Shown here: positions 1 through 64,000 of the stretch, in pieces
How positions within the stretch are numbered: the first letter of the stretch is position 1
Layout of the letters: each line of letters starts with the position of its first letter
Source of the DNA: Erythrobacter sp.
Lineage (GTDB): Bacteria; Pseudomonadota; Alphaproteobacteria; Sphingomonadales; Sphingomonadaceae
Assembly: GCF_024305245.1 (NCBI RefSeq)
Contig: NZ_JAMWYX010000002.1
Coordinates: 320,264 to 384,263 of the forward strand
Length of the DNA stretch: 64,000 bases
Direction: 5' to 3'
Made by a program: the position numbers and the translations under genes
Notes under the pieces: generated by a model
Told to the model about the DNA's origin: nothing
Seen by the model: the letters and a program-made list of their open reading frames with translations, nothing else
The model's database searches: none

Positions 1-456
1 GGGGGGGGGGGTTTTTCCCCCCGCCGCGATCCGATCCGCCGCCGCGCTCGCCAGCGCGTCGGCGCGTTCATTTTCCGGATGGCCATTATGGCCCCGCACC
101 CAGTGCCAACTGACATGGTGCGGGCGTGCGGCCTCGATCAGGTCATGCCATAGATCGGCATTGCGCACCGGTTTCTTGCTGGCGTTGACCCAGCCATTGC
201 GCTGCCAGCCGTGAATCCACTTGCTCATTCCGTCGAGCACATATTTGCTGTCGGAATACAGATCGACCTTGCACGATTCGATAAGCGCGTTCAGCCCCTT
301 GATCGCCGCCATCAGTTCCATGCGATTATTGGTCGTGTCCGGCTCTCCGCCCGAAAGTTCCTTTTCGTGGCCGCCCATGCGCAAAATCGCGCCCCAGCCG
401 CCGGGGCCGGGATTGCCCTTGCAGGCGCCGTCAGTGTAGATTTCGACCTGTTTCAT
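1..456 (-). CDS. rnhA: Ribonuclease HI (3' end runs off window)
   Basis: Reverse-strand translation from ATG at 456: [55 protein letters not shown]..., RNase HI motifs. Confidence 0.93.
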
Positions 457-485
457 GACTCATGCTCTAGGGACGAAGCGGTGCA

Positions 486-1466
486 TCAGGCAAGCAGCCC
501 GGCACCGATCCGATCGTAAAACTGCCAGCGTTCCACGAATTGCATCGGGTCCTTGCGCGTCACCAGCGCATCTTCGGGCGTATCGAGCCAGTCTTCCGCG
601 CGGCTGGCGACGAACCGCAGGCACACGCCCTTCGCCAACGCAGGCAGCAATGCCCGCTCCTCCGGTTCGAGCGGCCTGACGCTTTCATAGCCTGCGATCA
701 GCGCGCTGCCGAGCTGCGGCAGGTAGGCGTTTGCGCCGTCGAAACACCACGCCGCATGCGTGACCGCCAGATCGAGCGCCATCGGCCCGGTGCAGGCGAA
801 GTAGAAATCGATCAGGCCGGTGACCTTGTCCCCCAGCATCAGCACATTATCGGGAAACAGATCGGTGTGTGTCTGCGATTGCGGCAGCGCCGATAGATCG
901 AGCGCGGCGGCAGCGTGGGCGGCGTCCAGCATGGCGGGCAGGGCAGCGTCGATGGTCGCCAGCCGGTCTGCCCCGCACGCATCAAGGATCGCGGCGCTCG
1001 CGGCGAAATCCATTGCGTTGGCGCGGGTGCGGGGAAAATCGAGCGCTGCCAGATGCAGCCGCGCCAGCACCTCGCCCACCGCGCGCGCCTGTGCGGGGGT
1101 GGGGCGGGTGGGCGATACGCCGGGGAGGAATTCGATCAGCGCCGCCGCCTTGCCCTCGACCATCCGGTAGGATGCGCCGCCCCGGTCATGCATGGTGCGC
1201 GGGACCGGGGAGCCCTTGCTTGCCAGATGATCGAGCAGATCGAGGAAATAGGGCAGATCGGCGTAATCGATCCGCCGTTCGTAAAGGGTCAGGATAAACC
1301 GTGCGCCGCCAGTCCCTTTGGCGCCATCCGCGCCGGTCGTTTCGACCATCCAGTTGGAATTGGACACACCTTCGGCAATGCCCTTGGCCGATACCAGTTC
1401 GCCCACGTCATAATGCGCGATCAGCCGGGCAAGATCCTCCGCCCCGAGATGGGTGTAAACAGCCAC
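486..1466 (-). CDS. thrB: Homoserine kinase, type II (APH-like fold)
   Basis: MAVYTHLGAEDLARLIAHYDVGELVSAKGIAEGVSNSNW..., HTDLFPDNVL catalytic loop. Confidence 0.9.
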   Translation of the reverse strand: MAVYTHLGAEDLARLIAHYDVGELVSAKGIAEGVSNSNWMVETTGADGAKGTGGARFILTLYERRIDYADLPYFLDLLDHLASKGSPVPRTMHDRGGASYRMVEGKAAALIEFLPGVSPTRPTPAQARAVGEVLARLHLAALDFPRTRANAMDFAASAAILDACGADRLATIDAALPAMLDAAHAAAALDLSALPQSQTHTDLFPDNVLMLGDKVTGLIDFYFACTGPMALDLAVTHAAWCFDGANAYLPQLGSALIAGYESVRPLEPEERALLPALAKGVCLRFVASRAEDWLDTPEDALVTRKDPMQFVERWQFYDRIGAGLLA

Positions 1467-1493
1467 GCCCGTTGAGCCCCCGCGCGCCTGTGG

Positions 1494-2486
1494 TTACTCG
1501 GTCAGCAATCGCGGCAGCTTGAACACCATCTTTTCTTCCGCAGCGGTGATGGTCTTCTCGTGAATCGGGCGATACCCGGCCAGCGCCGCCACCACTTCGC
1601 GGACGAGGATCTCCGGGGCCGATGCACCCGCCGTCAGGCCCAGCGTCTCGACCCCTTCGAGCCACGCGAAATCGATCTCGTCCGCGCGCTGGATCAGCTT
1701 GGACGGCGTGCCCAGCCGTTCGGCCACCTCGACCAGCCGCAGTGCGTTGGACGAATTGGGCGAACCGATCACCAGCACCAGATCGCAATCCTGCGCCAGT
1801 TCCTTGACCGCCGCCTGCCGGTTCGACGTGGCATAGCAGATGTCCTCGGCACGCGGGCCGGAGATGTTGGGATAACGCCATTCGAGCGCGTGGATCACTT
1901 CGCGGGTGTCATCGACCGACAAGGTGGTCTGCGTAAGATAAGCCAGTTCCTCGTCCGTATCGAACGGCAGCTTGTCGACATCCTCGATCGTTTCCACCAG
2001 CGTCATCTGACCGGGCGCGACCTGACCCATGGTGCCGATCACCTCGGGATGGCCTTCGTGGCCGATGAAGATGATGTGGCGGCCTTTCTCGATCTGGCGT
2101 TCGGCCTGACGGTGAACCTTCGACACCAGCGGGCAGGTGGCATCGACATATAACAGCTTGCGGCGCTTCGCCTCCGCCGGAACGGCCTTGGGTACGCCGT
2201 GCGCGCTGAACACCACCGGCGCATCGTCAGGCACCTCGTCCAGCTCCTCGACAAACACCGCGCCTTTGGCCTTCAACCCTTCGACGACATATTTGTTGTG
2301 GACGATCTCGTGCCGGACATAGACTGGCGCGCCATAGCGTTCGAGCGCCTTTTCGACGATCTCGATCGCGCGGTCGACCCCGGCACAAAAGCCGCGCGGC
2401 GCAGCGATCAGCAGGTTGAGGGGAGGCCGGCCTGCGACAGAATCGTCGCCAGCTACAGTCGTGGTTGCGGGAAAGGGCGCGTTCAT
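1494..2486 (-). CDS. ispH: 4-hydroxy-3-methylbut-2-enyl diphosphate reductase
   Basis: [36 protein letters not shown]..., [26 protein letters not shown]. Confidence 0.96.
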
Positions 2487-2576
2487 GTCTCCCCCTCTAG
2501 CGCTTTGCGGCGCGTCTCGCTAGGGCATGCGTGCGCATTGGCGCAGATGGATCCGGTTTTCTAGGACAGCTCTTCA

Positions 2577-3227
2577 ATGATGTTTCGCACCCGTGCCATT
2601 CCTGTTCTTGCTGCCCTGGCAGCGCTGGCTGGCTGTTCGAAGGAAGGCGAGCTGGTGCTCGATCAGGGGGTCGGCATCGCATCGGTGCTGACCATATGCC
2701 CGGCAGTCGGCATTCCCGACTACACCGGCGATGTCACCACGTTCCGTTCGGAAGACGATCGCAGCACCGCCAGTCTGGATGTCAGCGCAGCGATAACCAA
2801 TCTGCGGGCGACCTGTAACGATACCGCCGCGCAGGTTTACAGCGAAGCGGCGTTCGAGGTTCATGCCCGGCGCACCGACACGCGCGGCAGCCGCACTGTG
2901 ACCTTGCCCTATTTCGTGACTGTCCTGCGCGGCGGCAATGCGGTGGTCAGCAAGCGGGTGGGCGAGGTCATGCTGACCTTCGCCGAAGGGCAGGAGCGTG
3001 CCGTGGCCACCGCCAAGGCCGGCTCGTTCATCAACCGCGCCGATGCCGCGCTGCCGGACGATATCCGCGAGAAGATCACCCGCCGACGACGTGCGGGCGA
3101 AGTCGATGCCGCCCTCGATCCGCTGGCCGATCCCGAGGTAAAAGCCGCGATTGCGCGCACCCGCTTCGAAATGCTGGTCGGTTTCCAGCTGAGCGAGGAT
3201 CAGCTGGCGTATAACGTCAGGCGTTAG
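2577..3227 (+). CDS. Hypothetical lipoprotein
   Basis: Signal peptide with lipobox (LAALAGCSKEGE); complete ORF with good coding character. Confidence 0.7.
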   Translation: MMFRTRAIPVLAALAALAGCSKEGELVLDQGVGIASVLTICPAVGIPDYTGDVTTFRSEDDRSTASLDVSAAITNLRATCNDTAAQVYSEAAFEVHARRTDTRGSRTVTLPYFVTVLRGGNAVVSKRVGEVMLTFAEGQERAVATAKAGSFINRADAALPDDIREKITRRRRAGEVDAALDPLADPEVKAAIARTRFEMLVGFQLSEDQLAYNVRR

Positions 3228-3233
3228 TTTTTC

Positions 3234-3340
3234 GGCACGCCGTCCGGTGTGCGAAATCCTCGCTCATGCGACCTGCTCGCTCATGCGACCTGAAGGTCGC
3301 GTCGCTGCGGGCGGCCGGTCGGCCTTGCGACGCCCTCGGC
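3234..3340 (+). repeat. Interspersed repeat, copy 1 (contains internal 17-bp tandem duplication CTCGCTCATGCGACCTG)
   Basis: Matches the reverse complement of 50434..50531: AAATCCTCGCTCATGCG...GCGTCGCTGCGGGCGGCCGGTCGGCCTTGCG. Confidence 0.75.
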
Positions 3341-3403
3341 GCCGGGTCAGCGCGATGCGCCATCTTGCTGTACCAGTTTGCTTGAGGTGTTTCCTTCTTC
3401 GCC

Positions 3404-3424
3404 GTCCCGGGGTTGACCCGGGAC
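3404..3424. repeat. Short dyad repeat GTCCCGGG-GTTGA-CCCGGGAC
   Basis: Perfect 8-bp stem, 5-nt loop in the intergenic region upstream of argS. Confidence 0.6.
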
Positions 3425-3477
3425 CCCGCTTGCTTCTTTGCATCCGCGGTATTCCGCGCCATCCGCACGAGAACCCG

Positions 3478-5226
3478 ATGACCGAAACCAAGACCCTGTA
3501 TGCCGCCTATGCGGCGCTGATCGAAACCGTGCTGACCGATCTGGTGGCAGATGGCGTGCTGCCTGCCGGCACGTCCTTTGCCAACGTTACGCTGGAGCCG
3601 CCGCGCGATGCATCGCATGGCGATCTGTCGACCAACGCGGCGATGGTGCTGGTCAAGGGCGCGGGCATGAACCCGCGCGCACTGGCAGAGGCGGTCACAG
3701 CAAAGCTTGCAGCCTTTCCGGCGATCACCAGTGCCGACATCGCCGGACCCGGCTTCATCAACCTGCGCCTCGCGCCCGATGCATGGCTGACCGAACTGCA
3801 GGCGATCGCCGCAATGGGCGCGGATTATGGCCGCTCGCAGATGGGCGCGGGGCGGCGGGTGAATATCGAATATGTCTCGGCCAATCCGACCGGGCCTATG
3901 CACATGGGCCATTGCCGCGGCGCGGTGGTGGGCGATGCGCTTGCCTCGCTGCTCGAATGGGCCGGGCACCGCGTGACCCGCGAATATTACATCAACGACG
4001 CAGGCGGTCAGGTCGATACACTCGCGCGTTCGGTGCACCTGCGTTACCGCGAAGCGTTGGGCGAAGACATTGGCGCAATCCCAGAAGGACTCTATCCCGG
4101 CGATTACCTCAAGCCCGTCGGCAGCGCATTGGCTGAAACCTTCGGCGACAAGTACCAATCCGCGCCCGAGGCCGAATGGCTGCCCACGTTCCGCACAGAG
4201 GCCGTGGCGCGAATGATGGAGCTCATCAAATCCGATCTCGCGATGCTCGGCATTCACCACGATGTCTTCGCGTCCGAGGCCGAGCTGCAAGCGGCGGGCA
4301 AGCCCGAAGCCGCCGAGGCATGGCTGCGCGCGCACGATCTTGTTTATGACGGCGTGCTCGAAGCGCCCAAGGGCAAGGCTCCGCCCGAAGACTGGGAACC
4401 GATCGAGCTGCCGCTGTTCCGCTCGACCAGATTCGGCGACGATCAGGACCGCCCGATCAAGAAATCCTCCGGCGCGTGGACCTATTTCGGCGCCGATCTC
4501 GCCTATCACATGCAGAAGGCGGAAAGCTCTGACGAGTTGATCGACATCTGGGGCGCGGATCACGCGGGCACGGTCAAGCGGATCAAGGCCGCCGTCGCCG
4601 CGCTGTCCGAAGGCGAAGGCCGCCCGATCCCGTTCGACGTCAAGCTGGTGCAGATGGTGCAGCTGATGCGCGGCGGCGAACCGGCCAAGATGTCCAAACG
4701 CTCGGGCAATTTCATCACCATCGCCGACATGATCGACGAAGTGGGCAAGAACGTGGTGCGGTTCACCATGCTGACCCGCAAGCCCGAAGCGCAGATGGAA
4801 TTCGATTTCGTCAAGGTGGTCGAAGCGTCGAAGGACAATCCGGTGTTCTACGTCCAATATGCCCATGCCCGGATCCGCTCGACCTTGCGCAAGGCGGCCG
4901 AGGCCGGGTTCGCGCCCGATGCGGCGGGGCTGGCTCAGTTGGGGGACGAGGAAATCGCTCTGATCCGCCGCGCCGCGCAGTTCCCGCGCGAAATCGAAGC
5001 GGCGGCTCGCGCCCGAGAACCGCACCGGATCGCCTTTTTCCTGTATGATCTGGCGTCCGATCTCCATTCATTCTGGAATCTTGGTAATGACCGTGTTGAA
5101 AAGCGGTTCATCGTGGAACAGGATGCGAGCTTGACGGGGGCTAGGCTTTTCCTTGGGCAGGCAATCGGGCAAGTGATCCGCAATGGTCTCGGCGTGCTCG
5201 GCGTCGAGGCGGTGGAATCCATGTGA
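3478..5226 (+). CDS. argS: Arginyl-tRNA synthetase
   Basis: MTETKTLYAAYAALIETVL..., VNIEYVSANPTGPMHMGHCRGAVVGD, AKMSKRSGNF. Confidence 0.96.
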   Translation: MTETKTLYAAYAALIETVLTDLVADGVLPAGTSFANVTLEPPRDASHGDLSTNAAMVLVKGAGMNPRALAEAVTAKLAAFPAITSADIAGPGFINLRLAPDAWLTELQAIAAMGADYGRSQMGAGRRVNIEYVSANPTGPMHMGHCRGAVVGDALASLLEWAGHRVTREYYINDAGGQVDTLARSVHLRYREALGEDIGAIPEGLYPGDYLKPVGSALAETFGDKYQSAPEAEWLPTFRTEAVARMMELIKSDLAMLGIHHDVFASEAELQAAGKPEAAEAWLRAHDLVYDGVLEAPKGKAPPEDWEPIELPLFRSTRFGDDQDRPIKKSSGAWTYFGADLAYHMQKAESSDELIDIWGADHAGTVKRIKAAVAALSEGEGRPIPFDVKLVQMVQLMRGGEPAKMSKRSGNFITIADMIDEVGKNVVRFTMLTRKPEAQMEFDFVKVVEASKDNPVFYVQYAHARIRSTLRKAAEAGFAPDAAGLAQLGDEEIALIRRAAQFPREIEAAARAREPHRIAFFLYDLASDLHSFWNLGNDRVEKRFIVEQDASLTGARLFLGQAIGQVIRNGLGVLGVEAVESM

Positions 5227-5256
5227 TGAATTGCCGGAAAGGCGCGGGGCTTGGCC

Positions 5257-5934
5257 ATGATCGATGCCGAATACGAGGAATTGGACGTGGGCGACGGAGA
5301 GCTTGATCTGGCTGATACCGACAACCTCCCATGGCTCGAATCCGACGAGGATGACGAGGCCGCAGGCGGGCTCGATACCGGGCAGATACTCGGCTTTGCC
5401 GCGCTGATGATCCTGCTGCTGGCGGTGGTGGTCGGCGCAGTATGGTATGTATCGAACCGGGCAGCCGGCAGCGATGCGGTGGCGGACGGCAGCGTGATCG
5501 CCGCCCCCGAAGGCCCGATCAAGGAGCGGCCCGAAAATCCGGGCGGCAAGGAATTCGCAGGCACCGGCAATGTCGCGCCTGTGGTGGGCGAAGGCGGCCA
5601 GCGTGAAGCGGTGGTGGCTGCACCCGAAGCTCCGCCGCCTGCGCCCAAGCCGGCTCCCTCTGCCAGCCCCGCGACCAAGCCCGTCCCTGCTGCGGACATG
5701 TTAGGGGTCGGCGTTCAGCTTGCCGCCTATTCCACCCGCGCGCGCGCCGAGCAGGGCTGGAGCGACCTTTCGCGGCGCACCGACGCGCTATCCGGGGTGA
5801 AGCACCGCGTGGTGGAGGGCAAGGTCGATATCGGCACTGTCTACCGTCTGCAGGCGATAGCTGGCGATCGCACCGCCGCGAACGCGCTGTGTTCCGCGCT
5901 CAAGTCCGACGGGCTCGATTGTCAGGTCAAATAG
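5257..5934 (+). CDS. SPOR-domain membrane protein
   Basis: Single TM segment, Pro/Ala-rich linker, C-terminal SPOR-like GVQLAAYSTRARAEQGWSDLSRR...YRLQAIAGDR. Confidence 0.75.
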   Translation: MIDAEYEELDVGDGELDLADTDNLPWLESDEDDEAAGGLDTGQILGFAALMILLLAVVVGAVWYVSNRAAGSDAVADGSVIAAPEGPIKERPENPGGKEFAGTGNVAPVVGEGGQREAVVAAPEAPPPAPKPAPSASPATKPVPAADMLGVGVQLAAYSTRARAEQGWSDLSRRTDALSGVKHRVVEGKVDIGTVYRLQAIAGDRTAANALCSALKSDGLDCQVK

Positions 5935-6014
5935 CGCTTTTCCGGCCGCGTTTTCCCCCGTTCGGAATGGTTACGCAGCTTGCCTGAGTGCGGCTGGCCT
6001 GCGAACCTGCTTGC

Positions 6015-7037
6015 ATGACCCCGGCGATATTCGGCTTGAGCGGCACGCAACTGACCGCGGAGGAACGCGCGTTCTTCCGCGAGGCCGATCCGGCGGGCTA
6101 CATCCTGTTCGGCCGCAATTGCGACAATCCCGAGCAACTGCGCGCACTGACCGACGATCTGCGCTCCATCCAAGGGCGCGAGCGGTTGCTGGTGTCGATC
6201 GATCAGGAAGGCGGCCGCGTCGCCCGATTGCGTCCGCCGCATTGGGCGAATTATCCGGCAGGTGAGGCGTTCGCCCGGCTTTACGCCATTGCTCCTGCCA
6301 GCGCGATTGCCGCGGCGCGGGCCAATGCGACAGCGATGGCGCTCGAACTTTCGGCGATGGGGATCACAGTCGATTACCACCCCCCGCTCGATCTGCGGCT
6401 GCCCGGCGCGCATGACGTGATCGGCGACCGCGCGTTCGGGGCCGATCCGATGCAGGTGGCGGCGCTGGGGCGGGCTGTGCTTGACGGATTGGCGGCGGGC
6501 GGGGTTGCCGGTTGCATCAAGCATATGCCGGGCCACGGCCGCAGCGATGTCGACACGCACAAGGCGCTTCCCACCGTCACCGCTTCGGCCGAGGAACTGG
6601 AGGCCGATCTTGCTCCGTTTCGCTTGCTGAACCGCGCGCTGATCGGAATGACCGGGCATCTGGTGTTCACCGCATGGGATGCGGAAAACCCCGCCACCTT
6701 GTCGCCGACCGTCATCGCCGACATCATCCGCAGCGCGATCGGGTTCGATGGCCTGCTGCTGACCGACGATATCGACATGGAGGCGCTGGGCGGCACCATC
6801 CCCGAACGCGCCGCGCGCGCCCATGCTGCGGGATGCGACATCATTCTCAATTGCTGGGGAAAAATGGCCGACATGCAGGGCATCTGCAACGTTGTGCCGA
6901 CAATGTCCGAGGTCACTGCCGCGCGGCTCGACCGGGCGCTGGCGGGCACGCGTATCGACCCCGCCATGGCACCTGAACAGGCCGAACTCCTCGCCACGCG
7001 CGATGCGCTGCTGGCGCTGACCGGAACCGCCGCATGA
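6015..7037 (+). CDS. nagZ: Beta-N-acetylhexosaminidase
   Basis: ILFGRNCDNPEQLRALTDDLR, IDQEGGRVARLRPPHW, KHMPGHGRSDVDTHKALP. Confidence 0.93.
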   Translation: MTPAIFGLSGTQLTAEERAFFREADPAGYILFGRNCDNPEQLRALTDDLRSIQGRERLLVSIDQEGGRVARLRPPHWANYPAGEAFARLYAIAPASAIAAARANATAMALELSAMGITVDYHPPLDLRLPGAHDVIGDRAFGADPMQVAALGRAVLDGLAAGGVAGCIKHMPGHGRSDVDTHKALPTVTASAEELEADLAPFRLLNRALIGMTGHLVFTAWDAENPATLSPTVIADIIRSAIGFDGLLLTDDIDMEALGGTIPERAARAHAAGCDIILNCWGKMADMQGICNVVPTMSEVTAARLDRALAGTRIDPAMAPEQAELLATRDALLALTGTAA

Positions 7038-7837
7038 GCGCGGGCCTGCAAGGGGCAGATCAGCCCTTCATGTTCCCGCCCCCCGATCCGGCCAAACCGG
7101 ATACGAGCGCACTCTATCTCGAACTCGATGGCTGGGAAGGCCCGCTCGACCTGCTGCTCGATCTCGCGCGGCGGCAAAAGGTCGATCTGCGCCAGATTTC
7201 CATCCTCGCGCTGGTCGATCAGTACCTGACCTATATCGAGCGCGCAGGCGAGATGCGGCTGGAACTGGCCGCCGATTACCTCGTGATGGCAGCCTGGCTC
7301 GCCTATCTCAAATCGGCGCTGCTGCTGCCCAAGGAAGAACAGGAAGACCCTTCGCCCGAGGAACTGGCGCTGCGCCTGCAATTGCGGCTGCAACGCCTTG
7401 GCGCAATGCGCGAGGCGGCGGCGCGGTTGATGGGGCGTGACCGGACCGGGCGCGATGTGTTCCTGCGCGGCGCGCCTGAGGGCCTGCGCACCGACCGCAA
7501 GACCGTTTGGCGCAGCGACATGTTCGCGCTGATCCAGGCCTATGGGCAGGTGAAGGCGCGCACGGCCCCGCGCATCTACCACGTCGCGAACCGCCCGGTG
7601 ATGACACTGGACAGCGCGCTGGAGCGGGTTTCGGCAATGCTCGGCGTGACGCTCGAATGGATGGAAATCCGTGATTTCCTGCCGCCCCATGCATCCCCCG
7701 AACTCAAGCGTTCGGCGCTGGCATCCAGTTTTGTCGCGGCGCTGGAACTGGCGCGGCGGGGCCGGGCCGAACTCGATCAGGAAAGCGCGTTCGCTCCCTT
7801 GCGCATCCGCCGGTTGAAGGAGGGCGCGGCCTCATGA
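7034..7837 (+). CDS. scpA: Segregation and condensation protein A
   Basis: LELDGWEGPLDLLLDLARRQKVDLRQISILALVDQYLTYI. Confidence 0.92.
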   Translation: MSAGLQGADQPFMFPPPDPAKPDTSALYLELDGWEGPLDLLLDLARRQKVDLRQISILALVDQYLTYIERAGEMRLELAADYLVMAAWLAYLKSALLLPKEEQEDPSPEELALRLQLRLQRLGAMREAAARLMGRDRTGRDVFLRGAPEGLRTDRKTVWRSDMFALIQAYGQVKARTAPRIYHVANRPVMTLDSALERVSAMLGVTLEWMEIRDFLPPHASPELKRSALASSFVAALELARRGRAELDQESAFAPLRIRRLKEGAAS

Positions 7838-8478
7838 CGGGGGCCGAGAGCGGGCGGGCGGAGCCCGGCACGCTCGAACGGGCGGTCGAGGCGACGCTGT
7901 TCGCTGCAGACGAGCCCATGACGGTGGAGGCGCTTTCGAGCCATCTCGGCGGGATCGAACCGGGCGAGGTTCGCGGCGCTCTGACCGCGCTGCAGTTGCA
8001 ATATGCCGCGCGCGGCATCCATCTGGTCGAGCGCGGCAAGCGTTGGCATTTCGAGACCGCGCCCGATCTGGCGCATCTGCTGCGCCGCGAAAAGGAACAG
8101 GTGCGCAGGTTGAGCCGCGCTGCCACGGAAGTGCTCGCAATCATCGCCTATCACGAACCGGTCAGCCGGGCGGAAATCGAATCGATCCGCGGGGTGCAGA
8201 CCAGTGCGGGCACGCTTGATGTGCTGATGGAGGCGGGATGGATTAAGCTGGCGGGCCGCCGCGAGGTGCCGGGACGGCCGGTGATTTATGCCACCACGCC
8301 CGAATTTCTCGATCATTTCGGGCTCGAATCGCGCCGCGATCTGCCCGGCATCGACGAATTGCGCGCTGCGGGCCTGCTCGATCCGGTCGACGAGGCGCTG
8401 GAAACCGCCATGCGCTTCGATCCGGATGAGCCTGAAAATCAAGAGGAAGACACCCACGAAGACGAAGAGGGCGCATAA
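7834..8478 (+). CDS. scpB: Segregation and condensation protein B
   Basis: ATLFAADEPMTVEALSSHLG..., ATEVLAIIAYHEPVSRAEIESIRGV. Confidence 0.92.
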   Translation: MTGAESGRAEPGTLERAVEATLFAADEPMTVEALSSHLGGIEPGEVRGALTALQLQYAARGIHLVERGKRWHFETAPDLAHLLRREKEQVRRLSRAATEVLAIIAYHEPVSRAEIESIRGVQTSAGTLDVLMEAGWIKLAGRREVPGRPVIYATTPEFLDHFGLESRRDLPGIDELRAAGLLDPVDEALETAMRFDPDEPENQEEDTHEDEEGA

Positions 8479-8574
8479 CCATGTGGTTCTTTCGCTTCGC
8501 ACGCTGAAAGGCGGGTGGCATCTGCGCTGTCGAACTCCTATATCGGTAGGGCACACAAGTAAGAGAGATTTGCC

Positions 8575-8811
8575 ATGGGTATCGGTTGGCCGCAGCTTCT
8601 CATCATCGCGCTCGTCATTCTCGTTCTGTTTGGCCGTGGCCGGATCGCGGACATGATGGGCGATTTCGGCAAGGGCATTTCCAGCTTCAAGAAGGGCATG
8701 ACCGAGACCGACGAGCCCGCGCCCAAGGCCCGGATCGAGCCGCCGGCAGGTTCGCCTGCCCCGGCCGAAACGCCCGCGCCGGCCGAAAAGAACGACACCA
8801 CCAGCGCCTGA
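8575..8811 (+). CDS. tatA: Sec-independent translocase TatA
   Basis: [42 protein letters not shown]. Confidence 0.93.
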
Positions 8812-8846
8812 TCCAGGTCTGAAGGAGGCGCCACGGCCGCACCCCC

Positions 8847-9227
8847 ATGTTCGACATCGGCGCTGCAGAACTGCTGGTCATCATTATCGTCGCGGTCATT
8901 GTGATCGGGCCGAAGGATTTTCCGCTCGCGATGCGGGTTGCCGGGCGCTGGATCGGCAAGGCGCGGCGCGTCTCGGCCCATTTCCGCAGCGGCATCGATT
9001 CGATGGTCCGCGAGGCGGAACTCGAGGACATGGAGAAAAAGTGGAAGGCGCAGAACGAGGAGATCATGCGCCGCTCCGCCGCCCTCACCACGGAAACCTC
9101 CGAAGCCGAAGCGGGCGCGCCGATGATGACGGGGCCGCCGCCGGTCGATTCGCTACCGGACGATCCTGCGCCTGCCGAAACCGGAAGCGCGACCCCGCCC
9201 AAAGGCAGCGACAATGTTCAAGGTTGA
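8847..9227 (+). CDS. tatB: Sec-independent translocase TatB
   Basis: MFDIGAAELLVIIIVAVIVIGPKDFPLAMRVAGRWIGKAR. Confidence 0.93.
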   Translation: MFDIGAAELLVIIIVAVIVIGPKDFPLAMRVAGRWIGKARRVSAHFRSGIDSMVREAELEDMEKKWKAQNEEIMRRSAALTTETSEAEAGAPMMTGPPPVDSLPDDPAPAETGSATPPKGSDNVQG

Positions 9228-10023
9228 CGACCTCGACGAGAGCCGCGCGCCGCTGCTCGACCATCTGATCGAACTGCGCACCCGCGTCATCCGCGCGCTG
9301 CTCGCGCTCGCGGTCGGGTTCGGCGTGTGCCTCTATTTTGCTGACGACATTCTCGGCCTATTGATCTGGCCGTTGAAACAGGCGTTCCCCGATGGCGAGG
9401 GGCAATTGATCTTCACCAAGCTGCCGGAAGTGTTCTTCGTCGAATTGAAGGTCGCGCTGTTTGCCGGTTTCATGGTCAGCTTTCCGGTGATCGCCAACCA
9501 GTTATGGGCGTTCGTTGCGCCCGGGTTGTACGCGCGCGAGAAGAAGGCGTTCCTGCCATTCCTGCTGGCGACACCGGTGCTGTTCGGTGCCGGGGCCGCG
9601 CTAGCCTATTTCGTGGTCATGCCGACGGCGTTCACATGGTTCCTCGGCTTTGGCGGAGAAGCCGGAGGATTGCAGGTGCAGGCACTGCCCAGCGCGGGCG
9701 AATATCTAAGCCTTGTGATGCAGTTCATTCTGGCCTTCGGGCTGACCTTCCTGCTGCCGGTGCTGCTGCTGCTGCTGCACCGCGCCGGAATCATCAGCCG
9801 CGCGCAGATGGCGGGCGCCCGGCGGTATGTGATCGTCGGGATTTTCGCGCTCGCCGCGATCGTCACACCGCCCGATCCGGGCTCGCAGGTCATCCTCGCA
9901 ATTCCGCTGCTGCTGCTGTTCGAAATCTCGCTGGTGTTGATGCGGCTGCAGGAACGCAAGGTCGAGGCAGACCGCGCCGCGCGCGAGATCGAGGAAAAGG
10001 CCGAACGCGCTGCAGCGGAGTAA
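9214..10023 (+). CDS. tatC: Sec-independent translocase TatC
   Basis: APLLDHLIELRTRVIRALLAL..., multi-TM; follows tatAB. Confidence 0.95.
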   Translation: MFKVDDLDESRAPLLDHLIELRTRVIRALLALAVGFGVCLYFADDILGLLIWPLKQAFPDGEGQLIFTKLPEVFFVELKVALFAGFMVSFPVIANQLWAFVAPGLYAREKKAFLPFLLATPVLFGAGAALAYFVVMPTAFTWFLGFGGEAGGLQVQALPSAGEYLSLVMQFILAFGLTFLLPVLLLLLHRAGIISRAQMAGARRYVIVGIFALAAIVTPPDPGSQVILAIPLLLLFEISLVLMRLQERKVEADRAAREIEEKAERAAAE

Positions 10024-11682
10024 TTACTCGCCGAGCACCTTCACCCCGCCGACCCAAACCTCGATCACCTTGGTCTGGCGGATATCGTCAGGCGAGGACA
10101 GCAGTGGGTCGCGGTCGACCAGCAGGAAGTCCGCCCGCTCACCGGGGATCAACCGGCCAAAGCGCCCTTCGGCAAACCCGGCAAAGGCCGCGTCCGAGGT
10201 GAACCCTGCGAGCGCCTGTTCCCGGCTGACAGTTTCCTGCGGGAACCAGCCGCCGAAGGGCTGGCCATCGGCATCGGTACGGCTGATCGCAGCGGCGAAC
10301 CCGGCGAAGGGATCGGCAGGTTCCACCGGCGCGTCCGAACCGAAGGCGAGCCGCCCTCCCGCAGCCACGACGCTGCGCCACGGATAGGCACCGTCCAGCC
10401 GATCCGGCCCCAGCCGCGCTTCGGCCATTGTGCGGTCGGATGTCTGGTGCAGCGGCTGCACCGAAGCGATGATGCCATGCTGGCCGAGGCGCGGAATATC
10501 CGCTGGATCGACGATCTGCGCATGTTCGATCCGCCAGCGCCGGTCGCCGGTGTAGGTTTCGGAAAGCTCCTCGATCGCGCTGAGCACATCGGCATTCGCC
10601 GCATCGCCGATGGCGTGCACAGCGGTCTGGAAATTGCTCATGGCAGCGCGGCTCATCAGGTTGCGCAATTGTGCAGGCATGGTCAGGGCAAGGCCGCTGG
10701 TGCCCGGTTCATCGGCATAGGGTTCTTTCAGCGCAGCCCCGCGCGATCCCAGGGCGCCGTCGACATAGAGCTTGATCCCGTTCAGTCGCAGTCGGTCATC
10801 GTAGAGCCACGGCGTCGGGCCGGTCCCGCCGATCAGTTCCATGAGTTCCGGACTATCGGCATAGGCCATCACACGAATGCGCAGTTGGCCCAGATCGGCG
10901 GCGCGGCGATAGGCATGCCATTCATGGACGCTCATCGCCATGTCGCCGACGGCGGTGATGCCATTGGCGATCAGCTGTTCCTGCGCAAGCGCCAGCGCCC
11001 TGTCGTAATCCGATGGGCGCGGGTCTGGGACGCTCTGCCCAACCAATCCAATGGCGCTATCGACAAATATCCCGGTCAGATTGCCCGCTTCATCGCGGAT
11101 GATCCGGCCCCCGGCCGGGGCTTTCGCGCCGGCAGTGACGCCTGCCTGTTCCATGGCGAGGCTGTTGGTCCAGGCAGCATGGCCATCAGCCCGGCGGAGC
11201 AGGACGGGGCGGTCAGAGACGACTTTGTCCAACTCGGCGGCGGTGGGGAAACGGCCAAGCCCCCATTTCTCCTGATTCCAGCCGCGACCGAGGATCCATG
11301 GGCGGCCCGGATTGTCAGTTGAAAACTGCGCGATTTTCTGGAGCGCTTCGTCAAGGCTGTTCGTGTCCGACAGATCGAGCGTCATCGCGGCAAAGCCGAT
11401 TTGTCCCACGTGGACATGCGCGTCGATCATGCCGGGGATCATCACCCGGCCTTCGCCGTCGAGACGGTAATCGACCTGCGGGCGTTCGTCACCGCGTTCG
11501 AACACCTGCGTGACCTTGCCGTCATCATCGAAAACGATGCCCGTGAAGCGCAGCACGTCGCCGTCGCCATCAATCGTCACGCCATCGACATTGTCGACCA
11601 GCGTATCGGCCAGCGCAGGCGCAGTGAGGGCAAGCAGCGAGGTGGCGGCCAGCGCCCGAAACGTGAAACGGAGCATCATCAT
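10024..11682 (-). CDS. Amidohydrolase (YtcJ-like), exported
   Basis: Signal peptide; MIPGMIDAHVHVG; GSDAPVEPADPF; amidohydrolase family 3 style. Confidence 0.88.
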   Translation of the reverse strand: MMMLRFTFRALAATSLLALTAPALADTLVDNVDGVTIDGDGDVLRFTGIVFDDDGKVTQVFERGDERPQVDYRLDGEGRVMIPGMIDAHVHVGQIGFAAMTLDLSDTNSLDEALQKIAQFSTDNPGRPWILGRGWNQEKWGLGRFPTAAELDKVVSDRPVLLRRADGHAAWTNSLAMEQAGVTAGAKAPAGGRIIRDEAGNLTGIFVDSAIGLVGQSVPDPRPSDYDRALALAQEQLIANGITAVGDMAMSVHEWHAYRRAADLGQLRIRVMAYADSPELMELIGGTGPTPWLYDDRLRLNGIKLYVDGALGSRGAALKEPYADEPGTSGLALTMPAQLRNLMSRAAMSNFQTAVHAIGDAANADVLSAIEELSETYTGDRRWRIEHAQIVDPADIPRLGQHGIIASVQPLHQTSDRTMAEARLGPDRLDGAYPWRSVVAAGGRLAFGSDAPVEPADPFAGFAAAISRTDADGQPFGGWFPQETVSREQALAGFTSDAAFAGFAEGRFGRLIPGERADFLLVDRDPLLSSPDDIRQTKVIEVWVGGVKVLGE

Positions 11683-12587
11683 CCTTCCTTTAGAACACGG
11701 CGCGGCAGGCGGGTAATCAGTGCGCTGGTATCCTTGCGCCCGCCGCCCGCTGCCTGAACATCGGCATAGAATTGATCGACCAGTGCAGTCACCGGGGCAC
11801 CAAGGCCCAGACGGCGCGCTTCGTCCAGCGCATAGCCCAGGTCCTTGCGCATCCAGTCGATCGCGAAGCCGAAATCGAACTCGCCCGCCGTCATCGTCTG
11901 CCAGCGATTATCCATCTGCCAGCTTTGCGCCGCGCCGCCGGAGATAGCCTCGTAGGTCTTGGCGAGATCCAGCCCGGCGGCTTCGGCCAGCCGCACCGCT
12001 TCGGACAGGCCCGCGAGCACGCCCGCGATGCACATCTGGTTGGCCATCTTGGCGCTCTGGCCTGCGCCCGCCGGGCCGACATGGACGATCGCCTTGGCAT
12101 AAGATTGCATCACCGGCTCGACCCGGGCGAGATCGCTGGCGGTGCCGCCGCACATGATCGCCAGCTTGCCGTTCACCGCGCCAGCCTCGCCCCCGCTGAC
12201 CGGCGCATCGACGAAACCGATGCCTCTGGCCGCGCAATCCTGCGCCAGCCGCCGCGCCATGTCGGCAGAGGTGGTGGTGTGATCGACCAGCAGCGCGCCC
12301 GCCGCCATCGCGCCCAGCACGCCGCTATCGCCATGCACGACCTGCGCAAGATCATCATCATTGCCGACGCAGGTGAACACGATGTCCGCGCCTTGCGCCG
12401 CGTCTGCCGGAGTGTCTGCGAACCGGACCGTCAGCCCTTCCGCCGCCCACGTCTCGCGCCATTTCCCGGCGCGCTGCGGCGAGCGGTTATAGGCGGCGAC
12501 AGCATAGCCTGCGCGCGCAAGGTGACCCGCCATCGGGCCGCCCATCACGCCAAGGCCGATAAAAGCGATCTGTGGCTGCTTGTTCAT
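11679..12587 (-). CDS. NAD(P)-dependent oxidoreductase, 3-hydroxyisobutyrate dehydrogenase family
   Basis: IAFIGLGVMGGPMAGHLARAGYAVAAYNRSP; FVDAPVSGGEAGAVNGKLAIMCGG. Confidence 0.9.
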   Translation of the reverse strand: MNKQPQIAFIGLGVMGGPMAGHLARAGYAVAAYNRSPQRAGKWRETWAAEGLTVRFADTPADAAQGADIVFTCVGNDDDLAQVVHGDSGVLGAMAAGALLVDHTTTSADMARRLAQDCAARGIGFVDAPVSGGEAGAVNGKLAIMCGGTASDLARVEPVMQSYAKAIVHVGPAGAGQSAKMANQMCIAGVLAGLSEAVRLAEAAGLDLAKTYEAISGGAAQSWQMDNRWQTMTAGEFDFGFAIDWMRKDLGYALDEARRLGLGAPVTALVDQFYADVQAAGGGRKDTSALITRLPRRVLKEG

Positions 12588-12696
12588 GGCTGCGGTGCCT
12601 ATCGCCTTCCTGCGCGCTTGCCAATTGTGCGCGCCAACGAAATCCGCGCGCTGGTGATTGCCCTTGCGTCAACAAGCCTCTAATCGCCGCCGCATC

Positions 12697-13959
12697 ATGT
12701 CCACTCAACCTGCCTCGCTCAGCCCCAAAGGTGCCGCCGCTTGTCCGGCCGACCTGACCATCGAAGACGTCCGCGCCGCTGCCGTGCGGATTGCAGGCGC
12801 GGTGGTCGAAACCCCGATGATGCACTCGATTACGCTGTCGGAAATCACCGGGGCGGATATCTGGCTGAAGTTCGAGAACCTGCAATTCACCGCCGCCTAC
12901 AAGGAGCGCGGCGCACTGAATGCGCTGTTGCTGCTGAATGACGAACAGCGCGCCCGCGGCGTGATTGCGGCTTCGGCCGGGAACCATTCGCAGGGCCTGT
13001 CCTATCATGGCACCCGTCTGGGCGTGCCTGTCACCATCGTCATGCCGCGCACCACGCCCACGGTGAAGGTGATGCAGACCGAAAGCGTCGGCGGCAAAGT
13101 GGTGCTGGAAGGCGAAACTTTCGACGAAGCCTATGCCCACGCGCGCCTGCTTGAAGCCGAGCTCGGCCTTACCTTTGTCCACCCGTTCGATGATCCCGAT
13201 GTCGCGGCGGGGGCGGGCACGGTCGCGCTGGAAATGCTCGACGTGAAGCCCGATCTCGATTGCATCGTCACGCCGATCGGCGGGGGCGGGCTGATTTCCG
13301 GCATGGCAACTGTCGCCAAGGCGCTCAATCCGGAGATCGAGGTGGTCGGCGTGCAGGCCGGGCTGTTCCCCAGCATGTTCGACCGGATCAAGGGCGAAAG
13401 CCACGATTGCGGCGGGGACACGCTGGCGGAAGGTATCGCGGTGAAGCAGCCGGGCGATTTCACCGCGCAGGTGATCGCCGAGCGGGTCGACGATATCCTG
13501 CTGGTGGACGAGCCCGCGCTGGAAAAGGCGGTTGCGCTGCTGCTGCAGATCGAAAAGACCGTGGTCGAAGGCGCAGGCGCGGCCGGGCTGGCGGCGGTGC
13601 TGAGCAATCCGGCGCGGTTTGCAGGCAAGACCATCGGTCTGGTGCTGTGCGGCGGGAACATCGACACGCGGCTGCTTGCCAACGTGCTGCTGCGCGATCT
13701 TGCCCGGCAGGGGCGGCTGGCGCGGCTGCGGATCACTTTGCAGGATCGCCCGGGCGCATTGTTCAAGGTGATGCGGCTGTTCGACGAACACAACGTCAAC
13801 ATCATCGAGATCTATCACCAGCGGATTTTCACCACGCTGCCGGCCAAGGGCCTGATTACCGACATCGAATGCGAAGCGCGCGACGCCGATCAGGTCGATC
13901 GTCTGGTCGAAGGGCTGCGTGCCAAGGGCTATGTGGTGCAGATGGTCGAGCTCGGCTGA
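12697..13959 (+). CDS. Threonine ammonia-lyase with C-terminal ACT domain
   Basis: KFENLQFTAAYKERGALNALL; SAGNHSQGLSYHG; C-terminal RPGALFKVMRLFDEHNVNIIEIYHQR. Confidence 0.9.
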   Translation: MSTQPASLSPKGAAACPADLTIEDVRAAAVRIAGAVVETPMMHSITLSEITGADIWLKFENLQFTAAYKERGALNALLLLNDEQRARGVIAASAGNHSQGLSYHGTRLGVPVTIVMPRTTPTVKVMQTESVGGKVVLEGETFDEAYAHARLLEAELGLTFVHPFDDPDVAAGAGTVALEMLDVKPDLDCIVTPIGGGGLISGMATVAKALNPEIEVVGVQAGLFPSMFDRIKGESHDCGGDTLAEGIAVKQPGDFTAQVIAERVDDILLVDEPALEKAVALLLQIEKTVVEGAGAAGLAAVLSNPARFAGKTIGLVLCGGNIDTRLLANVLLRDLARQGRLARLRITLQDRPGALFKVMRLFDEHNVNIIEIYHQRIFTTLPAKGLITDIECEARDADQVDRLVEGLRAKGYVVQMVELG

Positions 13960-14142
13960 ACGCCGCCACGCGCCGCTGCATTTGCCCCATTCCGGGGCCT
14001 CATCATGCGATGGTATGTGCATTCAGCGACATTATTCGCGTAGATTCATGGTTAAGGGACTTTAAAGGCGCGGCACCAGCGGGCATAACCTCGGAAGAAG
14101 TTACCATTTCATGATTCCCGCCCAAAGGAATGAGCCCCACCC

Positions 14143-14988
14143 GTGACGGCACCAATCCGCTTTCCAAGGTTTTTCGTAACCAGCCCGGCCCCATGTCCCT
14201 ATCTGCCGGGGCGGAGCGAGCGGAAGGTGTTCACCGAACTCAAGGGCCCGCATTCCGATCAGTTGAACGAGGCGCTGGGACGCATCGGGTTCCGGCGCAG
14301 CCAGACGGTGGCCTATCGCCCGTCCTGCCTCGATTGTCAGGCCTGCGTCTCGGTGCGGGTGGTGGCGAACGAATTCCGCCCTTCGCCCAGCCAGAAGCGC
14401 GATCTCAAGCGCAACAGCGATCTGATCGTCTCGGAATGCCGGCCGTGGGCGACGGACGAGCAATTCGAACTGTTGGCGCGCTATCTCGGTCAGCGCCATC
14501 CCGATGGCGGCATGGCGGCGATGGATGAACTCGATTACGCCGATATGATCGAACACACGCCGGTTAACAGTGTGGTCACCGAATATCGTGAGCCGGGCAT
14601 CGGCGGACGTCCCGGCAAGCTGGTGGGCGCCTGCCTGACCGACAGGCAGGGTGACGGGTTATCGATGATCTATTCGTTCTACGAACCCGATCACGAACAT
14701 CGTGCGGGGCTGGGTAATTTTATTATCCTCGATCATATTCGCCGGGCTGCGGCTGAGGCATTGTCCTATGTCTATCTCGGATATTGGGTCGAAGGCAGTC
14801 CGCGCATGCAATACAAGGTCCGTTATCGCCCGCTGGAGCGGCTGACGCGCGAAGGCTGGCAGCGGATGGATCCGGATGAACAGCACCGGCTGATTGCCAC
14901 GGCGACTGCGCCGCGTCAGCCGCAGGACGCGTCGCTGGCCGGCGCTCGAGGCAAGGATGGTCAGCCCGTCAAGTTTCCGGGTAGCTGA
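14143..14988 (+). CDS. bpt: Aspartate/glutamate leucyltransferase (arginyltransferase family)
   Basis: [60 protein letters not shown]. Confidence 0.9.
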
Positions 14989-17335
14989 GCCGCGCGATTT
15001 TCTGAAACACGGTCTGATCATTGCGGCCGTCTTCGGTCACGCAGCCATCGCGCTTGCGGCGCAGCCTGCCTCGGCGCAGGATAGCGACGCTGGCGCGCGT
15101 CCCGACCAGTCCGCAGAGCAGAGCGATCCGGCGCCAGAGGATGCGCCCGCGGACTCGCCGGAGCTTCGCGCGCAGCCGCCGATGGAACTCACGCCGGTTC
15201 CGAACTCGCTCGACGAACTGATCCCGCCCGCCGCGCTTGAAGACCCCGCGGCCTGGGCCGTTCAGGGGGTGGCCGATCCGGCCCCTGTTTCACGCGAAAC
15301 ATCCGAAATCCTGCCTGAAACAGGGGATACCGACGCGAGCCTGGCCGAGATGGAAGCGGAATTCCTCCCGCCGCCGCCGCCGGGATTGCAGCCGGCGCTG
15401 GACAATGCCTTCGCCGGTTTCGAAATCGAAGTGCCCGAGCCGCTGTCGTCCGATCCCGAAGTGGAAGCGCTGGCGAGCATCGCCGCGCCGGTGCTGGGCG
15501 ACGTTCCCGCTCTCGAAGACGTCCGGATCAGCGATACGATGGTGCTCGGCTTGCCCGAAGCACCGGAAGCCTTCCCCGAGCAGCGCGAATTCGTGGCCCG
15601 GTTCCGCGAACTTTCGAACCTGCGCCAGCTTGACGATGACGACGATACCGTCCCGCAAATCGCCGCGCGTGCCCGTGCGGACGAAGAGCTGCTGTCCGAG
15701 ATGCTGCGCACCTACGGCTATTATTCCGGCGAGGTCATCCGCCAGCTTTCCGGCGGGCGGCGATCGGGCGAAGGCGCGGACGCCGATAATGGCGATGCGG
15801 CCCGCGATCCCAGCGTGCGGTTCGATCTTCTGCCCGGCACGCGCTATACCTTCGGGCGGATCGACCTCGGCGCGCTGTCGCAGCTGCCGCAGCCCGACGC
15901 CGGGCGTCTTCGCGATGCCTTCGGGATCGATTCGGGCGACCCGCTTTATGCCGATCGCATCATCGATTCGGAGATCGAGCTGCGCGTTGCGTTGGGCGAG
16001 ACCGGCTATCCGTTCGCCGAGGTCGAAGAGCCGGAACTACTGATCGATCACGCCCGCGACGAAGGCGATCTGTCGCTGCCGGTGGAACCGGGCGGGAAAT
16101 ATGAATTCGGCGGCGTCGTCAGCAGCGATCCCCGGTTCCTGTCCAGCCGCCATCTGGCCCGCATCGCCCGCTTCGAACCGGGCGATGTCTATCAGCAAAG
16201 CCTCGAGACCGATCTGCGCCGTGCGGTCCTCGCCACCGGCCTGGTCTCCAGCGTTGCCGTTACCCCGCGCGAAGTCGAGCCGCCGACCGATGGCGAACCG
16301 GGCGAAGTCGTGCTCGACGTCGAGCTGGAACGCGCGCCGGTGCGCACCATTGCCGGCGCGATCGGTTACGGCACCGAGGACGGCTTCAAGGTCGAGGGAC
16401 GCTGGGAACACCGCAACCTGTTCCCGCCCGAAGGCGCGCTGCGGCTGCGCGGCATTCTCGGCACGCGCGAGGCGCTGGCGAGCATCGGTGTCCGCCGCAA
16501 CAATTTCCGTGGACGCGATCAGGTGCTGACCGCCGATCTTTACGCCAGCGACATCACCACGCTGGCGGTGGATTCGCGCGGCTTCGGCCTGCGGGCCACC
16601 TTCGAAAAGGTTTCGAACCTGCTGTTCCAGAAGCCGATCAGCTGGCAGATCGGCGGCGAGCTGCTCTACACCGATGAACGCAACCGCCTGCTGCGCACCG
16701 CGCCGGGGCTGTCGCAGGCACGCCGCGCATTTCTGATCGGCGGCGTGTTCGGCAGCGTCACGATCGACGAGAGCGACGATCTGCTCGATCCCACCAGCGG
16801 CTACCGCGCCACGCTGTTCCTCGCGCCGGAAGTGTCGAGATCGCAGGGGACCGAGACCTTCTATCTGCGTTCGCAAGCGGATGCGGCCTATTACAAGTCA
16901 GTCGGCTCGACCGTGCTGGCCGGGCGCATGCGGGTGGCGACGATTCAGGGTGCGGAGGCTGACGATATCGCGCCGTCGCGGCGGCTGTACTCCGGCGGCG
17001 GCGGGTCGGTGCGCGGCTACGGCTTCCAGGGCGTCGGCCCGCGCGACATTGCCGGCAACCCCACCGGCGGGGCATCGCTGGTCGAATTCTCCCTCGAAGC
17101 GCGGATCGAAACGCCGCTGTTCGATGGCGCGGTGGAGGTGGTGCCGTTCATCGACGCGGGATCGGTCAACCGCGGATCGACGCCCGACTTCGACGAGATC
17201 CGCTACGGCGCAGGGATCGGCATTCGTTACAAGACGGGCTTCGGGCCGATCCGCGTCGACGTGGCGACGCCGCTCAATCCCGGCCCGTTCGATAGCCCGG
17301 TGGTCGTCTATGTCAGTCTGGGTCAGGCGTTCTGA
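14957..17335 (+). CDS. tamA: Autotransporter assembly complex protein TamA (BamA/TamA family)
   Basis: Signal peptide, POTRA-like region, C-terminal barrel with [13 protein letters not shown] and [21 protein letters not shown]; partner of the downstream TamB. Confidence 0.88.
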
Positions 17336-20300
17336 TGAGCGAGCCTGACGCGATCCCGCTCGAGCCCGAAGCCGCCACCGACAGCGCGCCCGAGCGTCGC
17401 AAGCGCCGCTGGGCCAAGCGGCTGGGCTGGGCGCTGGCGTTGCTTGCCGCGCCGATCCTGCTGGTGGCGGGGTTCCTCAGCACACCCATCGGCAAGCGGT
17501 TCGTCGCCGATCAGATCGCGGACGTGGCCCCGGCATCGGGCCTGCGTTTCAGTGTCGGGCGGATCGAGGGCGACATCTACCGCACGGCATTGCTGCGCGA
17601 TGTGCGGGTGAGCGATCCGGAAGGCGTGTTCCTCACCATCCCCGAAGTCGAACTCGACTGGCGGCCGCTCAGCTGGCTGTGGAGCGGGCTGGACATCCGC
17701 GAGGTAACCGCGCGGCGCGGACGTTTGATGCGGTTGCCCGAACTGCTGCCCGGCGATCCCGATGCGCCGCTGCTGCCCGATTTCGATATCCGGGTCGACC
17801 GGCTGGAGATCGATGATCTGGTGCTGGCGCCGGGTGTTGCGACAGATGAGGCAGAGCGGGTCGACGCGCTCGCCGAGGTTGATATCCGCGAAGGGCGGGT
17901 GCTGGTCGACGCCACGGCGCAACTGGGCGCGCGCGACCGGATCGCGCTGCTGCTGGATGCCGAACCGGACGGCGACCGGTTCGATCTGGAGGCCGATTAC
18001 CGTGCCCCTGCCGACGGGGTGCTGGCCGGGCTGGCCGGTTTCGAGGATGGCTATGTCGCGCGCATCGCCGGGGACGGAACATGGCAGCGCTGGCGCGGAA
18101 CGGCGGTCGCCCGGCGCTTGCCTACCGGCGAGGACGTGGGAGATGCCGGCGCCGAAGCGCCGCCGCCGGTCGCGGCGTTCCAGATCAGCAATGATGCTGG
18201 CACATACGGCGTGCTGGGTCAGGTGCGCCCGCCGCTGACGGGTGACGATCTGATCGCCCGCGCGGTCGGCGAGCGGGTGTCGCTCGCCGCCAGCTTTACG
18301 CTCGAAGACAGCGTGGTCGAGGGCCGCACGGCGCTTGTCACCACCGCGCTCGACCTGCGGGCTGGGGGCGTGGTCGATCTTGCGGGCAATGTCGTCGAAG
18401 GCGCGCGCACCAGTTTGGTGCTGCGCGATCCGGTGTTGCTGGGCGAAGATGTGCGGCTGGAGAATGCGCGCCTCGCGGCCGATCTTGCGGGCGGGTTCCG
18501 CGATCTTGCGATCGATCACCGCCTCTCGGTCGGACGGCTGGTTGCCAGCGGGGTCGAGGCACGCGGCCTCGTTCAGGAAGGGCTGGCGCGGTTCGACGGC
18601 ACGGACCTTATTATGCCGCTGGCTCTCACTGCCGAGCGGGTGACGACCGGCATTCCCCAAGCCGATCCGCGCCTCGTGAACGGGCGGGTGACCGGCGAGC
18701 TGGTCTACGATTTCGAACGCCAGCGGCTCACCGCCGATGCGGCGCGCATCCTGTTCCCGGGGCTGGAAGCGACGCTGGCGCTGCGCGGCGATATCCCCGC
18801 CGGCGCCTATGCATTGGCCGGCCCGGTCACGGCACGCGGGCTTGAGGTCGAAGGCGCGGGCGAGGTGACCGCCAACGCCAAGATCCTCGCCAAATTCGGC
18901 CCGTCGATCCCGTGGAGCCTGCGCGCCAATCTTGCCGGTGTGCTGTCCGAAGTCAGCAACGACACCATCGTCGAACTGGCAGGGCAGCAGGTCCGGTTCG
19001 ACGGCGCGCTGAGCGTGGGGGCAAGCGAGCCGCTGGTGCTGCGTGACGTCGCGATCGACAGTCCCCGGCTGACCGCCCGGCTCGACAGCAAGATCGCGCC
19101 CGGCAGCGGAGGTGCGCGTACCACGCTGACAGGCAGCGGACAACAGGAGCGGTTCGGCCCCTTCACCATCGATGCCGAGCTTACCAACGATGGCCCGCGC
19201 GCGGTGCTGGTGCTGGCCAGCCCCTATCCGGCTGCCGGGCTGGAGGATGTCCGCATCGCGCTCGCCCCGAGTGACGAGGGCTTCGCAGTCGACGTTGCGG
19301 GTGGTTCGCTGCTCGGCCCGTTCGAAGGCACGCTCGGCATCATTCTGCCGGAGACCGGGCCGACCCGGATCGCGATCAGGGAGCTGGAGGTCTATCGTAC
19401 CAACGTCACCGGCGGGCTGGTGCTGGGCGACGCGGGGATTTCGGGCGACCTCGCACTGGCGGGCGGCGGGTTGGACGGGACGCTGTCCTTCCGCCCGCAG
19501 AGCGGCGATGCTATCGGTTTCGCGGTCGATATCACCGCGCGCAACGCGGCGTTCGGCGGCGACGTTCCGATCAGCATCAACCGCGCCACCATCGCCGCGA
19601 CCGGCCGCATCGCCGAGGGTGACACCCGCATCGATGCCGATATCAGCGGGGCGGGGCTGGCCTATGGCGGGCTATACCTCGCCAGCTTCTCCGCCGATGC
19701 CGACATCCTCAACGGACGCGGCAATGTCACCGGAGCGATCGCCGGGCGGCGGGCGGACCGGTTCGCGCTCCGCTTCGATGCCGATGTCGCGCCCGAACGG
19801 ATCGCGGCGGTGGCGCGCGGGCAGTATGGCGGAGCGGACATCACCATGCCGCGCCGCGCCGTGCTCACTGCTCAGGACGGCGGCGGCTGGCGGCTGGCGC
19901 AGACGCAGATCGGCTTCGGCGGCGGCTATGCCATTCTCGAAGGTGCGTTCGGCGGCGCGGAGACCGCGCTCGAGGTCAAGCTGGCCGAGATGCCGCTGCG
20001 CCTGCTCGACATCGCGGGCGCCGAACTCGGTCTGGGCGGCCAGCTTTCAGGCATCATCGATTACCGCCAGGTCGGCAGCGCCGCGCCGACTGCCAGAGCG
20101 CGGGTGCGGATCGACCGCTTCAGCCGCGCCGGGCTGGTGCTCTCGTCCAAGCCCGTCGGCGTGCTCGGCGTGATCGACCTCAACGCCGACCGGCTGACCG
20201 CAGCCGGACGCCTGCTGGAGAGCGGCGAGCGGATCGGCGACATTGCGCTGCGCATCACCAACCTTCCGCCCGGACAAGGCCTCGCCGACCGGCTCCTCAA

Positions 20301-21603
20301 CGGCCGCCTTCGCGGCAGGCTGATGTACGAGGGCGCGGCCGAGAGCCTGTGGCGGCTGGCCGCGGTCGAAGCATTCGATCTCACCGGACCGATCACAGTC
20401 GCCGCGCGCGCCACCGGCTCCTTGGCCAACCCACGTATCGACGGCACGCTGGCGACCGACGATCTGACGGTCTCCAGCGGGCTGACCGGCACCCGCATCA
20501 CCAACGTCACTGGCCGCGGACGCTTCGCCGGGTCGCGGCTGGAACTGGCCCGCTTTACCGGCGTAACGCCTGGCGGCGGCACAGTCACCGGCAGCGGCAC
20601 CATCGACCTTTCCGGGATGAGCGCCGCACGCGGACCCGGCATCGATCTGCGCGCTGCAGTCACGAATGCGCGGTTGCTCGATGCCAATGGCCTGCAGGCA
20701 ACCATCACCGGCCCCTTGCGCATCGTGTCCGACGGCCTCGGCGGCACCATTGCCGGGCGGGTGAGAATCGACCGCGCGCGCTGGGCACTCGGCGTCGCCG
20801 CCGAGGACTTCGCCCTGCCGCAGATCGCGACCCGCGAGATCAACGGCGAGAACGGCAGTGCGCGCGAGCAGGTGTCGGGCCGCGATGCCGCATGGCGTTA
20901 CCTCGTCAATGCCTCCGCCCCCAGCCGCGTCGCGGTCGAAGGGATGGGGCTGGAAAGCGAATGGGGCATCGACATCGCCCTTCGCGGCACAGTCGACGAT
21001 CCCCGCATCGGCGGCACCGCGCGGCTGGTGCGCGGCGATTACACCTTTGCCGGTACCCGGTTCGAACTCACCCGCGGGCGCATCCAGTTCGACGAGAACG
21101 AACCGATCGACCCGCGGCTCGATATCCTTGCCGAAACCGCGCGCAGCGGCATCAATGTCGATATCGCGATCACCGGCAACGCGCAGTCACCTTCGATCGC
21201 GTTCTCGTCCGACCCCAATCTGCCAGAGGAGGAGATCCTCGCCCAGTTGCTGTTCGGCGGATCGGTCACTTCGCTTTCGGCGACCGACGCGCTGCAATTG
21301 GCGGCGGCGCTGGCATCCCTGCGCGGCGGCGGAGGCGGGCTGGATCCGATCGGCGAACTGCGCCGGTCGATCGGGCTGGACCAGCTGCGGATCGTGGGCG
21401 CGGACCCGCTGATCGGGCGCGGCACCGGGATCGCGCTGGGCAAGAACATCACCCGCCGCATCTATGTCGAACTGGTGACCGACGGGCAGGGCTACAGCGC
21501 AACCCAAGTCGAATACCGCATAACCAGCTGGCTGGCGCTGCTGGGCACGGTATCGACCATCGGGCGCGACAGCGTTCTCGTCGAAGTCAGCCGGGATTAT
21601 TAG
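17335..21603 (+). CDS. tamB: Translocation/assembly module TamB
   Basis: 1422 aa, N-terminal TM, C-terminal DUF490 (LPEEEILAQLLFGGS...VEYRITSWLALLGTVSTIGRDSVLVEVSRDY); coupled to tamA. Confidence 0.9.
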   Translation: MSEPDAIPLEPEAATDSAPERRKRRWAKRLGWALALLAAPILLVAGFLSTPIGKRFVADQIADVAPASGLRFSVGRIEGDIYRTALLRDVRVSDPEGVFLTIPEVELDWRPLSWLWSGLDIREVTARRGRLMRLPELLPGDPDAPLLPDFDIRVDRLEIDDLVLAPGVATDEAERVDALAEVDIREGRVLVDATAQLGARDRIALLLDAEPDGDRFDLEADYRAPADGVLAGLAGFEDGYVARIAGDGTWQRWRGTAVARRLPTGEDVGDAGAEAPPPVAAFQISNDAGTYGVLGQVRPPLTGDDLIARAVGERVSLAASFTLEDSVVEGRTALVTTALDLRAGGVVDLAGNVVEGARTSLVLRDPVLLGEDVRLENARLAADLAGGFRDLAIDHRLSVGRLVASGVEARGLVQEGLARFDGTDLIMPLALTAERVTTGIPQADPRLVNGRVTGELVYDFERQRLTADAARILFPGLEATLALRGDIPAGAYALAGPVTARGLEVEGAGEVTANAKILAKFGPSIPWSLRANLAGVLSEVSNDTIVELAGQQVRFDGALSVGASEPLVLRDVAIDSPRLTARLDSKIAPGSGGARTTLTGSGQQERFGPFTIDAELTNDGPRAVLVLASPYPAAGLEDVRIALAPSDEGFAVDVAGGSLLGPFEGTLGIILPETGPTRIAIRELEVYRTNVTGGLVLGDAGISGDLALAGGGLDGTLSFRPQSGDAIGFAVDITARNAAFGGDVPISINRATIAATGRIAEGDTRIDADISGAGLAYGGLYLASFSADADILNGRGNVTGAIAGRRADRFALRFDADVAPERIAAVARGQYGGADITMPRRAVLTAQDGGGWRLAQTQIGFGGGYAILEGAFGGAETALEVKLAEMPLRLLDIAGAELGLGGQLSGIIDYRQVGSAAPTARARVRIDRFSRAGLVLSSKPVGVLGVIDLNADRLTAAGRLLESGERIGDIALRITNLPPGQGLADRLLNGRLRGRLMYEGAAESLWRLAAVEAFDLTGPITVAARATGSLANPRIDGTLATDDLTVSSGLTGTRITNVTGRGRFAGSRLELARFTGVTPGGGTVTGSGTIDLSGMSAARGPGIDLRAAVTNARLLDANGLQATITGPLRIVSDGLGGTIAGRVRIDRARWALGVAAEDFALPQIATREINGENGSAREQVSGRDAAWRYLVNASAPSRVAVEGMGLESEWGIDIALRGTVDDPRIGGTARLVRGDYTFAGTRFELTRGRIQFDENEPIDPRLDILAETARSGINVDIAITGNAQSPSIAFSSDPNLPEEEILAQLLFGGSVTSLSATDALQLAAALASLRGGGGGLDPIGELRRSIGLDQLRIVGADPLIGRGTGIALGKNITRRIYVELVTDGQGYSATQVEYRITSWLALLGTVSTIGRDSVLVEVSRDY

Positions 21604-21724
21604 GCGGCTGCGAAGCTCCGAGTCTGCCGGTATGTGAGGCAAGCGGCGGGTCTGCCGCTGCAAGCGCGACCGCGCGCCGCAGCGCCGCAGGCGCGAGGAT
21701 TTGGCAAACCGGATCGCGTGCGTG

Positions 21725-22366
21725 TCAAGAACAATACATCTCCGCTTCCGCCGCGCGGCGGCGCACCAGACCTTTCAGCACGCGGCCTCCGGCGCGGTTC
21801 CAGCGGGCGAATTCGCGCGCGGCGCCTTCGGTATCTCCGGCGCGGTGCTTGGCGGTCAATGTCGCGCGGGCGATTGCGCCGGTGTTGTAGTGGAAGCTCA
21901 CCAGCGCATCGAATTGCGGCTGGGTGGTCGGCGCATCGCCGAGCGCGCGGACAACATCGGCGGCATAGCGCACCAGATCATCCGCCAGCCGCGCATCGCA
22001 GGCCCCTTGCGTCCACACCGTGCCGGGGCCGATCCGTCCGCCTTGGACATGATCGCGCCCGGTTGCGCCCCAGCCGCTCGTCCACGGCTCGGCCCCGGTG
22101 CCGGGATCGGGATAGGCCTCCACCAGCCCATCGGGCCGCAGCCGCGCGCAGCCTTCGAACCGCTTGATCAGCGCAATTCCCGCTTCGCTGACCGCGCGCG
22201 GAGCGGGCGTGTAGGAGACACATGAGACACTGTCCTGAACAGGAAAAGCCGCCGCCGCAGTGGCCGCTTCGATGCGGTTGTCGGCGGCGCGGTGCTCGGC
22301 AGGGTTCGGCTTCGCGATCAGCCGGTTGATGAAGGCAAGCAGGGCAGCGGAGGATCGATTGGACAT
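21725..22366 (-). CDS. GH24 lysozyme / endolysin-like protein (outside the Mu-like element)
   Basis: VSEAGIALIKRFEGCARLRPDGLVEAYPDPGTGAEPWTSGWGATG: Glu-Asp-Thr arrangement of T4-type lysozymes; LVSFHYNTGA. Confidence 0.85.
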   Translation of the reverse strand: MSNRSSAALLAFINRLIAKPNPAEHRAADNRIEAATAAAAFPVQDSVSCVSYTPAPRAVSEAGIALIKRFEGCARLRPDGLVEAYPDPGTGAEPWTSGWGATGRDHVQGGRIGPGTVWTQGACDARLADDLVRYAADVVRALGDAPTTQPQFDALVSFHYNTGAIARATLTAKHRAGDTEGAAREFARWNRAGGRVLKGLVRRRAAEAEMYCS

Positions 22367-22466
22367 GGCAGACACCTCGAAACGGAAGACACAGGCAAAC
22401 GAGGCGCAGGGATTAGGCACAACCGGGCCGAGTAGGAAAACAGGAAAGTGGTTTCGCACCGTTCCT

Positions 22467-22516
22467 GTAAAGAGCTCTTGACTGACAAGAGCTCTTTACA
22501 GTAAAGAACTCTTGTC
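22467..22516. promoter_or_regulatory. Three tandem 16-bp palindromic operators at exact 17-bp spacing
   Basis: GTAAAGAGCTCTTGAC (22467), GACAAGAGCTCTTTAC (22484), GTAAAGAACTCTTGTC (22501); consensus half-site G(T/A)(A/C)AAGAG. Confidence 0.75.
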
Positions 22517-22518
22517 AG
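22514..22518. repeat. Left target-site duplication GTCAG of the Mu-like element
   Basis: Identical GTCAG follows the right end at 36283..36287. Confidence 0.8.
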
Positions 22519-22966
22519 TGTTAGGTGACAAGAGTTTCTGGAGTGTCGCCGAGCGGGATTATGCGGGATTTCCCGGGCTTCCGCGAGTGGGAAGTGGCGG
22601 TTTTCTGCGGGGTTGCGGAGAAGGCCTCTAAAAATTGGCGTTTTCGTTCTGTGTCTAGAGTCATGGTTGATTTAGACGATGATCTGCCAAGACCGGCTGG
22701 AGTGGGCCATTCTGATGAAGTCAGCCCCTTAGAGCTTCTCAGGCGCGGAAATCCGCCATTTGTGGGTGTATAAGAAGCATCTTAAGGCCGCCTCAGTGGC
22801 CTTTGAAAGGCTTGTGAACCGGGACAGAACTGGGACATTTCAGATAACGATAGTCTGGAAGGGGGCTGCTCGCCATGTGATGCGCAGAAATCCTTGCGTT
22901 TAGGTGCTGAACGATCCGCCGGTGACGGGCAACGTGATCAGATTGAAGTGGGCAAGTTTTTCGTGA

Positions 22967-23293
22967 TTAGGAGCCTCTGATGCCAAGCACCATTGCTTGC
23001 GCGTCGGCGTGCGCTTGAGCTGCGGCTGATGGGCCGCATCGATTGCTAAGCTCGTAGAGAGTGCGGCCCGCTTGATCGACCTCGACATCCGCTTTCTGCT
23101 GCATCATTTGCCGCAATTCCGAGGAGCTGGCGGCAGTCGAAATATGCTGGTCTGCAAGCAGGCCAATGGCGAAGGCGCGGTAGTCCTGCTTAAGGTTGCT
23201 GCAGACGCGCCATTCGTTGGCGAAGTAGCCACCGGTGCCGATCGCCAGGGCACCCGCTATGCCGGCCGCGATCATTCCTGCCTTGCCTGCCAT
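22967..23293 (-). CDS. Hypothetical small membrane protein (phage)
   Basis: N-terminal TM (MIAAGIAGALAIGTGGYFA); abuts the repressor gene on the same strand. Confidence 0.6.
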   Translation of the reverse strand: MAGKAGMIAAGIAGALAIGTGGYFANEWRVCSNLKQDYRAFAIGLLADQHISTAASSSELRQMMQQKADVEVDQAGRTLYELSNRCGPSAAAQAHADAQAMVLGIRGS

Positions 23294-23294
23294 T

Positions 23295-23978
23295 TCAGAG
23301 CCTCCTCACGACTGCGATGACGCGGCCTATCACATGGAGCTCGCCATCGACAGCTGTCTGGGGTCGGACCAGGTGATTGTCGCTGTGAAGCTCGACTGTG
23401 CCATCCGGCCTGTGGCGCAGTCGCTTTATCATGCCGATCTCGCCATGCGTGACGGCCCAGATCCCGTCATCCATGCGCGGCGTGTCTTGCGAGCGGTCGA
23501 TCAGGATCACCTCTCCGCTTCGAATAGTCGGTTCCATGCTGTCGCCGTCGCCGATGGCCCAAAACAGGTGCCTGGGTGCGGTGCTGGTGATCGAGCGCAG
23601 CCATTCGCGCGAGAATGGCCGACGCTCGACCTCGACCGGCCCGTCCGCGAAAGTCCCTCCCATGCCATAGCGAAGGTCGATCTGTTCAAGCTCGACGGTG
23701 TCGGTGTCGGAGGTGCGTGGCGGCATCATATGATCAGGATGGTTGAAAGTAAGGCGAGTCTCGTTGGCGCCAAGCTTCGGCCAGCCAGAAAAACTGGGAT
23801 AGGCCGCCTGCAGTTTCTCGAGCGTGCTCTGGCTGAGGCGGGTCTGAGCCGTACCATTGAAATGCCGATTAATGGTTGACGCTGCCAACTTGGCTGCCCG
23901 CGCCACCTCAGCGGGGGTTTTGGCCGAATACCGGACCAACGCGCGGATGAGCGCTGCATCATTTTCAAGCCCGTCCAT
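23295..23978 (-). CDS. Phage repressor, HTH plus S24 (LexA-like) peptidase domain
   Basis: GDSMEPTIRSGEVILIDRS and GEIGMIKRL motifs; HTH region KTPAEVARAAKLAASTINRHFNG; divergent from a Cro/Ner-like gene. Confidence 0.88.
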   Translation of the reverse strand: MDGLENDAALIRALVRYSAKTPAEVARAAKLAASTINRHFNGTAQTRLSQSTLEKLQAAYPSFSGWPKLGANETRLTFNHPDHMMPPRTSDTDTVELEQIDLRYGMGGTFADGPVEVERRPFSREWLRSITSTAPRHLFWAIGDGDSMEPTIRSGEVILIDRSQDTPRMDDGIWAVTHGEIGMIKRLRHRPDGTVELHSDNHLVRPQTAVDGELHVIGRVIAVVRRL

Positions 23979-24016
23979 GGAGCAGCGATAGCGCTCTCCG
24001 GTTAGCAATCTAAATT

Positions 24017-24057
24017 GCATTATTGATATTGCAGAATGGCATTATAACTAATAATGC
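24017..24057. promoter_or_regulatory. Putative repressor/Ner operator region
   Basis: AT-rich intergenic region between divergent regulators with inverted GCATTATT (24017) / AATAATGC (24050) and an intervening GGCATTAT. Confidence 0.55.
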
Positions 24058-24063
24058 TAACCC

Positions 24064-24312
24064 ATGGATCAGCAAACAGTCATTCAGGACATCGCGAAAC
24101 GGGCGAAAGCCTCGCGCATCTCGATTGCGGAGCTCTGCCGCCGCGCCGGGATACATCCAGTCACCTTCCACAACTGGAAGAAGACCGATCGGAACCCGGA
24201 ACCGCCGGGCGCGAACCTGCATTCGATCGGGGCGCTTTATCGCGAGCTCGACAAGATCGATGCCGAGGACACCAAGCGGCTTTCGCGCCGCGGCAAGGCG
24301 GTGGCGGCATGA
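24064..24312 (+). CDS. Ner/Cro-like HTH regulator
   Basis: DIAKRAKASRISIAELCRRAGIHPVTFHNWKKTDRNPEP HTH; divergent from the repressor. Confidence 0.75.
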   Translation: MDQQTVIQDIAKRAKASRISIAELCRRAGIHPVTFHNWKKTDRNPEPPGANLHSIGALYRELDKIDAEDTKRLSRRGKAVAA

Positions 24313-24734
24313 GCGCCATTCTTGCTGAGGGCCTGCAGGATGTCGGCTTTGCCGATCGCGGCGTGATCCCTCTGGTGCTGCGCCGCATCGCGCTGCGCGC
24401 AGCCACATCGCGCACTCGCGTATCAGTCGAGGCACTTCTCGACCTCCTGAATCAGCAGCGCGAGCCGCTGTCCGGCGATCGGGCGCCCCTGCGCAAGAAG
24501 GGCCTCGGCCTGCCCGTCAGCTATGATGAGTGTGGCTTTGAGCGCTGTGCGATCAGCGCTGCCGAGCGCGACGCACTGCGCGAGGACGAGCTGCTGCAAG
24601 GCGTAAAGCTGGTCGCGCAGCTGCTCGATCGCATTGATGTCGGAATTCGGCATGGGCTGTTCTCCTGTGTTGGCGATCAGGAGGCTACCGCGCCGGATGA
24701 GGGCGCGCATCGTCTATGTGGGGGTGCGAAATGA
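24309..24734 (+). CDS. Hypothetical phage protein (strand assignment uncertain)
   Basis: ATGA overlap with upstream gene; conflicts with a plausible antisense ORF at 24423..24653. Confidence 0.35.
   Translation: MSAILAEGLQDVGFADRGVIPLVLRRIALRAATSRTRVSVEALLDLLNQQREPLSGDRAPLRKKGLGLPVSYDECGFERCAISAAERDALREDELLQGVKLVAQLLDRIDVGIRHGLFSCVGDQEATAPDEGAHRLCGGAK
24423..24653 (-). CDS. Hypothetical small protein (alternative to the plus-strand ORF)
   Basis: MPNSDINAIEQLRDQLYALQQLVLAQCVALGSADRTALKATLIIADGQAEALLAQ..., helical protein-like composition. Confidence 0.4.
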   Translation of the reverse strand: MPNSDINAIEQLRDQLYALQQLVLAQCVALGSADRTALKATLIIADGQAEALLAQGRPIAGQRLALLIQEVEKCLD

Positions 24735-25732
24735 ACGCTGCCCCGCTGCTCGCCAGCTCGCAGCTGCTGGAGCTTTCGCCGAACGATATCTCGATCCCCG
24801 AGCGGATCGGTTTCCTGCATGAGGACAAAGCCGCGGCGCTCGGTCGCCTGATGGCGGTCGATGGCCAGCGCGATCCGATCAAGGTGGCACGCAATCTGCC
24901 GAGCAAGACGGTCGAGGCCTGCGTCGCCGAGGGCAAAAAGCCTTGGCGGCTCGTCACCGGCATGCACCGTCTGATGGGTGCCACGTATGAGGGTATTACG
25001 GTCTTCGGGCTCGAGGTGAAGGGTAAGCCCGAAGACCTCGCGGATCTGGAGGCGTCCGAAAATAGGCACCGTCGCCCGCTTGGGTTGATCGAACGCGCCA
25101 AGTTCACCGCTGCGTTGGTGACAGCAGCGCAAGAGCGGATCGCCCGCGCGCACGGAAATCTTGACCAGTATCAGCGCGGCGCGAAGGCCCGTTGGGACCG
25201 TGTGAGGCACCTCGAAGAGACGGCTGAGTCGGTACTTAGGGACGAGACCGAGGATGCTTGTGCCACGATGGCACAAGCATATGGATGGGAAGAATCGGTC
25301 GGCGAAGCACTCGATATGTCGCGGCGCACAATACATCGAGATTTGGCGCTTTCCCGTCTCGTCATTGAGCCGTTTCCCGACCTTGCTGAGGCGCTGGCGA
25401 AACATCCGGTAGCAGGTAACAACGGCAAACAGCTCAAAGACCTAGCAGAGCTTAAGGATGAGGGCGTACGCCGCCGCGTGATTGAGGCACTGCTGGCCGA
25501 TCCCGAGATCGGCGTCGAGGATGCCAAGATTGCGGCGGGCGTGGACGGCTTCAAGCCGCTGGCGACCCCGGTGGCGCACCAGAAGTACATCAACGCCGTG
25601 GTCGGCAATATGGGGCGTCTGTCTCCCAGCCAGATCAAGCAGCACTTGCCGGAAATCGTCCGCGCGCTTGGAACGCCCGATGCAAAGCGCCGCATGCGAG
25701 ACCTCCTGAACGAGGAGTTGGGAGATGCCTGA
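24731..25732 (+). CDS. ParB/sulfiredoxin-like nuclease-domain protein (phage)
   Basis: Near GMHRLMGATYEGI...FGLEVKGKPEDLADLEASENRHRRPLGLIERAKF: ParB-like core (GxHR, ExxENxxR). Confidence 0.72.
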   Translation: MNAAPLLASSQLLELSPNDISIPERIGFLHEDKAAALGRLMAVDGQRDPIKVARNLPSKTVEACVAEGKKPWRLVTGMHRLMGATYEGITVFGLEVKGKPEDLADLEASENRHRRPLGLIERAKFTAALVTAAQERIARAHGNLDQYQRGAKARWDRVRHLEETAESVLRDETEDACATMAQAYGWEESVGEALDMSRRTIHRDLALSRLVIEPFPDLAEALAKHPVAGNNGKQLKDLAELKDEGVRRRVIEALLADPEIGVEDAKIAAGVDGFKPLATPVAHQKYINAVVGNMGRLSPSQIKQHLPEIVRALGTPDAKRRMRDLLNEELGDA

Positions 25733-26006
25733 CCGGCGCAGGATCACTGACGTTACGGGCCTCGCGCAGGTGCATGTAAATTATCGCGATGCGCTGCGTC
25801 CGATAGTTCGCGAACCGCTGCGCTTCGATATCATCTGGAGCGACTTGATCGTTGACGCTCTCTCTCTTGTGACTGCGGACGAAATAGAGGCTGCGCTCCT
25901 TAGGGCTGGGAAGCAACCAGCGGTCGCCGGTCATGTTTCAAATGTACTGGCGCTCTTCGAGCTTACCGCAGATCCGACCGAGGAGGGCCTCGACGATGCG
26001 CGGTGA
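25725..26006 (+). CDS. Hypothetical phage protein
   Basis: Overlaps flanking genes in operon-like fashion. Confidence 0.5.
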   Translation: MPDRRRITDVTGLAQVHVNYRDALRPIVREPLRFDIIWSDLIVDALSLVTADEIEAALLRAGKQPAVAGHVSNVLALFELTADPTEEGLDDAR

Positions 26007-26691
26007 AATCTCATCAGGCAAGCATTCGAAGCGCCACCCGCTCGACTGGTATGTCGACGAGTTCTGGTGCGCGGACCAATTGGCGCTTGCGCTGGGCAAT
26101 CTCGAGCTCGAACGCGAGGAAGGCCTTGCAGTCTGGGATCCATGCTGCGGCATGGGCAACACGCTGCTTGCGGCGCACGATCGCGGTCTGGTCACCTATG
26201 GCTCCGACCTCGTCGAGAACGTCGCCTATGCCAATTTCGGCTCGGGCTCGCCGATGATTTTCCAGCCCGGCGATTTCCTCGAGACGACTGTAGCGCCAGC
26301 GCCCTGCAGCATCATCTTCAACCCGCCTTACAGCTATGTAAAGGGCATCGCAGAGGCGTTTGCGCGACATGCGCTGACCCTCTCGTCGCGCCGGGTGTGC
26401 ATCCTGATGCCGAGCAAGTGGCTCGCCAGTCAGGCGCGGTACCAGCTGTTCACCGATCACCCGCCGCAGGCGGTGCTGCACCTGTGCCAGCGGCCCTCGA
26501 TGCCGCCGGGCGACATGATCGCGGCGATGGGCAACCGCGCATTCAGCGGCGGGATGACCGATTACTGCTGGATCGTGTGGGACGTGAAGCGCCCGACCGC
26601 GCCTGGCCAGACGCGAACCATCTGGCTGCCACCGCTCCACCGCAATTCCGAAATCCTTTCACTCGAGGAGGCGCTCAATGTCAGCGCGTAA
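25996..26691 (+). CDS. DNA N6-adenine methyltransferase-like protein
   Basis: VWDPCCGMGNTLLAAHDRG (SAM motif I) and SIIFNPPYSYVKG (NPPY motif IV). Confidence 0.75.
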   Translation: MRGEISSGKHSKRHPLDWYVDEFWCADQLALALGNLELEREEGLAVWDPCCGMGNTLLAAHDRGLVTYGSDLVENVAYANFGSGSPMIFQPGDFLETTVAPAPCSIIFNPPYSYVKGIAEAFARHALTLSSRRVCILMPSKWLASQARYQLFTDHPPQAVLHLCQRPSMPPGDMIAAMGNRAFSGGMTDYCWIVWDVKRPTAPGQTRTIWLPPLHRNSEILSLEEALNVSA

Positions 26692-26797
26692 GAAGCTTTG
26701 CATCTGGTTGCTTTCAGCAGCTGCTGGGTGGGCCATCCTGATCGGAACCGGCCGCGCTCTGTCCGCCAGCGCGCGATATGTCTGGGGGACGCTGTAA
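26678..26797 (+). CDS. 39-aa membrane microprotein
   Basis: MSARKKLCIWLLSAAAGWAILIGTGRALSASARYVWGTL; stop/start overlap TAATG with next ORF. Confidence 0.5.
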   Translation: MSARKKLCIWLLSAAAGWAILIGTGRALSASARYVWGTL

Positions 26798-26904
26798 TGG
26801 AGCGCCTCGACTTCGTTCAAATCCTGCTGGCGCTGGCCATGACGATCATCATCGCACCGGGCGTGATCTGGTGGGCGCTGATCCTGTGGGAGTTGGCGCA
26901 ATGA
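26797..26904 (+). CDS. 35-aa membrane microprotein
   Basis: MERLDFVQILLALAMTIIIAPGVIWWALILWELAQ; ATGA overlap with next ORF. Confidence 0.5.
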   Translation: MERLDFVQILLALAMTIIIAPGVIWWALILWELAQ

Positions 26905-27179
26905 TCACGATTCCCGCCCGCCAGCAGGATGCCCTGCGGTTCATCACCGGCTATCTCAAAGCCAAGGGCTATGGCCCCAGCTATCGCGAGATCGGTGCTG
27001 GCATCGGCGTGCGAAGCAAGCATTCGGTCGCGCGCCTCATCGTTGAGCTTGAAAAGGGTGGGCACCTGTGCCGGCTGCCGGGCCGCGAACGTTCAATCCG
27101 TGTTCTGACGCACCTTCCAGTCCCGCGCGCGCCCGATGGCGAGCCGCTGCACTTTGTGCGGATCGGAGTGCCGGTCTGA
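26901..27179 (+). CDS. LexA-type winged-helix DNA-binding-domain protein lacking a peptidase domain
   Basis: IPARQQDALRFITGYLKAKGYGPSYREIGAGIGVRSKHSVARLIVELEKGGHLCRLPGRERSI resembles the LexA N-terminal domain. Confidence 0.72.
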   Translation: MITIPARQQDALRFITGYLKAKGYGPSYREIGAGIGVRSKHSVARLIVELEKGGHLCRLPGRERSIRVLTHLPVPRAPDGEPLHFVRIGVPV

Positions 27180-27400
27180 TGGCGCTTTATCCCATTGAAC
27201 GCGCGGTGCTCGATCGGCACGATGGCGGCGAAAGCGTAGACCAGATCGTTCGAGCGACGGGTTTCCGGCGCTCGACCGTGCAGAACATCGTCCACCGGTT
27301 CGCCGTCAATCTTCGGCAGGACGCGAAGCGGGAGAATGATCTGCGCGAGCAGACGGCTCGCCTGGGTAATCTCGTCCTCGCTGCGGGAGGGCACCGCTGA
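27179..27400 (+). CDS. Small HTH protein
   Basis: LDRHDGGESVDQIVRATGFRRSTVQNIVHRF HTH pattern; TGATG coupling. Confidence 0.6.
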   Translation: MALYPIERAVLDRHDGGESVDQIVRATGFRRSTVQNIVHRFAVNLRQDAKRENDLREQTARLGNLVLAAGGHR

Positions 27401-27624
27401 TGTCCCGCCTTACCCCCGGAGAGCAGGCGGTAATGAGCCGCTTTGAGCTTGGCTATTCGGCGAGCGATATCGCCTGCGATCTCGATATTTCGACCGCCCG
27501 GGCGGCGGCGATCATCTCAACCTACGACGACAACCCGGCGCATGATCGCCACCGCGAGGCGCTGATCAAGCGTGGCTCGCAGCGGCTCCTCGCGCGCCTT
27601 CGCAAAGCAGGAGGACACCGCTGA
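27400..27624 (+). CDS. Small HTH protein
   Basis: MSRFELGYSASDIACDLDISTARAAAIISTY, sigma-70 region 4-like HTH; TGATG coupling; C-terminus GGHR shared with the preceding ORF. Confidence 0.6.
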   Translation: MSRLTPGEQAVMSRFELGYSASDIACDLDISTARAAAIISTYDDNPAHDRHREALIKRGSQRLLARLRKAGGHR

Positions 27625-27875
27625 TGCCGCGTTTTGCCAGCCATGCCGAGTACTGCCGCCACCACCGCAAGGTGTTCGAGCTCGCGCTCGAGCTCGGCGT
27701 CACGCCGATCGAGGCCGAAGCGCGGATGAAGGCCGTCGAAGCGCGCGAGAAGCACCGCGCGAAGATCGCGCAGCGCGGTCGGATGCAATCGGCCCTGCCG
27801 CCGCTGAGCCTGCGCGCCGAGGATCACCCGGGCGACTTCAAGCGCTGGGATGCGCCATGGATGGTGAGGGACTGA
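27624..27875 (+). CDS. Hypothetical phage protein
   Basis: TGATG coupling to the upstream gene. Confidence 0.55.
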   Translation: MPRFASHAEYCRHHRKVFELALELGVTPIEAEARMKAVEAREKHRAKIAQRGRMQSALPPLSLRAEDHPGDFKRWDAPWMVRD

Positions 27876-27878
27876 GCG

Positions 27879-28304
27879 ATGGTCGCCTATTCATTCGCCC
27901 CTCAATTTATCGAGCCGATCGTGGCGCGCACCAAAAGGCAGACGGTTCGCGCCGAACGCCGTCGCCATGCGCGTGAGGGCGAGGCGATCCAGCTCTATAC
28001 TGCAATGCGCACCAAGCAGTGCCGCAAACTCATTGAGCCGGACCCCGTCTGCATCGGTGTCCATCCGATAACAATTGCCATCGACGCGCAGGCCGAGCAG
28101 CTGATCACCAGCATGACGGTGGGGCATATCACCCTCAGCGACGTTGGTATCGAACGGTTTGCCGAGCGCGATGGGTTCGCGACGCTTGCCTCAGGCTTTG
28201 CCCGTCGCCGGATGGGTGCTTTCTGGCTGAAAGCCCACGCTGAGCCGGGTGCTCGCTGGCTCGAATTTGAGGGCGTCGTGATCCGCTGGGGTTGGCCAGA
28301 GTGA
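27879..28304 (+). CDS. ASCH/PUA-like domain phage protein
   Basis: VAYSFAPQFIEPIVARTKRQTVRAERRRHAREGEAIQLYTAMRTKQCRKL. Confidence 0.5.
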   Translation: MVAYSFAPQFIEPIVARTKRQTVRAERRRHAREGEAIQLYTAMRTKQCRKLIEPDPVCIGVHPITIAIDAQAEQLITSMTVGHITLSDVGIERFAERDGFATLASGFARRRMGAFWLKAHAEPGARWLEFEGVVIRWGWPE

Positions 28305-28579
28305 GCGACCTCTACATCACTCGCCATGCCATCAGTCGCTATCGCGAGCGCGTCGCTGACGTACCGCCTGCAGCGATCTGGCGCGCGCTCGATTGCCCGG
28401 CTGTCCGCATCGCGATCCAGCTGGGCGCGCGATACGTCCGGCTCTCGGGCGGCCAGCGCGCTGTTCTGCAAGAGAACCGCGTCATCACCATCCTGCCGCG
28501 CGATCATCACGCCAACCTGCTGCGCCGTGATCGTGACGCTGAATATGACAGCAACGGGGAGGCCAATGCCCAAGGCTAA
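28301..28579 (+). CDS. Hypothetical phage protein
   Basis: GTG start overlapping the upstream gene; ITRHAISRYRERVADVPPAAIWRAL. Confidence 0.5.
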   Translation: MSDLYITRHAISRYRERVADVPPAAIWRALDCPAVRIAIQLGARYVRLSGGQRAVLQENRVITILPRDHHANLLRRDRDAEYDSNGEANAQG

Positions 28580-29021
28580 GGCCCATCCCGGTCAGCTCGG
28601 CTTCGACTTCGCGGCTCCCGCGCCTTCCAAGGGTGTGGCGGAGCTAGCGGGGCTCGAGCGGCAAATTAATGCGCTCGTCGGCACCGTGCTGGCCAGCGAC
28701 GGCCGCCCGCGCGAAGTGATCGCGGCCGAGATGAGCGTGCTGCTCGACGACACTGTCAGCCGCTCGATGCTCGATGCCTATTCCAGTCCTGCGCGCACCG
28801 AACACAAGGTTCCCGCATCACGCCTGTTTGCGCTGCTGGTGGTGACCGATCGGCAGGATCTGCTCGATCCGATCATGCGCAAGCTCGGCGCCGCGCTGCT
28901 GGTCGGCGAGGAAGTGAAGACCGCCCGCCTCGGCCACCTGCAGCAGCTGATCCGGGCTGCGCAGGACGAGATGAAGACCCTCAAGAACGATGCGCCGCAA
29001 ATCCGGGAAGGCAACGAATAA
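28566..29021 (+). CDS. Hypothetical Mu-like phage early protein, immediately upstream of the transposase start
   Basis: Complete ORF with its stop overlapping the downstream ATG (TAATG); GFDF motif, coiled-coil-like C-terminus. Confidence 0.6.
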   Translation: MPKAKAHPGQLGFDFAAPAPSKGVAELAGLERQINALVGTVLASDGRPREVIAAEMSVLLDDTVSRSMLDAYSSPARTEHKVPASRLFALLVVTDRQDLLDPIMRKLGAALLVGEEVKTARLGHLQQLIRAAQDEMKTLKNDAPQIREGNE

Positions 29022-29287
29022 TGGCCACCAGCGCCCAAGACCTGATCCCGATGGAAGACGCCGCATGGTTCACCGCGTCGGAACTGGAGGATCTCGGCCT
29101 GCCCGGCCTGCCCGGTGATAAACGCTCGATCAACCGGCGCGCGCAGGCCGAACGTTGGGCCTCGCGCGTCGGGCCCGATATCCGATTCTGCGGGCAGGTC
29201 GTTATCGCCTGCGCTACTGGATCAAGACCACCGGCTTCACAGGTGACGGAACTCGCTTCGTTTTTCGTTCTAGTGCCGGAGGAATAG
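29021..29287 (+). pseudogene. MuA-like transposase, N-terminal DNA-binding domain only (truncated by deletion)
   Basis: DAAWFTASELEDLGLPGLPGDKRSINRRAQAERW resembles the Mu transposase N-terminal winged-helix; homology-like sequence stops near residues 49-59 and the tail is out-of-frame readthrough. Confidence 0.8.
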
Positions 29288-30807
29288 TTTCCACCCCAGC
29301 GGGCACCGTCTTGAGAGGGCAGGGCCTCGATTGGGCTGAAATCGACACTTACCTTACACTGCCGACCGCCTTGGCAGATGCAGCGCCGGGCTTCGATATT
29401 CTTGGCACCGATGGCGGCACACAGCCCCGCATCTACGGCATGTCGCTTGTGTACGACCCCACCGGGGACATCACCATCGATGGTAGCGGTGTGCTTTCCG
29501 GCATCGGTACCAGCAACATCGTGGTCGATAACCGGCAGGTTCCCATCGGCGCGAACGCAGTCGTCAACAGCGAGTTCACACGGGGCAAGTTCGGGTGGCG
29601 GTGGCGTGGCGGCGGTTTCGAGAGCGAATGGGGAGTCAACCTCCCTACATGGTTCGGTCAACGCAACGTCATCTGGGCGCGCATACCCGGCACGGTTGCC
29701 ATTGGCGTTTCAGCCGACCTTTCGCCCGATGCTCTTTGGGGCGGTGGCAGCCTCGCCAATGCCCCGCTGTTCGCCATGCCTGTCGCGCCAGGGGACAGGC
29801 TCATTGCCAGCGTCCTTGCGGCAGAGCACCGCTGCACATTCCAGCTTTATATCCTGATCTTCGATGGTGCCGGGTCGCTTATCGGCGCTCCAGTTGTCGG
29901 CAACGGCACCCCGCTCGGTGCTGCCAATGGCGACCCAGCCAACTTCACACGTCTCTCTGTCTTTCAAAATTCTGCCCCTGCCAATTCGCGCTGGGCCATC
30001 CCCATGATTCGCCTGCTCGGAACCGGCGGAACCGACCCCTACATCTTCTTCACCGAGCCGATGTTGTCGAAGGTCGCGCAGGGACAGACGGTGGTCCCAC
30101 CTTACGTCCCCGGCAGGGCTGACCCAAACGCAGACGTGACCGCCACGGCGCAGCGCAGCATCGTCCCGCAATTCCCGGTCATTGAGATCAAGCAGGGCGA
30201 GGCCGGCAGTGTCGGCAACGGCAACCGCACCGTGACCCATGTTGCCAAGCGAGCCTTGGAAACGCTGACAGGTGGGACTTGGGATGAAGTTTCCCAGAAT
30301 GTCGGAACAGGGACGGTCGGCATCAATGCCAGCACCGGCTTGGCGACGATCGCCAACATCAGCATCTCTGGCGCATACGTCATCAAATACATCCACACAG
30401 ACGGCATCGAAACCGAACACCCCGTCAATGTCCTCTATGTCCCCGCGCCGCCTGCCGCTGGTGCGTCGGTGCAGACTGTCGGTTTCCAGCAGATCATCAC
30501 CAAGGCGCTCGAAAACGGCTCAGGCGTCTTCCTCAACGCTCAGCTCGCCCGATTGGCTGGCGGCAACAGCGGGACGATCACTTGCCGCATCGAACGGCGG
30601 GAACTTGGCGTCGGAACGTGGACAACCGCATTCGACGGGCCCGGTTCGTTCATCAGCGCCAGTGAGCCTGGCTCAGACTTCGCCAGCGGCACATTCGTCA
30701 ACACGACCGGATCGAAGCGCGTCTTCGAATTCCGGATGACCGAGGTTCGCTCGCCCGGAACGGCGGGCGGCGCACAAGTAGCATCCCAAACTTTTCTGGA
30801 AGGATAA
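29165..30807 (+). pseudogene. C-terminal part of a phage tail/host-specificity protein (5' truncated)
   Basis: Open frame entered mid-domain (GRYRLRYWIKTTGFTGDGTRFVFR...); carbohydrate-binding and Ig-like architecture; ends VASQTFLEG. No plausible own N-terminus. Confidence 0.75.
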
Positions 30808-30811
30808 GACC

Positions 30812-30940
30812 ATGAAGAACCTGATCGTAATCGCCGCCCTCGTTGCCCTCTCGGCCTGCGAGCCTGCCAGCGAACCGCGCCCCGAGCCGACGCTCGTGCC
30901 GATCGAGAACGAATGCCCTGAAGGCGAAGTCTGCCCCTGA
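30812..30940 (+). CDS. 42-aa phage lipoprotein
   Basis: MKNLIVIAALVALSACEPASEPRPEPTLVPIENECPEGEVCP; lipobox LSAC. Confidence 0.65.
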   Translation: MKNLIVIAALVALSACEPASEPRPEPTLVPIENECPEGEVCP

Positions 30941-30972
30941 TCCGTCGCCGCGAGCTGAGCAGGAGAGACATT

Positions 30973-31542
30973 ATGGCAAGACGCAAGAAGACCAGCATTA
31001 TCGCCCCATCAGACGCCGCTGAGGCGGCGCTGATGATCTGCGAATACGTCCAGCTCGATCGGGACCAGGCGCTCGAGAAGCTCGCGGCCGAGGATGCGAT
31101 CGACCGGATCAAGGCGCAGCGCGACAACCGGCTGCGGCAGCTGGAGGCGCAGGCCGCCGATCTGTTCGCTGGCGTGAAGGCCTGGTGGGAAGCCGGCGGG
31201 AAAGACGAGCTCGCCAAGGGCAAGCGCTCGGCCGAGGTCGGCGGCGCGAAGATCGGCATCCGCCTTACCCCGGCGGCGGTCAAGCTGGTGCGCGGCGTGA
31301 AGGCCGATGCGGTTGTCAGCTGGCTGAAGGGCATGCGCTGGTCCCGCGCGAAGGACTTTCTGCGGACCAAGACCGAACTCGACAAGCAGGCGGTGATCAA
31401 GGCGGTGCAGGCGGATGAGGCGATTGCCACTCGTTTCGCCAAGCACCTGACTGTCCGGCAGGTCGACGAATTCTTCATCGACACCGGCCTCGACGAGGAC
31501 GCGCTTCGCAAGGAAGCGGCCGCCTCGAGCCCGGCCATCTGA
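30973..31542 (+). CDS. Mu Gam-like host-nuclease inhibitor
   Basis: RIKAQRDNRLRQLEAQAADLFAGVKAWWEAGGKDELAKGKRSAEVGGAKIGIRLTPAAVKLVRG... Gam-family pattern. Confidence 0.8.
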   Translation: MARRKKTSIIAPSDAAEAALMICEYVQLDRDQALEKLAAEDAIDRIKAQRDNRLRQLEAQAADLFAGVKAWWEAGGKDELAKGKRSAEVGGAKIGIRLTPAAVKLVRGVKADAVVSWLKGMRWSRAKDFLRTKTELDKQAVIKAVQADEAIATRFAKHLTVRQVDEFFIDTGLDEDALRKEAAASSPAI

Positions 31543-31564
31543 CCCACTTCGAAAGGAAACGACC

Positions 31565-32086
31565 ATGGTGTCAATTCGCCATAATCCACCCGCTCCCGGC
31601 ACCGGACTGCTGGCGCGGTCGGCATACAACGCGGATCACGATGTGCCCGTCGCTACGCAGGCCGAGGCTGAAGCGGGTACGGCGACCGACAAGCTCATGA
31701 CCCCGCAGCGGACGGCGCAGGCAATCGCTGTCCTCGGGGCAAGCGGCACACCGGGCGCAGATGGAGCAGACGGTGCCGATGGCTTGTCGGCATACGAGGT
31801 TGCGGTTGCGGCGGGCTTTGTCGGGAATGAGGCTGCTTGGCTGGCCTCTCTTGTAGGCGAGCAAGGGCCGCAGGGGGAGCCGGGTGCTGATGGTGCGGAC
31901 GGGGCACAAGGCATACAGGGCATACAGGGCATCCAGGGCGAACCCGGTGCGGATGGCGCAGATGGAGCGCCCGGTGCAGACGGTGCTGATGGCCAAAGCG
32001 TAACGATCACCACGTTCACCGATGAAGCTCTGTTCAACGCTGCCACACCCGGCGCGCTCGAATTGCTGGTGCTGACCGATGCCTAA
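31565..32086 (+). CDS. Collagen-like tail fibre protein
   Basis: GEQGPQGEPGADGADGAQGIQGIQGIQGEPGADGADGAPGADGADG, G-X-Y repeats. Confidence 0.8.
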   Translation: MVSIRHNPPAPGTGLLARSAYNADHDVPVATQAEAEAGTATDKLMTPQRTAQAIAVLGASGTPGADGADGADGLSAYEVAVAAGFVGNEAAWLASLVGEQGPQGEPGADGADGAQGIQGIQGIQGEPGADGADGAPGADGADGQSVTITTFTDEALFNAATPGALELLVLTDA

Positions 32087-33833
32087 GCTGAACCTGCGCG
32101 CGGCCCTCCGTATCAAAGCCGCATCTGGCGAGGTGCTGGCGCTCAAGGGTACGGGGTTCTCATGGACGCGCCCATCGCTGGCGCGCGTCGTCTTCTCAGA
32201 ACTCGGTGACAGCCTCGTGCCGTCGAGAGGCACCGAGAATCTTGATGCCAACCGTGTGCTGGGAACCAATCCGCTCCCAACCAACGCTGCGCAGTTCGTA
32301 AATAACAACTTCGCTGGGGTCGGATTCCCGTTCGAGCAAATTGTCGAATCCGCAGGGCCGATCTGGCATCCTGATGGTGCCGATGGGGTCGGTCGAATCT
32401 CACCCAACGAGCGTATGCTGATTGACTATCAGGCTCTGGCTGGCGGCAAAGTCGGAGTCATTCCGCTTGCTACTGGCGGCTCGTCGCTTCAGGTGGGCTG
32501 GAACGTCGACACCGGGAGTATACTTGCCGCCCGCACGGCCTCGCACAACCTCGCGATGAGTCGGTTTGAGACATTCGATGGAGTCGCACCTATCGTCGGC
32601 GCGGTCGGAATCTCTTTGGGGTCAAACGACAACCAGCCAAAGAGCGTTGTCAAAGCTTGGATGGTCGACCTCGTTGCGCACGTCCGCGCCAACTTTAACG
32701 GTGTAGGGCCTACTACCCCAATCATCCTCTCCGGGCCTGCCAAGGGCGGTTTGGGTGGCGGCCCTGATTACCGCGCGGCCTACGAAGAGATTGCGGCTGA
32801 GACTCCGTATGTGTTCGTGGAGCATCCAGTTTGGCCGACTGCCGACCCTGAAAACCTGCATCCCACGCTTGCCGAGAACAACATTTGGGGCGCTGCTAAG
32901 GCTGTGATGGCGTTTAGTGGCCAAGCGACTCCAACTTGGAATACGCAGGTGGCTCAAGGCTCCTTCCCCGGCGAGCAGATTTCGATTCCACTCTCGCACT
33001 CAGGTCTGTTCGACGCGAGCAAATACGGTTTCGCCGTCATCACGGGTGGGGCCAATGCAGCCGAGTTCGAGGTTGCCGGGACTTGGCCGAATCAGGTGCT
33101 TCGCTGGGCCGGTAACGGAACTGGCCCAGTCGCCGGTAACTACGAAGTCGAGGTGTCCATTCGACTCAGTAACCAGTCGGTGGTAGCACCTCGAACATTC
33201 CAGCACGCAGTTGTGACTCGCTCGACTGTTATCTCGGCTGCTCATTCCCAGACCAACTTCAAGGCATCGAGTGGTTTCGCCACCGACACAGTCACAGGCG
33301 TGGTTCTCAAGCCGGGGCTGAACATCATTTCGATGCTTGCCGGAAGTGGCACTCCCAGAGCCGGGATTGCTTTGACCATCGCAGGTAACGCGGCCACGCT
33401 GCTGCACACTGCATCGACGGGGAACCACTTTGCGACGTTCGGCTTCGAGTCGGCCATCGAAACCACGGTCGACTTGGTGTTCACTTGGACAACGGGCACC
33501 ATAAGCAACTTGGTATACTCGACGAGCGTAGTGGCTGGAGTTCAGGCCACACCTGCCTCGACCGAGGCCAAGGGTTGGGGAAGTGCTTCGGCGCATTCGA
33601 CTCCATCACAAACCCTGCCAGTGGGCGGCCTGATCTTCGCGCAGTTTATCGGAAACTCCAACGCCTCCGACCCGTCTCCCGGTGCGGGCTGCACTCTGCG
33701 TGGTTTCCAGCGGGCTGGTTCTGGACATTACGGCGCGGCGTTGACTCGCGACTCAACCGGGGTGTCTACTCTCAACGTCTCCCCCGGCGCGTTCGGCGCG
33801 CTGGTCAGCTTTGCGCTTAATCCGCTGGCCTAA
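32079..33833 (+). CDS. Phage tail fibre with GDSL/SGNH hydrolase-like domain
   Basis: GDSL near the N-terminus (FSELGDSLVPSRG), GVISLGSNDN-type block (VGISLGSNDNQPKS), NLHPTLAENN as a possible catalytic His block. Confidence 0.65.
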   Translation: MPKLNLRAALRIKAASGEVLALKGTGFSWTRPSLARVVFSELGDSLVPSRGTENLDANRVLGTNPLPTNAAQFVNNNFAGVGFPFEQIVESAGPIWHPDGADGVGRISPNERMLIDYQALAGGKVGVIPLATGGSSLQVGWNVDTGSILAARTASHNLAMSRFETFDGVAPIVGAVGISLGSNDNQPKSVVKAWMVDLVAHVRANFNGVGPTTPIILSGPAKGGLGGGPDYRAAYEEIAAETPYVFVEHPVWPTADPENLHPTLAENNIWGAAKAVMAFSGQATPTWNTQVAQGSFPGEQISIPLSHSGLFDASKYGFAVITGGANAAEFEVAGTWPNQVLRWAGNGTGPVAGNYEVEVSIRLSNQSVVAPRTFQHAVVTRSTVISAAHSQTNFKASSGFATDTVTGVVLKPGLNIISMLAGSGTPRAGIALTIAGNAATLLHTASTGNHFATFGFESAIETTVDLVFTWTTGTISNLVYSTSVVAGVQATPASTEAKGWGSASAHSTPSQTLPVGGLIFAQFIGNSNASDPSPGAGCTLRGFQRAGSGHYGAALTRDSTGVSTLNVSPGAFGALVSFALNPLA

Positions 33834-34087
33834 TGCGATTCGTCCCATCACCCTTGCCCCCCAACTCGCAGCTGGTGCGGGTGTGCGATGGCGACGGGCC
33901 TGAATATTCTCGGCTGATCGTCGTCACGGTGGAAGGTGACTGCCTGTTCTTGCAGGGCTGGCTCGGATTCCCGTTAACGGTGGAGCAGTGGAGAGCCGGG
34001 GCAGCAGAGCATTTCAAGGATGCCAAGCGCGTTCTCTACTGGCGGTTCAGGAACGGTAAGTTCGTGTTGGTGGAGTTGATGCTGTGA
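33833..34087 (+). CDS. Hypothetical phage protein
   Basis: TAATG coupling to the fibre gene. Confidence 0.55.
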   Translation: MRFVPSPLPPNSQLVRVCDGDGPEYSRLIVVTVEGDCLFLQGWLGFPLTVEQWRAGAAEHFKDAKRVLYWRFRNGKFVLVELML

Positions 34088-34206
34088 GCAATCTCGCCCG
34101 GCTGATCCTCTCCCGCGCCAAGCACCAATGCGATCTTTGCGCCCTGAGCCTGTTTCTCAACGTCCTGCAATTCGGCCTGATCATGGCCTTGCATTTGAAG
34201 GGATAG
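34084..34206 (+). CDS. Hypothetical 40-aa protein
   Basis: GTG start: VSNLARLILSRAKHQCDLCALSLFLNVLQFGLIMALHLKG. Confidence 0.4.
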   Translation: MSNLARLILSRAKHQCDLCALSLFLNVLQFGLIMALHLKG

Positions 34207-34209
34207 CTG

Positions 34210-34599
34210 ATGCTGTTCGATCCTGAGCTTTTCGACCCGCCGCTTTTCGAAACGGAGGGCGCAGTAACCATCGCGCCAGATCCGATCTTCACCGTGACCC
34301 GCACCGATGCCGGCACGCCCTTCACCTTCACCGCCCCGATCAAGGATCCCGACAGTATCGAGCTGCACGGCATGGACTGGTCGGGCTGGCTGCAGGAGGG
34401 TGATACAATCACTGCGCGGGAAGTGTTCGCGGACATCGAGGGTGTCACGATCGATCAGGTGGCCGACGCTGGCGGCATTGTGTCCTGGCGCATTCAGGGC
34501 GGCGAGGTCGGGCAAGACTACATAATCACCTGCCGTATTACGTCGAGCAGTGGATTGCTCGACGATCGGAGCGTGCGCGTCCCCGTTCGGCCGCGATAA
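34210..34599 (+). CDS. Hypothetical phage protein, possibly fibre-tail adaptor
   Basis: LFDPELFDPPLFETEGAV...DQVADAGGIVSWRIQGGEVGQDYIITCRITSSSGLLDDRSVRVPV; beta-rich, in the fibre operon. Confidence 0.5.
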   Translation: MLFDPELFDPPLFETEGAVTIAPDPIFTVTRTDAGTPFTFTAPIKDPDSIELHGMDWSGWLQEGDTITAREVFADIEGVTIDQVADAGGIVSWRIQGGEVGQDYIITCRITSSSGLLDDRSVRVPVRPR

Positions 34600-34631
34600 G
34601 AATTCCCGCCCTTGTGAAAACGGGGGTGGCC

Positions 34632-34722
34632 GGGGCGTTGGACGCGCCCCGAACCGCGAGAGGGGGCTCTCGCACCTTGGGCCGTCATGACCGGCCCGTC
34701 GGCTCCCCCGGCCGCAAGCGGC
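34632..34722 (+). other. Four consecutive GC-rich hairpins in the leader of the Dam-like gene
   Basis: GGGGCG..CGCCCC (34632-34650); GCGAGAG-GGGG-CTCTCGC (34656-34673); GGGCCG..CGGCCC (34679-34697); GCCG-CAAG-CGGC (34711-34722). Confidence 0.55.
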
Positions 34723-34745
34723 GGAGCAGCGTTAGGTGCAGAACC

Positions 34746-35537
34746 ATGAAAGAAGAATTGACGCCAGTTCGCCCTGTCTAGCCGGTAGCCCCATGGCTCG
34801 GCGGTAAGCGCATCCTCGCCCGCCGGATCGGCGAGCGGATCACCGCCACTCCCCACACCCGCTATGTCGAGCCCTTCGTGGGCATGGGAGGCGTCTTCTT
34901 CCGCCGATCGGCGCGGCCGAAGCTGGAGGTGATCAACGACGTGAATCGCGATGTCGTTACCCTCTTCCGGATCCTGCAGCGGCACTACCAGCAGATGCTC
35001 GATGTGCTGAAGTTCCAGCTCTACAGCCGCGCCGATTTCGAGCGGCTGCGCGCCACTCCGGCCGACCAGCTGACCGACCTCGAGCGGGCAGCACGATTCC
35101 TCTACCTGCAGAAGACCGGCTTCGGTGGGATGGCGCGCACGTTCGGCATCGACTTCTCACGGCCGCGCTGGAGCCTCAGCAAGCTGGAGCCGATGCTCGA
35201 GGCGGTTCACGAGCGGCTCGAGGACGTGCTGATTGAGTGTCTCGACTTCGGCACCTGCATCGAGCGGTACGACAGCCGGCCTGGGACGCTGTTCTATTGC
35301 GACCCGCCCTACTGGGGGCATACGGACGACTATGGGAAGGACATCTTCTCACCGGATGATTTTGAGCGTCTGAGAGACCTCTTAGGCGGTCTTCAGGGGC
35401 GCTTTATATTGTCGATCAACGACCGCCCGGAAGTGCGCGAGCTATTCGCCGGCTTCGATATGGAGGAGGTTTCCCTCAACTATCAGGTCAGCGGGAAGGT
35501 GACTCCGGCACGGGAGCTGATAATCTCGGGGCCATGA
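34746..35537 (+). pseudogene. Dam-like DNA adenine methyltransferase interrupted by in-frame amber TAG at codon 12
   Basis: MKEELTPVRPV*PVAPWLGGKRILARRIGERI...YVEPFVGMGGVFFRR...LFYCDPPYWGH; TAG at 34779..34781, otherwise open. Confidence 0.75.
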
Positions 35538-35551
35538 AGGAGAAGCTGATG

Positions 35552-35773
35552 ACCAACACTTATGAGACGCTCGTTGCCGAAATTGTGACCTTGCTCGGTG
35601 AGAACAGGGCGGTGACCGTGTGCACCGCCACGGGAAAGATCAAGCTCGCCCACGCCTTCGTGCATGACCATGATCCCAACCTTCTGACGGGGACCACCGC
35701 AAATGAGCGAGGAGTCCTGATCCATGGGTCGGCAATCTCAGCGGTGCTTATTGACGAGAACGACGATGATTGA
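35552..35773 (+). CDS. Hypothetical phage protein
   Basis: MTNTYETLVAEIVTLLGENRAVTVCTATGKIKLAHAFVHDHDP... Confidence 0.5.
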   Translation, partial: TNTYETLVAEIVTLLGENRAVTVCTATGKIKLAHAFVHDHDPNLLTGTTANERGVLIHGSAISAVLIDENDDD

Positions 35774-36200
35774 GGCGACGGAGGGAGCCGTGGGCTCGGA
35801 TCGTAGGGGGAATGACATCTACGACCGCAGCCTGTGGCCAACGCCTGAATCAAACCCGATCGTGATCCTGCTGAAGCGGGGAGACGACTGGTACTCGAAC
35901 AAGGAGATCGTCGCTGCGCTCGGCTTGAGCCCCAATCGAGCTCTGCTGAGCAATTCCGCGGCTCGGTTCTCGCGGGAGATATTGCCAGAGGACACTGCGG
36001 TGGCAGGAAGGCGGGGGCTTGTGGGTACGAGCCGGATCAGCGCGGCGCACGGTGGATCGGAAAGGCTCTTCAGCCGTCGGGGGCTGGTGTTGGCTGCGAT
36101 GAGGACTGACACCGTCAATGCAGCCGCCTTCAGGGACTGGTTGGCATCGGAGGCAGCGGACATTGCATTCGTGCCCCAGCTGTCCCGCGCGGCCGGCTAA
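35766..36200 (+). CDS. Hypothetical phage protein, possible antirepressor/BRO-N-like
   Basis: ATGATTGA overlap with upstream gene; LFSRRGLVLAAMRTDTVNAAAFRDWLASEA resembles BRO-N C-terminal motifs. Confidence 0.45.
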   Translation: MIEATEGAVGSDRRGNDIYDRSLWPTPESNPIVILLKRGDDWYSNKEIVAALGLSPNRALLSNSAARFSREILPEDTAVAGRRGLVGTSRISAAHGGSERLFSRRGLVLAAMRTDTVNAAAFRDWLASEAADIAFVPQLSRAAG

Positions 36201-36282
36201 GGCGCTCCTGAGACCCTATTCAAGCCGCTTCGAGTGCTCCAATTACTCTTGTCAAATGTGCAGAAGCTCTTGTCCCGCTACA

Positions 36283-36287
36283 GTCAG
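36283..36287. repeat. Right target-site duplication GTCAG
   Basis: Identical to 22514..22518. Confidence 0.8.
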
Positions 36288-36371
36288 GTTCGAATCGCCG
36301 TCCACCGGGCGCAGAGGCCCGGCCGGACGAACGGATACAGCGAACCTAAACCGGAACTGCAGGGCACGAAT

Positions 36372-36578
36372 TTGGAAAACCGCCTCAAACATTTCCGTGA
36401 AAGCCACGGCTGGAGTCAGGGCGAACTTGCCCGGCGGCTCGGCGTTTCGCGGCAGACCATCAATGCGGTGGAAACCGACAAGTATGATCCCTCGCTGCCG
36501 CTGGCGCTGCGCATGGCGCGGTTGTTCGGCGTGTCTGTGCCGGAATTATTCATCGATCACTGGGAGCCTGAAGCATGA
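36372..36578 (+). CDS. Small XRE-family regulator (TTG start)
   Basis: ENRLKHFRESHGWSQGELARRLGVSRQTINAVETDKYDPSLPLALRMARLFGVSVPELF; no in-frame ATG between the element end and the HTH. Confidence 0.85.
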   Translation: MENRLKHFRESHGWSQGELARRLGVSRQTINAVETDKYDPSLPLALRMARLFGVSVPELFIDHWEPEA

Positions 36579-37231
36579 CAACCGACGATCAATCTCCCCG
36601 CGAATTCCCCTGGCTGCGCAAGGTGGTGATCCCCGCGTCGGTCGGCGCTGTGGCGGGTTTCGTGGCCGTTTTCGGCTTGATGCGCTTTATCGATAGTGAC
36701 GCGGTCGGCGGGCTGAACGCCTCGGCCATGATCGCGGCTACGGTCGGCATGTTGTACTGCGTGATCGCGGGCGGGATGCTGGTCGGCACGAGCAATCCCC
36801 GGCTGGGCGCGCGGTTCCTGAATGTCGAGGATGCCGACGAACTGCAGGAACAGAAACGCGTGCTTGTCACGTCGAGCGGGGCCATGGCGCTGTGGGGCGT
36901 GGCGTTGGTCGTGCTGGCGTTGGCTGCACCCGATGGGCCGATACCCCAAGGGGTCGCGCTGATCGTGGGGGCGGGCGGGTTGCTGACCGGCACGGCGCTG
37001 TCCTATCTGACCTACCGATACTGCGACGAGCTGATGCTGGCGATCAATCTGGAAGCTGGAGCGATCACATACGGGCTGGTGCTGGTGGTGGTCGGCATGT
37101 GGGCGCTGCTGGCGCATCTCGGCTTTGCTGCCGCGCCGCAGCCGCTCGATCTGCTGACCTCGTTCTATGTGCTGGTGCTGTTGGCGAGCTTCATCGCCGC
37201 CGGGCGGCGCGGGATGTTGACCATCCGCTGA
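36575..37231 (+). CDS. Membrane protein coupled to the XRE regulator
   Basis: ATGA overlap with XRE stop; several TM helices. Confidence 0.75.
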   Translation: MTTDDQSPREFPWLRKVVIPASVGAVAGFVAVFGLMRFIDSDAVGGLNASAMIAATVGMLYCVIAGGMLVGTSNPRLGARFLNVEDADELQEQKRVLVTSSGAMALWGVALVVLALAAPDGPIPQGVALIVGAGGLLTGTALSYLTYRYCDELMLAINLEAGAITYGLVLVVVGMWALLAHLGFAAAPQPLDLLTSFYVLVLLASFIAAGRRGMLTIR

Positions 37232-37304
37232 CCACGCCAGCTACCACACGCAAAGGGGGTGCCTGCACACCGCAGACGCCCCCTTGCTGTGTCGCCGCGT
37301 CCGA

Positions 37305-40300
37305 TCAGAAGCGATAGGTTGCCGATGCGCGCCACACGCGGGCATTGGCACTGTCGCGGCCGATGGTGGTGTCGAAACCCGCTCCCAGTTGCAGCGGACC
37401 ATTACCGAAATTGGCCGACACGCCCAGTTCGACCCATGTGTGGTCGGCCCCGTCCAGTACGAAGTTCGCATTCGGGCCTACCCCTTGCGCGAAGTTTGCC
37501 GCCAGCAGCTGCGGCCCGTCCTCGAACTCCCACACCATCTGCGCATTGGCGTTGATCTGCACGGCCTCGCCTTGCTTTTCGTAGTCGAAGCCGAACCGCG
37601 CCTGCGTGCTGGTGAACTTTTCACGCTCCACCGCCAGCGCGGCGATGCCCCCATCCTCGCGCACCAGACCGAGATCGACGCTAGCATAGCGCGCTTCGAT
37701 CCCCGGCGAGACTGTGCCGATCCCCGTGTCGAGGTCGTACGACAGGCCGGCCGCGCCCGATACCAGCAGATCGTCCGACGATGAGGTGAGGTCCTGCGGG
37801 GTGCCGAGGACATCCACCCGCCGCCGTGTATCGAAGCCCATGCTGCCCATCGCCAGTTGGCCATCGACCACCGGGCCATCGGTGAACTTGTGGCGCATGT
37901 AGAGCGAGGCGGCGTAGGTCTCGCTGTCGACCTGCTGACCGAGCGGTGCGTCGGCTTCGAGCGAGTTGAAGTACCCGGCAAGGCCCAGCATGGTGTTTGC
38001 GCCCGGATAGAACTCGACCCCGCCCGAGACATACAGCCCCGAAACATCGGTATCGGCGCGGAAGCCGGGCAGCGAATCGACCTCGCCGGTAACAAGGCCG
38101 CCAGCCAGAAAGATCGACATGCTTTCGGGCAGGTTGGCGTCGCGCAGTTCGGTTTCGCCGCTCTGCAACGCCATCGCCCCCGCGCCGACCGGCTGGCCGA
38201 AGGGCGAGAGGCCCGCCTGCACCACATCGAGCGGCGAACCGGTCACCGCGATCTTGCCGCCGGCCTTGCTGCGATCGGCTTCGCGCATCCGCGCATCGTT
38301 GACATTCTGCAGCAGGTTGATGGTCTGCCCCGCCATCGAACGCACCGCCTGTTCATTCACCGGCGCAAGATTGCGGAAGGTGGCGCGGATGGTGTCGGTT
38401 TCTGCAAAGTCGAGCGCGTAGAGACCCGCTACCGCCGCGTTCGGGCGGTTCTGGTCGAACAATTGGGCATAGGCCGACTGGACCGGATCGTTCTGATCGA
38501 TCACCGTCCGGTAACTCGCTGCCTCGATGGCCATCAGCACCGCGGTTTCCTGATAGGTGAAGGATTGGCTGAGGATCGCCGAGATCGTGACCGGATCGAA
38601 GCTTCCCGATACCCCGCCGTCCGCAGTGAGGATGGTGTATTGGCGGCTCTGCCCGTTGACCTGCGACAGCAGCCCGCCGCCGAGCAGCACGCGGCCGCCG
38701 ACATTGGCGAGTCCGGTGACGGCTAGGCTGTCTGATGCGCCGCTGGAGGCGATGTCCACCAGGAACGAACTGCCCGAAGCCATCACCAGATTGCCGTCGA
38801 TCGTCAGCGTGCCGGTGGTGCCCATCGTGCCAGGCGAAATCGCGCCCGCAACGCTGGTGACGAAGGGCGCAGCGATGGTTCCGGTGCCGCCGAGCATTCC
38901 GGCAAACAGCGTGTAATCGCCCGCCGAAGTCAGCGCGCCGTTCACGGTCGCGCTGCCGCCGAACTGGCTGATGTCGATCAGCGAGGTAAGATCGCCCGTC
39001 GCCCCGATGGTCAGGCCCGCGCTGCCGCGCATGGTCAGCCGGTCGATGGTGATGTCGCTGCCCAGCGTCGTCATGCCGGCTTCGCCGAGGGTCACGTCGA
39101 AATAGCGCGGATCGACGTTCACTGCGGCATCGGCGCTGATGACGGGATCGATATTGTCGGGCACGAACCCGGTCGCACCCGGCAGGCCGTTCGCCAGCGT
39201 GGGAGCGGGCAAGGTGGGGGTCAGGCTGTCGGCATTGGTGATGTTGCCCGAAGCTGCCGGGGTCGGCGTGGACGTGCTGTCGAATACCTCGCCGGTCGCG
39301 GTGTCGGTGCACACATTGGTGGGGTCAAGCTCGACGCAGATCTGCCCGAAATCCCCGTCGCGGCCGTTGAGAGCGAGTTCGGGGGTGGTCGGCAGGCCGT
39401 TGACCACCTGACCATCGGCATCAATCACGCGGTACATCGGGTCGAGCTGCGTCACCCAGTGATCCGGATCCTCCCAATTGCCGTCACCGGCGACCGCACC
39501 GACATAGCGATAGGGATTGGTCTCCGCGATATACTGCCAATACAGCGACAGCGGCTGATAGAAGCTGGTCGAACCGATCGCGCTGAACGGGCCGAGCAAG
39601 CGCGAGCCGCCCGAAAGTACCCCGATCACGAGGTCTTCGGACGAAATGGTGTTGTTGGCCGCGCCAAGAATCAGCGGTCCGCCCGAATCCCCGCCCGCAG
39701 TCGTGCCCTCGTTCGACAAGGCATCGTCGCGCGCAATGTTGATGTCGGCGCCCGGCACGCGGTCCTGCGAATCGAAGTCCAGCACATAGAGGTTCTGCGG
39801 CAGGGAATCCCCCGCCGGGCCGAACAGGAAATTGTCCTGATCGTCGAGCGAATAGAACCCGCCGAGCAGGTTCTCGGCCGCGCGGCGGCGGAAATCGATC
39901 CCCTCGACCGCGCCCTCGAAGGCGTTGCCGGTGCCGCCGTAACCGACGATGTCCACCTGATAATCGGTGCCGCGCACCGGATCGATCGCCTCGGGCGCGG
40001 GCAGGGTGCTGAACAATAGCGCCCATGTGGGAATGCCGGCGGCAGGGGTATCGAGACTGGCGAGTGCGATATCCGCCTCGATGAAGCCGCCCGCCTGCGG
40101 GTTCTGCAGCGAGCGCTGATCGTAGAAAATGCGGTTGATGTTGAACGCCGAAAGCGCCGTGTTGGTGCGGTTGTTGGCGAACCAGTCGACCACACCGTCG
40201 AACGCATCGACATTGAACGACACGACGGCGCGGATTTGCTCGCCGTCATAGGCGGTGTCGGGAACGTCGTTCACGCAGTGCGCTGCGAACAAAACAGTGC

Positions 40301-40529
40301 GCGGGTTGATCAGCGTGCCGGTGCAGATGCCGATGCCGCCCTCACCGGGCACATTCGTGACGATCATGCCGACACCGCGAAAAACATCGTCATTGTCGAC
40401 GATGTCTTCGGACGTGTTGTCTTCATTGGGAACGATGGCGAGCGCCGGGGTTGCGGTGGCGGCAGCGGCGAGAGCAAGCACAGCGGAGCCGGCCCGCAGG
40501 CTGCGGCGCCGGGTTTCGGTGATGTTCAT
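37305..40529 (-). CDS. Autotransporter with trypsin-like (S1) protease passenger
   Basis: GICTGTLINPRTVLFAAHCVND; TTAGGDSGGPLILG; C-terminal barrel ending WRASATYRF. Confidence 0.88.
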   Translation of the reverse strand: MNITETRRRSLRAGSAVLALAAAATATPALAIVPNEDNTSEDIVDNDDVFRGVGMIVTNVPGEGGIGICTGTLINPRTVLFAAHCVNDVPDTAYDGEQIRAVVSFNVDAFDGVVDWFANNRTNTALSAFNINRIFYDQRSLQNPQAGGFIEADIALASLDTPAAGIPTWALLFSTLPAPEAIDPVRGTDYQVDIVGYGGTGNAFEGAVEGIDFRRRAAENLLGGFYSLDDQDNFLFGPAGDSLPQNLYVLDFDSQDRVPGADINIARDDALSNEGTTAGGDSGGPLILGAANNTISSEDLVIGVLSGGSRLLGPFSAIGSTSFYQPLSLYWQYIAETNPYRYVGAVAGDGNWEDPDHWVTQLDPMYRVIDADGQVVNGLPTTPELALNGRDGDFGQICVELDPTNVCTDTATGEVFDSTSTPTPAASGNITNADSLTPTLPAPTLANGLPGATGFVPDNIDPVISADAAVNVDPRYFDVTLGEAGMTTLGSDITIDRLTMRGSAGLTIGATGDLTSLIDISQFGGSATVNGALTSAGDYTLFAGMLGGTGTIAAPFVTSVAGAISPGTMGTTGTLTIDGNLVMASGSSFLVDIASSGASDSLAVTGLANVGGRVLLGGGLLSQVNGQSRQYTILTADGGVSGSFDPVTISAILSQSFTYQETAVLMAIEAASYRTVIDQNDPVQSAYAQLFDQNRPNAAVAGLYALDFAETDTIRATFRNLAPVNEQAVRSMAGQTINLLQNVNDARMREADRSKAGGKIAVTGSPLDVVQAGLSPFGQPVGAGAMALQSGETELRDANLPESMSIFLAGGLVTGEVDSLPGFRADTDVSGLYVSGGVEFYPGANTMLGLAGYFNSLEADAPLGQQVDSETYAASLYMRHKFTDGPVVDGQLAMGSMGFDTRRRVDVLGTPQDLTSSSDDLLVSGAAGLSYDLDTGIGTVSPGIEARYASVDLGLVREDGGIAALAVEREKFTSTQARFGFDYEKQGEAVQINANAQMVWEFEDGPQLLAANFAQGVGPNANFVLDGADHTWVELGVSANFGNGPLQLGAGFDTTIGRDSANARVWRASATYRF

Positions 40530-40658
40530 AGCGACCTCTTTTTTTGTGTCTGATCATGCGAACACGATCGGATGGCCAAAGCTTAACGCGTTCAGTTCCC
40601 GACACAATCGGAATGAGGCAGGCTGTTGCAGACGCTTCGGCCCCGTGGCCTGCCTGCA

Positions 40659-41627
40659 TCATCGCAGCGCGAGGAACACCGTGTAACCGGCGTAAAGCAC
40701 CACCAGCAGCGCCCCTTCGAGACGCGACAATCGCCAGCCGCTGCGCAGTTGCACGATCAGCAGCGCGGTGACGGCCACCAGCACCCAGATATCGAAACGG
40801 GCGATCTCGGCCGGCACTTCGATCGGCTGGATGATCGCGGTCAGACCCAGAATACCGCAAATATTGTAGATGTTCGAACCCACCACATTGCCCAGCGCCA
40901 CATCGCCATGCTTGCGGATCACGGCAATGACGCAGGCGATCAGTTCAGGCAGGCTGGTGCCGATGGCGACTACGGTGAGACCGATCACGCTTTCCGAAAC
41001 CCCGGCGGCGCTGGCCAGCACGGTCGCTCCGTCGACCAGCAGCCCGGCACCGAAGATCGCAGCCGCCAGCCCGGCTATGATCATGCCGCCCAGCACGACA
41101 GGGCCGGTATCGGGCGGCACCGGGCGATCTTCGGCCTCGGCCTCGTGGCGATGGGCTTCGGCATCGTGGGAGGCGCTTTCCGACTTGTAGGCCCACCACA
41201 CATAGCCCGCCAGCGCGGCCACCAGCACGATACCCGGCAGCACCCCGATGATGCCGAGCATCACCGCACCAGTCGCCAGCAGGGTTGCCACCGCCATGGC
41301 GATCGAATCCCGCTTGAATGATGCCGGATTGACCGCAATCGGCATGATGATCGCGGAAATACCGAGGATCAGCAGGCTGTTGGCGATGTTCGACCCGACC
41401 ACATTGCCCAGCGCGATACCCGGCGATCCGCCCAGCGCCGCCTGGATGCTGGTGGCGAGTTCGGGCATCGAGGTGCCGAAACCGACGATGGTGAGCCCCG
41501 CCAGCAGCGGCGAAATGCCCAGCCGCGATGCCATGCCGACCGCGCCGCGCACCAGCAATTCGCCGCCGAGCGCCAGCAGAACAAGGCCCCCGGCCACCAG
41601 CAGGATTGCATCGGTCATCGTCATCAT
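40659..41627 (-). CDS. Calcium/sodium antiporter (CaCA family)
   Basis: GFGTSMPELATSIQAALGGSPGIALGNVVGSNIANSLLILG and a second copy AIGTSLPELIACVIAVIRKHGDVALGNVVGSNIYNICGILG. Confidence 0.92.
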   Translation of the reverse strand: MMTMTDAILLVAGGLVLLALGGELLVRGAVGMASRLGISPLLAGLTIVGFGTSMPELATSIQAALGGSPGIALGNVVGSNIANSLLILGISAIIMPIAVNPASFKRDSIAMAVATLLATGAVMLGIIGVLPGIVLVAALAGYVWWAYKSESASHDAEAHRHEAEAEDRPVPPDTGPVVLGGMIIAGLAAAIFGAGLLVDGATVLASAAGVSESVIGLTVVAIGTSLPELIACVIAVIRKHGDVALGNVVGSNIYNICGILGLTAIIQPIEVPAEIARFDIWVLVAVTALLIVQLRSGWRLSRLEGALLVVLYAGYTVFLALR

Positions 41628-41772
41628 TTCCCCGCAAGAGCGATTTCGCGGACAGCCTTAGCGGCAAGGGCTGCCCGATTGAAGGATCGAGGTTAGGAAA
41701 AAGGCCGCCCGGTTTCCCGAGCGGCCCCTCAATGTCAGCCAGCCTGGCCCGGACAACCGGGACGGCGAGCGA

Positions 41773-43182
41773 TCACATGCTATAATACATGTCGTATTCG
41801 ACCGGGCAGGGCGTGGTTTCGGTGCGGATCACCTCTTCCCACTTCAGTTCGCAATAGGCCTCGATCTGGTCCTTGGTGAACACGTCGCCCTTGATCAGGA
41901 ATTCGTGATCGGCAGCGAGCGAATCGAGCGCTTCGCGCAAGGAACCGCACACGGTCGGCACTTCGGCCAGTTCGGCCGGGGGCAGATCGTACAGGTTCTT
42001 GTCCATCGCCTCGCCCGGATGGATCTTGTTCTCGATCCCGTCGAGGCCCGCCATCAGCAGCGCCGAATAGGCGAGGTAGGGGTTGGCCATCGCATCGGGG
42101 AAGCGAAACTCGACCCGCTTGGCCTTGTCGCCCGCGCCGTAGGGAATGCGGCACGATGCCGAACGGTTGCGCGCCGAATAGGCCAGCAGCACCGGCGCTT
42201 CGAAGCCCGGCACCAGCCGCTTGTAGCTGTTGGTGGTCGGGTTGGTGAAGGCGTTCAGCGCCTTGGCATGCTTGATCACGCCGCCGATGAAATAGAGGCA
42301 GGCTTCCGACAGACCGGCATATTCGTTGCCGGCAAACATCGGCTTGCCTTCTTTCCAGATCGAGATGTGGGTGTGCATCCCCGATCCGTTATCGTCCTTG
42401 ATCGGCTTGGGCATGAAGGTCGCGGTCTTGCCGTAAGCATGGGCGACCTGGTGCACGACATACTTGTAGATCTGCATCCGGTCGGCGGTCTGCACCAGCG
42501 TGCCGAAGGTCAGGCCCAATTCGTGCTGGGCGGCGGCGACTTCGTGGTGATGCTTGTCGCAGGGCAGGCCCATTTCGAGCATGGTGGTGACCATTTCGCC
42601 GCGAATGTCGACGGCGCTGTCGACTGGCGCAACGGGGAAGTAACCGCTTTTGGCGCGAGGGCGGTGGCCCATGTTGCCGCCGGGGTATTCCTTGCTGGTG
42701 TTGCCCGGCAGTTCGATATCGTCGATCGCGAAGCCCGATCCGGCATAGCCGTCTTCGAAGCGCACATCGTCGAACATGAAGAACTCGGCTTCGGGGCCGA
42801 CATAGACGGTGTCACCGATGCCGGTCGACTTGAGATAGGCTTCGGCGCGCTTGGCGGTGGTGCGCGGGTCGCGCGAATACCAGTCGCCGGTCGAAGGCTC
42901 GACGATGTCGCAGTTGATGATCATCATCGGCGATGCGCTGAACGGGTCGATCCAGGTTTCGCTGAGATCGGGCTTCAGGATCATGTCGGATTCGTTGATG
43001 ACCTTCCAGCCGGCGATCGACGAACCGTCGAACATCAGGCCGTCTTCCAACTCATCTTCGCCCATGATGCTGGCGACCATGGTGAGGTGCTGCCACTTGC
43101 CCTTGGGATCGGTGAAGCGCAGGTCGACCCATTCGATTTCCTCGTCCTTGATCTGCTTGAGGACGTCTTTTGCTTTCGACAT
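41773..43182 (-). CDS. glnA: Glutamine synthetase type I
   Basis: [69 protein letters not shown]. Confidence 0.96.
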
Positions 43183-43252
43183 TTTTGTAGTGCCTTTCGG
43201 GTATGATTTGGGCCGGCCCGCCCCATCGGGCTGGCAGGAGAGGGTGAAAAAA

Positions 43253-43738
<486 letters not shown>

Positions 43739-43809
43739 TTATGGTGCGCTGCGCAATGGTGCACATCGTATGGACGCACATTGCCTAAATTTTAAGCAGG
43801 CGCGCTCGA

Positions 43810-44736
43810 TCAGAGCCGCAAACCGGTCGTCTCGGGCAGCCCGCACATGATGTTGAGGTTCTGGATCGCCGCGCCCGATGCCCCCTTGCCGAGGTTGTCG
43901 AGCACCGCGACCAGGCGCGCGTGCCAGCCGCCCGGATTGCCGAACACATGCAAGCTCATCGAATCGGATGGCGGCGCGCTGGATTCCAGCAGAATTTCCG
44001 AAGTGCCGGTGTCCGCGCAGACAGAAACAACCCCGGACCCGGCGTAGAATTCACCCAGCGCATCGCGCAACCGGTCGGCGGTCGGCTCGCCTGCCATTGC
44101 ACCGAGATGGAGCGGTACCTCGACCACCATCCCGCGATAGGCCGGGACGACAGCGGGCGCGAAGATCACCCCGTGTTCCAGACCCGCGTAGGCTTTCATT
44201 TCGGGGCGGTGCTTGTGCGCCATGTCATAGCCATAGGCGCGGAATGCAGGCGCGCCTTCGGCCTCGAACCGCGCGATCAACGCGTTCCCGCCGCCCGAGT
44301 AGCCGCTCACCGCGTTGACGGTATAGGGCCAGTCGGCGGGCAGCAACCCGGCACGAACCGGTGGCGCGACCAGCGCGAGGAAGCCGGTGGGGTAACACCC
44401 CGGATTGCTCACAAATTGAGCATTGGCGATTGTGTCGCGCCCGATCAGTTCGGGAAAGCCGTAGGTCCAACCCTCGGCCACCCGGTGCGCGCTGGAGGCA
44501 TCGATGATGCGGGTTTCGGAGCCTTCCGCCAGCTTAACTGCGTCCTTCGCCGCGTCGTCCGGCAGGCACAAGATCGCGATATCGGCGGCGTGCAAGGCAT
44601 CGCGGCGCGCGACCTCGTCCTTGCGCTGCGCATCGTCCAGCACGATCAGATCGAACTCATCGCGCCCTTGCAACCGCTCGCGGATTTCGAGGCCGGTGGT
44701 GCCTGCCGCACCGTCGATGAACAGACGGGTCGCCAC
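43810..44736 (-). CDS. argC: N-acetyl-gamma-glutamyl-phosphate reductase
   Basis: FIDGAAGTTGLEIRERLQGR; FVSNPGCYPTGFLAL. Confidence 0.93.
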   Translation of the reverse strand: MATRLFIDGAAGTTGLEIRERLQGRDEFDLIVLDDAQRKDEVARRDALHAADIAILCLPDDAAKDAVKLAEGSETRIIDASSAHRVAEGWTYGFPELIGRDTIANAQFVSNPGCYPTGFLALVAPPVRAGLLPADWPYTVNAVSGYSGGGNALIARFEAEGAPAFRAYGYDMAHKHRPEMKAYAGLEHGVIFAPAVVPAYRGMVVEVPLHLGAMAGEPTADRLRDALGEFYAGSGVVSVCADTGTSEILLESSAPPSDSMSLHVFGNPGGWHARLVAVLDNLGKGASGAAIQNLNIMCGLPETTGLRL

Positions 44737-44739
44737 GGC

Positions 44740-45102
44740 TTATGCGCCCACCGGAACCAGTTCGGCGGCGTGGCACCAACCACTCGGGCCAGCCGGGCCG
44801 GGGCTTCCCCACACCCATTCGCCCGCCAGATCGAGCAGTTCGAACCGGCTGCCGGGGGCAAGCTGCACGAACACCTCGCTATCGCCATGCGGGGTCAGTC
44901 GCAGGCCGGCGCCGTTGGTTCCCACCACGCGCACATGCGGGATCACGTAATGCGCCGCGAGATGCGTTCCGGCGAGCGCGATATGCGCCAGATCCCCGCG
45001 CAGCGGCAGCGTGCCGGGCGCAGGCTTTTCGACCGGGCCTTTTAGACCCAGCACGCCCTCTGGCACTGCATATTCCGTATCATCGCGCGCCGCGCCGCTC
45101 AT
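44740..45102 (-). CDS. SH3-like domain protein; resembles the N-terminal domain of NlpC/P60 proteins without the catalytic part
   Basis: LRGDLAHIALAGTHLAAHYVIPHVRVVGTNGAGLRLTPHGDSEVFVQLAPGSRFELLDLAGEWVWG. Confidence 0.55.
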   Translation of the reverse strand: MSGAARDDTEYAVPEGVLGLKGPVEKPAPGTLPLRGDLAHIALAGTHLAAHYVIPHVRVVGTNGAGLRLTPHGDSEVFVQLAPGSRFELLDLAGEWVWGSPGPAGPSGWCHAAELVPVGA

Positions 45103-45214
45103 CTGCGTTCCGTTGACCTGTGTCTGTGGTGCCGCGCTATCGCCTGCGCTGACGTGGGAGGCCCGTTAGCCGCAAGTGGCCAGCGGAGCAAGCAGGCCGC
45201 CATCACGCGCTCCA

Positions 45215-46615
45215 TCACCCTGCGTAGCGGGCGCGGATCGCGTGCCACGAAGCGCGCAGGCCCAGCCCGCGTCCGCCGCGCGACCGGCCAGGGCGCGGCG
45301 ACGGGTTCCAGGCGAAGGTATCGAAGTGCACCCAGTCGATCTCCTCGCCCACGAACCGGTCGAGGAACAGCCCCGCCACGCTCGCCCCGGCGTAGGGATT
45401 GGACGAAGCATTGACCATGTCCGCAATGTCGGATGACAGGTATTCGCGGTAAGCCTCGGGCAGGGGCAGTCGCCACGGGGCATCATCATGCGCCTTGCCC
45501 GCTGCCAGAAACTCCTCGGCCGTGTCGTCGGATCGCGCCATCATCGCGGGCAGATCGGGGCCGAGCGCCACCCGCGCTGCGCCCGTCAGCGTCGCGAAAT
45601 CGACGATCAGATCGGGCTCCTCCTCGCTCGCGCGGGTCAGCGCATCGCCCAGGATCAGCCGACCTTCGGCATCGGTGTTGTGAATCTCGATGGTCAGCCC
45701 CTTGCGGCTGGAAAGCACATCGCCGGGGCGGAAAGACGCGCCCGACACCGCGTTTTCGACCGCCGGGATCAGCAGGTGCAGCCGCACCTTCAGCCGCGCG
45801 CCCATGATCAGGCCCGCCAGCGCCAGCGCGTGCGCCGCGCCGCCCATGTCCTTCTTCATCAGCCGCATTCCCGATGACGGCTTCATGTCCAGCCCGCCGC
45901 TGTCGAAGCACACGCCCTTGCCGACCACCGCCAGCACCGGATGCGCCGGATCGCCCCAGGTCAGATGCATCAGCCGCGGCGCATGGTGGCGGGCGGCGGC
46001 GCGGCCGACCGCGTGCACCATCGGATAGCCCTGCTCCAGCGCATCGCCGCGCACGACAGTGAGTTCGGCCTTGTGCTCCTTGGCCAGCTTTTCGCATTCG
46101 GCCTCCAGTGCGGCTGGGCCCATATCTTCGGCAGGCGTATTGACCAGATCGCGTACCAGCAATTCCGCCTCAGCCTCGGCGATGGCAGCGTCGATCGGGC
46201 CGACCTGCGTGGTCAGTAGCACGCGCGGCCCCTGCGCCCCCCTCCCGCCGGAGTTGTCCTCGCTGCGGTAGCGGTTGAAGCGGTACTGCCCGGTGATCCA
46301 CCCGAACATCGCGGGGCCGGGTTCCGCATTGGCGAGCCGATAGGTGCCTTCGGGCAGGTCTTCGGCCAGTTTGGCAAGGCACCAACTCGACAGGCTTTCG
46401 GGATCGGCGACCCCGCCCACTGCGAACCATGCATCTCCGTCGGGCACGATCCCGACCTGATAACCGCCACCTTCGAATTTCTGCGCGGCAAGACTGGCGC
46501 GCTGGCCTGCGGAAAGGGTTTTGGCGAAGTCGGGAAAGCCATCCTTGTTGACGAGGTGGATGGCAATCGCGTCAGCTCCGCGGTCGGGCTGGATCAGGGC
46601 ATTTGGCTTGGTCAT
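45215..46615 (-). CDS. Leucyl aminopeptidase family protein (M17)
   Basis: VVGKGVCFDSGGLDMKPSSGMRLMKKDMGGAA; NTDAEGRLILGDAL. Confidence 0.94.
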   Translation of the reverse strand: MTKPNALIQPDRGADAIAIHLVNKDGFPDFAKTLSAGQRASLAAQKFEGGGYQVGIVPDGDAWFAVGGVADPESLSSWCLAKLAEDLPEGTYRLANAEPGPAMFGWITGQYRFNRYRSEDNSGGRGAQGPRVLLTTQVGPIDAAIAEAEAELLVRDLVNTPAEDMGPAALEAECEKLAKEHKAELTVVRGDALEQGYPMVHAVGRAAARHHAPRLMHLTWGDPAHPVLAVVGKGVCFDSGGLDMKPSSGMRLMKKDMGGAAHALALAGLIMGARLKVRLHLLIPAVENAVSGASFRPGDVLSSRKGLTIEIHNTDAEGRLILGDALTRASEEEPDLIVDFATLTGAARVALGPDLPAMMARSDDTAEEFLAAGKAHDDAPWRLPLPEAYREYLSSDIADMVNASSNPYAGASVAGLFLDRFVGEEIDWVHFDTFAWNPSPRPGRSRGGRGLGLRASWHAIRARYAG

Positions 46616-46727
46616 GCGCGTTCCATAATCGCCAAGGCAGGCTTGTCACCACAAAGATTCGCCCGGCAGAGCGCCCGATGGCCCGCGAAAAGTAGCAATC
46701 TGCCCGCATCGTCGCTATGTGGCGGGG

Positions 46728-47555
46728 ATGCACGAATACCAACTCGTTGACGGCGCTGAGACCGTCTACCGCGACGGCACCATCAAACTGCATGGTCCCG
46801 AAGGCTTTGAAGCGATGCGCAAGGCAGGGCGGCTGGCGGCCGAAATCCTCGATGCCTGCGCCGACATGGTGAAGCCGGGGGTGACAACCGGCGCATTGGA
46901 CGATGCGATCCGTGGGATGATGCTGGATGCCGGCGCGGTGCCTGCGACACTGGGCTATCGCGGCTATGCGCACAGCTCCTGCATCTCGATCAACCATGTG
47001 ATCTGCCACGGTATTCCGGGCGACAAGGCGTTGAAGGAGGGGGACATCCTCAACATTGACGTGACCCCGCTGGTCGATGGCTGGCACGGCGATACGTCGC
47101 GGATGTTCTTTGCAGGCGAGCCGCCGTTGAAGGCGCGCAAGCTGGTAGAAGTGACTTACGAATGTCTGATGCTCGGCATCGCCGCCGCGCAGCCCGGTGC
47201 GCGGCTGGGCAATATCGGCGCGGCGATCGAGGCGCATGCAAACCAGTTCCGCTACGGCGTGGTGCGCGAGTTTTGCGGGCATGGCCTGGGCCGTTTGTTC
47301 CACGACGCCCCCGAAGTGGTCCATGCCGCCAAGGCCGGAACCGGGCCGGAATTGAAGCCGGGGATGTTCTTCACCATCGAACCGATGATCAACCTCGGCA
47401 AGCCCTGGGCGAAGGTGCTGGGCGACGGCTGGACTGCGGTGACACGCGACAAGTCGCTGAGCGCGCAGTTCGAACATTCGATTGCGATCACCGAAACGGG
47501 CAACGAGATTTTCACCAAGAGCCCGACTGGGCGGGATTGCCCGCCTTACATGTAA
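46728..47555 (+). CDS. map: Methionine aminopeptidase type I
   Basis: SINHVICHGIPGDKALKEGDILNIDVTPLVDGWHGDTSRMF; REFCGHGLGRLFHDAPEV. Confidence 0.95.
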   Translation: MHEYQLVDGAETVYRDGTIKLHGPEGFEAMRKAGRLAAEILDACADMVKPGVTTGALDDAIRGMMLDAGAVPATLGYRGYAHSSCISINHVICHGIPGDKALKEGDILNIDVTPLVDGWHGDTSRMFFAGEPPLKARKLVEVTYECLMLGIAAAQPGARLGNIGAAIEAHANQFRYGVVREFCGHGLGRLFHDAPEVVHAAKAGTGPELKPGMFFTIEPMINLGKPWAKVLGDGWTAVTRDKSLSAQFEHSIAITETGNEIFTKSPTGRDCPPYM

Positions 47556-47559
47556 TCCT

Positions 47560-47663
47560 CGTCATTGCGAGGAGCCGGAGGCGACGCGGCAATCCATGGA
47601 CTGCCGCTGCGTTTGGTTGCGAGCTTAGGCCATGGATTGCTTCGCCTGCGGCTCGCAATGACG
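47560..47663. repeat. Long inverted repeat element (CGTCATTGCGAG...CTCGCAATGACG)
   Basis: Dyad CGTCATTGCGAGGAGCCGGAGGCGACGCGGCAATCCATGG / CCATGGATTGCTTCGCCTGCGGCTCGCAATGACG directly after map. Confidence 0.75.
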
Positions 47664-47685
47664 AAGATGGATTGAGGTTACTGCC

Positions 47686-48132
47686 TCAAGCCTGACCATT
47701 GCACCAAGCAGCGATTAGTTTGTCATGGGCGAGATCATATTCCGCGTGGACGACCACACAGCCCCCATCAATAACAGGCTTCGGTATCTTGTCAGGGCTG
47801 GTCCAAATTGTCTTGGCTTCCGCGCAGGTGGCCTCAGCCTCGCTGCACCGGTATTGGTGAAAATAGAGAGCCCGAATGCGACCGTCTGAGCTTTCAGTGT
47901 AATACCGCGTATATTCGCCCACCATGATCTCGGGCAGAGCCTGCGAGACCGCCCTTTCGATTCTCACGGCGAGAGCTTGGCGTTCCTCAACCCCGATTTG
48001 AACAGGCTCGCCTTCGGACCCATTCCGGGCGGAGAGGGCAGTTCTTTCATCCTCCGTCGAGGGTAGGGCTTCGCTGTCAGGGGCGCTGCATGAGGCGAGC
48101 GCTGCGACTCCCATAAATGCCACTAAGCGCAT
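47686..48132 (-). CDS. Hypothetical lipoprotein
   Basis: Signal peptide with lipobox ALASCSAPD. Confidence 0.6.
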   Translation of the reverse strand: MRLVAFMGVAALASCSAPDSEALPSTEDERTALSARNGSEGEPVQIGVEERQALAVRIERAVSQALPEIMVGEYTRYYTESSDGRIRALYFHQYRCSEAEATCAEAKTIWTSPDKIPKPVIDGGCVVVHAEYDLAHDKLIAAWCNGQA

Positions 48133-48142
48133 CGCACCCTCC

Positions 48143-48805
48143 TCACAAAAACCACACCGCCAGCACCCCGACCATCACCAGCACCACCGCGACCGAAAAC
48201 CCCAGCATCGCCAGCACCGGCCGCGTCACGCGCCCATGCAGCACCCAATCATACGCGCAGGCAATTGCAATCGTGATCGGCGGCTGCACCGCGATGGCGA
48301 CCGGATCGGGCAGGCCCAGCACCTGCACCACGCGGGCATAGGCGGGGGTCATCAGCGCCAGCGTCGCGATAAGCATGGCCTGCCGGTGCGCGGCGATGTC
48401 GCGGCTGCGGGCGAAGTGCAGGGCGGCGAAATAGAGCGGGATGAAGGTCACGAAGGCGGCCAGATTCACCACCGTCACCTCCGGACGGCCGAGTTCCTGC
48501 CCGATGCGCCATGATATCACCGATCCGCTCACCAATATCGCGGCCACCAGCGCGATTGAGGCGCGGCCCGTGGCCCGGTGCGCGGCCAGTTTGAACCGCG
48601 CGGCGAGGATGCTCTGGCTCGCGAGCAGGCCCAGCCATGCGATCATGCTCACTGCATGGAACACCACGAGCGGCGTGTAGCGGGCCTGCACTTCAGGGTG
48701 AGCGACCGCCTTCAGCGCAAAGGCAAACAAGGTGAAGCCCAGCAGCCCCAGCGCGATATTGCCCATCAATGTGTTGGCTCTGACGTGGCTTTCTGGCGCT
48801 CTCAC
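48143..48805 (-). CDS. Multi-TM membrane protein
   Basis: Multiple hydrophobic helices; complete ORF. Confidence 0.65.
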   Translation of the reverse strand: MRAPESHVRANTLMGNIALGLLGFTLFAFALKAVAHPEVQARYTPLVVFHAVSMIAWLGLLASQSILAARFKLAAHRATGRASIALVAAILVSGSVISWRIGQELGRPEVTVVNLAAFVTFIPLYFAALHFARSRDIAAHRQAMLIATLALMTPAYARVVQVLGLPDPVAIAVQPPITIAIACAYDWVLHGRVTRPVLAMLGFSVAVVLVMVGVLAVWFL

Positions 48806-49455
48806 TAATTCTCCCTTGCCGCCCGGATTGCGGCTCCGGCGGCAAACGGAGCGAGTGCCACCAGCGCGAGGCTTATGGCTGCAACGAAGCCGAGGCTGAC
48901 GGGATCCTGACGGGCGAGCGCGCCGGCACCGAAAATCAGGATTGGCAGGGCGAGCGGGATTAGCAGCAGGCCCGAAAGCGCCGCGCCTGCGCGCAAGCTG
49001 GCGGTGAGCGCGGCGATGATCAACCCGATTGCCGCCAGCCCCGGCGTGCCTGAGATCAGGCCCAGCAGCAGGATCTGGAACGTCTCACCCTCGATCTTGA
49101 GCAGCGCGGCGGCCGGGAACGTCGCCAGCACCAGCGGCGGACCGAAGCTGAGCCAGTGGGCGATCAGGCGCACCGCCATCATCGCCTCCTCCGCCATGCC
49201 GCGCAGCTTCAACTGGTCGAAGAAACCCAGTTCGATGTCGCGCGCCACCAGCTTTTCCAGCGGAAGGATCGCCGCGAGCAGCGCCGCGATCCACACCACG
49301 CCGCCGCCTGTGCGGGCCATCAGGTTGGCATCCGGCCCGACCGCGAAGGGGAACAGCATGGCGACCGCGACGAAGAACACGACGGGCAGCGCGGCTCCGC
49401 TGCCGGTGAAGGGGAAGAACTGCGCCAGATCGCGGCGGAGCAGGGCGGCGATCAT
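48805..49455 (-). CDS. ccmB: Heme exporter protein CcmB
   Basis: LLRRDLAQFFPFTGSGAALPVVFFVAVAMLFPFAVGPDANLMARTGGGVVWIAALLAAILPLEKLVARDIELGFFDQL. Confidence 0.92.
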   Translation of the reverse strand: MIAALLRRDLAQFFPFTGSGAALPVVFFVAVAMLFPFAVGPDANLMARTGGGVVWIAALLAAILPLEKLVARDIELGFFDQLKLRGMAEEAMMAVRLIAHWLSFGPPLVLATFPAAALLKIEGETFQILLLGLISGTPGLAAIGLIIAALTASLRAGAALSGLLLIPLALPILIFGAGALARQDPVSLGFVAAISLALVALAPFAAGAAIRAAREN

Positions 49456-50057
49456 GCCTCGGCCTCCGAAGGCGCGAAGTCCTCGATCGCGAACGCGGTC
49501 ATATCCGGCACATCAAGCGGTTGGTGCGAGGCGATCAGGGCGATCCCGCCGTCCGCGCAATGCTCCTGCACGAGTTCGCTGACCAGCGCCTGCGATGCGG
49601 TGTCGAGGCCGGACAGCGGCTCGTCGAGCAACCACACCGGCGCAGCCTGACCCAGCATCCGGGCGAGTGCGGCGCGTTTCTTCTGCCCGGTCGAAAGGTA
49701 GCGCACCGGCACTTCGGCCAGCGCCTCCAGCCTTAGCCGCGCCATGATCGCCTGCCCTCCGGCAGCGCCGTCCAGACCGAACCAGAAGGCCAGCGCCCGG
49801 CCCAGCGGCAGGTCGGGATCGAGGCCCGGACGTTCATCGAGCAAGGCCAGCGCGCCTGTGTGCCTCACTTCGCCCGCGTATGGTGTGGTGAAGCCCGCCA
49901 GCGCCCGGATCAGCGTGGTCTTGCCCGCGCCGTTCGCCCCCGTCACATGGCACGCGGCGCCCGCTTCCAGTGTAAACGTCAGCCGACGGAATAGCAGCCG
50001 GTCGCCCCGGCGGCAGGCCAGATCATGCGCTGACAGGGCGGGGGACAAGGCTTGCAT
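49452..50057 (-). CDS. ccmA: Heme ABC exporter ATP-binding protein CcmA
   Basis: TGANGAGKTTLIRALAGF; YLSTGQKKRAALARML; VWLLDEPLSGLD. Confidence 0.93.
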   Translation of the reverse strand: MQALSPALSAHDLACRRGDRLLFRRLTFTLEAGAACHVTGANGAGKTTLIRALAGFTTPYAGEVRHTGALALLDERPGLDPDLPLGRALAFWFGLDGAAGGQAIMARLRLEALAEVPVRYLSTGQKKRAALARMLGQAAPVWLLDEPLSGLDTASQALVSELVQEHCADGGIALIASHQPLDVPDMTAFAIEDFAPSEAEA

Positions 50058-50121
50058 TGGGCTGCAGCGTTAGGGAAAAGGGTCAGCGCAAACAAGCGAC
50101 CACGATCAAGGAGTGCCCGTC

Positions 50122-50421
50122 ATGTCCGTCCCCGAACTCGACGCCGATGAAATCAAGCAATTGCTCGCCGATCACCCGGCGTGGGAACTGGCGCGCGCAG
50201 GCAAGGCGATCACCCGCACGTTCCAGTTCAAGGATTTCTCTGAAGCCTGGGGCTTCATGAACCGCGTTGCCCTGCTGGCCGAGGCGCAGGATCACCACCC
50301 CGAATGGTTCAACGTCTATGCCAAGGTCGAGATCACGCTGACCACGCATGATGCAGGCGCAAGCGGCGGACTGTCGCAGCGCGATGCCAAACTGGCGCGG
50401 GCGATTGATGGAATTGAGTAG
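50122..50421 (+). CDS. phhB: 4a-hydroxytetrahydrobiopterin dehydratase
   Basis: [45 protein letters not shown]-like. Confidence 0.9.
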
Positions 50422-50433
50422 GCTTAGGAATGC

Positions 50434-50531
50434 ACCAACGGCCCGAAGGGCCGCAAGGCCGACCGGCCGCCCGCAGCGACGCGGCCGTCAGGCCGCATGA
50501 GCGAGGATTTCCCACGCCGGAGGGCGTGCGG
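50434..50531 (-). repeat. Interspersed repeat, copy 2 (inverse orientation to copy 1)
   Basis: Reverse complement matches 3234..3340. Confidence 0.75.
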
Positions 50532-50542
50532 ACAAAAAATGC

Positions 50543-51349
50543 CTACCGCCCCAGCGGCCCCTGGCTCCCGCGCAGTTGCTTGCGCACCTTGCCGGGCATC
50601 CAGCGCTTGGCGAAGGCCATCGATTTCGAGGTTTTGCCGACGAAATAATCCAGCTTGTCGCCGTGAACCGCATCCCACACCGCTTTGGCGACTTCCTCGA
50701 CCGGCGTGATTTCCAGCCCGGCGGCGCGCACCCGGTCGCGAATCTGTTCGTTCGATTTGCGGTTGCCGGTGCCGTCGAGCAGCGGGGTTTCGATGAAGCT
50801 CGGACACACTGATGCGACGGTGATCTTGTCGCCCGCCCATTCGGCATCGAGGCTTTCCGACACGGCGCGCACCCCGAATTTGGTGGCGCAATAGACGCTC
50901 ATGCCGGCGGACCCGGCGATCCCGGCGGCGCTGGCGATGTTGATCAATGCCGATCCCGGCGCGCTCGCCTTGAGATAGGGGTAGGCCGCCTGCGCGCCGT
51001 ACAGCACGCCCTTCAGATTGATGTCGAGGCAGCGGTCGATCTCTTCGGGGTCAAGCTCGTGCAGCGATCCGCCGGTGCCGATCCCGGCATTGTTGATCAC
51101 CGCATCGATCCGCGATCCGGCGGCGGTGTGGAACGCCGCCAGCGCCTCGTCCCACGCCGCGCGGTCGCGCACGTCGAGCCGGTGCGAATATTTGAACCCG
51201 CCTTCGATCAGGCCGAGCGTGTCCTGCATCCCGGCTTCGTTGACATCGGCGATCCCGACAAACCAGCCGCGCTCCCCGAAATGGCGGGCGACCGCGCGCC
51301 CGATGCCGGACGCGCCGCCGGTGATGAAGATGCTGCGCCGTTCTGTCAT
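50543..51349 (-). CDS. SDR family oxidoreductase
   Basis: IFITGGASGIGRAVARHFGERGW; NNAGIGTGG; YCATKFGVRAVSESL. Confidence 0.92.
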   Translation of the reverse strand: MTERRSIFITGGASGIGRAVARHFGERGWFVGIADVNEAGMQDTLGLIEGGFKYSHRLDVRDRAAWDEALAAFHTAAGSRIDAVINNAGIGTGGSLHELDPEEIDRCLDINLKGVLYGAQAAYPYLKASAPGSALINIASAAGIAGSAGMSVYCATKFGVRAVSESLDAEWAGDKITVASVCPSFIETPLLDGTGNRKSNEQIRDRVRAAGLEITPVEEVAKAVWDAVHGDKLDYFVGKTSKSMAFAKRWMPGKVRKQLRGSQGPLGR

Positions 51350-51433
51350 GTGATCCCCTCTCGATTGCTATTTGCAACCTGCTTAGGGGCGGATGCGGCG
51401 CTTGTCAGCAGGCAGAATGCGCGGCGGCCTGCA

Positions 51434-53512
51434 CTAACCGCCCAGCGCCGCTGTCAGCCCCTTCACGTGGTCTTCGCCCTCGACGATTTCGGCGCTCGAA
51501 GGCTCCAGCGCGTCCCCAAGCGGTTCGGCCCGGCCGCCGATGCATTCGGCGAGGAAATTTTCGGCGATGGCGTAGAAGGCGATGCTGTTTTCGGGACGGG
51601 CGAAACCGTGGCCTTCGTCAGGGTAAAGGACGTAGGTCACCGGAACCCCGGCCGATTTCATCGCATTCACGATCTGGTCGCTTTCGGCCTGCTTCACGCG
51701 CGGATCATTGGCGCCTTGCGCGATCAGCAGCGGCTTCACGATCTTGTCCGCCTTGTATAGCGGGCTGGCGGCGCGCAGCAGCGCAAGGCCTTCCTCTGTG
51801 TTCGGGTTGCCCATGCGTTCGTGGAACGTCTTGACCAGCGGAGCCCAGTAGGGCGGGATCGTCGACAGCAGGGTTTCAAGGTTCGAAGGGCCGACGATGT
51901 CCACCCCGCAGGCGAAGGCTTCGGGCGTGAAGGTGAGGCCCGCCAGCGTCGCATAGCCGCCGTATGATCCGCCCATGATGGCGACCTTGTCGGCCTGCGC
52001 GATGCCCTGATCGATCGCCCACTGGGTCGCGTCGATCAGGTCGTCATGCATCTTCAGACCCCACTGCTTGTTACCGGCATTGATGAAGTCCTTCCCGAAT
52101 CCGGTCGACCCGCGGAAATTGACGCTCAGCACCGCGTAGCCGCGATTGGCGAGCAGCTGGTGGGCGGAGTTGAAGCCATACCCGTCGCGCGCCCACGGCC
52201 CGCCATGCACCAGCAGCACCATCGGCACGGGCTTGTCCGGCTTGCCGTTGCCGTCCGCATCGCTGCCGGGCGGCAGAGTGAGGTAGGACGGCAGGATCAG
52301 ACCATCGCGGCTGGCGATTTCGACCGGATGCATCACTTGCAGCGGCATCCCTTCAAGTTCGGGGCGCGAGACATAGAACGGGGTCAGCGTGCTCGCCGCG
52401 CGATCATAGATGTAGGTCGCAACCGGCTTTGTCAGCGGGTCGTTCCAGACGATCCAAACGCTGTCGTCATCGGTGCGGCTGTTGACGCCGAAATCGCCGT
52501 CGAGCCGCTGATCCAGCCAATCGAGCGAGGCGCGGGTTTCGGGATCGGTCGCGGTCCACTCGGTGGTCAGGTAATTGACCGCATAGGCCTCGACCTCGCC
52601 GGTGACGGGATCGCGCAGGGTGCTGCCGATATCGGCCTTGTCGTTCTCGGCAATCAGCCGCCGTTCACCGGTTGCGGTGTCCTGCGCATACAGCGCGGCG
52701 GTGTTGCGATTACGGCTGTCGAGCCAGTAGAGCGTCGTGCCATCGGTGGTGTAACCGGCGGGCGCGGTGCTGAGCGAATCTTCCATTGCCGTGGTTTCAA
52801 ACGGGGTTTCCTCGACTGCGTTGTCGGTCACGCGGAAATAGTCGGTGCCACCCGCTTCGTTCTGCTGCATCGCCATGCGCAGCGTCAGACTGTCATCGGC
52901 CATGAACCCGGCATAGGCGTTGTTTTCCAGCACCAGTTCCAACTCGCCGGTGGTGATGTCGAGCAGGTAGACATCGTGCCACTGCGGATCGCGGTTGTTG
53001 AGGCCCAGCAGCAGTTTGTCCTTGATCGTGGTCGAGCCGCCGACCAGCTGCACGCGGGTGTTTTCGAACGGGGTCACGGTCGTTTCCGCGCCGCTGGTCA
53101 CATCGACGCGGTAGAGCAGGAAATTCTCGTCCCCGCCCTTGTCCTGAATGTACATTACCGCGCGCGAATCCGGCGACCAGAAATGCTGGCGGATCGGGCG
53201 GTCGGTTGCGTTGGTCATGGCGCGGGCGGCATCGGGGTTGTCGGCAGGCGCGACCCAGATGTTGAGCACGCCGTCCTTGGGGGCGAGCCAGCTCAACCAT
53301 TGACCGTCCGGGCTGATCTGGCCTGCCGCGCGGGTGGGATTTCCGAACAGTGCATCGCGCGGGATCAGGGGGGCGGATTGGGCTTGCGTGGTCATTGCGG
53401 CTCCGGCGGTGATGGCAGGGGAAGGTTCGGCGAAGGTCAGGCCCGGCAGCATCAGCGCAGCGGCAGCAGCGCCGCAGGCCAGCAGGCGGGCGAAACGTGT
53501 GGGACGGGGCAT
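51434..53512 (-). CDS. S9 family peptidase (prolyl oligopeptidase-type)
   Basis: VAIMGGSYGGYATLAGLTFTPEAFACGVDIVG; DEGHGFARPEN; signal peptide. Confidence 0.92.
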   Translation of the reverse strand: MPRPTRFARLLACGAAAAALMLPGLTFAEPSPAITAGAAMTTQAQSAPLIPRDALFGNPTRAAGQISPDGQWLSWLAPKDGVLNIWVAPADNPDAARAMTNATDRPIRQHFWSPDSRAVMYIQDKGGDENFLLYRVDVTSGAETTVTPFENTRVQLVGGSTTIKDKLLLGLNNRDPQWHDVYLLDITTGELELVLENNAYAGFMADDSLTLRMAMQQNEAGGTDYFRVTDNAVEETPFETTAMEDSLSTAPAGYTTDGTTLYWLDSRNRNTAALYAQDTATGERRLIAENDKADIGSTLRDPVTGEVEAYAVNYLTTEWTATDPETRASLDWLDQRLDGDFGVNSRTDDDSVWIVWNDPLTKPVATYIYDRAASTLTPFYVSRPELEGMPLQVMHPVEIASRDGLILPSYLTLPPGSDADGNGKPDKPVPMVLLVHGGPWARDGYGFNSAHQLLANRGYAVLSVNFRGSTGFGKDFINAGNKQWGLKMHDDLIDATQWAIDQGIAQADKVAIMGGSYGGYATLAGLTFTPEAFACGVDIVGPSNLETLLSTIPPYWAPLVKTFHERMGNPNTEEGLALLRAASPLYKADKIVKPLLIAQGANDPRVKQAESDQIVNAMKSAGVPVTYVLYPDEGHGFARPENSIAFYAIAENFLAECIGGRAEPLGDALEPSSAEIVEGEDHVKGLTAALGG

Positions 53513-53595
53513 GGAGTCTCTCCTCTCCGGTGCATGTCTTTTTCTGTGTTATGCAGATAAGACACCGGCGGGGCGGGTGCAAGCAGCCTGTCGGA

Positions 53596-54219
53596 TCAAA
53601 GCGCCGGATTGGCGTAAAAATGCCACGTGAAGATCGCCATCGCCCCGCGCTGCGGCGACCACGGCTCGGCCAGCTTGCGGGTGGTTTTTTCAGCCGGACG
53701 TTCTTCGAGATCGAGCAGGCGTTTGACGCCTTCCTGCACGGCGAGGTCTCCGGCGGGCCAGATATCGGGGCGGCCTTCAGCGAACAGCAGGTAAATCTCT
53801 GCCGACCAGCGCCCGATGCCCTTGATCAGGGTGAGCAGGGCAATCGCTTCCTCGTCATCGGCGGGCAGATTGTCGAAATCGAGTTCGCCTGCGATCATCA
53901 ATTCGCACAGGGATCGCGCATAGCCCTGTTTCTGGCGCGATAATCCGCAGGCGCGCAGGGCATCATAATCGCGCGCCAGCAAGTCAGCGGGGGCAAAATC
54001 CGGGCCGAGTTCCGCCTCCAGCTTGGTCCACACCGATGCCGCCGAAGCGACCGAGACCTGCTGGCCGACAATGGTGCGCAGCAGCGTTTCGAAACCGGGC
54101 GCACGAATCCGCGCATCGGGATAGCCGACGCGGTCCAGCGCGCTGGCCAACTGCGGTTCGCGCAGCGCCAGCGCATCGAGGTCTTCACGCAATTTTTCCG
54201 CCGTCAGCCCCACTGTCAC
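53596..54219 (-). CDS. DNA-3-methyladenine glycosylase II-like (AlkA family)
   Basis: FETLLRTIVGQQVSVASAASVWTKLE; LTLIKGIGRWSAEIYLLFAEGRPDIWPAGDLAV. Confidence 0.9.
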   Translation of the reverse strand: MTVGLTAEKLREDLDALALREPQLASALDRVGYPDARIRAPGFETLLRTIVGQQVSVASAASVWTKLEAELGPDFAPADLLARDYDALRACGLSRQKQGYARSLCELMIAGELDFDNLPADDEEAIALLTLIKGIGRWSAEIYLLFAEGRPDIWPAGDLAVQEGVKRLLDLEERPAEKTTRKLAEPWSPQRGAMAIFTWHFYANPAL

Positions 54220-54320
54220 TTTCCTTAACTTGCCTTGATCCGCAGAGTGCCTTAGCAGCCGCGGTTGCACTCTCCCAGCGCATCCGATTGCGCCCAATAG
54301 CCGAAAAGGACACGTAGCCC

Positions 54321-54638
54321 ATGCCCAGACTGGTCGTCACCAATCGCGAAGGCGAAACCAGCGAGATCAGCGTCGATGAAGGCCTGACCGTGATGGAAGC
54401 GATCCGCGACAACGGGTTCGACGAACTGCTGGCGCTGTGCGGCGGGTGCTGTTCGTGCGCGACGTGTCACGTGCATGTCGATCCGGCCTTTGTCGACAAG
54501 CTGCCGAAAATGAGCGAGGACGAGGACGATCTGCTCGAATCCTCCGATCATCGTGAACCCACTTCGCGCCTGTCGTGTCAGGTTCCGCTGACCGCCGCGC
54601 TCGACGGGCTCCACATCACCATCGCTCCGGAAGATTGA
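54321..54638 (+). CDS. 2Fe-2S ferredoxin
   Basis: [23 protein letters not shown]...RLSCQVPLT. Confidence 0.93.
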
Positions 54639-54662
54639 TCGTCCGGCGCGGGAAACAGGCCG

Positions 54663-55034
54663 GTGCACGATGACCTGGCCCGTTTTCTGCGCGACGAATT
54701 GGGGCATATGCCGAGCGGCTCTGCGGGGCCGTGGCCTGTGCGCGGGCCGGTTTGGCTGTGGCAGGGCAGCGCTGGCGCTCCGGCCAAGGGCAGCTGGTAT
54801 TTCCTGACCATCGACGGAGCGACGGCTCAGGCGATCCGCGCCCATGCCACCAACGCAGCAGCGTGGGGATCGGTCTATGTCGAGGCGACGATCGGCGACA
54901 CGACATGGCGCACATCGCTGTTTCCCTCGAAACAGGCAGGCGGCTGGCTGCTGCCGCTGAAGGCAGCGGTGCGCAAGGCGGAACGGATCGCCGAGGGCAG
55001 CGAAGTCGAGGTTCTGCTCGCGCTGGCTTCGTGA
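54663..55034 (+). CDS. DUF1905 family protein
   Basis: WYFLTIDGATAQAIRAHA...GSVYVEATIGDTTWRTSLFPSKQAGGWLLPLKAAVRKAERI. Confidence 0.8.
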   Translation: MHDDLARFLRDELGHMPSGSAGPWPVRGPVWLWQGSAGAPAKGSWYFLTIDGATAQAIRAHATNAAAWGSVYVEATIGDTTWRTSLFPSKQAGGWLLPLKAAVRKAERIAEGSEVEVLLALAS

Positions 55035-55086
55035 CGCCGGGACTTGAGCGTTGCAGCCTGCCGCATGAGCGCCTAATTCCCTTGCC

Positions 55087-56115
55087 ATGAACATCACCAA
55101 GCCTTTTGCCGATACACTCGCACTGATCGGCAATACCCCGATTGTCCGGCTCGCTGGCCCCAGCGAAGCGGCGGGCTGCGACATCTACGGCAAGTGCGAA
55201 TTCGCCAACCCCGGCTCCTCAGTCAAAGACCGCGCCGCGCTGTGGATCATCCGCGATGCCGAGGCACGCGGGGAGCTGCTGCCGGGCGGCACCGTGGTCG
55301 AAGGGACGGCAGGCAACACCGGGATCGGGGTCGCGCTGGTCGCCAATGCCAAGGGGTACAAGACGATCATCGTCATGCCCGACAACCAGTCCAAGGAAAA
55401 GATGGACACGTTGCGGGCGCTGGGCGCGCAGCTGGTGCTGGTACCGCCGACCAAGTTCGCCAACCCCGGCCATTTCGTCCACACCTCGCGCCGTCTGGCC
55501 GAGGAAACCCCCGGCGCGGTCTGGGCCAACCAGTTCGACAACATCGCCAACCGCCGCGCCCATATCGAAGGCACTGCGCCCGAAATCTGGGAGCAACTGG
55601 GCGGGCGCGTCGATGGCTTCACCTGCGCGGCGGGCACCGGCGGAACGATTGCCGGGGTGGGCCTTGGCCTGAAAGCAATGGACGAGAACATCCGCATCGC
55701 GCTGACCGATCCGCACGGCGCGGCGCTGTATAATTACTACGCCCACGGCGAGTTGAAGGCCGAAGGCTCCTCGGTCGCCGAGGGGATCGGGCAGGGACGC
55801 ATCACCGCCAACCTCGAAGGTGCACCGATCGACACGCAATACCGCATCGGCGACGAAGAAGGACTGATGTGGGTGGCGCGCTTGCTGAAGGAAGAAGGTC
55901 TGTGCCTTGGTCTCTCGTCAGGCATCAATGTCGCGGGCGCGGTGGAACTGGGCCGCGAACTGGTGGCCGAGGGGCGCGACAATCCGCAGGTCGTCACGAT
56001 CCTGTGCGACACCGGCTTCCGCTATCTTTCGACGCTTTACAACGCCGAATGGCTCGCCGCCAAGGAACTGCCGGTGTTCGACTGGCTCGAACCGCGGCCC
56101 GGAGACGAGGCGTGA
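55087..56115 (+). CDS. cysK: Cysteine synthase A
   Basis: IGNTPIVRLAGPSEAAGCDIYGKCEFANPGSSVKDRAALWII; GTAGNTGIGVALVANAKGYKTIIVMPDNQSKEK. Confidence 0.92.
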   Translation: MNITKPFADTLALIGNTPIVRLAGPSEAAGCDIYGKCEFANPGSSVKDRAALWIIRDAEARGELLPGGTVVEGTAGNTGIGVALVANAKGYKTIIVMPDNQSKEKMDTLRALGAQLVLVPPTKFANPGHFVHTSRRLAEETPGAVWANQFDNIANRRAHIEGTAPEIWEQLGGRVDGFTCAAGTGGTIAGVGLGLKAMDENIRIALTDPHGAALYNYYAHGELKAEGSSVAEGIGQGRITANLEGAPIDTQYRIGDEEGLMWVARLLKEEGLCLGLSSGINVAGAVELGRELVAEGRDNPQVVTILCDTGFRYLSTLYNAEWLAAKELPVFDWLEPRPGDEA

Positions 56116-56537
56116 CACGCGCGCCGCTGCTGGCTAGGCTGCGTAGCATGACCCAGCGCAGTCTTTTCCCGGCCGGGCGCAATCAGCCCTCGGGCGCGCT
56201 CGATCCGGTGGCCGAGCCAGAGCCTGCCACTCCGGCCAGCGTAAATCGTCAGGAAGCGATCCAGCGATTGCAGATCGGGGTGTTCGGCATCGCCGCCATG
56301 CTGCTGCTGGTCGGTCTAGCCAGCATCATCGGCAGTCAGGCCGATTTTACCGAGCAAGCCGCCGTCCCCGAAGCCGCGCCCACCACCGAGCCGACGCCTG
56401 AACCGTCGCGCGCCAATCCGCTGGCCGATGCCGGTGTTGTGCCGGACATCGCGGTCGAGCCGAGCCCCACGCCGGCGATCCCGCTCGACTTGCCGCCGCC
56501 AGCCCCTGCGCCGGATAATGCGCCAGATCCGCAATAG
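56112..56537 (+). CDS. Hypothetical membrane protein with Pro-rich tail
   Basis: GTG start overlapping cysK stop; one TM helix. Confidence 0.6.
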   Translation: MTRAPLLARLRSMTQRSLFPAGRNQPSGALDPVAEPEPATPASVNRQEAIQRLQIGVFGIAAMLLLVGLASIIGSQADFTEQAAVPEAAPTTEPTPEPSRANPLADAGVVPDIAVEPSPTPAIPLDLPPPAPAPDNAPDPQ

Positions 56538-57318
56538 AACCATCGCCTCGCTGGTCGGCGCAGTGCTGGCGCTGGCCGCCTGCAGCGCCGCCCCGACGGA
56601 ACCTGCCAATCTGGAACCGGCCAGCCCGGAACCTGCCAGTGATGCGCGTCCGCCGCTGGGGCTGATGAGCAGTCTGCCGCTCTACTGGCCGGCGGATGCC
56701 GATATCGCTGACATTGCCGCTGATCGGGCCGCCCCGCCGTGGCAGCGCCGCGCGATCGAGACACGCTATCGGCCGGTGCCGCTCGACACGCTGACCCCCA
56801 TTCCCGCGCTATCCCCCGACACGCCCGAAACCGACCCGCTGGCGGATCTTGACCGGTTGGCGGTGATCCAGCCGCGCGGGCTTTCGCCCGGCGATAATGT
56901 CGCGCTCGACGCATGGGTGCGGGGCGGGGGAAGCCTGTTGCTGGTGCTCGATCCGGCAACGACCGGGGATTACGACTTGCCGCTGGGCGATCCGCGCCGC
57001 CCGGTCGAAACCGCGCTGATCCCGCCGGTGGTCGAACGCTGGGGGCTGGCGGTCAGCTTTGACGAGCGGCAGGCGCTGGCGGTGGCCGATGCGTCGCTCG
57101 GCGGAGCCGCACTGCCGCTGGCGCTGCCGGGCCGTATCGCTGTGACCGATCCCGCCGCAGCCGATTGCACGCTGGCAGCAGAAGGCGCGGCGGCGGCGTG
57201 CCGGGTGGGCAAGGGCAGGGTCACTCTGATCGCCGATGCCGCGCTGTTCGAACATCCCGAACTGGCGGGCGAGAACGGACAAACCCTCGCCGGATTGCTG
57301 GCCGCCGCCTTCGAATAG
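56518..57318 (+). CDS. Lipoprotein, GldG/ABC-type auxiliary domain-like
   Basis: Lipobox LAACSAAP; LDAWVRGGGSLLLVLDP...GRVTLIADAALFEHPELAGENG. Confidence 0.6.
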   Translation: MRQIRNRTIASLVGAVLALAACSAAPTEPANLEPASPEPASDARPPLGLMSSLPLYWPADADIADIAADRAAPPWQRRAIETRYRPVPLDTLTPIPALSPDTPETDPLADLDRLAVIQPRGLSPGDNVALDAWVRGGGSLLLVLDPATTGDYDLPLGDPRRPVETALIPPVVERWGLAVSFDERQALAVADASLGGAALPLALPGRIAVTDPAAADCTLAAEGAAAACRVGKGRVTLIADAALFEHPELAGENGQTLAGLLAAAFE

Positions 57319-57327
57319 GGGCGATCG

Positions 57328-57396
57328 GGGAAATCGCGGGACAGCCGGGACTCGGCGGGGGACTCGGGCGGGAAACACTACGGAAAATCGCGGAAA
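57328..57396 (+). promoter_or_regulatory. ~10-bp-periodic GGGA/CGGA box array (possible MraZ sites, forward orientation)
   Basis: GGGA at 57328, 57338, 57347, 57359, 57370; CGGAAA at 57381, 57391. Confidence 0.5.
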
Positions 57397-57503
57397 ACGG
57401 GTGGATCAGGGCCGGATTCGCGCGATGCCGTTCGGCAAGTATCCACTGAGCAGTGGGCTGTTGGACAAGAGGAAGGGAATAAAATCAGCGTGATAACTAG
57501 TTT

Positions 57504-57548
57504 TCCCGTGATTTCCCGTAAAAATCCCTTTCATCCCGCCTGCTTCCC
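57504..57548 (-). promoter_or_regulatory. ~10-bp-periodic TCCC box array (possible MraZ sites, reverse orientation)
   Basis: CCC at 57505, 57515, 57526, 57535, 57546, each preceded by T. Confidence 0.5.
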
Positions 57549-57716
57549 AGATATTACCACGGTCCATCAAACATGCCTGTTTGCAACGCGTTCGGCTGGT
57601 GGGGTCGGCGCGGTGCCGCCGCTTGCCTGCTCGCGGCGACGGGGAGGGCGTGTCTGGATTACGGCCGGTTCCCTTAACGGGGCAGGCCACAACGGGGTAA
57701 GAGGGGATCGCGTCGG

Positions 57717-58211
57717 GTGTCGGCTTTTGGAGGATATAGTGGCCAAGCCTTTTCGCCCGCCGGCGATAAGGGCCGCTTTGTCCTGCCGCCCGCGTTCCGT
57801 AAAGCGGTGAAGGAAAGCTCCGAAGGCAACCGCATCCTGTGCCTCGCCGCCCATGACCGTTTCGATTGCCTCGTCGGCTTCGGCCTGTCGCGCATCGCCA
57901 AACTGCACGCCCAACTCGACAATGAAGAAGAGCGCGCAATCCGCCTCGGCAGCCATGATTTCGACCGCGAAGTGCGCGCCCAGCAATTGTTCGGCTTCGA
58001 ACAGCTGCCGTTCGACGACAGCGGGCGGTTCGTCATGCCCGAACACCTGCGCGATCTCGGCAAGGTGGGCGAGGGGCTGTATTTTCAGGGCGCGGGCGAT
58101 TTCTTCTTCGTCTGGAACCCCGAAGAACTCGGCCGGATGGATACAGGCTGGAAGAGCGCGCAGGCTAGCTGTGCAAAGCTGGTCGCGGCCGCGAAGAAGG
58201 GGGCTGCGTGA
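57717..58211 (+). CDS. mraZ: Division/cell wall cluster transcriptional regulator MraZ (GTG start)
   Basis: [34 protein letters not shown]...; followed by rsmH. Confidence 0.93.
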
Positions 58212-59152
58212 TGGTTGATGCACCCCATATCCCCGTGCTGCTGGATGAAGTGGTTGCGGCCATCGCTCCGCGTCCGGGCATGACCATTATCGATGCGACC
58301 TTCGGTGCGGGCGGCTACACCGCTGCCCTGCTGGAGGCGGGCGCGAGCGTCCACGCCTTCGACCGCGACCCCGATGCAATCGCCGCAGGTCAGGAAATGG
58401 TGGCGCAATATGAAGGCCGCCTTGCGCTCCACCCGGCACGGTTCTCCGCGATGAAGGCCGAACTGGCCGCGCTCGGCATCACACAGGTCGATGCAGTGGT
58501 GATGGATATCGGCGTGTCCTCGATGCAGCTCGACCAAGGCGACCGCGGCTTTGCCTTCATGCATGACGGTCCGCTCGACATGCGGATGAGCCAGGCGGGC
58601 GAAAGTGCCGCCGATTTCCTCAACACCGCTGACGAAGAAGCGATCGCCAACGTGATCTATCGCTATGGCGAGGAACGCCAGTCGCGCCGGGTCGCACGCG
58701 CCATCGTCGCCGCGCGCCCGTTGACGACCACCGGCGAACTCGCCCGCGTGGTGCGCCGCGCATTGGGCCACAAGCCGCACGACAAGAAAGATCCCGCCAC
58801 TCGCACGTTTCAGGCGGTGCGAATCCACGTGAACGACGAGCTGGGCGAGCTGGAAGCCGGGCTTGCCGCCGCCGAGGCGCTGCTGGGCGAAGGCGGGGTG
58901 CTGGCGGTGGTGAGTTTCCACAGCCTCGAAGACCGGATCGTCAAGCACTTCCTGCGCGAAGCGAGCGGCGCGGGCCGCGCCATTTCGCGCCATCTGCCCG
59001 GCGAGATTCCCGGCCCCGCGCCGACCTTCCTTCGCGTCTCCAAGGGCATTCGTCCCGGCGATGCGGAAATCCAGCGCAACCCGCGCGCCCGTTCATCCAC
59101 CTTGCGCCATGCGATCCGCACCGGCGCCCCGGCAAGGAGCATCGCAGCATGA
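58208..59152 (+). CDS. rsmH: 16S rRNA (cytosine1402-N4)-methyltransferase
   Basis: [54 protein letters not shown]. Confidence 0.96.
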
Positions 59153-59727
59153 TGATGACCGGCACTCAGGCGCGATCCCTGGGTTGGGTGGCGGTGTTGG
59201 CGATATGCTTCGCCCTCGTCGTGATCCTCAGCTTCAAGGTGCATGCGGTGAAGAGCGAAGTGCTGCTGGCAGAACGCCAGATATTGTCGCTCGAACGCGA
59301 AAACCTGCTGCTCGAAACCGAGTTCGAAACGCGCGCCAGCCAGCGGCAGCTCGCCGTGTGGAACGCGGTCGAGTTCGGTTATGGCGCGCCGCGCGCCGAC
59401 CAGTTTCTCGATGGCGAACGCCAGTTGGCGAGCCTCGGCCAGCGGCGCGGCCCCGATGCGCCGTCGCCGATCCGTCTGGCGCGCAGCGATGTGACCGCTG
59501 ATGGCGATATCGCGTCTGCCGATGCCGAACCGATGCGCTCGCCTTTGTCGGGCGCGCCGGTGACACTAGCTTCGGCGGCGAGCGAGAAGGATGCCGGGCA
59601 GGTCTTTACCGAAGCCTTCGGCGACTTCCTGATCGATGCCTCCCCGATCCGCGCCGCGCAAGCGCAGACGCTCAGCGCATCGCAGCAGCGCGCCGCAAGC
59701 ATGAGCGCAAAGGGAATCGGAGAATGA
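59149..59727 (+). CDS. ftsL: Cell division protein FtsL-like
   Basis: Short TM protein with coiled-coil between rsmH and ftsI. Confidence 0.8.
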
Positions 59728-61448
59728 GCGTGATGGCTGCCCCGGCGGCAGTCCCCTCCATCCCGGCAGGCCGGATCCAGCGCGTCAACCTGCGCGCACA
59801 ACTGCTGTGGACCGCGCGGTTCCGGGTGCTGTGGGTGGCGCTCGGTTTTGTGCTGATTGCCCTGATCGCGCTGGTGCGGATCGCATCGCTGGCGCTGGCC
59901 GGGCAGGCGCCCGAACGTACCAGCCTCGAAGATGCGCTGCTGCCCCCGCGCGGCGAGATCACCGACCGCAATGGCGTGCCGCTCGCGCGCGCCTTTCCCG
60001 CCTATGCGCTGTGGTTCGATCCTTCCGCGATGGGCGACAAGGGGTCGCCGCTGGTGCGATCGCCGGAGGAAGTCGCGCGCCAGTTGAAGGCGATTTTCCC
60101 CGATATCAATGAAGCGCGCATGGCCGAACGCCTCGCCTCGGGCCGGTCGGGCTATCTGCGCCGCCGCATTCTGCCCGAAGAGGCCAACAAGGTTTTCGCG
60201 CTGGGCGAAATCGCGCTGGAAATCCCGCGCGAAACCGATCGTCACTATCCGCAGGGCACGCTGGCGGCGCATGTGCTCGGCTATGTGGTCGAGGAGCAGG
60301 GCGGCAAAGTGGGGATGGAGCAGGTGCTGGAGGAGCATCTGACCGATCCTGACCTGCGCGGCACCCCGGTGGCGCTGTCGATCGACGTCCGCGTGCAGGG
60401 CGCGCTGGAGGATGAATTGCGGCGCGGGATGCTGGAAACCAACGCCATTGGCGCTGCGGGCATCGTGCTCGATGTCGATAGCGGCGAGGTGATGGCGATG
60501 GCGTCCCTGCCCGAATTCGACCCCAACGTGGCCGGTGCGAGCGGCGCCAAGAACGTATTCAACCGCGTCACCAACGGGGTTTACGAGCTCGGATCGACCT
60601 TCAAGCCGCTGAGCGTTGCCGCCGCGATGGATGCGGGCGTGGTGCGCGATCTGGGGCGGGCGTGGAACGCCGAGCCGGTGCAGGTCGGGCGGCGCACGAT
60701 CAAGGATCTGAAGCCCAAGGGCGCGACGCTCAACGTGCCGCAGGCGCTGGTCTATTCGTCCAACACCGTCACTGCGCGGGTGGCCGACGAACTCGGCCCG
60801 GAACGTCTGCGCCGCGCCATGATTGATCTGGGTATGGACAGCCGCCCGTTCATCGAACTGCCCGCGCGGGGCAAGCCGATCTGGCCCGGCGGCAAGTGGA
60901 GCCGTATCACCAACATGACGGTGAGCTATGGTCACGGCCTTGCGGTCACGCCGCTGCATCTGGCATCCGCCTATGCAGCGATGGTGAATGGCGGGATCTG
61001 GCGGCCTTCGACGCTGATGAAGCTTGATCCGGCGGATATCCCGCGCGGGCGTCGGGTGTTCAAGGAATCAACCTCATCGCGGATGCGGCAGATGCTGCGG
61101 ATGATCTCGCTCTACGGCACCGGGCGCAGCGCCGATGCGCCGGGTTACCGGATCGGCGGCAAGACCGGATCGGCGGAGAAGGCATCGGGCGGCGGCTATG
61201 CCAAGACCTCGCTGATTTCCTCCTTCGCCGCTGCCTTCCCGCTCGATGCGCCGCGCTATGTCGTGGTCATCGTGGTGGACGAGCCGAAGGGCACGGTCGC
61301 CAGCAGCTTCCAGCGTACCGCGGCCTTCACCTCCGCGCCGGTGGTGGGGCGGCTGGTGCCGCGCATCGGCCCGATGCTGGGCGTGCAGCCCGACGAACGC
61401 CGCGATGTCGATATTTCCGATCTGCGCTATCTGGTGGACAAGCACTGA
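59724..61448 (+). CDS. ftsI: Peptidoglycan transpeptidase FtsI/PBP3
   Basis: PPRGEITDRNGVPLARAFPAYALW; GSTFKPLSVAAAMD; VYSSNTVTARV; GGKTGSAEKA. Confidence 0.95.
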   Translation: MSVMAAPAAVPSIPAGRIQRVNLRAQLLWTARFRVLWVALGFVLIALIALVRIASLALAGQAPERTSLEDALLPPRGEITDRNGVPLARAFPAYALWFDPSAMGDKGSPLVRSPEEVARQLKAIFPDINEARMAERLASGRSGYLRRRILPEEANKVFALGEIALEIPRETDRHYPQGTLAAHVLGYVVEEQGGKVGMEQVLEEHLTDPDLRGTPVALSIDVRVQGALEDELRRGMLETNAIGAAGIVLDVDSGEVMAMASLPEFDPNVAGASGAKNVFNRVTNGVYELGSTFKPLSVAAAMDAGVVRDLGRAWNAEPVQVGRRTIKDLKPKGATLNVPQALVYSSNTVTARVADELGPERLRRAMIDLGMDSRPFIELPARGKPIWPGGKWSRITNMTVSYGHGLAVTPLHLASAYAAMVNGGIWRPSTLMKLDPADIPRGRRVFKESTSSRMRQMLRMISLYGTGRSADAPGYRIGGKTGSAEKASGGGYAKTSLISSFAAAFPLDAPRYVVVIVVDEPKGTVASSFQRTAAFTSAPVVGRLVPRIGPMLGVQPDERRDVDISDLRYLVDKH

Positions 61449-62932
61449 TGCGTCTGGCCGATCTGCTGGAGCGCGCAGGGCTCGCCAGCGACGGCGCATC
61501 CGATGTCGGCGTCACCGGCTTTGCAATCGATCACCGCAAGGTCGCGCCGGGCACGGTATTCGGCGCGTTTCAGGGCGCGACGTTCGACGGCGAGAATTTC
61601 ATCCCCGCTGCGATCAGCGCGGGCGCAATAGCGATTGTCGCACGGCCCGAGGCCAAGGTCGAAGGTGCGCTCCACATCGCCGACGCCAACCCGCGCAAGG
61701 CATTCGCGCAAGCAGCGGCGGGGTTCTTCGCCCCGGTGCCGCGGACCATCGTCGCCGTCACTGGAACCAACGGCAAGACCTCGACCGCCGAAATGGCTCG
61801 CCAGATCTGGCGCATGGCGGGCGAGCGCGCGGCAAGCATCGGCACGCTGGGCGTCACCACGCCAGATGGCTCCGTGTCCACCGGGCTGACCACCCCCGAT
61901 ATCGTCACCTTCCTCGCCAACATGGCAGGCCTCGCGCGTGAAGGCGTGACGCATGTCGCCTATGAGGCATCGAGCCACGGCCTGTCGCAGTATCGCAATG
62001 AGGGGCTGACGGTCGCCGCGAGCGCGTTCACCAATTTCAGCCGCGACCACCTCGACTATCACGGCACGATGGAGGCTTATTTCGCCGCCAAGATGCGGCT
62101 GTTCACCGAAGTGGTCGAACCCGGTAGCCCGGCGGTGATCTGGGACGGGGGCGAGGCTTCCGAGTGGACGGCCCGCGCCATTGCCGAAGCTTCCGCGCGC
62201 GGGCTCGATGTGCGTACCGTGGGCGAACGCGGCACCTTTCTGCGCCTGATCGAGCGTGTGCCGGGCCAACTCGGCCAGACGCTGACCGTCGAACACGACG
62301 GGCAGACCCGCACAGTGAACCTGCCTTTGATCGGCGCCTATCAGGCCGCCAATGCGCTGGTGGCAGCCGGGCTGGCGCTGTCGACAGGGACGGATGCAGG
62401 CGCGGTATTCGATGCGCTTACCCGGCTCCAACCGGTACGCGGACGGCTGGAGCGTGCGGCGCTCAATGCCGCAGGCGCGCCCGCCTATGTCGATTATGCC
62501 CACACCCCCGATGCGCTGGAGGCGGCGATTGCCGCACTGCGCCCGCACGTGGCAGAGGGCGGAAAATTGATCGCGGTGTTCGGCGCGGGCGGTGACCGCG
62601 ACACCGGCAAGCGCGCGGAGATGGGCGCGGTTGCGGCGCGCGCGGCGGATCTGGTCATCGTTACTGACGATAACCCCCGCAGCGAAGACCCGGCGAGCAT
62701 TCGCGCGGCAATTCTCGCCGGAGCGGGCGGAGCGGCGCAGGAAATCGGCGACCGGCGTGCAGCCATAGCCGCTGCCATCGCCGAAGCGGGCGCGAAGGAT
62801 ATCGTGCTGATTGCCGGTAAGGGGCACGAACAGGGACAGATTTTCGGCGCAGGAGAGACTATGCGGATCGAAGCTTTCGATGATGTCGACGTCGCGCGCC
62901 AATGCGCCGGGGCGGGGAGCGTGAATTCATGA
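61448..62932 (+). CDS. murE: UDP-N-acetylmuramoylalanyl-D-glutamate--2,6-diaminopimelate ligase
   Basis: AVTGTNGKTSTAEMARQIWR; FTNFSRDHLDYHGTMEAYFAAK; DNPRSEDP. Confidence 0.95.
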   Translation: MRLADLLERAGLASDGASDVGVTGFAIDHRKVAPGTVFGAFQGATFDGENFIPAAISAGAIAIVARPEAKVEGALHIADANPRKAFAQAAAGFFAPVPRTIVAVTGTNGKTSTAEMARQIWRMAGERAASIGTLGVTTPDGSVSTGLTTPDIVTFLANMAGLAREGVTHVAYEASSHGLSQYRNEGLTVAASAFTNFSRDHLDYHGTMEAYFAAKMRLFTEVVEPGSPAVIWDGGEASEWTARAIAEASARGLDVRTVGERGTFLRLIERVPGQLGQTLTVEHDGQTRTVNLPLIGAYQAANALVAAGLALSTGTDAGAVFDALTRLQPVRGRLERAALNAAGAPAYVDYAHTPDALEAAIAALRPHVAEGGKLIAVFGAGGDRDTGKRAEMGAVAARAADLVIVTDDNPRSEDPASIRAAILAGAGGAAQEIGDRRAAIAAAIAEAGAKDIVLIAGKGHEQGQIFGAGETMRIEAFDDVDVARQCAGAGSVNS

Positions 62933-64000
62933 ACGTGCCGAAACCGATCACTCACCCGCGTCTGCGCGCGTGGCCGGTCATGCCGCGGGATGCGTTGCGC
63001 CAGGCCTTGTGGACTTCGGCCGAGATTGCCGCCGCGACGGGCGGCGTTGCCAGCCATGATTTTCTGGCCGCAGACGTCGAAATGGACTCGCGCGATGTGA
63101 AGCCCGGCGATGTCTTCGTGGCGCTCAAGGGCGAGGCGATGGATGGTCACAAGTTCGTGGCCCAAGCCTTTGTAAAAGGGGCGGTTGCCGCAATCGTCGA
63201 TCGTCCGGTTGACTATCCGCACGTGCTGGTAGCCGATACCACGCAGGCGCTCCACGATCTGGCGCGTGCGGCGCGTGAGCGCTCACACGCAGTCTGCATC
63301 GGCATCACCGGCTCGGTCGGCAAGACCGGGGTGAAGGAGGCGATCTTCGCCTGCCTCGACCGCGCCAGTCGCGGCGCGGCGCATCGTTCGGTCCGCAGCT
63401 ACAACAACCATGTCGGCGTGCCGCTGAGCCTTGCGCGCCTGCCTGCGCGGGCGAAGTTCGGGGTGTTCGAGATGGGGATGAATCACGCGGGCGAAATCGC
63501 GCCGCTCGCCGCCCATGTCCGCCCGCATGTCGCGCTGATCACGACGATTGCGCCCGCGCATATCGAGAACCTCGGCAGCCTCGAGGCGATTGCGGACGAG
63601 AAGGCGCAGATCTTCACCGGATTGGTTCCCGGCGGCACCGCAGTCATTCCCGCAGACAGCGAATGGGCCAATCGGCTGATCGCTCGTGCCAAGGCGAGCG
63701 GGGCGGAGATCGTCACCTTCGGGCGCAGCGCGAACGCCGATGTCCGGCTGCTCGACGCGATTCCTGCAGCTGGTGGCGGCACGCTGGTGACGGCTGATCT
63801 CGGCGACCGGCGGATTTGCTACACCATTGCCGAGCCGGGCGAACACTGGATCGTCAATTCGCTGGGCGTGATGGCGGCCGTGCGCGCGGCGGGCGGCGAT
63901 CTCGCCAGCGCGGGTCTCGCACTGGCCGAGGTCGGCGGCATGAAGGGCCGGGGCGCACGCCACACTATCGCGGTGCCGGGCGGAGAAGCGCTGCTGATCG
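62929..64000 (+). CDS. murF: UDP-N-acetylmuramoyl-tripeptide--D-alanyl-D-alanine ligase (partial, runs off window)
   Basis: DSRDVKPGDVFVALKGEAMDGHKFV; GITGSVGKTGVKEAI; FEMGMNHAGEIAPLAAHVRPHVALITTIAPAHIENLGS. Confidence 0.94.
   Translation, partial: MNVPKPITHPRLRAWPVMPRDALRQALWTSAEIAAATGGVASHDFLAADVEMDSRDVKPGDVFVALKGEAMDGHKFVAQAFVKGAVAAIVDRPVDYPHVLVADTTQALHDLARAARERSHAVCIGITGSVGKTGVKEAIFACLDRASRGAAHRSVRSYNNHVGVPLSLARLPARAKFGVFEMGMNHAGEIAPLAAHVRPHVALITTIAPAHIENLGSLEAIADEKAQIFTGLVPGGTAVIPADSEWANRLIARAKASGAEIVTFGRSANADVRLLDAIPAAGGGTLVTADLGDRRICYTIAEPGEHWIVNSLGVMAAVRAAGGDLASAGLALAEVGGMKGRGARHTIAVPGGEALLI

Follow-up and report, generated by a model that had tools for sequence, protein, structure and literature searches.

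The window, by which we mean the whole 64,000-nucleotide stretch that was analysed (contig 12, 320264-384263), comes from a genome of a genus with mostly Erythrobacter among its named relatives. It carries a Mu-like prophage set between host genes, with the features collected in Table 1. From the left, a divergent regulatory region made up of a repressor and a Ner-like gene is followed by a ParB-like gene, a DNA methyltransferase and an early regulator, then by the first residues of a transposase that run into the end of a tail protein, and finally by Gam, a collagen-like fibre gene, a probable tail or fibre gene and a Dam-type methyltransferase. The nonsense codon in Dam was seen against the frames of E. 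tepidarius and Erythrobacter sp. WG, and this early in-frame stop suggests that general decay of the element has already begun.

Table 1. Features of the prophage and its boundaries (positions in the window)
Feature	Position	Strand	Basis
Target duplication GTCAG, left copy	22514-22518		Sequence; matched by 36283-36287
Left end, TGTTAGGTGACAAGAGTTTCTGGAGTG	22519-22545	+	Relatives' alignment begins here; end motif common to 4 relatives
Small protein adjoining repressor	22967-23293	-	tblastn, 29-50% identity to E. tepidarius and Erythrobacter sp. WG; also in G091 remnant
S24-type phage repressor	23295-24020	-	Pfam Peptidase_S24, 2e-17; 79% to Erythrobacter sp. WG phage
Ner-like HTH protein	24064-24312	+	HTH matches; 78% to E. 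ramosus
ParB-like protein	24716-25732	+	PHROG 3264, 1.3e-14; full-length in relatives
DNA methyltransferase	25933-26691	+	PHROG 799, 2.4e-39
Early regulator directly before A	28566-29021	+	PHROG 2345, 1.6e-28; 86% to E. ramosus
Truncated MuA transposase, ~57 N-terminal residues	29021-29191	+	Protein and PHROG matches; alignment
Deletion junction, bounded interval	29177-29194		Nucleotide alignment with 7 intact MuA genes; start of tail-protein frame
C-terminal tail protein remnant, ~540 of 1,600 residues	29192-30807	+	Matches to L074 and E. tepidarius
Gam-like end-protection protein, intact	30973-31542	+	Pfam Phage_Mu_Gam, 4.9e-14; PHROG 491, 1.1e-19; 55-74% in 7 relatives
Collagen-like tail fibre protein	31565-32086	+	Pfam Collagen, 2.7e-12; tail-fibre PHROGs
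Probable tail or fibre protein, unknown family	32079-33833	+	Position alone; Pfam and PHROG gave no match
Dam-type methyltransferase, early nonsense codon 34779-34781	34746-35537	+	PHROG 56, 2.5e-67; frame against relatives
Right end, reverse complement TGTAGCGGGACAAGAGCTTCTGCACATTTGACAAGAG, two end-type repeats	36245-36282	-	Comparison with relatives
Target duplication GTCAG, right copy	36283-36287		Sequence

Ends of the element and the host site

The left end reads 5'-TGTTAGGTGACAAGAG at 22519 and its inverted counterpart ends at 36282; the two ends have the TG...CA form and carry related, inverted terminal sequences whose motifs recur in relatives, and GTCAG stands on both sides as a flawless 5-bp target duplication. 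The alignment of relatives to the window starts at 22515-22519 on the left and stops at 36283-36293 on the right, and elsewhere the same end motifs are accompanied by other target duplications (ATCAT in E. ramosus, GCGAG in E. tepidarius and GAGGC in Erythrobacter sp. WG). The host locus consists of TamB, lysozyme, an HTH gene and a membrane-protein gene, in this order, and eight relatives have it without the prophage. In L115, one of the eight, the joined flanks give one unbroken alignment that starts ahead of lysozyme and takes in the HTH gene; in other relatives, too, the alignment crosses the insertion site. On the strength of these alignment limits, end motifs, the GTCAG pair and the empty sites, the prophage is 13,764 bp long (22519-36282), and its ends together with the 5-bp duplication show insertion by ordinary Mu-type transposition. 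A sequence-only reading of this DNA had held that both ends and the regulators were retained, and the end motifs, the GTCAG pair, the repressor, Ner, ParB and the other early genes bear this out.

At the left flank, an 18-bp inverted repeat (CTGACAAGAGCTCTTTAC / GTAAAGAACTCTTGTCAG, 22482-22518) is a conserved feature of the lysozyme-HTH interval in relatives, and the prophage sits at its edge, parting the repeat from the HTH gene; the control of this gene may be lost. The left-flank palindrome also shares TGACAAGAG with the phage end, which was read as coincidence, the motif being absent from the target flanks of three relatives. The right host flank resembles a tRNA T-arm, and aragorn run on the joined flanks gave no tRNA or tmRNA.

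The join between the transposase and tail genes

The first 57 residues of the ORF at 29021 are those of a MuA-type transposase, with 79% identity to the E. tepidarius MuA (E = 8e-23 and 3.9e-22 in two comparisons) and a match to PHROG 310, "transposase," at residues 12-50. Past this part, the ORF continues for 31 further codons of unrelated residues and closes with a stop whose last base is 29287, and an overlapping frame of 550 aa is open from 29155 to 30807. Residues 300-550 of the latter match residues 1354-1600, the very C-terminus, of a 1,600-aa tail protein on a viral contig (locus L074, E = 1.1e-93), residues 299-430 of the tail remnant are 61% identical to the E. tepidarius tail protein, and residues ~14-100 gave weak matches only. 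The tail gene lies directly upstream of Gam both in this element and in E. tepidarius.

In nucleotide alignment, seven intact MuA genes agree with the window until about 29180-29191 and none agrees beyond it; as judged by this comparison with relatives, the transposase and tail genes are shown to be joined. The sequence-only reading had recognised the N-terminal domain of a Mu transposase at 29021 and a switch of frame near 29165-29200 into a long tail protein, and both calls are upheld, the first by the 57-residue match and the second by the alignment break at ~29177-29191 and the match to the tail C-terminus. Its proposal to place the junction to the base by alignment to intact relatives succeeded in part: the junction was bounded to 18 nucleotides or so (Table 1), and no close parent phage, from which the exact base, any microhomology and the exact size of the deletion could be read, was found among the phages and viral contigs searched.

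Intact relatives and the missing interval

The gene order of the intact relatives is repressor-Ner-ParB-regulator-A-B-lysis-head-tail-Gam-Dam, with ends as in the window. The prophages of E. ramosus, E. tepidarius, E. colymbi and Erythrobacter sp. WG share with the window the left-end motif, the early gene order, the MuA N-terminus, Gam and Dam, and the three Erythrobacter relatives with both ends located also share the right-end motif and the 5-bp duplications; they differ from it in carrying a full MuA (~655 aa) and in measuring 36-40 kb where both ends could be placed. An inducible Mu-like prophage of ~37 kb reported from Citromicrobium JL354 (PMC3338782) is in line with these sizes. From the start of MuA to Gam, the intact relatives span about 28-33 kb versus about 2 kb here, and the loss computed against E. 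tepidarius is ~25 kb. In E. ramosus, the missing interval encodes MuA (655 aa), MuB, endolysin, terminase, portal, minor head, major head, tape measure and tail proteins, all annotated there.

Genes for the MuA (DDE) transposase and MuB are missing from the element, MuA being represented by its 57 N-terminal residues only. A protein search of the element's own genome found no second MuA (the same search found the full gene in eight relatives), and no Mu portal was found in this genome. A search of the family for the MuA C-terminal domain came back empty with its controls equally silent, and weight was therefore placed on the protein search. Since 57 residues of MuA are all that is left and the genome holds no other copy, the element is a defective derivative of a Mu-like transposable prophage and not a complete member. 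The earlier claim that the catalytic part of MuA had been lost is confirmed by these results; the accompanying claim that all head, portal and tail genes were absent agrees with the lack of a Mu portal in the genome and goes too far for the tail, of which the remnant, the collagen-like fibre gene (31565-32086) and the probable tail or fibre gene (32079-33833) remain.

In phage Mu, Gam belongs to the early region. In the present phage group, a Gam-like gene lies near Dam at the right end (30973-31542 here, and relatives L028-L039), and the suggestion that Gam behind the tail gene marks a second rearrangement was dropped, Gam-Dam being the normal right end in relatives. Between Gam and Dam, the window carries extra cargo at 31565-34599 (the collagen-like fibre, a 584-aa protein of unknown family and two small ORFs), where several relatives have a few hundred bases only.

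Origin and standing of the deleted prophage

We give a probability of about 0.9 to the account as a whole, according to which a D3112/B3-like Mu-like prophage, of a phage group that occurs in Erythrobacteraceae and other sphingomonads, was inserted by transposition, lost ~25 kb internally and is now defective and decaying. Ordinary Mu-type transposition inserted the prophage and duplicated GTCAG, as the ends and the duplication show. Comparison with relatives shows that a deletion of ~25 kb then or earlier fused codon ~57 of A, the transposase gene, to the final third of the tail gene; A, B and the particle genes were lost, whereas the two ends, Gam and the early genes, among them those for the repressor, Ner and ParB, stayed. 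The nonsense codon in Dam suggests decay under way. That one internal deletion explains the join is supported by the intact relatives, in which A lies close to the left end and the right end is made up of tail, Gam and Dam, although two or more successive deletions with the same net result would look identical. Deletion in place, rather than before insertion, is the simpler reading. Because genes for transposition, replication and particles are missing, the element is presumably incapable of transposition, replication and particle formation on its own. It may nevertheless protect its host against related phages through immunity, and a related phage that provided A and B could move and package its ends.

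The sequence-only reading had described a natural mini-Mu produced by one large internal deletion, and as anatomy this is sustained by the gene order of relatives, the two ends and the 5-bp duplication: against an intact relative there is a single internal gap with both ends kept. The label fits this anatomy, and transposition with MuA in trans may be possible. Mini-Mu systems need no more than the ends and a supply of the Mu transposition proteins in trans in order to transpose. Laboratory mini-Mu and Mud elements (a two-component mini-Mu system is described in PMC5847225) resemble the window element in keeping both ends and the regulatory region, in having their internal genes removed and in needing MuA in trans, but they were engineered and tested, whereas the present element is a natural deletion that may be mobile in trans. 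The D3112/MP29-type Pseudomonas phages share Mu-type transposition and, near their left end, a distant homologue of the early regulator (33% identity), but are functional, with complete genomes of about 37 kb. A literature search of partial coverage returned nothing specific on natural, internally deleted Mu-like prophages. The element is of a familiar kind, a defective and internally deleted Mu-like prophage that is real and cleanly placed, and taken alone it amounts to ordinary prophage decay; as a cleanly bounded natural counterpart of the laboratory mini-Mu, for which the ends, the target duplication, unoccupied host sites and intact relatives are all in hand, it could serve to ask whether deletion derivatives ever get mobilised in nature.

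Little probability attaches to a domesticated remnant whose superinfection immunity or first methyltransferase, for instance, benefits the host: the ORFs of the repressor and this methyltransferase are uninterrupted and reach all or nearly all of the length seen in relatives, but the insertion occurs in no second genome among those searched and Dam is interrupted. It is very improbable that the element works as a natural mini-Mu, with superinfecting Mu-like phages supplying A, B and particles and spreading it with attached host DNA. A collapse or misjoin of an intact prophage, with the 25 kb missing from the contig only, is highly improbable. The source genome (3.5 Mb, estimated 100% complete) is indeed in 24 contigs and the junction was judged from the assembly alone, but a misjoin is unlikely because the genome holds no second copy of the 14-kb region to drive one and none of the other contigs carries the missing MuA or portal; moreover, the join falls inside two unrelated genes.

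We give hardly any credence to a selected satellite, that is, a compact mini-Mu lineage keeping ends, immunity and Gam and drawing A, B and particles from the intact Mu-like phages that it parasitises. The two ends, Gam, the repressor-Ner region and the majority of early ORFs have indeed survived intact, but there is one copy in one genome, a broken Dam, no helper phage in the same genome, and no further compact member among 114 genus genomes or the other carriers in the family and GTDB contigs. Full-length MuA was found in all eight other genus genomes that carry the ParB gene and in 13 loci with early-region homologues; relatives with the same compact layout, named by the sequence-only reading as what would speak against it, were looked for and none was found, the other carriers of the early region that were examined having full-length MuA. 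A recurrent compact lineage separate from helper phages was not found in the genomes searched. The left-end pattern gave six matches in 401 family genomes, namely the window, a remnant in genome G091 and four further genomes, each with full-length MuA. The pattern for the right end was so strict that it missed even the window, and it has no bearing on absence. The G091 remnant (L106, C30 about 33660-34632) resembles the window in its left end and the gene beside the repressor, but comprises ~970 bp of matching phage DNA, with homology stopping inside a repressor gene that is truncated too and with neither ParB nor MuA. As the other carriers have full-length MuA and G091 holds only a left-end remnant, the comparison points to individual decay events rather than a satellite family.
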